The translations under genes were made by a program, and so were the position numbers. Below are positions 1 to 34,870 of a stretch of DNA of 34,870 nucleotides, piece by piece (position 1 is the stretch's first letter; the number at the start of each line of letters is the position of its first letter). The notes below the pieces were generated by a model that did not search any database, was not told the origin of the DNA, and saw only the letters and a list, made by a program, of their open reading frames with translations. This DNA comes from Desulfamplus magnetovallimortis (GTDB lineage: Bacteria; Desulfobacterota; Desulfobacteria; Desulfobacterales; Desulfobacteraceae). The DNA lies in contig NZ_LT828546.1 in the NCBI RefSeq assembly GCF_900170035.1, positions 159,941 to 194,810 on the forward strand, written 5' to 3'.

Positions 1-77
1 GATTTTGAGGTTATCAAATGCTTTTCACTTCAGTTTGGGTATATTATTTGTGATGAGGTCCCTTACCTGTTTTTATC

Positions 78-3000
78 TTATTGTGATTTAAAAAATGCCA
101 TCACTTTGCACGGCCCGGTAATGGCTCCAGTGGTGTATGAATTTCCGTCACGAGTTCCATTGCATCCAAGGACATAGTTTATCATATATCCTGAATCGGG
201 TGTCACCGTAAAAGTTGCAACGTCGCCATGGCTGATGTTTTGGTTTCCTGCTGGGGAAATAGTTCCATTTGCAGTGGCAAGAGCAGTTACTGTGTAGGTT
301 TGTGGGGTAAAGGTTGCGTTAAGTGTGCAGTCGCCTGTAATAGATCCGGTGGTATAGGTATTCCCTGACCATGTTCCGGCAGGACAGCCGCCGGTGAAAT
401 TGTTAAACTGGTAGCCCCAGTCAGGTATTATGGTGAAGGTTGTTGTGTCATTATAATTAACGCTTCTGCTGCCGGGGCTTATGGTGCCTCCTGTATCAGC
501 CGTCCCTGTTACTGTGTAGCTGTTCAGGGTAAATGTTGCAGTTACGGTGCAGTCTTCTGTTATGTTGCCGGTGGTGTAGGTTGTGGCCGTTGTTAGGGGA
601 CCTGTGACGGTGGTGCCGTTGCAACCTGTAATAGTTGATATACTGGAACTCGCTGATGGAGTGATTGTCAATGTTGTTGTATTGCCATCACTCACGGTTG
701 TAGTTGCAGGGGATACTGTACCTCCACCTGACCAGTATCGTGCTGTACCAGTAACAATATATTCTGCCGGAAGATCAAATATAGGAACTACAGTCTCTGT
801 AGAATTTACAGTTAAGGTGTAAGGATTGTCTGTGGAGAGTGGAGTACCTAAGTCATCTTCCCATCTTACAAACTCGTAACCGGCATCAGGTGTAGCGGTT
901 AAAATGATATTTGTTCCAGAAGCATATAGTTCACCAAATGGACTTCCTCCAGAGACAGAGCCATTTGCATCGGCATTGACTTTGAGCATGTAAACATTAT
1001 CGACAACCTTTGAAACTGCACCACGAACATTAAAGATTGTACGATCATCTCCAAATTGATCTGTTGTAACGACATGGCTGCTTGCTCCTGTCCCGCTTAG
1101 ATCAACCCAGGCAGGTGTCCCTGCATCTTTATCGTAATACCCAATTATAACCGAAGCACTGTTGGAGCTGTCATAACCTGTATCTGTACCTTCAAAATTT
1201 TCGTTGGTATAACCATTACTGCTATAATTACTACTTAGCAAAGCACTGCCAGTTTGGAGTGTTACTGCACTATTAGCTCTATTTGAAACACTGCTTACTT
1301 CAGGAAAAAATGGCTGAAAAACTTTAGCTGTACCTATTTGAATGTTGTCATTGTTGATTATAAAATCATAAATTCCTCCGGAAAAAAGATAGTTGTCAGA
1401 GCCATCAGCAGAACCACCATAGGTGATGTTGTGTGAATTAACATCATGCCCTGTTATGACTCCATGGAAAACATTATAATAGGAGTTGATTGTTCCGTTA
1501 GAATTATATTTTGTTACATCATCCAAAGAAAAACCAGATGGATTATCAACTGAACCGGCACTTTTTCTATAGTTATAGGCAAATAGAGAGTTAATAACAG
1601 TTGCTGAACCGCCATTAACTCCTATAGCTCCACCATTGTAATCACCATAGGCAACATTACCTGCAAATGTGCTGTTAATTACCCAGAGAGTACCTTGATA
1701 GTTATTTATTCCACCACCGATCTCCTTGCCGTTATTATTATAAATTGTAGAGTTATTAATATAAAGTGTTCCTTGATTCTCCCCTGCTCCTCCTCCACCT
1801 GTTGCTGAAAAAGCACGGTTTTGAGAAATAAAACAATTTTCAATAAACATGGTTGCACCATTATTATTAACAAAACCGCCGCCATATTGGGCTATATTTC
1901 GCATAATTCCACAATCATATACATATGTTGTGCCCGAATTATTAATAGCACCACCTTTAACGTTACCACTACCATTGTTTATCAGACAGCTTTCAACTCT
2001 CAATGTGGCACCTGTGCCAACATTTATGCCTCCTCCAGAGGCATGGCCACCTTTAATAGTCATGTTTTTTATAACTGCATTTACACCTGCACCGCTTATG
2101 GAAAAGACACCAAAAGTTGATGGAGAATCATTTACATCACCAGAATCTGTAAGGCCGGGAGTTGGAACTGAAAGCGTATTGTCGTTTCCATCAAAAGTTA
2201 AATCTTTGGTGCAACTTATCGTTGAAGTGACTGTAATATCAGCGGTAATGCTAATGGTATCGCCGGAAGATGAGTTGGTTACTGCGTCAGCAAGTTCAGC
2301 ATATGTCGAAACAGAGTGAGTTGAAGATTCAATTTCACGATAAACAACATATAAACCTGCACCAAAAGTTAGAGAAGTTGTTTCATCACTGTTGTAATGG
2401 ACAAGGGAAATGTTATAGTTGGGAAGGCCGGTAATGCCTGTGCTTCCACTTACGCTGCCTGTGTAAAGTATTGCAGATCCCCCTAAACCCGGAGTTACCG
2501 TACCGCCGGTGACAATAATATTACCACCTGTGCTTGTTCCGGCAGAATCTGCCTTGCCACCATTCAATTTGATTGATGAGGTTGAAGTATCTTGTGAAGT
2601 GATTGCACCTGTAAGGGTTAAATCTCCTGCTGAAACCATACCCGAGGCAATATCAATAGCACCATTAACATTAACGCTACCTATTGTTAAACTATTTTTA
2701 TCTACTAAAGTAACTATATCCCCGGAGCTTACAGATACAGCACCTGTAAAATCATTATTTGTGTTATCCAAAGTAATGGCTTTATTAGAAGGTGCTGATA
2801 ATGTAGTGGTTCCGCCTGAAATTAATGTTAAATTGCTGCCTGAGATGGCACCAGATGTAGAGATTAGGCTTACATTTCCAGAACCTGTTGAATTAACGAT
2901 GCTTCCAGAAGCTGTGTTGATGCCAGAGCCTGTACCTGAAGATTCAGCATCACATGTAATTGTAATCTCTCCATTGACGGATTCTATTGAACCTGTTGAT

Positions 3001-4331
3001 TCAATAAAAACACCATCTGAATTACCATCACCTTCTCCATTTGTTGTAATTGTTCCAGTATTATTAGTGAAAACACTATTGTTGATTTGAACCCCGCGTG
3101 ACCATGCACTGGTATAGCCTTGCCTCAAACCTGTGAGACTTATATTCCCTCCACCTGCATCAATTGCTCCATCAAGTTGAATACCACGACAAGTATCACC
3201 TGAACACCCATAGGTTTTGCTGTTTACAGGGTTACTATATGTGCCACATGAATTATTAACTCCCTCAATAGTTACATTGCCTCCATTAGTTGTAATACTT
3301 CTTGTTGAATAAAGACGAAATTGACCAATACGTTCATTATTGAGGGGTATCGTTGCTTTACCAGCTAATGCATAAAAATGAAGTTTATTTGTAGTTGAAC
3401 TGATGGATGCATCCACATTAATTCTGTAATCTGCAACTAAAGTTAATGTGACTTCATAATCTGATGTATGTTGAATGTCATTTGAAACAGTAAGTGTTCC
3501 CTGTTCTGGTTGACCTCCCTTTCCTGTATTTATTATAACGCTTTTTCCTGCATTGAATTCTGTAACAATATCAGAAATATTAACTGTAGCTCCCGTACCA
3601 ATTGGTGTCCATACCCTGGGATTAACACCAGACCAGACTCCGTTGTTGTTGGCACTTGATATAATAACATCATAAGTGGTGTTATGGATTTCCCATGTAG
3701 CACCTCCATAAATTGTTCCTGTATTGCCATTACTGCTATCATCAGTTAAAGAAGCTCCGCTGCCATCACTCATTTTGTAGGAAGCTAAAAGATTTGAGTC
3801 TGTATCAATTTCTTTGTACATATTGGCTTTAATTTCTTCTTCGGAACGAGCTATATTCCAAATACGAAAATCGTCAATCTTACCGTTAAAATAATTCGAA
3901 GTCTCACCAGTTCTCCTTCCAATATGAATAATACTATCTGTTTTTGTATAAACTTTTGTTAATGAATTTTGTAGCACCCCATCTTTATAAATTTTAAAAG
4001 ATGTCCCATCATATAATCCTGCAATATGATGCCATTGATTGTATTCAATATCAAAATATATCTCTGAACCATCTGGGGCTCCGAAAATTGCCATTGGCGA
4101 ATTAATATTTGTAAAAAAATACCAGTCAGCATCAACTATTCCATTCCAATTTGATTGTGCACCATCATACATCATCCAGAATTCAACAGTAAAAGTGTTA
4201 GTAACCAAATTTGGATATGGAATCTCTACATAATCATCTGTTCCATCAAAATTTAAGGCATAGTTTTCAGCATATGCAGTGTTGACAATTCCAAACAAAA
4301 CAATAGATAAATAAAGTATTTTTTTTATCAT
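78..4331 (-). CDS. Large secreted LamG / beta-helix / InlB-repeat protein
   Basis: 1417 residues. An N-terminal signal peptide (about residues 1-21, cleavage near TAYA-EN) implies export. Residues 23-215 look like a LamG/concanavalin A-like domain (motifs NFDGTDDYVEIP and DGTSFKIYKDG). The middle is rich in Gly, Ser, Thr and Asn. From about 672 to 1000 it reads as a right-handed beta-helix of the polymorphic outer-membrane-protein type, with repeated GGGINN / NSTFAGN turns. Four C-terminal repeats of about 75 residues begin near residue 1114, each starting like YTVTGTA..GGTISP and ending in a conserved Cys-Thr-X-X-ATF stretch. These resemble the divergent InlB B-repeat family. No sorting signal or autotransporter barrel is seen. 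An AAGGAG ribosome site (complement of 4342-4347) sits 10 nt before the ATG. Probably a surface adhesin or carbohydrate-binding protein; its ligand is unknown. Confidence 0.85.
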   Translation of the reverse strand: MIKKILYLSIVLFGIVNTAYAENYALNFDGTDDYVEIPYPNLVTNTFTVEFWMMYDGAQSNWNGIVDADWYFFTNINSPMAIFGAPDGSEIYFDIEYNQWHHIAGLYDGTSFKIYKDGVLQNSLTKVYTKTDSIIHIGRRTGETSNYFNGKIDDFRIWNIARSEEEIKANMYKEIDTDSNLLASYKMSDGSGASLTDDSSNGNTGTIYGGATWEIHNTTYDVIISSANNNGVWSGVNPRVWTPIGTGATVNISDIVTEFNAGKSVIINTGKGGQPEQGTLTVSNDIQHTSDYEVTLTLVADYRINVDASISSTTNKLHFYALAGKATIPLNNERIGQFRLYSTRSITTNGGNVTIEGVNNSCGTYSNPVNSKTYGCSGDTCRGIQLDGAIDAGGGNISLTGLRQGYTSAWSRGVQINNSVFTNNTGTITTNGEGDGNSDGVFIESTGSIESVNGEITITCDAESSGTGSGINTASGSIVNSTGSGNVSLISTSGAISGSNLTLISGGTTTLSAPSNKAITLDNTNNDFTGAVSVSSGDIVTLVDKNSLTIGSVNVNGAIDIASGMVSAGDLTLTGAITSQDTSTSSIKLNGGKADSAGTSTGGNIIVTGGTVTPGLGGSAILYTGSVSGSTGITGLPNYNISLVHYNSDETTSLTFGAGLYVVYREIESSTHSVSTYAELADAVTNSSSGDTISITADITVTSTISCTKDLTFDGNDNTLSVPTPGLTDSGDVNDSPSTFGVFSISGAGVNAVIKNMTIKGGHASGGGINVGTGATLRVESCLINNGSGNVKGGAINNSGTTYVYDCGIMRNIAQYGGGFVNNNGATMFIENCFISQNRAFSATGGGGAGENQGTLYINNSTIYNNNGKEIGGGINNYQGTLWVINSTFAGNVAYGDYNGGAIGVNGGSATVINSLFAYNYRKSAGSVDNPSGFSLDDVTKYNSNGTINSYYNVFHGVITGHDVNSHNITYGGSADGSDNYLFSGGIYDFIINNDNIQIGTAKVFQPFFPEVSSVSNRANSAVTLQTGSALLSSNYSSNGYTNENFEGTDTGYDSSNSASVIIGYYDKDAGTPAWVDLSGTGASSHVVTTDQFGDDRTIFNVRGAVSKVVDNVYMLKVNADANGSVSGGSPFGELYASGTNIILTATPDAGYEFVRWEDDLGTPLSTDNPYTLTVNSTETVVPIFDLPAEYIVTGTARYWSGGGTVSPATTTVSDGNTTTLTITPSASSSISTITGCNGTTVTGPLTTATTYTTGNITEDCTVTATFTLNSYTVTGTADTGGTISPGSRSVNYNDTTTFTIIPDWGYQFNNFTGGCPAGTWSGNTYTTGSITGDCTLNATFTPQTYTVTALATANGTISPAGNQNISHGDVATFTVTPDSGYMINYVLGCNGTRDGNSYTTGAITGPCKVMAFFKSQ

Positions 4332-4379
4332 GATTCAGAAACTCCTTATTCGCTAATAATGAATCTAAAATAATTCACT

Positions 4380-4450
4380 GATATTCCCCCTCTATAGATA
4401 TGGAGATGGGGAAGAGTGGAAGGAAGGTAATGGGGAAGTTATTTCGTCCT
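4380..4450. repeat. Short intergenic repeat fragment (CCCCTCT/GATGGGG family)
   Basis: This stretch reads CCCCCTCTATAG, then GGAGATGGGGAA, and ends in GGGGAAGTTATTT. It resembles the larger palindromic repeats at 16262-16615, 22402-22480 and 34050-34230, which carry CCCCCTCTCC, GGAGATGGGGAA and GGTAAGTTATTTAA. It lies just upstream of the secreted protein gene and may be a decayed copy. Confidence 0.4.
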
Positions 4451-4466
4451 TAGAAAGTAGAAGTAA

Positions 4467-4810
4467 TCAATCCAATTTTTTTATCTCTTCAATTGACAAT
4501 CCTGTAAATTCAAAAATTTTATCAATGGATTCCCCTTTTTTAAGCATTTGGCTTGGGGCAATTTTCAACCCCTTTTCAATTCCTATCTTTTCACCTTTTT
4601 TCAATCCCTATCTTTTTACCCTCTTCAATACCATCCATTTTTGCTGTCGAGATCATATCTCTCTCACGAACAAGATTTACTACATAACGTTCATAATCAG
4701 CCTTTTCAGATTTGCTCATATGGATATAGGATAGCTTATCTTTTGCTTTATCAATATTTTTTGGACTTAAAATCATCCCTTAACTGTTCATTTTTATAAT
4801 GTATATCCAT
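4467..4810 (-). pseudogene. Remnant of Rpn-family (PD-(D/E)XK) nuclease/transposase
   Basis: A C-terminal fragment of about 113 residues can be rebuilt only by allowing two frameshifts. One is at a six-T run at 4757-4762 and the other at a six-T run at 4596-4601. Removing one base from each gives a continuous product running from MDIHYKNEQLRDDFKSKNID to FTGLSIEEIKKLD. The basic, Lys/Glu/Gly-rich tail (repeated GIEKG units) and the closing SIEEIKKL helix are typical of Rpn / PDDEXK_2 family proteins, which normally run to about 300 residues. The N-terminal nuclease domain is absent. Both shifts are one extra A in A6 runs, so an assembly error cannot be excluded. The missing half still indicates a dead gene. 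Confidence 0.7.
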
Positions 4811-4812
4811 TC

Positions 4813-4991
4813 ATATATACTCAAAATCGACACCTATGATCTTGTAAGCCTTGTCAACACTGTCTGAATCAGGATTCCCAAGATTAACAGGATAAGGCAG
4901 GATTATCTATCCTGAGCATCCTGGTTATCCTGGTTCAGACAACTGCAATAACTTCTAAAAAAGCAATAAGATGTCGATTTTGAGTATATAT
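4813..4991. repeat. Intergenic element bounded by a 20-bp perfect inverted repeat
   Basis: The left arm 4813-4832 (ATATATACTCAAAATCGACA) is perfectly complementary to the right arm 4972-4991. Between them, 4863-4940 holds a dyad built on CAGGAT / ATCCTG words (CTGAATCAGGAT on the left, ATCCTGGTTCAGAC on the right). A related dyad lies at 31388-31476. The element abuts the Rpn remnant, and the pair may mark an old insertion. No transposase lies inside it. Confidence 0.65.
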
Positions 4992-5219
4992 CGCTTCATA
5001 ATTAGCTTGCTGATATTTTTAAAATCTTCACCAAGGCTTAAATTTTCTGATTATAACGGATTTTTTTGGGGGAGTAATTATCTCAACAAAAGGATTGGTT
5101 TTTTTTGGAGTTTTTCTATACAATCCTATGTAACAAATAATTATTTATATTGCTATGTTATCGCCACCTAAATAGTAATTTAAACTCAAAACCAAGAGAA
5201 ACAAAAACACGAATAAATG

Positions 5220-5330
5220 TAATTATTTCAGCATATTATACCCCACTAATCCATTATAACCAGCATTTATTTTATCTAAAGTCTGTGTCTCAAACAGCTC
5301 GAGGAGATTGAGCAGTACTTTTGCTTTCTC
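5220..5330 (-). pseudogene. Possible 3' remnant of an unidentified gene
   Basis: On the minus strand a short open stretch of about 35 codons, without a start codon and with a stop just upstream, reads EKAKVLLNLLELFETQTLDK followed by INAGYNGLVGYNMLK and a stop. Its composition looks protein-like, unlike the surrounding AT-rich sequence. I do not recognise the family. The rest of 4992-5358 shows nothing I can support. Confidence 0.25.
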
Positions 5331-5358
5331 TTATCTTTTGTTATTAATTTCCAGATTA

Positions 5359-5997
5359 CTACAGAGCATCCACAATAATTTTAGTTAACTTCCCAAGTGC
5401 TCTGCTCTGGGCGGCAACATAATTATCAAATCCGCCGCCTGTAACAGCTTCTTTCAAATTAACATGTCCATTTTTCAATAGTTTCCTGGTATTACCCTGC
5501 AAAATCTCCCATCTTGCCACAAGCGATACCGCATCACCTGGAATTCCATCAAGTTGAAGAATCTCTATTATGATCTGATAATCAGTTTCCACATAACTTT
5601 TCCAGGGATACTTATAAATGGTGTCAACTCCAAGAATTTGCCTGAAATTTTCCGTCAGAACTTCAGGAATATCTTCTCCAGGGTTACCTGCCCATTGATG
5701 GAAATCCTCGACATTTATCTCATTGGGGCCAAGTCGCACCACAAGTTGTGAGCGATCAAGATACTTTGCAATCCTGACAGGGCCTATACCAAGAGTAATA
5801 CTTTCATGTTGATCCACTGTATATTTTTCAGGCTGATTTACAATATCCTTTTCAGATTGATCTACAGCATCTTTTGATGATGATAGTATTGGCCCGTCAA
5901 AGTTCCCCGGGGTCAGTATATAAAATTTTGAAGGCTGACTTGTTATACAGCCCGATGCAATAACCATTACTATTAGAGAGAAGAAAAAATTGCGCAA
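5359..5997 (-). CDS. ABC-transport auxiliary lipoprotein (PqiC/YmbA-like)
   Basis: 212 residues. The N-terminus is a lipoprotein signal with lipobox ASGC (Cys17), followed by ITSQPSKFYILTP, the usual opening of the ABC-type transport auxiliary lipoprotein family (PqiC/YmbA). Family members are outer-membrane-attached partners of MCE-protein transporters. The later PVRIAKYLDRSQLVVR and ILQLDGIPGD segments also fit. It is the last gene of the mlaE-mlaF-mlaD group, about 100 nt after mlaD, which supports a role in lipid transport between membranes. The start is TTG, preceded by AAGGAG at good spacing. Residues 28-55 contain near-repeats (SEKDIVNQ / PEKYTVDQ), another sign of local tandem duplication. 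Confidence 0.8.
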   Translation of the reverse strand: MRNFFFSLIVMVIASGCITSQPSKFYILTPGNFDGPILSSSKDAVDQSEKDIVNQPEKYTVDQHESITLGIGPVRIAKYLDRSQLVVRLGPNEINVEDFHQWAGNPGEDIPEVLTENFRQILGVDTIYKYPWKSYVETDYQIIIEILQLDGIPGDAVSLVARWEILQGNTRKLLKNGHVNLKEAVTGGGFDNYVAAQSRALGKLTKIIVDAL

Positions 5998-6010
5998 GTT
6001 TAACTCCTTT

Positions 6011-6135
6011 TTACTGTTTTCCCTGAATCAATGCTTCTAATGACGTTCAACTCACTGTTTTCCCTGAATCAATGCTTCTGAATGACGTTCTATTTACTGT
6101 TTGCCCTGAATAAAAGCCTCTGGATGACGTTCAAT
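6011..6135 (-). repeat. Three tandem 42-bp copies of the mlaD 3' end
   Basis: Three units lie at 6094-6135, 6052-6093 and 6011-6051. The first is the real end of mlaD (IERHPEAFIQGKQ, stop). The second would encode IERHSEALIQGKQ and a stop. The third is 41 bp and has lost one base, so its frame is broken. Both extra copies lie after the mlaD stop codon and before the next gene. Confidence 0.9.
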
Positions 6136-7236
6136 ATACTCTGCAAGCATCCTTACCGATCTTGCAGCATCCGATATTTCGGCAAGAGTAGTGTTAAGAT
6201 TGTAAAGCAATGCTGAATCGCTGTCAGTGATGCGATCAATACCTTTGAGCATTTCAGTTGCCTGATCTGACGCCTTTTGAGCTGATATCATTGTATTACG
6301 GGCTGATTTAAGGACATCCTGCAAGCCACTTGATACAGGCGCCACCTCCTGATGGATGCCTGCAAGCAGATTTTGGGCACTGACAACTGTTTCATCAACT
6401 CCTGCCCCCATACTATTAACCTTGCTTAGGGCAACAGCAACAAGATTCTGAATATCGGCAATGGCTTTTTTCAAAGATAGACTTAAATCAACAACCTCTT
6501 TATCGGCTGTGCTTATGAATTTTTTTGCATCACTCACAGTTGAAACAAGGTTTGAAGAGAGATCCGGCAGTTCATTGTCCATATGAGCTGCAAGGCCATT
6601 AATACTGTTCAAAGCTGCTGTCATGGCAACAAGAAGTTCATTGATGGATTCTGAATTGAGAAAGGTATCAACATTGGATATTATGGAAAACACCTTGTTG
6701 AAAATCTCCTCTATTGGAGCCTGTTTCAACTTGCTTGTCAACTCCTCAATATCTGACTGAGTTGTGGGTATCTCAAGATAAGAAGATTCAAGGCCGGAAA
6801 ATCTCGGCGTGGTATCAGGCTCAAAATCAAGGGCAACCAGAAGCTGACCTGTAACCAGGCTCTGCATCTCAAGTTTTGCCCTCAACCCCTGTTTTATAAG
6901 TGCATCAAGAGTCTCTTCAATTGTCTGATTTCCACTGGAATCGCCCTGCATCACAACGCAATCCTTGTTTATTTCAATAAGCACAGGAATGGAAAAAGGG
7001 TGATCAACTGAAGCGGCATTTATCCTTATATCCTTAACAGCACCAATTTTGACTCCCCGAAGCACCACAGGTGACCCAACATTAAGCCCCTTTACTGAGC
7101 CGCTGAAATGAAGAACAAAAACATTTTTTTCAGCAAAAAGCGCTCCGGAGCCAAACACAACAATGCCAACAACCACAAGAGCAATAGCACCGAGTACAAA
7201 AGCCCCAACCATGAATTTACCGGAATTTTTATCCAT
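6094..7236 (-). CDS. mlaD: MCE-domain lipid transport protein (MlaD-like)
   Basis: 380 residues from the ATG at 7236. The frame is open to an ATG at 7317, but the conserved MlaD start (MDKNSGKFMVGAFVLG) lies at 7236. One transmembrane helix spans about 6-30. A single MCE domain follows at about 33-115 (FSGSVKGLNVGSPVVLRGVK, then IGAVKDIRI). MCE proteins form hexameric rings in the periplasm that carry phospholipids between the inner and outer membranes. The long C-terminal part is helical and coiled-coil-like, so the protein is about twice the length of E. coli MlaD and closer to longer MCE proteins of other Proteobacteria. It is cotranscribed after mlaF. Its last 14 codons are duplicated twice downstream. 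Confidence 0.85.
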   Translation of the reverse strand: MDKNSGKFMVGAFVLGAIALVVVGIVVFGSGALFAEKNVFVLHFSGSVKGLNVGSPVVLRGVKIGAVKDIRINAASVDHPFSIPVLIEINKDCVVMQGDSSGNQTIEETLDALIKQGLRAKLEMQSLVTGQLLVALDFEPDTTPRFSGLESSYLEIPTTQSDIEELTSKLKQAPIEEIFNKVFSIISNVDTFLNSESINELLVAMTAALNSINGLAAHMDNELPDLSSNLVSTVSDAKKFISTADKEVVDLSLSLKKAIADIQNLVAVALSKVNSMGAGVDETVVSAQNLLAGIHQEVAPVSSGLQDVLKSARNTMISAQKASDQATEMLKGIDRITDSDSALLYNLNTTLAEISDAARSVRMLAEYIERHPEAFIQGKQ

Positions 7237-7389
7237 AAGAGAAACACAGCTCCCATCAAAGAAGATGCCCCTGTAAAAAGTCAAAAATTCCATAAACGCT
7301 ATTAATGAATTCAGCATATTACAGCCTGGAGAATTCTAAAATCGGACTTTTTTACGAGACCATCAAAGATACAACTACAATATATTATT

Positions 7390-8331
7390 CTATACCTTCT
7401 GCCTGCCCTCACCCCGTGTCAAAAATTTAACTACCCTTTCATCATCTGAAGTTTCAAGAAGATCCACAGGATTTCCTGAAGCAATCATGGTTTTTGTCAC
7501 AGGGTCAAGGAAAACAGAATTGGTACCAATGTTAAAAATACTTGCAAGCTCATGGGTTACAACCACAATTGTCGCCCCAAGGCTCTCACGCAACTCCAGG
7601 ATAAGATCGTCAAGCAGGCGGGCACTTACAGGATCAAGACCTGCCGAAGGTTCATCAAAAAAGAGGATTTCAGGATCAAGCGCAAGTGCCCTGGCAAGAC
7701 CTGCCCTTTTGCGCATCCCCCCGCTTATCTGGGATGGATAGTAATCCTCAAATCCAGCAAGTCCCACTAAAGCAAGTTTAAGTGATGCAAGCTCCCTAAT
7801 GCTTGATTTACCCAAGTTTGTGTACTCTTCCAAGGGAAGCGAAATGTTTTCAGCAAGGGTCATTGAACTCCACAAGGCTCCGCTCTGGTAAAGAATTCCC
7901 ATATTTTTCATCAGAAGACGGCGATTATCAGGGGAAGTATCCCAAAAACTAACAGACTCACCTTTTTTACCATCTGCTTTCTGACTTTGTCCGGCACCTG
8001 CATTCTGAGTCTTTCCGGCACCTGCATTCTGAATCTTTCCGGCACCTGCATTCTGAGTCTTTCCGGCACCTGCATCATGACTCTGTCCCCACCCTGCTTC
8101 CTTGTTATGTCCGGCAACACTGTAGAGGATTCTCCCCAATGATGGCTTCTGCAAACCCACAAGATGGCGCAATAGGGTACTTTTTCCGCATCCGCTGCCG
8201 CCCATTATAATAAAAATATCTCCCTGATTCACAATAAAATCAAGATTTTGCTGAATTATTGAAGAGCCATATGCCATTGTAAGGTTTTCAACTATAATAC
8301 AGTGGCGATGTATTGCCATAGATGTTTCCAT
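7390..8331 (-). CDS. mlaF: Lipid ABC transporter ATP-binding protein (MlaF-like) with octapeptide-repeat insert
   Basis: 313 residues. It energises the MlaE/MlaD lipid transporter in the inner membrane. Visible motifs are Walker A GGSGCGKST (about 43-51), a Q-loop region ILYQSGALWSSMTLAEN, signature SGGMRKRAGLARAL, Walker B ILFFDEPSAGLDP and the switch His in VVVTHEL. The family is usually about 250-270 residues. The excess is a hydrophilic insert at about residues 78-117, made of five octapeptides of the type NAGAGKTQ and lying between Walker A and the Q-loop. A surface-loop location would let the ATPase fold survive. The start follows the mlaE stop by three bases, implying translational coupling. 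Confidence 0.88.
   Translation of the reverse strand: METSMAIHRHCIIVENLTMAYGSSIIQQNLDFIVNQGDIFIIMGGSGCGKSTLLRHLVGLQKPSLGRILYSVAGHNKEAGWGQSHDAGAGKTQNAGAGKIQNAGAGKTQNAGAGQSQKADGKKGESVSFWDTSPDNRRLLMKNMGILYQSGALWSSMTLAENISLPLEEYTNLGKSSIRELASLKLALVGLAGFEDYYPSQISGGMRKRAGLARALALDPEILFFDEPSAGLDPVSARLLDDLILELRESLGATIVVVTHELASIFNIGTNSVFLDPVTKTMIASGNPVDLLETSDDERVVKFLTRGEGRQKV
7981..8100 (-). repeat. 24-bp in-frame minisatellite inside mlaF
   Basis: Five tandem 24-bp units start at 7981, 8005, 8029, 8053 and 8077. The middle three are nearly identical and the outer ones are degenerate. Each encodes eight residues (NAGAGKTQ, NAGAGKIQ, DAGAGKTQ and similar), so copy-number change keeps the frame. Confidence 0.92.
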
Positions 8332-8334
8332 AAA

Positions 8335-9471
8335 TTAAATCCCCAACACATTACAAAGAAGAGTAATTGTGGCAGTTGCAACTACAATGGCCACAATCCC
8401 TGTCACCACAGCAGAGGTTGCAGCCTCTCCAACAGCAGATGCGCTCCTTTTGCACTGCATTCCCCTCATACACCCTGCAATTGCAACAAGGATGCCAAAC
8501 ACAAAACTCTGAAAAAGACCAATCCAGAAGCTGTTAAGAGATACTGATGCCTTTGTCATGTTGTAATACTCCATGACATTGAGATCCAGCATGAAAATAC
8601 CAACAGCCATGCCTCCCATAATACCCATCAAATCAGCATAAAGGCATAAAAGCGGCATTAAAAGAGAAAGTGCAAGAATCCTTGGCATAACAAGGAACTC
8701 CATGGGAGAGATTCCCAATGTTTTAAGGGCATCAATCTCTTCGTTCACCTCCATTGTACCAAGTTGAGCTGCAAAGGCAGCACCTGTCCTGCCTGCCATT
8801 ATTACACCTGCCATCACCGCACCCATGACTCTTATCATTGCAATCCCCACAAGACTTGCAACATAGATTTGTGCTCCAAACATAACAAGCTGAACCGCTC
8901 CGACAAATGCCAGAATCAGTCCAACAAGGGCACTTATAAGAGATACAATGGGAAGAGCATCAGCGCTGCACTCCTTTATTACAGGGAAAATCACAGACCC
9001 ACGTATTTTATATCTTCCTGAAATCAACCTTAAAAATGCCCAAAATGCATCACCTGTAAATGCAATAATATCACTTGAGGCATTAGCAAAATCAATAACC
9101 TTCCCACCAAAAACAGTGATAAAAGATGGTTTACGGGCAGCTTCTATGCTGCCCCGACGCTCGGGCACGGCATGTGCAAGTGCAAGAAGCCGCCTGACAC
9201 CACCGGGCAGGGAATCATCAATCCACTCAATACTTTTTTTTGAGCAATAGCTGTGAATATCATTTATTAATGCCAGAAAAGTGCTGTCCCAGCGCTGCAA
9301 CCCATCTGTTTTAAAGATTATGTATTTCAAATCTTTGATGGAGTGGATTTTTTCCACCAAATCAATTGAGGATGCAGGCGGACTATCCATAATAAAATCC
9401 CCAGCCATGACCACAAGCAGGCCGCTTTGGTTTAATTCATTTTTATGCAAATCACAGGAGATTGTGCCCAT
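8335..9471 (-). CDS. mlaE: Lipid ABC transporter permease with N-terminal STAS-like domain (MlaE-like)
   Basis: 378 residues. It is the membrane permease of the Mla-type phospholipid transporter. The first 110 or so residues resemble a STAS domain (IIFKTDGLQRWDSTFLALI), as in many MlaE-family permeases where this domain is fused on. The rest has five or six hydrophobic segments and the family motif EEIDALKTLGISPMEFLVMPR, a cytoplasmic coupling helix that docks on MlaF. First gene of the mlaE-mlaF-mlaD-lipoprotein operon. The ATG at 9471 belongs to the last of three 39-bp tandem units (9464-9580), each supplying AAGGTGG and ATG, so this start is well placed. Confidence 0.88.
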   Translation of the reverse strand: MGTISCDLHKNELNQSGLLVVMAGDFIMDSPPASSIDLVEKIHSIKDLKYIIFKTDGLQRWDSTFLALINDIHSYCSKKSIEWIDDSLPGGVRRLLALAHAVPERRGSIEAARKPSFITVFGGKVIDFANASSDIIAFTGDAFWAFLRLISGRYKIRGSVIFPVIKECSADALPIVSLISALVGLILAFVGAVQLVMFGAQIYVASLVGIAMIRVMGAVMAGVIMAGRTGAAFAAQLGTMEVNEEIDALKTLGISPMEFLVMPRILALSLLMPLLCLYADLMGIMGGMAVGIFMLDLNVMEYYNMTKASVSLNSFWIGLFQSFVFGILVAIAGCMRGMQCKRSASAVGEAATSAVVTGIVAIVVATATITLLCNVLGI

Positions 9472-9580
9472 AAATCACGCCACCTTCAAAAAATTGATAT
9501 TTGTGCCCATAAATCACGCCACCTTCAAAAAATTGATATTTGTTCCCATAAATCACGCCACCTTCAAAAAATTGCTATTA
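9464..9580 (-). repeat. 39-bp tandem repeat (three copies) carrying RBS and start codon of mlaE
   Basis: GTGCCCATAAATCACGCC recurs at 9464, 9503 and (with one change) 9542, a period of exactly 39 bp. Read on the minus strand, each unit has the AAGGTGG ribosome site followed by ATGGGCACA, the first codons of mlaE. The two upstream ATGs open minicistrons of 11 codons plus stop (MGTNINFLKVA) at 9514-9549 and 9475-9510. Each stop lies three bases before the next ATG. Confidence 0.92.
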
Positions 9581-9582
9581 TA
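9577..9582 (-). promoter_or_regulatory. Candidate -10 box for the mlaE operon
   Basis: TATAAT on the minus strand lies within a GCTATTATAGC palindrome, just upstream of the 39-bp repeat array. The -35 region is weak (TTTCCT-like). If used, the transcript would begin at about 9570, and the whole repeat array would be its leader. Confidence 0.35.
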
Positions 9583-9797
9583 GCAGTTTTTATTGTTCCC
9601 CAGGAAAGTAAAGCTCCTGGCCAAAATCACCAGCTTTTCTACACCAGGATAAAATCAGCACCCAAAGTACGATTCTTTAAGAGTTACTCCATCACTTACA
9701 TATCAAAAATTGAAGACTAAAAACAATGAATATGGTATATAAATAAAAAATCAGGATATACCTCATATGAGTTGTTCCTGATGGAGACGTCCAAAAA

Positions 9798-11852
9798 ATG
9801 GTATCAGACATCACACCAATAGTGAGGATACAAAAAATGCTTGAATTAACCAGTTCCCAACGGGCAAGGGCGGCAATAAGAGAATTCAAGACAATTACCG
9901 ATTCTCTTGCCATAAGAGGCTTTTACCGGCCTTCAGGAAAATTTGGAAAGGCACTTGAAAACTGCTTGAAAGAACTCAGCCCTGAAATTTACGGGACCAT
10001 GAATGACAGTAGGGTAGTTGAACTCAAGGGTCTTGAATATGTTATTGACCGTTTGCCACAGGGAATTGAACAGGCAACCAAAATTATCCTGACAGATGAA
10101 GACCAGTTTGAAGAGACTCCGTTCACCGTTATTGAGCCGCTGAAGCGCAGAAGAATATCCTACCGTATCAATAATAATGAACTCTGTTTTATAATATCAA
10201 GGGGTATCAGCGAAATCCACGATATCATAACCCACATGACTTTCCTTAATATTGAAGCAAAAAAGATATTCAGGAAGATGCATGATGATTACGGAGAGGT
10301 TCGTTCCGAGTGGTTGCAGCTTGAGAAGCTGATTCATCTCAACAGGCCACTTTCCGAAGGAGAGCTTGATTCTGCACTGTGGAACATGAGCATCATACTT
10401 GGCCGCCCCTACCATGAAACCCGTGAAACATATGAGTATCTTGAAAAAAACCGCAATGAAAAACAGAGCAACAGCGGACTTTTTTCATTTATATACCATC
10501 TGGCAAAACGCATTGAAACTGATTACAAATCAAGGGACGATGCCCTTGTGATCTACTTTACCCCGTCACTCATGAATATCATAGGTCATCAGAAGTATGG
10601 AAAGCTCTGGGCATCACGGATTGACAGGGAACTTAAAGATCTTAAACTTGATAAACGTCCCATACACATAATCAGTGCAAACATGCACAGTGTCATTAAC
10701 CTTATATATGGCTATGCAGCTTTAAATGAAGATGGAAATCGTGTATTTGGTTCTTCTGAGTCACCTTCTACTTCAAATCAGACAAATAGTGCTGATACTT
10801 CTGAATCACCTTACAATACAAAACAGACAAATGGCACCAATATATCTGAGTCATCTTCTAAAGCAAAACAGACAAATAGTACTGATGCATCTGAGTTATC
10901 TTCTCAATTAAAACAGACAAATGGTGCTGATGCTTCCAAATCATCTTTTAATGCAAACCAGACAAATAACAGTGATACTCCTGAATCATCTTATGCCACA
11001 CAGCAGATGAACAGAGTTGGTGCAAAAATGGAGCTGTATGCTTTTTTCTCCTTGCTCAGGGACAAAAAAGATACCATTATAGACTTTGCAACAACAAGAG
11101 GCCTTTACCTTCTGCCTGATGAATCAGGTGCCAACATAGATTGCCAGATCATTGATACTTCCAAGATTTCATCAATATCCCTGCACCCTGAAATTGCAAA
11201 GGAGCTTGATATTGAAGCCATTGATGCCCTTCCGGATCTGGAAAAACCTGTACTGCTTGTAATTGATTATGCATTTGGGGCACAGGCCTTTGAGGTTATG
11301 GAGCAATTGCTGAAGCCATTTGAGCAAAATGGAAATGGCAAACTTCAAAAAAATCCCAAAAAGGTTGGCTCAATATCAATAATGGGCAAGGCAGGGATTC
11401 TTACGGGTGACAAGGGAGATATCATGCTTGCAACAGCCCATGTTTGTGAAGGTACAACAGATAACTATCTTTTTGAAAATGATCTTCTACCTCAGTTTTT
11501 TGACGGGGAGACCAATGTCTATGTGGGGCCAATGGCAACGGTTCTGGGCACCTCCCTTCAGAACAGGGATGTGCTTGAGATGTTCAAATCAGACTGGAAT
11601 GCAGTTGGTCTTGAAATGGAGGGCGGTCACTATCAGAAAGCAATAAATGCATCCATAATCAAAGGCAACATTCCGGCTGAAACATGCACAAGATATGCAT
11701 ACTACGCATCTGATAACCCCCTTATGACCGGCAATACACTTGCTGCAGGTGCAATGGGACAGGAGGGGATCAAACCAACCTATATGATAACAAAAGTAAT
11801 TGTTAAAAAAATTCTGAGTAACGTTGTTAAATCAGTAGAAACCAACATATAG
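9798..11852 (+). CDS. Nucleoside-phosphorylase-like protein, probably DUF6909 family, with 15-residue repeat insert
   Basis: 684 residues. From memory it resembles the uncharacterised DUF6909 family. Residues 1-310 are a helical domain (GISEIHDIITHMTFLNIEAK). Residues 410-684 hold segments typical of the nucleoside phosphorylase/AMP nucleosidase superfamily: SISIMGKAGILTGDKGD at about 520 and VGLEMEGGHY at about 603. In that superfamily an MEG-type motif binds the ribose. I infer a nucleotide- or nucleoside-cleaving or sensing role but cannot name a substrate. Residues 320-409 are a low-complexity Ser/Asn/Thr/Gln insert of six 15-residue repeats. GGAG at about 9783-9786 precedes the ATG. The pta gene follows after 62 nt, probably in the same operon. 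Confidence 0.65.
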   Translation: MVSDITPIVRIQKMLELTSSQRARAAIREFKTITDSLAIRGFYRPSGKFGKALENCLKELSPEIYGTMNDSRVVELKGLEYVIDRLPQGIEQATKIILTDEDQFEETPFTVIEPLKRRRISYRINNNELCFIISRGISEIHDIITHMTFLNIEAKKIFRKMHDDYGEVRSEWLQLEKLIHLNRPLSEGELDSALWNMSIILGRPYHETRETYEYLEKNRNEKQSNSGLFSFIYHLAKRIETDYKSRDDALVIYFTPSLMNIIGHQKYGKLWASRIDRELKDLKLDKRPIHIISANMHSVINLIYGYAALNEDGNRVFGSSESPSTSNQTNSADTSESPYNTKQTNGTNISESSSKAKQTNSTDASELSSQLKQTNGADASKSSFNANQTNNSDTPESSYATQQMNRVGAKMELYAFFSLLRDKKDTIIDFATTRGLYLLPDESGANIDCQIIDTSKISSISLHPEIAKELDIEAIDALPDLEKPVLLVIDYAFGAQAFEVMEQLLKPFEQNGNGKLQKNPKKVGSISIMGKAGILTGDKGDIMLATAHVCEGTTDNYLFENDLLPQFFDGETNVYVGPMATVLGTSLQNRDVLEMFKSDWNAVGLEMEGGHYQKAINASIIKGNIPAETCTRYAYYASDNPLMTGNTLAAGAMGQEGIKPTYMITKVIVKKILSNVVKSVETNI
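10755..11024 (+). repeat. 45-bp in-frame tandem repeat (six units)
   Basis: Six consecutive 45-bp units encode variants of SESPSTSNQTNSADT. The central CAGACAAATRG core (QTN) is the best conserved part. The last unit is degenerate (PESSYATQQMNRVGA). The divergence between units shows this array is older than the mlaF and mlaE repeats. It sits between the two presumed domains as a linker-like insert. Confidence 0.92.
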
Positions 11853-11914
11853 CCCCTTCCTGTGACTTGAATCTTGAGAAGAAGGCAAATAAGCAAAGGC
11901 ATAATTAATCTATC

Positions 11915-14032
11915 ATGGCAAACAATATATACATCAACGCAACAGGCCCAAGAAGCGGAAAAACAGTTATTACCCTTGGCGTTATGGAACTGATGCTGAG
12001 AAAGCATAAAAAAGTTGGATTTTTCCGTCCCATTGTAAAAGATAGCGAAGGGGTTGACAAGGATATAGCCCTTATCTCATCCTATTTTGATCTCAAAATA
12101 CCGGTCAGCTCAATGTACGGATTTACAACCGAAGAGGCTACAGAACTTGCATCCCATGGAAAACAGGGAGAAGTGATCGAAGGAATTATTACAAAATACA
12201 ACAAGCTGAAGGAGAAGTGCGATTTTGTGGTGTGTGAAGGAACAGACTCTGTAAGTGCTTCATCTGCCTTTGAATTTGACATAAATGCAGAGATAAGTAA
12301 AAATCTGTCAAGCTCGGTACTTCTTGTGGCAAGCGGCCAAGACAAAACAATTGATGAAACAACGCAATCTGTTGAAACTGCCTTCTCTTCAATCAAGAGG
12401 AGAAAAGGCAAAACCATAGGCATTATTATCACAAGAACCAACGTAACAAATGGACAAAAAATCATAAAGCGCCTTTCAAATGCAAACCTTTCAGGCGATC
12501 CGCTCCTTTATGCTGTACCGGAAGATGTATCCCTTGGCCGCCCATCCATAATGGAAATTGTCAAGGAACTGAACGGAAAGGTTCTATGGGGAAAGGAGCA
12601 TCTAAACCGTCATGTTCACAACTTTAACATTGCAGCCATGCAGCTTAGAAATTTTCTTCCCAGAATTGAGCATGGCTCACTTGTCATAACCCCGGGGGAC
12701 AGGGCAGATGTGATTGTTGCCTGCATTGCCTCTGTCTCATCAACATCCCGTAAAAACATTGCAGGACTTATGCTCACAGGAGGCCTTGTTCCATCAAAAC
12801 CTGTGGCAGAGCTTATCAGTGGCTTTCCGGATATCTGCCCTATTATAAGTGTCAAGGAGAACACTTTTCCGGCAGCTACCCGTGTCAATAACATTCAAGC
12901 TGGCATCTCTCCATTTGACAAGCGTAAAATCACACGAATTCTTGCAACCTTTGAAAAACATGTGGATACTGCCAAGCTTGCAGACAAGGTTATCAAAACC
13001 AAAACCACCATAAAAACCCCGAAAATGTTTGAGCTTGAGCTTATCCAAAAAGCAAGGGCAGACAGGCAGCACATTGTCCTTCCGGAAGGTGATGAAGAGA
13101 GGATTCTAAGAGCTGCCGAGATCCTTCTGAGACGTGAAGTTGTGGATATTACGCTTCTTGGAAAGATGGATGTCATACACCGAAAAATCAAGACACTTGG
13201 CCTTCGCATGGATAATGTCAATATCATTGAACCTTCAAAATCAGAATTTTTTGATGAATATATCCAAAGCTACTACGCTCTCAGGGAACATAAGGGCATA
13301 ACCCCCGAATATGCCCATGATATGATGAAAAGCGTCAATGAATATGCCACAATGATGGTCTTTGCAGGTCATGCAGACGGCATGGTATCAGGCTCTGTTA
13401 ACAGCACCGCCGCCACAATACGGCCGGCACTCCAGATACTTAGGACAAAACCTGACTGCTCCATTGTATCAAGTGCCATGTTCATGTGCCTTGAAGACAG
13501 GGTGCTTGTTTATGCAGATTGTGCCATAAATCCTGATCCCAATGCTGAGGAGCTGGCTGAAATTGCAATAAGCTCTGCTCAAACAGCAAAAACCTTTGGA
13601 GTTGACCCTGTTGTGGCCATGCTCTCTTATTCCACCGGTTCATCAGGTTCAGGCGAAGATGTAAATAAGGTGAGACGGGCTTCAGAACTTGCCCGTCTGA
13701 AAGCGTCAGAGGTAATGCCCGACCTTAAAATCGAAGGCCCCATACAATACGATGCTGCGGTGGATGCCTATGTTGCAAAAACAAAAATGCCAAAAAGTGA
13801 AGTTGCAGGTATGGCAACTGTCTTTATTTTTCCTGATCTTAATACTGGTAACAACACATACAAGGCTGTACAGCGATCATCAGGAGCTGTTGCAGTGGGG
13901 CCTGTTCTTCAGGGGCTCAGATATCCTGTAAATGACTTAAGTCGCGGCTGCACAGTAACAGATATTGTAAATACGGTTGCGATCACAGCCATACAGGCTT
14001 TTGCCCAAAAAGATCTTAAATATGATGATTAA
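11915..14032 (+). CDS. pta: Phosphate acetyltransferase (three-domain form)
   Basis: 705 residues, the length of the long proteobacterial Pta. It interconverts acetyl-CoA plus phosphate and acetyl phosphate plus CoA. The N-terminal domain (1-220) is a BioD/CobQ-like P-loop fold with ATGPRSGKTV at about 9-18. A DRTGG domain follows (about 225-330), with VITPGDRADVIVACIA and GLMLTGG. The catalytic PTA_PTB domain starts near 370 (LIQKARADRQHIVLPEGDEE) and contains GMVSGSVNSTAATIRPALQ and SYSTGSSGSGED. In acetate-using or acetate-producing sulfate reducers this links acetyl-CoA with acetate and ATP. No ackA is present in the window. The upstream neighbour is the DUF6909-like protein. No obvious T-tailed terminator follows. 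Confidence 0.95.
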   Translation: MANNIYINATGPRSGKTVITLGVMELMLRKHKKVGFFRPIVKDSEGVDKDIALISSYFDLKIPVSSMYGFTTEEATELASHGKQGEVIEGIITKYNKLKEKCDFVVCEGTDSVSASSAFEFDINAEISKNLSSSVLLVASGQDKTIDETTQSVETAFSSIKRRKGKTIGIIITRTNVTNGQKIIKRLSNANLSGDPLLYAVPEDVSLGRPSIMEIVKELNGKVLWGKEHLNRHVHNFNIAAMQLRNFLPRIEHGSLVITPGDRADVIVACIASVSSTSRKNIAGLMLTGGLVPSKPVAELISGFPDICPIISVKENTFPAATRVNNIQAGISPFDKRKITRILATFEKHVDTAKLADKVIKTKTTIKTPKMFELELIQKARADRQHIVLPEGDEERILRAAEILLRREVVDITLLGKMDVIHRKIKTLGLRMDNVNIIEPSKSEFFDEYIQSYYALREHKGITPEYAHDMMKSVNEYATMMVFAGHADGMVSGSVNSTAATIRPALQILRTKPDCSIVSSAMFMCLEDRVLVYADCAINPDPNAEELAEIAISSAQTAKTFGVDPVVAMLSYSTGSSGSGEDVNKVRRASELARLKASEVMPDLKIEGPIQYDAAVDAYVAKTKMPKSEVAGMATVFIFPDLNTGNNTYKAVQRSSGAVAVGPVLQGLRYPVNDLSRGCTVTDIVNTVAITAIQAFAQKDLKYDD

Positions 14033-14051
14033 TGCATTGTCTTTAGTTTTC

Positions 14052-14190
14052 CTTAATCCGTGGCACGATTTTTGATATATACTGAAATTATTAAGAAAAC
14101 TTGATTTTGGCTTTCACCTCGCAGGTGAAGTAACAAATAGATTTTTTTCAATGATTTCAGACCCAATCAAATTTTGTGCCACGGATTAAG
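14052..14190. repeat. Intergenic element with 15-bp terminal inverted repeats
   Basis: CTTAATCCGTGGCAC at 14052-14066 is perfectly complementary to 14176-14190. A small hairpin (TCACCT-CGC-AGGTGA) lies inside at 14116-14130. Size and structure suggest a miniature inverted-repeat element or a bidirectional structured spacer after pta. I see no second copy in the window. Confidence 0.6.
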
Positions 14191-14210
14191 GGTTTTGACA
14201 ATGCATTAAT

Positions 14211-14292
14211 TAGTTTACATTTTTTTTAATGACACATACCCAAAAATAGGCGTTTAATTCTGGAAAGTGTAAAACGGAAAATGAAACATGCC
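14211..14292 (+). repeat. Divergent/partial copy of the 106-bp palindromic repeat
   Basis: The right half, CTGGAAAGTGTAAAACGG then AAAATGAAACATGCC, closely matches the right end of the 106-bp element at 26784-26889. The left half (AGTTTACATTTTTTTT) is recognisable only as the TTTACA stem. It ends a few bases before the ribosome site of the antitoxin gene. Confidence 0.6.
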
Positions 14293-14307
14293 AAAATAGG
14301 AGGTAAT

Positions 14308-14532
14308 ATGCAATCAATCACAATCCCCCAAATAAATGAAAGGCTTAAAGGGCTTTCAAGCGATAAACTCGCCGTTGTATTTGATTTCATTTCCTACCTG
14401 GCGGAAAAGGAATTGAGCGACGTTCTTCTCAATTCCGCTACAAAGGCAATTGAATGCACGTATGCCTCGGAACAAGTGTTAGCCAGAGATTGGAACCGAC
14501 CGGAAGAGGATGAAGCATGGGCAACTTTGTAA
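14308..14532 (+). CDS. Putative antitoxin (DUF2281-like) of a type II TA pair
   Basis: 74 residues from the ATG at 14308, which follows a near-perfect AGGAGG (14298-14303). The in-frame ATG at 14281 lies inside the upstream repeat (AAAATGAAACATGCC) and has no ribosome site, so I reject it. The sequence MQSITIPQINERLKGLSSD and the following VFDFISYLAE stretch resemble small antitoxins that regulate MazF/PemK toxins. The acidic, Trp-containing tail (DWNRPEEDEAWATL) is a likely toxin-binding segment. Its stop overlaps the toxin start by 16 nt, the usual translational coupling of TA pairs. Autoregulation is likely, but I see no clear operator. Confidence 0.75.
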   Translation: MQSITIPQINERLKGLSSDKLAVVFDFISYLAEKELSDVLLNSATKAIECTYASEQVLARDWNRPEEDEAWATL

Positions 14533-14849
14533 AAGGAGACATCGTGGTGGTTCCTTTTCCATTCTCTGATCTATCCACGAATAAAAAACGCCCAGCTTTG
14601 ATTGTTGCCACATTGCAGGGCGACGATGTTGTCATGTGTCAAATAACCAGCAAAAATGTAAACGACAATTATTCGATTTCACTTTCAAAAGATGATTTCA
14701 AATCCGGGAAGTTGCCAGTTAATAGCAACATTCGACCCAATCGGTTATTCACAGGCGATGCAAATATCATCATCAAACAAGCTGGAAAGTTGAAAAAGGT
14801 AAAATTGGACGATGTTGTTGAAAAAATTGTAGAAATCCTGAAAACATGA
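14517..14849 (+). CDS. MazF/PemK-family toxin (mRNA interferase)
   Basis: 110 residues. The opening FVKGDIVVVPFPFSDLSTNK followed by KRPALIVA is the hallmark of PemK/MazF SH3-like barrel endoribonucleases, which cleave mRNA at short motifs. The KRPALIVA strand and the following VVMCQITSK match the family core. The length of 110 is typical and the gene appears intact. It overlaps the antitoxin gene and lies in an otherwise stable core region between pta and rsmI. Its position right after a MITE-like repeat suggests a horizontally acquired cassette. Whether it is a toxin or a tamed relative cannot be told from sequence. Confidence 0.85.
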   Translation: MGNFVKGDIVVVPFPFSDLSTNKKRPALIVATLQGDDVVMCQITSKNVNDNYSISLSKDDFKSGKLPVNSNIRPNRLFTGDANIIIKQAGKLKKVKLDDVVEKIVEILKT

Positions 14850-14906
14850 AATCGATGCTAACACTTCTGTGCAAGCGACCTGCTTGATGCCCATTATCCA
14901 GGAATC

Positions 14907-15782
14907 TCAATTAAAACTATTCCCAAGTTTTACAATACGGCTGTAAATATCCTGTCTGGAAAGCGATAATCTGTTCGATATCTCCTTTGCAAGTTTTGAT
15001 TTGCTTAAAGATGATATTTCCAGTTCTTTAAGTATATACTGATCAATCTCATCTGAAGACAAGTCATCGCCTTTACAGCTTTCCGCCTCCTGCCATCCAA
15101 CCATAAGAACGCACTCTCCCTTTATGGTGGTGCGCTCTTCAAGTTCCCCTGCAACTGTAACCAGGGTTCCTCTTACATACTCCTCATGAATTTTGGTTAT
15201 CTCCCTTGCCACAACAGCAGGGCGGTCACCCAAAATCAATGCAAGTTCCTGCAACAGTGAAATAATGCGCTTTGGTGACTCATAAAAAATAATGGTTGCC
15301 TTTATATCTTTTAATGATTCTATCTGGCGAATCCTTGCACCCTTTTTTTTATGAAGAAATCCCACAAAATGAAATGAATCTGTAGAAAGGCCACTGACAC
15401 TCAGGGCAGCAACCGCAGCACATGGGCCTGGAACAGGAATGACAGAAATATTGGCTGAGACAGCCGCAGCCACAAGCCTGTATCCCGGATCAGATACAGA
15501 AGGTGTACCGGCATCAGATACCAGAGCAATGCTCTCACCGCCTGAAAGCCTATCCACAAGTTCCGGAATGCGACCTTCTTCATTGTGCTCATGACATGAG
15601 ATAAGAGGTTTTCTTATCTGGTAATGATTTAAAAGTTTTCCTGTGTGGCGTGTATCCTCTGCTGCAATCACATCTGCTTCTCTGAGGATTCTAAGTGCCC
15701 TTAAAGTAATATCTTCAAGGTTGCCTATGGGGGTTGCAACAATATACAAAATACCTGTGGACTCTACATTAAAGCCATGCAT
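14907..15782 (-). CDS. rsmI: 16S rRNA (cytidine-1402-2'-O)-methyltransferase
   Basis: 291 residues, normal length. RsmI methylates the ribose of C1402 in the decoding centre of 16S rRNA using S-adenosylmethionine. It belongs to the tetrapyrrole methylase superfamily. Diagnostic segments are GILYIVATPIGNLEDITLRA, EDTRHTGKLLNHY, SDAGTPSVSDPGYRLV and the pyrimidine-binding FYESPKR. The C-terminal 50 residues form the small helical domain (KSKLAKEISNRLSLSRQDIY). It follows yraN after 42 nt on the same strand and is the last gene of the translation-related run starting at ffh. Confidence 0.95.
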   Translation of the reverse strand: MHGFNVESTGILYIVATPIGNLEDITLRALRILREADVIAAEDTRHTGKLLNHYQIRKPLISCHEHNEEGRIPELVDRLSGGESIALVSDAGTPSVSDPGYRLVAAAVSANISVIPVPGPCAAVAALSVSGLSTDSFHFVGFLHKKKGARIRQIESLKDIKATIIFYESPKRIISLLQELALILGDRPAVVAREITKIHEEYVRGTLVTVAGELEERTTIKGECVLMVGWQEAESCKGDDLSSDEIDQYILKELEISSLSKSKLAKEISNRLSLSRQDIYSRIVKLGNSFN

Positions 15783-15824
15783 AAAGAATCACCTCGCGAG
15801 ACGAACTTATACAAAAAATCCGAT

Positions 15825-16244
15825 TTACGATATAGAAGCATCAAATGCATTTGAAATAAGCTCAATATGTAATGGCTCAGCTCCGGAGCTTTTTGGATTG
15901 GATTTCAGGTAATTTGAATTGGATTTAAGATAAGTCACTACATCAAACCTTACTCTCTTGCCATCAAGGGCATTTTCCCTGATATACTGCATGGCTCCTG
16001 CAATGATCTTTTTTTGTTTGCCACTTCCGACAGCTTCTCGGGGAGACCCATAACGACTTGAAGTTCTTGCCTTTACCTCAACAAAAACAATTGTCTCTTC
16101 GTGAATGGCAATAATATCAATTTCTGCAAAACGGGTACGGTAGTTTCTTTCAATAATTTTAAAACCATTACTTTTAAGGAAACGGCAAGCCTCATCTTCA
16201 GCATGGGAACCCAGATCAATTTTATATTGTCCATGGTATGACAA
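15825..16244 (-). CDS. yraN: UPF0102 (YraN) family nuclease-fold protein
   Basis: 139 residues. YraN proteins have a restriction-endonuclease-like fold of uncertain function and are often encoded beside rsmI or rnhB, as here. Family motifs are GSHAEDEACRFLKSNGFKII, RYRTR-like ERNYRTRFAEIDIIA, and FVEVKARTSSRYGSPREAV containing the PD-(D/E)XK-like E-V-K. The segment YLKSNSNYLKSNPKSS near the end is a 7-residue direct duplication (about 15889-15935) that lengthens a normally 115-125-residue protein. Otherwise intact. Confidence 0.9.
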   Translation of the reverse strand: MSYHGQYKIDLGSHAEDEACRFLKSNGFKIIERNYRTRFAEIDIIAIHEETIVFVEVKARTSSRYGSPREAVGSGKQKKIIAGAMQYIRENALDGKRVRFDVVTYLKSNSNYLKSNPKSSGAEPLHIELISNAFDASIS

Positions 16245-16261
16245 AAAGATATTACCTTTTT

Positions 16262-16615
16262 AAAAATTATTTAGGAATGAGTATAAAATAACATTCCCAC
16301 TTTAAACTCTACATGTTCCCTGAGTGTTCTTTCAAGGTTTAACTGTCGGGTGGTCTATAATCCCCCTCTCCAGTCATGGTCAATGCTGTTGACTTAAGCC
16401 ACCACCCAACTCATATGAGATTTGAATCTTCAATGATTTCAGTATCTCTCTTGCCTTTTAATACTTAAGGCAACAGCATTGCCAGTCATGGTGAGGGGAT
16501 TGGGGTGCAAAGTGACATTAACAACCAACAACTATAACTTAAAGAAACACTGAGTGGACGGTTCAGTATTCTGGAAATGGTAAAGTTATTTAAGAGCCAT
16601 TCCTTATGAGACTTA
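16262..16615. repeat. Nested palindromic intergenic repeat (about 350 bp)
   Basis: This spacer between rnhB and yraN is built of nested imperfect inverted repeats. Outer arms are TTATTTAGGAATGAG on the left and GTTATTTAAGAGCCATTCC on the right. Middle arms are CCTGAGTGTTCTTT and AAAGAAACACTGAG. Inner arms are CCAGTCATGGTCAATGCTGT and ACAGCATTGCCAGTCATGG. Shorter relatives sit at 22402-22480 and 34050-34230. No ORF is inside. Confidence 0.7.
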
Positions 16616-16619
16616 AATA

Positions 16620-17240
16620 TCATTTCTCATATTTGACGGATAAAAACTCTTTTACCCCTTTAAAGGTTTTTCTGTGAATCGGAGATGGCCCAATTTTCTC
16701 AATTGCTTCTTTATGGACTTTGGTGGGATATCCCTTATGCTTCTTAAAACCATATGCCGGATAAAGAGCATGAGCATCCTCCATGATTCTGTCCCTTGCG
16801 ACCTTTGCAACAATGGATGCTGCGGCAATTGAGATGCTTTTGGAATCACCTTTTATAATTGCAAGTTGATTAATTGGAGAATCAATTGTGAATTTGCCAT
16901 CAATCAGGAGGCAATCAGGTGAGACAGCAAGTTTTTCAACTGCCCTTTTCATGGATAAAAGAGATGCTTGAAGAATATTAAGGGTATCAATCTCTTCAAC
17001 TGAAGCCTCTGCATATGAGGCTGCAAGGGCATGAGTCATTATAATATCGTAATAATGATCTCTTTTAGCAGGAGTCAGTTTTTTGGAATCTGTAATACCA
17101 GGACAGATAAAGTCATATGGAAGAATAACAGCTCCTGATACAACAGGGCCTGCAAGAGGTCCTCTTCCAGCCTCATCAACACCTGCAACCAAGGTGAATC
17201 CATCGACCCTGCAACTGTTTTCAAATTCCCACATGGACAT
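16620..17240 (-). CDS. rnhB: Ribonuclease HII
   Basis: 206 residues, typical. RNase HII removes ribonucleotides from DNA by cutting the RNA strand of RNA-DNA hybrids. The catalytic Asp-Glu pair is in GVDEAGRGPLAGPVV (D22, E23). Further family motifs are ITDSKKLTPAKR, CLLIDGKF, AIIKGDSKSISIAAASIVAKV with VARDRIM after it, and YGFKKHKGYPTKVHKEAI. In the conserved run after rplS. The 291-bp gap to rplS is filled mostly by a repeat element. Confidence 0.95.
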   Translation of the reverse strand: MSMWEFENSCRVDGFTLVAGVDEAGRGPLAGPVVSGAVILPYDFICPGITDSKKLTPAKRDHYYDIIMTHALAASYAEASVEEIDTLNILQASLLSMKRAVEKLAVSPDCLLIDGKFTIDSPINQLAIIKGDSKSISIAAASIVAKVARDRIMEDAHALYPAYGFKKHKGYPTKVHKEAIEKIGPSPIHRKTFKGVKEFLSVKYEK

Positions 17241-17322
17241 ATTTACACTGTAATGTAGATTTCAAAGATATGATTTTGGAAGGAAGGCAGATCAGTAATC
17301 TGCCCGATATGTTGTCATAGAA

Positions 17323-17471
17323 CATCCTTCATATCAACTCAAAATTAATTTACACTTTTCGGAAAATTCTGAACCATGATTAAAGGATTAACACGATTAA
17401 AAATCAAGGTAATCCCTTAATCATGAAAATCATGGTTCAAAAAAAGTGTAAAATGGTAAATGAAGCATGCC
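17323..17471 (+). repeat. Copy of the palindromic repeat carrying an inserted second palindrome
   Basis: The ends match the 106-bp element: CATCCTTCAT on the left and AAATGAAGCATGCC on the right. The internal TTTACACTTTT (about 17349) and AAAAAGTGTAAA (17441-17452) also match. The centre differs: it holds a dyad GAACCATGATT...AATCATGGTTC, making the copy about 149 bp. It lies between rplS and rnhB, so if they are cotranscribed it would fold into long hairpins in the mRNA. Confidence 0.7.
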
Positions 17472-17531
17472 CTATTTTTTTGCAGAAGCGTCAAAATTTG
17501 GGATGCCAAAGCATTATTATTGAAGTATATG

Positions 17532-17879
17532 TCAGGAGATACGTCTCTCTTTGATTCTTGCAGCCTTTCCACGGAGGTTTCTCAAGTAATAGATTCTTGA
17601 TCTGCGAACCCGACCATAGGATACAACTTCAATTTTGTCTATGGCTGGTGAATTAAGTGGGAAAATTCTTTCCACTCCTACACCACCTGATATCTTTCTG
17701 ACAGTAAACCTTGCACTGGCAAGACCTTTGGTCTTTTTGATTACAACCCCCTGGAAAACCTGGATACGCTCCTTGTCTCCCTCTTTAATCTTTGCATGCA
17801 CCTTGATGGTATCACCGGCTCTGAAATCCGGTATATCAAGACGCATCTGCTCCATTTCCAACTGTTCAATGATATTCAT
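17532..17879 (-). CDS. rplS: 50S ribosomal protein L19
   Basis: 115 residues. L19 sits at the 30S-50S interface and helps form intersubunit bridges. [51 protein letters not shown] and the basic tail [20 protein letters not shown] are all as expected. Full length. Its place after trmD and a SPOUT methyltransferase is the usual deltaproteobacterial order. Confidence 0.97.
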
Positions 17880-17970
17880 TGTATAATTTCCTCTTAAAAA
17901 AATCTATGTATTTTTATATAAAAAGCTTCATAAGCAACTGTTTTAAAAAAAACTTTCAACTCTTCAATTG

Positions 17971-17986
17971 TGGCGGATATCCGCCA
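17971..17986. other. Perfect 16-bp palindrome upstream of rplS
   Basis: TGGCGGATATCCGCCA is fully self-complementary and lies about 90 nt before the rplS start. It could be a hairpin or a protein-binding site in the leader. There is no T-run right after it on the minus strand, so it is not a standard terminator. Confidence 0.35.
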
Positions 17987-18057
17987 TGTACGTTATAATT
18001 ATTTGCTTCCAAAGGAATCAATTTTCAAAAACTAACTTAAAAACCCAACTTAAAAAA

Positions 18058-18624
18058 CTAACTTTTTAACCACTCACAGGCTATTCTGTCCATTATAATA
18101 GATACAGCAGATCTAACAGAAAGATGATTATAGCCTGTCAAGCCTGAAACAGGTTCCATGATATAATCACAGCTTAGCATAAAATCCTGGGTCATCCCCC
18201 ATGCTGTTCCAAAGGCAATAACATGGGATGCCCTCTCCTTCAGATGCACTGCAACCTCTTTGGCCTTTATAGTATTCTGATAAGCTGAAGCAGTCGTAGC
18301 TATTGTTATAACTTCTTCATGGCGCTCTGCCTGGATTTCAGACAGGGCATCATCAAAGGTGGAGACGACTCTTATAAGCTCAAGAGCTTTTTTTCTGAAG
18401 GGATTCAGCTCACCTCCTATTCCAGATGTCCAGTGGTCAATCACCTCATGAGCCAGCACCTGCTGATCCATCAGGGGAGTGACCACATAAAAACCTCTTA
18501 CACCAAATGTCATGGAAGCCCTTGCGATATCATGCATGTCAATTGTAGTCAATGCAGATGCAATTGTACTTCCCTTTTTGTTGCAAACAGGGTAGTGAAG
18601 CAGAGCAAGGTAAAGGTTATCCAT
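18058..18624 (-). CDS. SPOUT-type RNA methyltransferase-like protein (Methyltrn_RNA_4 family)
   Basis: 188 residues. It resembles the predicted SAM-dependent RNA methyltransferase family found next to trmD in many deltaproteobacteria. Supporting segments are YLALLHYPVCNKKGSTIASA, TFGVRGFYVVTPL, VIAFGTAWGMTQDF and the knot-like GLTGYNHLSVRSAVSIIMDR. The last of these has the glycine-rich, Asn/His/Ser-containing turn of SPOUT enzymes. Its target RNA is unknown. The gene overlaps the end of trmD by 8 nt, so the two are translationally coupled. Confidence 0.85.
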   Translation of the reverse strand: MDNLYLALLHYPVCNKKGSTIASALTTIDMHDIARASMTFGVRGFYVVTPLMDQQVLAHEVIDHWTSGIGGELNPFRKKALELIRVVSTFDDALSEIQAERHEEVITIATTASAYQNTIKAKEVAVHLKERASHVIAFGTAWGMTQDFMLSCDYIMEPVSGLTGYNHLSVRSAVSIIMDRIACEWLKS

Positions 18625-19381
18625 TCAGAAATTCCATATCAATTTGCTCCATTTCATGATACCATTTTTTCAGAATATCTTTTTCTTCAGATGAAAAAGG
18701 TCTCTTATCAAAAAGATCAGGACGTTTCAGCAAAGTCCTTTTAAGAGAAGAACTTTGCCTCCATTTTTCAATCTTTTCATGATTACCGGATAACAACACA
18801 TCAGGTACAGACATTCCATTATAGACAGAAGGTCTTGTATAGTGTGCATGCTCAAGCCTGTTATTACGGAAGGAATCCAACTCGGCAGATGCATCTCCTC
18901 CCAACACACCAGGCACAAGACGTATAACAGCATCCATAATGACCATGGCAGCAAGCTCACCGCCTGTCATAACGTAATCACCAATGGAGAGTTCCTCATC
19001 CACACAGGAGAGAAAAACCCTTTCATCAATACCTTCATAACGGCCACAGACAAATACAAAATCCTGAGAAGAAGATGCCATGTCAACGGCTCTTGCCTGG
19101 TCAAAAGGAGCTCCCTGGGGAGACATCAGAATAACCCTGGAGTCTGAAGAGAATCTTTTTGCTTCATGGATTGCCGCAAACAGAGGTTCCGGCCTCATAA
19201 CCATTCCGCATCCTCCACCATATGGCCTGTCATCCACACTATTATGACGATTAAAGGCAAAATCTCTTATGTTTACAGTAGAAGCTTTGACAAGCTCATT
19301 TTCAATGGCACGGGCAATCATTCCGTGGGAAAAAAAAGCATCCACCATCTCAGGAAACAGAGTAAGAACCGTAAATTTCAT
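18617..19381 (-). CDS. trmD: tRNA (guanine-37-N1)-methyltransferase
   Basis: 254 residues, normal length. TrmD methylates G37 next to the anticodon and prevents +1 frameshifting. The start MKFTVLTLFPEMVDAFFSHG, the DDRPYGGGCGMVMRPEPL loop, the knot segment VCGRYEGIDERV and LSIGDYVMTGGELAAMVIMD are all diagnostic. It overlaps rimM by 4 nt (ATGA) and the following SPOUT gene by 8 nt. Confidence 0.97.
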   Translation of the reverse strand: MKFTVLTLFPEMVDAFFSHGMIARAIENELVKASTVNIRDFAFNRHNSVDDRPYGGGCGMVMRPEPLFAAIHEAKRFSSDSRVILMSPQGAPFDQARAVDMASSSQDFVFVCGRYEGIDERVFLSCVDEELSIGDYVMTGGELAAMVIMDAVIRLVPGVLGGDASAELDSFRNNRLEHAHYTRPSVYNGMSVPDVLLSGNHEKIEKWRQSSSLKRTLLKRPDLFDKRPFSSEEKDILKKWYHEMEQIDMEFLNG

Positions 19382-20025
19382 TCCATAAGTCCATCAGGCA
19401 GTTCCACCCTCATCTCTCCACGTTCAAGATCAACCTGCTTCACAACATTTTTTATGGCAGGCACAAGAGTCTCCCTGTTATGATCCGCTACAACAAAAAC
19501 ATCATTGCTTCCAGTTTGTATCACATGGTCAATGGTACCGATATATCCAGCTTGAATATCAACAACACTAATGCCAATAAGATCCTGCCAGTAGTATGTA
19601 TCATCCTCCAGAGAGGGAAGAGCATCCCTTGGGATGAGAAGCTCATCTCCAACAAGGGATTCTGCAATATTTCTGTCAACCCCCTTAAGAAGAAGCAGCA
19701 AACCTTTTTTGTTTGGAGCAACCCTTTCAATTTCATACCATTTACCGGCCTTGGAATCATCCCGTGCAGAGTATGCAGATGAGATTGAGATTGCTCCCTT
19801 ATCTTTTTTAAAAGCATCTTGACGCACTGAAGTGCCTGAAACAGCTTTAATGCCTGATCTTGCAAGCAGAATAGAATTACCCGGCTTAAAGCTCTCCGGA
19901 GAATCTGAAAATGAGCGGATTTTCAGATATCCTTTTACTCCGTGAACACCTGTGATTTTCCCAATGGTAAATAAAGAGTTTTCCCCCAATGCATCGCTCC
20001 ACTTATCAGGATTCCGCTTCAGCAC
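19378..20025 (-). CDS. rimM: 16S rRNA processing protein RimM
   Basis: 215 residues. RimM binds S19 and assists 30S maturation. The N-terminal RimM domain is seen in FTIGKITGVHGVKGYLKIRS, and the PRC-barrel in YYWQDLIGISVVDIQAGYIG and LVPAIKNVVKQVDLERGEM. Between them, about residues 58-90, lies a Lys/Ser-rich insert (RQDAFKKDKGAISISS) that makes the protein some 40 residues longer than usual. The start appears to be GTG at 20025 with no clear ribosome site. Its stop overlaps the trmD ATG. Confidence 0.92.
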   Translation of the reverse strand: MLKRNPDKWSDALGENSLFTIGKITGVHGVKGYLKIRSFSDSPESFKPGNSILLARSGIKAVSGTSVRQDAFKKDKGAISISSAYSARDDSKAGKWYEIERVAPNKKGLLLLLKGVDRNIAESLVGDELLIPRDALPSLEDDTYYWQDLIGISVVDIQAGYIGTIDHVIQTGSNDVFVVADHNRETLVPAIKNVVKQVDLERGEMRVELPDGLME

Positions 20026-20039
20026 AACAAATCACAGGA

Positions 20040-20270
20040 TTACTCCACTATTTCCAGAACTGTACGTTTCTTAAGCTTTGCCGAGGCAGCGCTGAGAATT
20101 GTCCTCATCGCCCTGGCCGATCGACCCTGTTTTCCAATTACTTTCCCCAGATCCTCTTTTGCCACCTTAAGCTCCAGTACCGAAGTTTTGCTTCCTTCCA
20201 CTTCCGAAACCTCTACCTCATCAGGATTGTCAACCAGCGCCTTTGCAATATACTCGATCAGCTCTTTCAT
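20040..20270 (-). CDS. khpA: KH-domain RNA-binding protein (KhpA/YlqC-like)
   Basis: 76 residues. A small single KH-domain protein always near rpsP and rimM. The KH GXXG loop is present as [19 protein letters not shown]. The start [19 protein letters not shown] is typical. It is thought to bind RNA and act with ribosome or cell-wall related partners. Gaps are 125 nt to rpsP and 14 nt to rimM. Confidence 0.92.
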
Positions 20271-20395
20271 AGATCCTTCTCCTTAACTATTGGGTATTGA
20301 GAATATGGGCAATTAACATACAAGGAACATAAGATTAAAACAAAAGCAATCTGCCAGAAAAGAACCAGCAAAAAAACAGGACAGATTTACCAAAG

Positions 20396-20650
20396 TCAGG
20401 CAGGTGTTGCCTTAGCCATTTCCTTTTTAAGGATATTTTTCACAGTAGTTGTAGCCTGGGCACCTACACCAAGCCAGTAGTTTATCCTATCCTCTTTGAG
20501 TGTAATGGCTGCCGGTTCCACCATGGGGTTGTATGTTCCAAGATTTTCAAGGAACCTGCCATCCCTTGGTGACTCAGAGTCAGCAGCTACAATCCTATAA
20601 AAAGGTCTTTTTTTTGCACCACCTCTTGCCAGTCTTATTTTTACGGACAT
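20396..20650 (-). CDS. rpsP: 30S ribosomal protein S16
   Basis: 84 residues. [20 protein letters not shown], then [20 protein letters not shown], is classical S16, and the later [20 protein letters not shown] also fits. It follows ffh by 16 nt and is presumably cotranscribed with it. No unusual features. Confidence 0.97.
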
Positions 20651-20666
20651 CTTTTTACTTTCTCCC

Positions 20667-21992
20667 TTAAAACGGCAGCATGTTCTTTAGTGAACGTAAG
20701 CCGCCTTTATTGAACTTTTTCACAACTTTCATTGCCTGTGTATAACTTTTGAGAAGTTTATTTACATCTTGTACTGTTGTACCACTTCCCATTGCAATTC
20801 TCTTTTTTCTGCTTCCCTTTATAATTGCATGATCACGTCTCTCCTGTGGTGTCATGGAATTAATAATTGCCTCAATTCGGACAAACTCCCTGTCATCAAT
20901 ATTCATGCCGGCAAGCTGCTTTTTATTTATCCCGGGCAGCATACCGATAAGCTCTTTGATGGAACCCATTTTCCGAACAGAAGATATCTGATCCATGAAA
21001 TCTTCAAGGGTAAACTGATTTTTCCGAAGTTTTTTTTCAAGCTCTTCAGCTTTTTTTATATCAACAGCTTCCTGGGCTTTTTCAATAAATGAAAGTGTAT
21101 CACCCATACCCAGAATTCTGGAGGCCATCCTGTCAGGATAAAAAGGCTCCAGCGCAGTTGTTTTTTCACCAACACCAATAAATTTTAACGGCTTGCCTGT
21201 GACAGCCTTAATGGAGAGTGCTGCACCGCCACGGGCATCTCCATCCATTTTACTAAGTATCACACCACCAAGATTGAGTCTCTTGTCAAAACTTTCTGCA
21301 ATATTGACTGCATCCTGTCCTGTCATTGCATCTGCAACAAGCAAAATTTCCGATGGTTTAATACTTTTCTTGATTGCCTCAAGTTCGGCCATAAGCTCTT
21401 CATCTATGTGAAGGCGCCCTGCCGTATCTATAAGAAGGGTATCACAACCCTCATTTATTGCACTTCTTACAGCTTCGGTACAGATATCCACCGGCGCCAT
21501 CTGCGCGGTGGAAGGGAATACCGGAACTCCAATCTGACTTCCAAGTTTCTGAAGCTGCTCAATTGCCGCTGGTCTGTAAACATCCACAGGTACAAGATAG
21601 GGTTTTCTTCCATTTTTTCTCAGAAACAGAGCAAGTTTTCCAGCAGTCGTGGTTTTACCAGAGCCCTGAAGCCCCACAAGCATTATAGAAGCAGGTGTGG
21701 CACCTCCAAAATTAAGTGCTTCATGTTCGTCACCCATCATGGTGGTGAACTCGTCATATACAATCTTGACAATCTGCTGACCAGGCGTTAAACTATCCAT
21801 GACATCTTGGCCCAAGGCTCGCTCTTTAATGTCAGAGATAACCTTTTTGGCAACCCTGTAATTTACATCAGCCTCAAGAAGTGCCAAACGCACCTGCTTC
21901 AAGCCCTCCTCAATATTCTTCTCTGTCAGGGTACCGCGGCCTTTAAGCTTTTTGAAAACAGCATTCAGTTTATCACTCAGGTTGTCAAACAT
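20667..21992 (-). CDS. ffh: Signal recognition particle protein Ffh
   Basis: 441 residues. This GTPase binds signal sequences and 4.5S RNA and delivers nascent membrane proteins to FtsY. The N domain covers residues 1-95. The G domain has G1 GLQGSGKTT (107-115), [18 protein letters not shown] and [10 protein letters not shown]. The methionine-rich M domain runs from about 300 ([20 protein letters not shown]) to the basic tail. First gene of the run to rsmI; a promoter candidate is at 22053-22080. The ribosome site is weak (GAGG about 17 nt upstream). Confidence 0.97.
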
Positions 21993-22052
21993 AAAACAGC
22001 TTTATACCTCATCTCAAGTCTTCAAACAGGGTCTGAAATTAAAAATTCTTGA

Positions 22053-22080
22053 ATCTAATATGTATTCAGTTTCAAGTCAA
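22053..22080 (-). promoter_or_regulatory. Candidate sigma-70 promoter for the ffh operon
   Basis: On the minus strand TTGACT (complement of 22075-22080) and TTAGAT (complement of 22053-22058) are separated by 16 bp, about 60 nt upstream of the ffh start. The boxes are reasonable but not consensus. Confidence 0.4.
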
Positions 22081-22188
22081 GAAAAATGATGGAATGCATC
22101 AGAAGAACCTTTTTGATTATGGCTTGTACAGGTTATAATTTTATTTCTGATTTTCGTGTTATTTTGGAAGAGAATCAGAAGATTTTTG

Positions 22189-22294
22189 GGCAAGCTTCAT
22201 TTCCCAGTTTACACTTTCTGGAGAGAAAACTCTGATGTGCGGAAATCTCTCACAAAAAAGTGTAAAGTACTTTTGGGTTCAAATGAAGGATGCC
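22189..22294 (-). repeat. 106-bp MITE-like palindromic repeat, copy B
   Basis: Read on the minus strand, it starts GGCATCCTTCATTTGAACCC and ends GGGAAATGAAGCTTGCC. The inner arms are ACTTTACACTTTTTTG and GAAAGTGTAAACT. It is the same length as copy A at 26784-26889, in opposite orientation, with about ten mismatches counted by eye. No ORF is inside. Confidence 0.9.
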
Positions 22295-22401
22295 GATTTT
22301 TGTCTGTTTTAGCTTTTCCTGGATAGATATGAAGAATGCCTTTAAAGGCAATGAGTCTATTGAATCCCTGGAAATGGTGTGTTAGTAATAGAGGTTTAAT
22401 T

Positions 22402-22480
22402 AACTTACCCAAACTCCCCCTCTCCACTCATGGATAGGGGGTGAGGTAAACGGGTAAGTTATTTAAAGCCAGTTCCTTAA
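22402..22480. repeat. Palindromic intergenic repeat related to 16262-16615
   Basis: AACTTACCC (22402-22410) pairs with GGGTAAGTT (22452-22460). Between them CCCCCTCTCCACTCATGG faces ATAGGGGGTGAGG. The flank GTTATTTAAAGCCAGTTCC matches the right arm of the element at 16262-16615. The rest of 21993-22552 holds copy B of the 106-bp repeat and nothing else I can identify. Confidence 0.6.
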
Positions 22481-22552
22481 GTATCAAAAATTCACCGTCT
22501 TTCATTTAAGTTTAAGATTCACAGACATAAAGTTTTTTTAAGGAAAAGAGCA

Positions 22553-23761
22553 TTGATCCTGACCTCTGACGATTCAAAAACAAAAACATCATGGCCAACC
22601 CAGGCTACCCCGGCCTATGGAAAACAAATCTATTTTCACGGTAACGATATAAAAGAACTGACCCGCACACAGCTTATGAAATGGTTTGAAGATAGAGGAA
22701 TGAGATCATTCAGGGCGGGTCAAATATTCAAATGGATCTATCTGCGCCAAGCTGAAAGCTTTGATGAGATGACAGATCTTTCAAAGGATGTAAGAAAACT
22801 TCTGAACGAAAATTTCACCATTCCAAGGCTTGAGATTGAAAACTCAGAAATGTCGGCGGACGGAACTGAAAAACTTCTCTTTAAACTCAGGGATGGCAAC
22901 TATATTGAAGCTGTTCTTATTCCCCAGAAAGACCATTTCACCCTCTGTATATCATCCCAGGCTGGATGCATCCAGGGGTGTAAATTCTGCATGACAGCAA
23001 AATGCGGATTCCAGCGTAACCTCACCGCTGCTGAAATTGTCTCACAGGTAAGGGATGCAAGAAAGCACTTATCCATGAGGGAAATGATTCACGGGGCAGC
23101 ATCCGGTACCTATGACGGCAATATCACAATGCCGGTCATAAAATCAACGCGCCCTACAGGCCCTCTTTCCAACATTGTATTCATGGGCATGGGAGAGCCT
23201 CTTGCCAATTATGACGCTGTTGTCAAAGCCCTGGATATTATGACGGACAGTGATTTTGGTCTTAAGTTCTCTCCAAGAAGGGTAACAGTATCCACATGCG
23301 GCCTTGTTCCGGAAATCCAAAGACTGGGGCAGAACACAGATGTTAATCTTGCAATCTCCCTCAATGCCACAGATGACAAAACACGTTCCATGCTAATGCC
23401 GATAAACCGAAAATACCCCATTTCCGAGCTGCTTGAAGCCTGCCGAACATTCCAGATGAAACCAAGAAACAAGATCACCTTTGAATATATATTGATTAAA
23501 GGGATCAATGACAGTGACGAAGATGCAAAAAGACTTGTAAAAATGCTGGCTCCCATAAAGGCCAAGGTTAACATCATACCCTTTAATGAGCATGAAAAAA
23601 GCGATTTTAAACGTCCATCTGATGAAAAAGTGAGCCATTTTCTCCAAATTCTGCTGGATCGCCAGATGACAGCTATTAACAGAAAAAGCAAAGGCAGTGA
23701 CATCTCTGCTGCATGTGGGCAGCTCAAGGCAAAAAATGATTTTAGATCATCAAATCCCTGA
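22553..23761 (+). CDS. rlmN: 23S rRNA A2503 / tRNA A37 C2-methyltransferase
   Basis: 402 residues, slightly long. RlmN is a radical-SAM enzyme methylating C2 of A2503 in 23S rRNA and A37 in some tRNAs. The cluster motif CIQGCKFC (Cys139, 143, 146) and the SAM-binding FMGMGEPLANYD are clear. The methyl-carrying C-terminal Cys lies in SDISAACGQL (about 388). Residues 172-205 (MREMIHGAASGTYDGNITMP and following) look like an insert between the radical-SAM strand and the MGMGEP motif, where E. coli has only a short loop. The start is TTG after AAGGAAAAGAG; no in-frame ATG fits better. The 3' end overlaps the convergent PP-loop gene by 20 bp. Confidence 0.93.
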   Translation: MILTSDDSKTKTSWPTQATPAYGKQIYFHGNDIKELTRTQLMKWFEDRGMRSFRAGQIFKWIYLRQAESFDEMTDLSKDVRKLLNENFTIPRLEIENSEMSADGTEKLLFKLRDGNYIEAVLIPQKDHFTLCISSQAGCIQGCKFCMTAKCGFQRNLTAAEIVSQVRDARKHLSMREMIHGAASGTYDGNITMPVIKSTRPTGPLSNIVFMGMGEPLANYDAVVKALDIMTDSDFGLKFSPRRVTVSTCGLVPEIQRLGQNTDVNLAISLNATDDKTRSMLMPINRKYPISELLEACRTFQMKPRNKITFEYILIKGINDSDEDAKRLVKMLAPIKAKVNIIPFNEHEKSDFKRPSDEKVSHFLQILLDRQMTAINRKSKGSDISAACGQLKAKNDFRSSNP

Positions 23762-24758
23762 ATTGCCCGGGCAAAGGCACAGCAACATTTACAATCCTTT
23801 CAACAGAACCTGACATGACACTCATTTGGGCGACAGTTCCTGGTGAAGCCTTTGTATAACCGGAACAGATTGAAGCAGCAAGTTCAATGGCCATGCTCAT
23901 CTTTTCCCCATCTTTTAAAGCACCTCCGGGAACAAGTACAAACGGCCCGGCAATACTTGCATGACGAATGTAGATATCTTTCCCGGGCTTGTACATACTC
24001 TCTATCATGTTGTTATCCACCCTGCTCTTTCCAACAACAATTTTTGTATTATCATCCAGTCTAATGTGCCTACCATACTTTAAAAGATAAAGATCCCGCC
24101 TGCTGTAAACATCACCCTGATGATGCTGCATCAAATCCTTAAGCCTTCTGGAAAAGCCTTTGTCAGTTAAAAGACACCCACCTGCCGGTGCAGGGTAGTC
24201 AGTCACACCAAACCCTTTAGCCATCTCTATCTGAACTTTTCTTGAACGACCAGAAATACCAAATAAGGCATCGCGATCTACAAGCCCCTGCTGCTCCATA
24301 ACTGTTTCAGGAAGAATCCTTGCACTTAACGGCCGCAAAATTTTTCCCTTATATCCGGAGTGTTTTTCCACATAGTTCATGGAATTTTTATTCTGGGACA
24401 TGGGTCTTTGGCCAACAACCTCTCCACTGAAAATAAAATCATACCCGTCACTCTCCATGATATCTCCGGCAAGGGCAAACATCAGGGAGTGGCAATCCAT
24501 GCATGGATTCATGTTCTTACCATATCCTGCAGGCGGAGATTTGAGCATCTCCATGTAGCTATCTGTGATCTCTTCAATACGCAATGGGATACCAGTAGTT
24601 TTAGATGCCTTAAGAGCTGCCTCTGGCCCGAAAAAAGGCGTTTTAAAAGTAATCCAGGTGACATCAATTCCCTGTTTGCGAAGAATCAGAGCAGACAGAA
24701 TGCTGTCAAGACCTCCGGAGCAGAGGCCAAGGGCTTTTGTATTTTTCGATAATATCAT
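23742..24758 (-). CDS. PP-loop ATPase (ThiI/MnmA-like) with C-terminal RNA-binding-like domain
   Basis: 338 residues. The PP-loop SGGLDS (14-19) in ALGLCSGGLDSILSALILRK marks an adenylating ATP pyrophosphatase, as in tRNA thiolation enzymes. A Cys pair in NPCMDCHSLMFALAG and a Cys in PAPAGGCLLTDKGFSRR could serve as sulfur or metal sites. The C-terminal part (about 220-338) resembles the NFACT-R/DUF814-like module (YGRHIRLDDNTKIVVGKSRV, IYIRHASIAGPFVLVPGG). Such proteins are often annotated as tRNA 4-thiouridine synthase or MnmA-like in Desulfobacterota, but the substrate is unproven. Convergent with rlmN. Confidence 0.8.
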   Translation of the reverse strand: MILSKNTKALGLCSGGLDSILSALILRKQGIDVTWITFKTPFFGPEAALKASKTTGIPLRIEEITDSYMEMLKSPPAGYGKNMNPCMDCHSLMFALAGDIMESDGYDFIFSGEVVGQRPMSQNKNSMNYVEKHSGYKGKILRPLSARILPETVMEQQGLVDRDALFGISGRSRKVQIEMAKGFGVTDYPAPAGGCLLTDKGFSRRLKDLMQHHQGDVYSRRDLYLLKYGRHIRLDDNTKIVVGKSRVDNNMIESMYKPGKDIYIRHASIAGPFVLVPGGALKDGEKMSMAIELAASICSGYTKASPGTVAQMSVMSGSVERIVNVAVPLPGQFRDLMI

Positions 24759-24943
24759 AATATAAACTCAAATTCTGATGGTCTCTTAAAAAGTCCGAAA
24801 CATAAAAATAGTTACTACTGTTCCTTGAACTTAACGCCCTTCGGGCGGGCTTTTCCATAAACACTTGCTTTTGCAGGATAAAAATGGAAATTCCTATACT
24901 ATCAAGTTATAATTATCAGGTAAAATGCAACCTCACCCCCCGG

Positions 24944-24969
24944 CCCCCTCTCCAAGAATGGAGAGGGGG
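24944..24969. repeat. Perfect GC-rich hairpin (CCCCCTCTCC / GGAGAGGGGG)
   Basis: A 10-bp perfect stem with the loop AAGAAT lies in the 308-bp spacer between the PP-loop gene and znuB. The stem sequence recurs in the other CCCCCTCTCC palindromes of this window (16365, 22415, 34060 regions). It lacks a T-tract, so it is not an ordinary terminator. The rest of the spacer shows only a small GCCCTTCGGGC hairpin near 24837. Confidence 0.6.
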
Positions 24970-25066
24970 AGAATGGCTCTCTCGACAGTTAAATTTTGAA
25001 GAAATGCTTCTAATTTCATTGAATTATGAATGAAGATATCTCGACATCAAACTTATTACAGGTTGA

Positions 25067-25906
25067 TCAATTTCTAATTCTATAAAAAATCATAACAGCA
25101 AGATAACTTATACCAGCAATCAAAATTATGGTGGGACCGGTTGAAATCCCGTTAACAAAGCTTACAGCAAGACCGGCAGTATCAAACAGCATGCACAAAA
25201 AAACAGCAAGGGACATCATGGGAAGCATCCGCTTTGTCATCTTTCCTGCAATTGCAGCAGGAAGGGTCAGAAGGGCAATAACCATTACAATACCGACAAT
25301 TCTGACCATTAACACCACAGTCACAGCCGTGAGGCAAAGGAGGAAGATGTAATAACCATGGGCATTTATCCCCCTGAGCATTGCATATTCATCGTCAAAG
25401 CAAACCGCCAGAAGAGGGTTGTAGCAAAGCATTACAGTTCCAAGGATAACAACATCAAGAATTGTAATAAGTACAATGTCATTTGAAGATATAAGCAAAA
25501 TATCTCCAAAAAGGAAACTTGAAAGCTCAAAATAACCCGGGGTCATATCAATAAAAACAATCCCCATAGCCATACCCACTGACCATATTGCACCAATCAC
25601 AGTATCTTCTCTCTCCCTTGAATGGATTGATATCATGCCTGTTATGACAGCAGCACCAACGGCAAAAACCATTGCCCCATGTATTGGATCCAGCCATGCT
25701 ATATCAAAGGTTCTGCTCAAATAGAGAGCCATGCCGATTCCACCAAAGGCAGCATGGGAAATTGCACCGGCAAGATAGCTTATCCTTCGAGTAACAACAT
25801 ATGTCCCTATTATGCCAAAGGATATGGAAGCAAGGATACCCATAATCAAGGCATTGGCTAAAAACTGAAAATCAGGATTCATAAGAGCCTTCACAAAATC
25901 AACCAT
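25067..25906 (-). CDS. znuB: Zinc/manganese-type ABC transporter permease (ZnuB-like)
   Basis: 279 residues from the ATG at 25906, which has GGGAG about 8 nt upstream. A longer frame to 25951 would run deep into znuC and lacks a ribosome site. About eight hydrophobic segments place it in the ABC-3 family of divalent-metal permeases. Family segments are GIIGTYVVTRRISYLAGAIS followed by HAAFGGIGMAL, and VVLMVRIVGIVMVIALLTLP followed by AAIA. It would import Zn or Mn with ZnuC. The start overlaps the znuC end by 8 nt. No substrate-binding protein (ZnuA) is nearby. Confidence 0.88.
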   Translation of the reverse strand: MVDFVKALMNPDFQFLANALIMGILASISFGIIGTYVVTRRISYLAGAISHAAFGGIGMALYLSRTFDIAWLDPIHGAMVFAVGAAVITGMISIHSREREDTVIGAIWSVGMAMGIVFIDMTPGYFELSSFLFGDILLISSNDIVLITILDVVILGTVMLCYNPLLAVCFDDEYAMLRGINAHGYYIFLLCLTAVTVVLMVRIVGIVMVIALLTLPAAIAGKMTKRMLPMMSLAVFLCMLFDTAGLAVSFVNGISTGPTIILIAGISYLAVMIFYRIRN

Positions 25907-26705
25907 GAAAATCTCCCTGTTCATGACCAAGTTCACAGCACCTGTGATCATGACGGATCATTCTGAAATCACCGCCGTAAATATCCTTTATCACGGTTCC
26001 GTCCATCTCGGTTGTAGGATGAATTACAACCTTGCGATTAACACAAATAACACTTTTAACAACCTTGGAAGCAAAGCCCAGATCATGGGATACCAGAAGA
26101 ATTGTCATCTTTTTGTTCAGCTCCTTCAAAAGCATGAAAAGGCTCTGCTCTGACTCCTGATCAATGTTGGATGTGGGTTCGTCAAGAAGCAGCATTTGAG
26201 GATCCCCGCAAAGTGCCCTGGCAATGAATACACGCTGCTTCTGACCGCCTGACAGCTCATTGAAATGGGTATCCCCGAACTGCACAAGATTGACCTCTTC
26301 AAGTGCCCTTGCTGCCGCCATCCTGTCCTCACCCTTATAGCGTCCCCAACCCCATGGATTTTTTCCAAGCCGCCCCATAAGTACCACATCCATTACACTT
26401 ACCGGAAACTTGACATCAAGATGGGAGTACTGCGGCATGTATCCCACTTTCATACGACTTTTTGAAGGAGATTGCCCAAGTACCTTTACATTTCCCTTTA
26501 CAGGCTTTAAAAGGCCAAGCAGAAGTTTAAGAAGGGTGGTTTTTCCTCCGCCATTTGGGCCCACAATGGTGGCAAATTCACCGTGTGAAATTTTTAGATT
26601 CACATCCTGCAGCACTTCTCTGTCCCCATAGGAGAAAAAAAGATTTTCAAGCACCGCTGCATATCCTGTTTTCAATTCATCATGATCAGTTTTCAGCTCA
26701 TGCAT
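25899..26705 (-). CDS. znuC: Zinc/manganese-type ABC transporter ATP-binding protein (ZnuC-like)
   Basis: 268 residues. Walker A GPNGGGKTT (49-57), Q-loop VGYMPQYSHLDVKFPVSVMD, signature LSGGQKQRVFIARAL, Walker B MLLLDEPTSNID and switch VSHD are intact. The VGYMPQ...FPVSVMDVVLMG pattern is typical of metal (ZnuC/MntB) ATPases. The C-terminus is rich in His and Cys (RHDHRCCELGHEQGDFHG), a possible metal-sensing or metal-binding tail. The N-terminus contains a small imperfect duplication (HELKTDHDELKTG). Coupled to znuB by an 8-nt overlap. Confidence 0.9.
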   Translation of the reverse strand: MHELKTDHDELKTGYAAVLENLFFSYGDREVLQDVNLKISHGEFATIVGPNGGGKTTLLKLLLGLLKPVKGNVKVLGQSPSKSRMKVGYMPQYSHLDVKFPVSVMDVVLMGRLGKNPWGWGRYKGEDRMAAARALEEVNLVQFGDTHFNELSGGQKQRVFIARALCGDPQMLLLDEPTSNIDQESEQSLFMLLKELNKKMTILLVSHDLGFASKVVKSVICVNRKVVIHPTTEMDGTVIKDIYGGDFRMIRHDHRCCELGHEQGDFHG

Positions 26706-26783
26706 GTTTATATTATACTCCCAAAAAAGATACCCTCCTTTTCAGAAAAGGCTCTCATGAAATAAAACGAGTGTACTTTTTTT

Positions 26784-26889
26784 GGCATCCTTCATTTGAA
26801 CCCAAAAATACTTTACACTTTTTTGTTAGAGATTCCCGCCACACAGACTTTTCTCTCCGGAAAGTGTAAACTGGGAAATGAAGCATGCC
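26784..26889 (+). repeat. 106-bp MITE-like palindromic repeat, copy A
   Basis: The terminal inverted repeats are GGCATCCTTCATTT and AAATGAAGCATGCC. The inner arms are ACTTTACACTTTTTTG and GAAAGTGTAAACT. Matched over its whole length by copy B at 22189-22294 in the opposite orientation. It lies about 80 bp upstream of znuC. The flanks run into T-rich sequence, and no clear target-site duplication is visible. Confidence 0.9.
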
Positions 26890-27110
26890 CTTTTTTTGCA
26901 TTATTCTCCCCCTATCAAGTCTGTGATAGGTGGCCGGAAGGTGAGGTTTCATAACAACAATTCAAACCGGATATTCAAAAAAGGGTACACTCAAAGAATA
27001 CCATACAAAAAATTAAGGATGCCGGTTCTATTAGCAGAAAAAATCAAAAATTAAAACCTGTAAGAAACATCGAAAAATTGCCGCCAGTGATTTGTCAAAG
27101 CTAACAATCA

Positions 27111-27166
27111 GGGTGCAATGCACCTTAGAGACAAAGCATGCCTTTTCTCTAAGGTGCAGATAACCC
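27111..27166. other. Strong hairpin downstream of the sigma-54 regulator
   Basis: TGCACCTTAGAG (27119-27130) pairs perfectly with CTCTAAGGTGCA (27147-27158). The outer arms AGGGT and ACCCT extend the stem past a bulge. The loop contains GCATGC. It sits some 50 nt after the regulator stop and could act as a transcript-end structure, though no T-run follows. Apart from copy A of the 106-bp repeat, nothing else is identifiable in 26706-27210. Confidence 0.5.
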
Positions 27167-27210
27167 TAAAATTAAGTTCAGACAAAATACCAGTATGTCA
27201 CCTTGAACTA

Positions 27211-28638
27211 TTACGGACAAAACCGTTTGGGATCAATCCCAAATTTTTTCATACGTTTCCAGACAGTAACCCGACTCACGCCAAGGCGTTCTGCAGCGCG
27301 TGATTGGTTTCCCTTCTCCGCCCAAAGGGCATCTTCAAGTTCCTGCACCTTACCTTTTTGAACAACTGCGTTTTCAGCAGATGATGTTTTTTCCTGATTA
27401 TTAGAATCTTCCCTGATGGAACCCTCAACTATGCCCACACAATGGTTCCTTTTGCTCATTCCCTGAAGAACCTTGTCCGGAAGGTGCTCTGGTGTAATCA
27501 TGCTTCCATGACACAGGACAAATGCATACTCCACGGCATTTCTCAACTCACGGACATTTCCAGGCCAGGAATATCTTACCATCTGTCTCATGGCATCTGG
27601 TGACAATCCAAGAATATTTTTTCCGTTTTTTCGGGTATTCACCTCAACAAAATGTTGAATAATAAGAGGTATATCACCTTCACGGACAGAGAGAGGAGGA
27701 CAGTTAAGTGGAAATACGTTTATTCTGAAAAAAAGGTCTTCCCTGAACCTGCCCTCCTTCATCAAAACATCAAGGTTCCGGTTTGTAGCAGTGATAATAC
27801 GCACATCAACATCAATGGAAAGATTATCACCCACACGCTCAATCTTTTTTTCCTCAAGAACACGCAAAAGTTTTACCTGAATGGACATTGGAATATCTCC
27901 TATCTCATCCAGAAAAATGGAGCCGCCATGGGCAGCTTCAAACCTTCCTGTACGACTTTTGTCAGCTCCTGTATATGCCCCCCTGATATGCCCAAATAGC
28001 TCACTTTCAAGAAGATTTTCGTTTAATGCAGCACAGTTGACTTTTATAAAGGGCTTGCCAAGCCTTGACCCTGTTTCGTGAACAGCCCTTGCAACAAGCT
28101 CCTTGCCGGTTCCACTCTCTCCAAGAATCATAACGGGAGTATCAGATGCCGCAACATTTTCTATAACCTCAAAAAGTGACTGCATCACAGGACTTTTACC
28201 AACAATGCCATGGAAACCGTCATCAAGTTGGTAGGTTTTCTTTAATGATATAAGCTCATTTTTATAATTGACATTATCAGAAATATCCTTTAGCGTTTCA
28301 ACAGCTCCAACAATATTTCCATCATCGTCATAAAGGACATTTGCACTTTTCATGATATGAATAGAACGATTATACCGGTTGGTAATTCGACACTTCCTGT
28401 CGCGTATCATACCTCTTGAAAAAAGGCCGCACCAGAGCTTTCCCTCACCTTTTCCAATAATGGTGCATCCGGTACAGTTCAATGTTCTGCACGATCTACC
28501 TATAAGGTCATCTTCCGTATATCCTGTCATGAGCTGTGCCGTACTGTTAGCAGCAATAATGTTACCTTTAGCATTAACAATCATGACGCCGTCACGCACT
28601 GACTCAATAATGGTTCTCCAGTATTTGCCAATATCCAT
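27211..28638 (-). CDS. PAS domain sigma-54-dependent transcriptional activator
   Basis: 475 residues from the ATG at 28638, preceded by GAGGGGGGA. The frame continues to 28689 without a ribosome site. The PAS domain is at about 6-125. It carries an unusual cysteine group, CRTLNCTGC (50-58) plus Cys70 and Cys83, which could bind metal, heme or an Fe-S cluster and make it redox-responsive (inference). The central AAA+ domain has Walker A GESGTGKE (173-180), the sigma-54 contact loop GAYTGA (220-225), Walker [10 protein letters not shown] and [11 protein letters not shown]. The C-terminal Fis-type helix-turn-helix is [20 protein letters not shown]. Divergent from the porin-cytochrome operon, whose sigma-54 promoter it probably activates. 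Confidence 0.93.
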
Positions 28639-28667
28639 ATATTTCCCCCCTCGGTATGGTGCTAACC

Positions 28668-28688
28668 TGTTAACATAAACTATTAACA
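28668..28688. promoter_or_regulatory. Candidate activator-binding dyad
   Basis: TGTTAA-N9-TTAACA is a dyad between the regulator and the sigma-54 promoter, about 140-160 bp upstream of the -24 element. That is a usual place for an enhancer-type upstream activator site. It is AT-rich, so it could be chance. Confidence 0.3.
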
Positions 28689-28826
28689 CAACACAGATTT
28701 AATTAACAGCAGCATAAGGGAAAATAAAAAATTCTCTTTCTGATTTTATGACCACCCAAAATAACATCTTAATATAATTAGCAAATCATCAACAATCTTT
28801 TTAACATCCAATACAGACACATCAAT

Positions 28827-28842
28827 TGGCACATCAATTGCA
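28827..28842 (+). promoter_or_regulatory. Sigma-54 (-24/-12) promoter of the porin-cytochrome operon
   Basis: TGGCAC (28827-28832), five bases, then TTGCA (28838-28842) gives the GG and GC dinucleotides at the exact spacing of the RpoN consensus TGGCAC-N5-TTGC. Transcription would start near 28853 and run into the porin gene, giving a leader of about 185 nt. A sigma-54 activator gene lies divergently next to it. Confidence 0.82.
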
Positions 28843-28899
28843 TTAACGACTCCACAGTATCAAAAATGTATCCACAAAGATAAAAATCAATTAGCCTCG

Positions 28900-29005
28900 G
28901 GCATCTCTCAAACAACTACCAAAGCTCTTTACACTTTTAGGAGAAGTATTCCCCCAAAACGAAAATACATCTCTGGAGGGTGAAATCGAGAAATGAAGTA
29001 TATCT
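28900..29005 (+). repeat. Degraded copy of the 106-bp palindromic repeat in the operon leader
   Basis: GGCATCTCTCA at 28900 matches the left end, CTTTACACTTTT the inner arm, and GAGAAATGAAGTAT at about 28989-29001 the right end. Spacing agrees with the 106-bp copies. It lies wholly downstream of the sigma-54 promoter, so it is part of the predicted mRNA leader. The ATG at 28993 falls in its right terminal repeat. Confidence 0.6.
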
Positions 29006-29037
29006 GGCCCGGGACAAAAAAGAGAGGAGTGAAAAGC

Positions 29038-30825
29038 ATGAAAACAAAGCAGATTGACAAAAGTGCCACGATAAAAAAAAGAGTGGCCCGGGGAATTTAT
29101 GGAAAAATTTTTTTTCTTATCCTGATGACCATAATTACAAATTTTTGCCTGTTTCAAAACGTATGGGCATCGGATGACATTGATGGTTTGAAACAGCAGC
29201 TTGAAGAGATGAGCAGAACCATGGAGATGCTCAAATCAAAAATAGAAACAATGGAACAGGAAAAAAAGGCTGAAGAGAAAGAAAGAGCCGAGAACAAGGA
29301 TGAGATATCCTATATCAGCAAGCGCCTTGACAAGGCAGAACTTCACACATCAACTGACAAGATATCCTTTGGCGTGGAGCTGCGCTCCCGCGGGGACTCC
29401 ATCCACTATGACAACATGCTCTCTGCCCCTGACTCAATGATGAATGCATTTTTCTCTCCACCTTCCATGGGCGGTTTCAATGGAGCCACCCTCTCCCAGG
29501 TACAACAGGGGATGCAGAATATGGCAATGGCCGGCATGATTCCCCCTCTGGACTCCAACGATGTTGACAACGACATCATCTTCACCAACAAATTTCATCT
29601 CAACATGAAAGCAAAAGTAAACCAGAACTTAAGTTTTGCCGGTAGAATGGCAGCATACAAGGCCTGGGGTGATTCCACCGGCGTGAAATTCAACCAGGGA
29701 AGCCTTGGAGATATTACATTTGACGGAAACACATCATCTCTGCCCCATGGGGATACAATCCGCCTTGAGAGGGCATATTTCCTTTACAGCAAATACCTTG
29801 GCAAGGTACCAACCAGTTTCTCACTTGGAAGACGTCCTTCAACAAACGGGCCTCCCCTGGAGTATGCGGAATATGATCTTGAAGGTGGCTCTCCCCTTGC
29901 AACAATAATCAACTGGCAGTTTGATGGAGCCTCCCTGAACTTTGGACTTGAAGATTTGACAGGTGTTCCAGGTGCTTCCTTCAAGCTCTGCTACGGAGTT
30001 GGATTTGAAGGAGACTGGGGCAACTCATATTCAATTCAGGAGAGCCAGGCAGAGGTTGAGGATGTGCATCTTTTCGGCTTTATTGCAACCCTTTTTGACA
30101 ATGATTCCTTTAGTGCAGTATTTAACTTTGCCCATGCATGGGATATAACAGACGGATTTACAGGTCTTACAGTAATGCCATTTGCCGTATCAAAATCCGA
30201 TCAGGACGGTGATGGCGTATCCGAGTACTATTTTGAGCCCAACAGCGGCTCATACATCTCACGTATGGAGCCTTACACAGAGATTGGTGACTGGGATGCC
30301 GCAACACTTGTGCTTACAAAAAATCTCTATGAAGAGACAGAAAAAGAGATAGATCTTTTCCTTGCAGGTTCATGGAGCCACACAGATCCATCAGGCATTT
30401 CAGCAAATCCCTTTTACGAAATGATGGGAATGGGACTTTTAAGCTCCAATGGCCAGCTTGAGGCACAGGATGGGTACAGTATATATGCAGGCGCCCTATT
30501 CCCAATGCCTTTTGATGCACGCCTTGGCCTTGAATACAACTGGGGTTCAAAGTACTGGTTTAACTTTACAGGTGCCGAGGATTCACTTGTGGGAAGCAAA
30601 CTTGCAACAAGGGGAAGTGTCTATGAGGGCTACTACATCCAGCCGGTTTACGGACGCAGTTTTTTCCTGAAACTTGGCGCAAGATTCTATGATTATGAAT
30701 ACACCGGAAGCGGCAATCCCCTTGGCAAACCCGTCAAAATATCAGATGCCACATCCTTTGACGGGCTTTTCCCCATAGTAGATGATGTCTGGGATGCATA
30801 TGCATCAGCAACAATGAGGTTCTAA
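29038..30825 (+). CDS. Outer-membrane beta-barrel porin-like protein (DUF3373-like)
   Basis: 595 residues from the ATG at 29038, which has GAGAGGAG before it. The in-frame ATG at 28993 lies in a repeat and lacks a ribosome site. The signal peptide is basic and long (cleavage near NVWA-SDD, residue 44). Residues 47-102 form a coiled coil (GLKQQLEEMSRTMEMLKSKI), as in porins that trimerise through an N-terminal helix. The remainder alternates aromatic and polar residues and ends in ASATMRF, the terminal Phe typical of outer-membrane barrels. From memory it best fits the DUF3373 family of delta- and epsilonproteobacteria. First gene of the sigma-54 operon with the octaheme cytochrome, so it may admit the cytochrome's substrate. 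Confidence 0.75.
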   Translation: MKTKQIDKSATIKKRVARGIYGKIFFLILMTIITNFCLFQNVWASDDIDGLKQQLEEMSRTMEMLKSKIETMEQEKKAEEKERAENKDEISYISKRLDKAELHTSTDKISFGVELRSRGDSIHYDNMLSAPDSMMNAFFSPPSMGGFNGATLSQVQQGMQNMAMAGMIPPLDSNDVDNDIIFTNKFHLNMKAKVNQNLSFAGRMAAYKAWGDSTGVKFNQGSLGDITFDGNTSSLPHGDTIRLERAYFLYSKYLGKVPTSFSLGRRPSTNGPPLEYAEYDLEGGSPLATIINWQFDGASLNFGLEDLTGVPGASFKLCYGVGFEGDWGNSYSIQESQAEVEDVHLFGFIATLFDNDSFSAVFNFAHAWDITDGFTGLTVMPFAVSKSDQDGDGVSEYYFEPNSGSYISRMEPYTEIGDWDAATLVLTKNLYEETEKEIDLFLAGSWSHTDPSGISANPFYEMMGMGLLSSNGQLEAQDGYSIYAGALFPMPFDARLGLEYNWGSKYWFNFTGAEDSLVGSKLATRGSVYEGYYIQPVYGRSFFLKLGARFYDYEYTGSGNPLGKPVKISDATSFDGLFPIVDDVWDAYASATMRF

Positions 30826-30963
30826 TGCTCTTTCAATGTTTGATGGTGGTAGAAAAACACCTTGAAACTTTAAAATTGTCTAAAAAATCATCCAACAATT
30901 TAAACTTAAAGAAGTATTGATATATTTTCATGACAAAACACTAATATTAAGGAGACCGCAAAA

Positions 30964-31311
30964 ATGACTAAAAAACTTTTTATTTCAACAATAACATTCT
31001 TCTTTATTATAACCTTTACAGCAATGGCATTTGCAGAAGAGCCGGCCGGCAACAAAAGAAAAGGCAAATATACCTACAAAAAAGTTTATAAATCATGCAT
31101 GGAGAGGGGTGAAGTTGAGTCTGAACGCCCCATCATAAACCCTTCTGACAAAACAATGTCTCAATGGCAGCGTGTTTTTGAAACAAAGGATTTCAGTGAA
31201 TTCAAGTGTGCTGAAGATTGGAAAAACCTCAATGAAGAGGAGCTTCTTGATATCTATTCATATCTTTATACAGGTGCAGCAGATTCTCCCACCCCTGCAA
31301 AATGCAAATAG
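30964..31311 (+). CDS. Small periplasmic protein, heme-less cytochrome-c-like
   Basis: 115 residues with a clear signal peptide (cleavage near AMAFA-EE, residue 25) and AAGGAG upstream. The pattern KYTYKKVYKSCMERGE, then a helix and EEELLDIYSYLYTGAADSPT, resembles small monoheme cytochromes c. Here, however, the expected CxxCH is YKSCM (residues 42-46), so covalent heme attachment looks impossible. Cys45, Cys82 and Cys114 remain. It sits between the porin and the octaheme cytochrome and could be a partner or a remnant. Function unknown. Confidence 0.7.
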   Translation: MTKKLFISTITFFFIITFTAMAFAEEPAGNKRKGKYTYKKVYKSCMERGEVESERPIINPSDKTMSQWQRVFETKDFSEFKCAEDWKNLNEEELLDIYSYLYTGAADSPTPAKCK

Positions 31312-31387
31312 ACCTTCCTGGCCTGGGAATACTACTCAATGCTTTTGCCTTAAGAATTTTAAGGCATTGATATCTCCCCAGCACTTG

Positions 31388-31476
31388 TCTGAATCAGGAT
31401 AACCAAGATGAAAAAGATGTTCAGGATAGATTAATCATGTCTTATCCTGTTAATCCTGGATATCCTGATTCTGACA
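31388..31476. repeat. CAGGAT/ATCCTG intergenic dyad repeat, second copy
   Basis: TCTGAATCAGGATAACCAAG at the left faces TTAATCCTGGATATCCTGAT at the right. The words and layout match the dyad inside 4813-4991. It lies in the 284-bp spacer before the octaheme cytochrome gene. Confidence 0.65.
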
Positions 31477-31595
31477 GCATCAAGGAAGTAAATCACAGCC
31501 ATGAATGCAGATGCATAAATAGCATTGGGCATAAACCCACGAACATCTCTTTGATAAAAATTTATATCCATTTCAACGGTAAAATGGAGGTATGA

Positions 31596-33293
31596 ATGAC
31601 CAAAATCCAAACAGCACAAAAATCAATTACTGCTGGATTAATTAAATTTCTCTGCTCTCTCATTATTATTGTCTTGATGCTTGTTCCCCAGACCATCAAA
31701 GCAAGCAGCAATACAGAAGAGACCATTGATGCGCCAGGAAGAACACTTGCAAGACAGGCAGTTAAGCGTGAAAAAAGATGGATAACAACTGACCACTCAA
31801 AACATGAAGCCCTTAAAAAAGATTTCATGTCCGGTGACGAGATTACAGAAGCTTGCCTCTCCTGCCATTCCGAAGCTTCCACCCAGTTCCATAAAACCAT
31901 CCACTGGACATGGCTGGCTTCAGGAGAACCCCAAACAGATTCAGAGAAGACAGATTCAGAGAAAAAGGACAAAACAGACCGTAACTATGGAAAGGCCGGC
32001 TACTCGGTGAACAATTTCTGTATCTCGGCAAACAACATGCAGGACAAAGCATGTCTTAAATGTCATACAGGATGGAACGGCAAAACAGGCAAGGTAAACT
32101 GCCTTAAATGTCATGGTTCTGAACAGTTCAACTACACAGAAGCCTTTACCGATATCAAGGCATTTGCCGAAGAATCCAAGGATGACCCGAGCGTTTTGGA
32201 AATAATGAAGGAGATACAGGGAGAAGTAAAGGCTGCTGTGGAAAAAATCACGCTTCCCCAAAGGGATAACTGTGGGCAATGCCATTTCAAGGGAGGCGGC
32301 GGAGATGGTGTCAAACACGGTGATCTTGACACATCCCTGATGAAACCCAACAAACGCCTTGATGTCCACATGGGAATCGACGGCAAAAACTTCACATGTA
32401 CCCGATGCCACACCACCACCAACCACAACATTGCAGGCAGAATATATACCAACCCCGCTGTTGAAAGCAGCAAAAGCCTTCTTGAAGATGATCTTGCCCC
32501 AAAAATTACATGTGTCTCGTGTCACAGTGAAACCCCCCATAAAACAGCCTCCAAGATGAACGATCACACTGACAGGGTGGCGTGCCAATCCTGTCATATT
32601 CCGGATTTTGCAAGGGTCAACCCAACAAAAATGAGCTGGAACTGGTCAAAAGCAGGGGATCTCAAAGATGGAAAGCCCTATGACATTATAGGGGATTTGG
32701 GAAAAGAGACATATAAATCCATCAAAGGGGAGATGACCTGGGAAAAGAATGTTAAACCGGTATATTTCTGGTCAAATGGCACCCAGACCAGCACAACCGC
32801 AGTTGATATAATAGATCCTTCAACTGTTGTTAAGGTAAGTCAGCCGGTGGGAAGCGTAAATGACAGGGATTCACGCATATATCCTTTCAAATTACACAAA
32901 GGCAAACAACCCTATGACAAAGTAAACAAAACCCTCCTCACTCCACTTCTATCAGGCCCCAAGGGCTACTGGACAACATTCAACTGGGACGAATCCCTGA
33001 CGATTGGCAGCGAAATGCTGGGACTTCCCTTTTCCGGTGAGTTCGATTTTGTTGAAAGCACCTATGTTTTCCCGATAACCCACATGGTAGCACCAAAAGA
33101 TATGGCATTAAACTGCACTGAATGCCACACAAGGGAAACAGGGCGTCTTGAGAGTCTTGCCGAATTTTACATGCCCGGAAGAGATCGTTTTAAACTCATA
33201 GATTCACTGGGATGGCTTGTGGTACTGGGCTCGCTTGCCGGTGTCAGCCTTCATGGTCTTGGAAGATTTTTTACAAGAAACGGGAAAAAATAA
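31596..33293 (+). CDS. Octaheme c-type cytochrome, tetrathionate reductase family
   Basis: 565 residues with eight CxxCH heme sites at 87-91, 153-157, 169-173, 226-230, 268-272, 306-310, 330-334 and 507-511. This count, the spacing and the wide gap before the last site fit the tetrathionate-reductase-family octaheme cytochromes (OTR). OTR can reduce tetrathionate, nitrite and hydroxylamine in vitro, so the physiological substrate here is open. A signal segment lies at about 10-36. A C-terminal hydrophobic helix (LGWLVVLGSLAGVSLHGLGR) would anchor it on the periplasmic face. Residues 114-123 are a direct TDSEK duplication (15 bp, twice). A TGGAGG ribosome site precedes the ATG. Followed by a cytochrome b gene that likely supplies electrons. 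Confidence 0.92.
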   Translation: MTKIQTAQKSITAGLIKFLCSLIIIVLMLVPQTIKASSNTEETIDAPGRTLARQAVKREKRWITTDHSKHEALKKDFMSGDEITEACLSCHSEASTQFHKTIHWTWLASGEPQTDSEKTDSEKKDKTDRNYGKAGYSVNNFCISANNMQDKACLKCHTGWNGKTGKVNCLKCHGSEQFNYTEAFTDIKAFAEESKDDPSVLEIMKEIQGEVKAAVEKITLPQRDNCGQCHFKGGGGDGVKHGDLDTSLMKPNKRLDVHMGIDGKNFTCTRCHTTTNHNIAGRIYTNPAVESSKSLLEDDLAPKITCVSCHSETPHKTASKMNDHTDRVACQSCHIPDFARVNPTKMSWNWSKAGDLKDGKPYDIIGDLGKETYKSIKGEMTWEKNVKPVYFWSNGTQTSTTAVDIIDPSTVVKVSQPVGSVNDRDSRIYPFKLHKGKQPYDKVNKTLLTPLLSGPKGYWTTFNWDESLTIGSEMLGLPFSGEFDFVESTYVFPITHMVAPKDMALNCTECHTRETGRLESLAEFYMPGRDRFKLIDSLGWLVVLGSLAGVSLHGLGRFFTRNGKK

Positions 33294-33378
33294 AAGGGAT
33301 AACTGTCAGGTCACCCCCATTATCTGGTCATGTTGAAGAAGTTGGTGGAGGTGACAAGAAATCAACAGGAGATCTGTT

Positions 33379-34035
33379 ATGACACATACAAAAATTATTA
33401 AAATATATCTTTATACGAGATTTGAAAGATTCTGGCACTGGCTTCAGGCCATAATGATACTCTTTCTTCTGATTACCGGATTTGAAATCCACGGAACCTA
33501 TACCCTGCTTGGTTATAAAACAGCGGTATTCACCCATAACTTTGTGGGTCTTTCATGGCTTGTGCTCTTTGCATTCTTTGTCTTCTGGGTATTTACAACA
33601 GGAGAGTGGCGCCAATATATTCCCACAACCAAAAAGCTTTTTGATGTAATAATCTATTACTCCTTCGGCATTTTCCAGGGCAAGCCCCATCCTGTGGAAA
33701 AAACTCCGGGAGCCAAGCACAATCCCCTGCAAAGGCTTACATACCTTGCACTTTCGGCACTTTTGCTTCCAGTTCAAATGCTGACGGGGATCCTGTATTA
33801 TACATGGAATACATGGAATACATGGTCAGGCATGGGCATCCCCCTGGCACCTGTTGCGATGATACATACATTTGTAGCTTTCATGCTTCTATCGTTTCTG
33901 CTTGTGCATGTATATATGACAACAACAGGGCATTCACTGTTCAGCCATATTGCAGGGATGATTACCGGATGGGAAGAGATCTATGAAACCACCCCCATTC
34001 AGGAGTGGGAGCTTCCGGAGAAGCGAAGAGTTTGA
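33379..34035 (+). CDS. Cytochrome b561-like quinol-oxidising subunit
   Basis: 218 residues and four or more membrane spans. It resembles the di-heme cytochrome b subunits of hydrogenases, formate dehydrogenases and thiosulfate reductases. Likely heme ligands are His20 (RFERFWHWLQ), His53 (FTHNFVGL), His163 (MIHTFVAF) and His177 (LLVHVYMTTTGH). NPLQRLTYLAL is a common cytoplasmic-loop signature. It would oxidise quinol and pass electrons to the octaheme cytochrome encoded 85 nt upstream. A 9-bp unit repeated three times (33802-33828) gives the YTWNTWNTWSG stretch in a periplasmic loop. Confidence 0.9.
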   Translation: MTHTKIIKIYLYTRFERFWHWLQAIMILFLLITGFEIHGTYTLLGYKTAVFTHNFVGLSWLVLFAFFVFWVFTTGEWRQYIPTTKKLFDVIIYYSFGIFQGKPHPVEKTPGAKHNPLQRLTYLALSALLLPVQMLTGILYYTWNTWNTWSGMGIPLAPVAMIHTFVAFMLLSFLLVHVYMTTTGHSLFSHIAGMITGWEEIYETTPIQEWELPEKRRV

Positions 34036-34049
34036 CAGCGTTGAAACCT

Positions 34050-34230
34050 CACTGCCCCCTCTCCATTACTGGCAATGTTGTTGCATTAGGGTTTGTTCGG
34101 CTATTCAAAGCCTTTAATAATGAGGCTTTCAGCCCCCATTTATGGTACATCATGAGCTTAAGTCAACAGTATTGTCCATTACTGGAGATGGGGAACATGG
34201 GTAAGTTAGCTCGTACTCATTCCTAATGCA
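34050..34230. repeat. Palindromic intergenic repeat related to 16262-16615
   Basis: CCCCCTCTCCATTACTGGCA on the left faces CCATTACTGGAGATGGGGAA on the right. GCTTAAGTCAACAGTATTG and GGGTAAGTTAG also correspond to parts of the element at 16262-16615. An inner hairpin (AAAGCC...GGCTTT) lies near 34105-34130. It follows the cytochrome b gene and could end its transcript by structure. Confidence 0.65.
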
Positions 34231-34233
34231 ACT

Positions 34234-34857
34234 TCATTTGCCATTAACATCCTTGTCATCAAATCCAACACGGTAATAAATATCTGACAAAGAGAGTTCA
34301 CAACCAATTGATTCTATAATAAAATGCTGCCCCATATCTGTGTATGGAGTCAATATCTGCCAGATCCCGCCATCACCACGAACAAACTGCTCTACATTAC
34401 AGGTGTTCTGGGATACAAGTATATATTCCTTGAAGGATGGAATAAGCCTGTAGTGATTGAATTTTATCCCTCTGTCATATGCTTCGGTTGAGTCAGAAAG
34501 GATCTCCATGATCACAACTGGATTGAGCAGGGTATCAAGCCCGTTTATCTTTTCAAGTTCAATATCTCCACAGACAACTGCAATGTCCGGATATGTATAT
34601 TTTTCAAGTTCGTTTACCTTGACCCTCATTTCCCCTGAAAAATTTTCACATGAAGAACCTTTTAGCTCTATTCCCAACTCCCTTTCAATATTTCTGCTTA
34701 TCCGGTTATGGTTCAAACTGGCCCCTGTCATTGCAAAAATTTCACCCTCAAAGTATTCATGTTTTATCTCTGAGTTCTTTTCCAGTTCTAAATATTCCTG
34801 TTGATTTATCAGAGGTGTTTTCTGGGTTGAGCATTCATTTTTCATTTTTCCCATCAT
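34234..34857 (-). CDS. Uma2-family (DUF820) PD-(D/E)XK endonuclease-like protein
   Basis: 207 residues, full length for the family. Visible family features are YLELEKNSEIKHEYFEGEIF, AMTGASLNHNRISRNI, the catalytic-type YTYPDIAVVCG, and VVIMEILSDSTEAYDRGIKF followed by NHYRLIPSFKEYILV. Uma2 proteins are restriction-endonuclease-fold proteins of unknown role that occur in many copies in cyanobacteria and other large genomes. There are three candidate ATGs close together (34857, 34854, 34845); GGGA before the last makes 34845 possible. It reads towards the cytochrome operon. Its upstream region runs off the window. Confidence 0.88.
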   Translation of the reverse strand: MMGKMKNECSTQKTPLINQQEYLELEKNSEIKHEYFEGEIFAMTGASLNHNRISRNIERELGIELKGSSCENFSGEMRVKVNELEKYTYPDIAVVCGDIELEKINGLDTLLNPVVIMEILSDSTEAYDRGIKFNHYRLIPSFKEYILVSQNTCNVEQFVRGDGGIWQILTPYTDMGQHFIIESIGCELSLSDIYYRVGFDDKDVNGK

Positions 34858-34870
34858 TTTTTTTATATGA

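Follow-up and report, generated by a model that had tools for sequence, protein, structure and literature searches.

The arrangement closest to the one analysed here has been predicted for Desulfovibrio vulgaris, where the sigma-54 regulator DVU3142 is divergent from the octaheme operon ohcBAC (PMC4641369). The comparison is one of layout: in both cases a one-component sigma-54 activator is divergent from an operon for an octaheme cytochrome c and a b-type membrane protein, and the available text of that paper also predicts sigma-54 promoters and activator sites. It reports in addition that a promoter was retained in one species after gene loss, a further likeness to the present unit. On that partial account, a divergent sigma-54 regulator with an octaheme operon is already a known layout. 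The two systems differ in that ohcBAC includes the iron-sulfur protein OhcB, whereas a porin, a rhodanese and a small protein are unmentioned in the same excerpts (PMC4641369). Another point of reference is the octaheme tetrathionate reductase of Shewanella (1sp3; TIGR04315), which the cytochrome of the present locus resembles in family score, in its eight CXXCH motifs and in the Cys of an NNFC motif, and from which it differs in possessing a C-terminal hydrophobic stretch, in being followed by a b-type cytochrome gene and in lying in a sigma-54 operon. One relative in this family (OTR) reduced both tetrathionate and nitrite and its authors caution against the prediction of substrates, as stated in the available part of PMC6449678.

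The extHIJKL genes of Geobacter offer a parallel parts list, comprising a rhodanese, a porin, a small protein, a multiheme cytochrome and a divergent regulator (PMC5877670 and PMC6148476, in the sections available), with the regulator belonging to the LysR family, with marked exceptions (PMC6148476). Membership of the present locus in this group was considered and rejected, since no sign of a relationship was found when eight ExtKL loci were searched with the proteins of our locus and two of them were scanned with Pfam. In the scanned loci the porin belongs to PF07396 (2 of 2) and the divergent gene encodes a LysR protein (1 of 1). Our porin, small protein and activator PAS domain found no match in the eight loci at E 0.05, and marginal matches were obtained with a rhodanese (0.010) and with the octaheme protein (0.007). 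The general AAA+ part of the activator does match two of these loci (L189 and L190), where sigma-54 activator-like AAA+ genes are located near the ExtKL genes (L189:10288-11253 and L190:5171-6208), so that a sigma-54 activator may be present close to some of the ExtKL loci. The octaheme protein gave no match to NF040886 at 0.001. In the part of its main text available, PMC2725144 does not name GSU2937, GSU2939 or GSU2940.

The window, by which we mean the entire stretch of 34,870 nucleotides analysed, derives from an assembly of Desulfamplus magnetovallimortis of 6.68 Mb in 108 contigs, 97.3% complete. Its relevant features are collected in Table 1. We consider it highly probable, from the sequence and its conservation, that the box at 28827-28842 is a working sigma-54 promoter, driven by the divergent PAS/AAA+ activator through a TTAAC array and transcribing a reductase operon that would extend from the porin gene to the b-type cytochrome gene.

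Table 1. Features of the predicted control unit and operon, in window coordinates
Feature	Coordinates	Strand	Basis and remarks
Sigma-54 enhancer-binding protein: PAS domain with five conserved Cys, AAA+ domain with GAYTGA, Fis-type HTH	27211..28638	-	PF13426, PF00158, PF25601, PF02954
Putative activator binding array	28662..28707	.	Sequence, enrichment, overlap with the second most conserved alignment block
Candidate half-sites of the array	28662-28674; 28683-28687; 28703-28707		CTAAC-CT-GTTAAC (CTAACCTGTTAAC); TTAAC; TTAAC
Predicted -24/-12 sigma-54 promoter, start predicted at about 28853	28827..28842	+	TGGCAC-ATCAA-TTGCA; sequence, consensus, conservation
DUF3373 outer-membrane porin	29038..30825	+	PF11853, E 2.2e-123; open frame readable from 28993
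Small protein, 115 aa, signal-peptide-like start (by eye), frequent operon member	30964..31311	+	Sequence
OTR (tetrathionate-reductase) family octaheme c-type cytochrome, C-terminal hydrophobic stretch	31596..33293	+	TIGR04315, 1sp3, eight CXXCH
Cytochrome b561-type membrane subunit	33379..34035	+	PF01292; behind the octaheme gene in most loci

A preliminary description of this DNA had proposed that an RpoN consensus with exact spacing points at the porin gene and is flanked by a divergent sigma-54 activator with an intact GAYTGA loop, and all of this is borne out. The box, TGGCACATCAATTGCA, is an exact instance of TGGCAC-N5-TTGCW, with its GG and GC ten bases apart. It lies on the plus strand ahead of the porin gene and is the sole zero-mismatch site when both strands of the window are scanned. 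Sites with up to two mismatches number 24, as against a mean of 22.7 in shuffled sequences, and because this fuzzy count is at the level of chance we place weight only on the exact site and its conservation. One such imperfect site, TGGCAATGTTGTTGCA at 34070-34085 with one mismatch, is located between the b-type cytochrome gene and an opposed Uma2-family gene and is probably a chance occurrence. The predicted start rests on the rule-based distance from the -12 position.

Across the genome the exact pattern occurs 20 times and a control pattern read backwards not at all. A single sequence, TGGCACATTGTTTGCT, lies behind seven of the 20 matches (at L003, L010, L011, L013, L014, L015 and L016); five of these seven copies fall within open frames of at least 100 codons, and the seven are perhaps a repeated element rather than promoters. 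Classification by neighbourhood, carried out for 19 of the 20 sites, places some ahead of plausible sigma-54 targets, including genes for a cytochrome bd-like subunit (L009) and a FlgN-like protein (L018), both named from sequence without a search, and others within open frames. The genome encodes RpoN, with one match to PF04552 (E 7.1e-61).

The conservation of the box was assessed in two sets of loci, which overlap in genomes and consist of relatives that are not independent. For the first, the activator was sought in 59 genomes of the family, 48 of which gave matches at E <= 1e-100, and the best 30 loci (L023-L052, including that of the window) were analysed, all with activators at least 61% identical. 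All 30 carry a box of the form [TC]GGCA[CT]-N5-TTGC at a distance of 134-233 nt from the start of the activator, as TGGCAC in 26 and as CGGCA[CT] in four. Column identities at boxes chosen with a pattern are biased by that pattern, a bias from which an unanchored alignment and a comparison with shuffled sequences are both free. In the unanchored alignment of the 30 orthologous intergenic regions, the most conserved stretch consists of exactly the 16 columns 28827-28842 (0.804, against a mean of 0.234). The second most conserved block, at about 28687-28704, overlaps the TTAAC array.

The second set was obtained by scanning GTDB genomes with an alignment of the octaheme protein and keeping the best 80 of 205 relatives. 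The activator is present in 60 of these 80 named loci, and 58 of the 60 have a box in the interval from it to the first recognised gene of the operon, within 260 nt in 53. When the window is added to the 60, 54 of 61 loci have a box no more than 260 nt from the start of the activator. Dinucleotide shuffling of the 61 loci, repeated for 200 rounds, gave a mean of 0.165 and a maximum of 2, and the reversed box was found in 0 of 61. The first recognised gene behind the box in the 60 loci is that of the rhodanese in 32, the porin in 15, the small protein in 11 and the octaheme protein in one, with none in the remaining one. The box thus stays while the first recognised operon gene changes. The closest named relatives by octaheme gene are two Desulfamplus MAGs (L073 and L074); in one of these (L074:1821-5848) no porin is seen, a rhodanese gene is located behind the b-type cytochrome gene, and the box is kept. 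Another locus (L108:9001-14127) carries two tandem pairs of octaheme and b-type cytochrome genes, and two boxes lie in the interval that separates the activator from the operon's first gene.

These data bear on the possibility that the operon is read from a sigma-70 promoter and that the box is a relic. A single weak sigma-70-like site (28703-28732, 9 of 12 positions) does face the operon in the intergenic region, but such sites are equally common in shuffled sequence (18 were found in 27000-34870, with a mean of 16.9 in shuffles), and a box that is the most conserved stretch of the region is not what one would expect of a relic. We regard this explanation as extremely unlikely. As a whole, the conservation of the box, of the activator and of the upstream sites strongly supports the prediction of a sigma-54 promoter under the divergent PAS/AAA+ activator.

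The association of activator, box and operon does have exceptions. An activator ortholog was not detected in 20 of the 80 named loci, of which 13 hold less than 1 kb before the first operon gene and seven hold 4.8-9 kb, so that the pairing of activator and operon is common but not universal. Four of the seven with long upstream stretches (L122, L144, L149 and L151) contain no box in the 500 nt upstream. At one locus (L127) the activator is present and nothing matches the box pattern, and at another (L141) the activator sits behind the operon. More distantly, 297 genomes of the phylum were searched and yielded 49 places, 20 of which were taken as a distant set. The activator is present in seven of these 20 loci, and in four of the seven a box lies within 330 nt of it; no box was found near the activator in two others (L161 and L175), and a further one (L162) has only a weak box at 710 nt. 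In two distant loci that lack an activator ortholog (L170 and L171), a box precedes the octaheme match by 214 and 181 nt, respectively.

A second possibility is that the promoter is real, and that the divergent activator has its main targets elsewhere or that a different activator drives the promoter. This would fit the five named loci (L110, L118, L132, L143 and L147) in which a box lies 103-189 nt upstream of the first recognised gene and no activator is detected, as well as the large number of activators in the genome, where a first search with the activator protein returned 105 candidates, of which 26 were scored. When further activator sites were sought across the genome, a pattern built from the arrays of more distant relatives gave two matches against nine for the reversed pattern. 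This search is uninformative on further targets; it missed the window's own array, in which the half-sites are spaced differently. Against this possibility, activator and operon occur together in the 60 named loci described above, and the TTAAC array is located between them. Further, the ABC-transporter genes found behind the activator in the window had no match at E 1e-20 in the 80 named loci, although 39 of the 60 activator-carrying loci hold about 3 kb or more on that side. We consider this second possibility very unlikely, and we return to control by the divergent activator.

The activator very probably starts at the ATG at 28638 (MDIGK) rather than at the listed GTG at 28689, a choice based on homology. 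Its domains are those of a sigma-54 activator (Table 1), and it carries the Walker A sequence GESGTGKE in addition to GAYTGA. The pattern G[AS][FY]TGA is matched in 29 of the 30 family loci, with L031 as the exception, and at least one locus lacks the Walker A pattern used. Among the 25 NCBIfam models listed of the 34 matched by the activator, none exceeded its cut-off. Over the 110 nt immediately preceding the activator gene, TTAAC or its complement GTTAA occurs 4.57 times per locus over the 61 loci, as compared with 0.55 in shuffles. The array is likely the site at which the activator binds, and we describe it as putative. It lies upstream of the box at a distance of 120-165 nt, the usual distance of an enhancer site from its promoter. 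As it falls within the activator's own leader, autoregulation is possible. The array and the PAS sensing domain discussed below are candidates that go beyond the preliminary description.

Turning to the genes that would be controlled, the families of their products are observed directly and the extent of the operon is predicted. The porin more likely begins at the ATG at 29038 than at 28993, since homology to the copy from the same genus begins at residue 14 of the longer frame. Its profile has a sole strong match in the PDB, 10aw (50 kDa outer membrane protein, E 7.5e-22), which we take to be of the Omp50 type; three other matches are to short coiled-coil entries. The 115-residue small protein has no match to a Pfam or NCBIfam family at 0.001. 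The intergenic gaps between the porin and small-protein genes and between the small-protein and octaheme genes are 138 and 284 nt (within 30826-31595). The octaheme protein scores 496.9 bits against TIGR04315 (cut-off 375) and matches 1sp3 with E 2.2e-97, and the b561-type subunit is likely its quinol donor. Gene order behind the box varies over the 60 activator-linked loci. Many related operons encode a rhodanese protein, and the one copy that was scanned has three domains; there is none in the window operon, and no ortholog was found in its 97.3% complete genome assembly (best match 41% over 104 residues, E 1e-10), so that the rhodanese has probably been lost here. According to the available text of PMC10376724, octaheme SirA-like cytochromes are likewise found together with rhodanese proteins in Dethiobacter.

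The co-occurrence in one operon of a DUF3373 porin gene and a multiheme gene raises the possibility that the module is an extracellular electron conduit. This concerns the function of the operon and is compatible with the sigma-54 switch. Conduits are in use among the Desulfobacterota, as described in the parts available of PMC6148476 and PMC10553843, and the octaheme cytochrome exceeds the cut-off of PF22113 (MtrC/MtrF domains II/IV; 42.4 bits, cut-off 30), which fits a conduit too. However, this same cytochrome is above the cut-off for OTR, the match obtained with the porin profile is to a 50 kDa outer membrane protein, and no c-type cytochrome gene other than the octaheme gene was found in the window operon. 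In addition, the porin is present in 18 of the 60 activator-linked loci and absent from the stretch covered in the other 42, where some contigs are short. A conduit appears unlikely. The term porin-cytochrome operon, used in the preliminary description, is literally correct, and the evidence leans to a periplasmic reductase with an optional porin. On balance, the module is best regarded as an OTR-family octaheme reductase, a b-type cytochrome and a small exported protein, with the porin optional. The enzyme it encodes is most likely inducible, quinol-linked and periplasmic, and would reduce a small oxidised compound of sulfur (or of nitrogen or selenium).

A redox role for one residue of this reductase is suggested by the comparison of relatives. 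Cys142, the Cys of the NNFC motif, is invariant in an alignment of 19 sequences, that of the window and those of 18 relatives, and aligns with chain position 64 of 1sp3, presumably an active-site residue. In six of the 20 distant loci (L165, L174, L176, L177, L178 and L179) an in-frame TGA is located exactly at this position. Of the 49 phylum-search matches, 20 contain one TGA each, its place having been checked in those six only. No ortholog of the window activator was found in the fetched stretches of the six TGA loci, one of which (L178) has a more distant relative. A selenoprotein form of TIGR04315 is listed in the available part of a 2026 review (PMC13188914), so that the TGA at Cys142 is not new and nevertheless supports a redox role of the residue. 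Selenocysteine had also been suspected near the C-terminal helix of the octaheme protein; this was ruled out, as the tails show none and the in-frame TGA lies elsewhere.

The PAS domain of the activator has cysteines of its own. All 67 orthologs, defined as at least 51% identical with an alignment beginning before residue 36, retain C50, C55, C58, C70 and C83 (numbered from MDIGK). Among five more distant activator relatives, all five cysteines are common to two (L072 and L089). The first of these is a paralogous five-Cys PAS activator encoded in the same genome (L072:1701-3614, minus strand) with an exact box at G000:C8:11912-11927; the box separates the activator from genes for FAD/4Fe-4S and CCG-domain proteins (Hdr-like by our own naming) that start about 1.1 kb further on. 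A search of the PDB with the PAS profile gave 83 chains at E 0.01, and the 60 listed are PAS sensors of various kinds. The cysteines may serve to detect a metal, cluster or sulfur species. We offer, as a tentative and rather doubtful extension, that the five-Cys PAS activator acts as a dedicated sensor (thiol, persulfide or iron-sulfur) and links the status of sulfur compounds (or selenium) to the Cys/Sec octaheme reductase, in a regulon that spans the Desulfobacterales and in which the control unit (activator, TTAAC array and box) is kept and the rhodanese and porin genes are variable.

A plausible sequence of events may be formulated as follows. RpoN-RNA polymerase would sit at the box in a closed complex, while the activator would bind the TTAAC half-sites in its own leader. 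DNA looping would then bring the activator to the polymerase, and the promoter would open once the five-Cys PAS domain has reached the appropriate state. As is general for sigma-54 promoters, the operon would be expected to remain off until this domain senses an inducer. The resulting transcript would span the genes for the porin, the small protein, the OTR-family octaheme cytochrome and the b-type cytochrome, and the porin may admit the substrate. In this scheme the binding of protein to DNA, the start site, the inducer and the substrate are predictions.

Among the best matches listed from a literature search, with the two papers that mention DUF3373 left aside, no paper deals with the DUF3373/OTR operon or its activator. 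The locus thus offers a sharply testable control unit for a widespread and apparently uncharacterised reductase operon of sulfate reducers, complete with candidates for the binding motif and for the sensing site, and the identity of the inducer would point toward the substrate of the octaheme enzyme.
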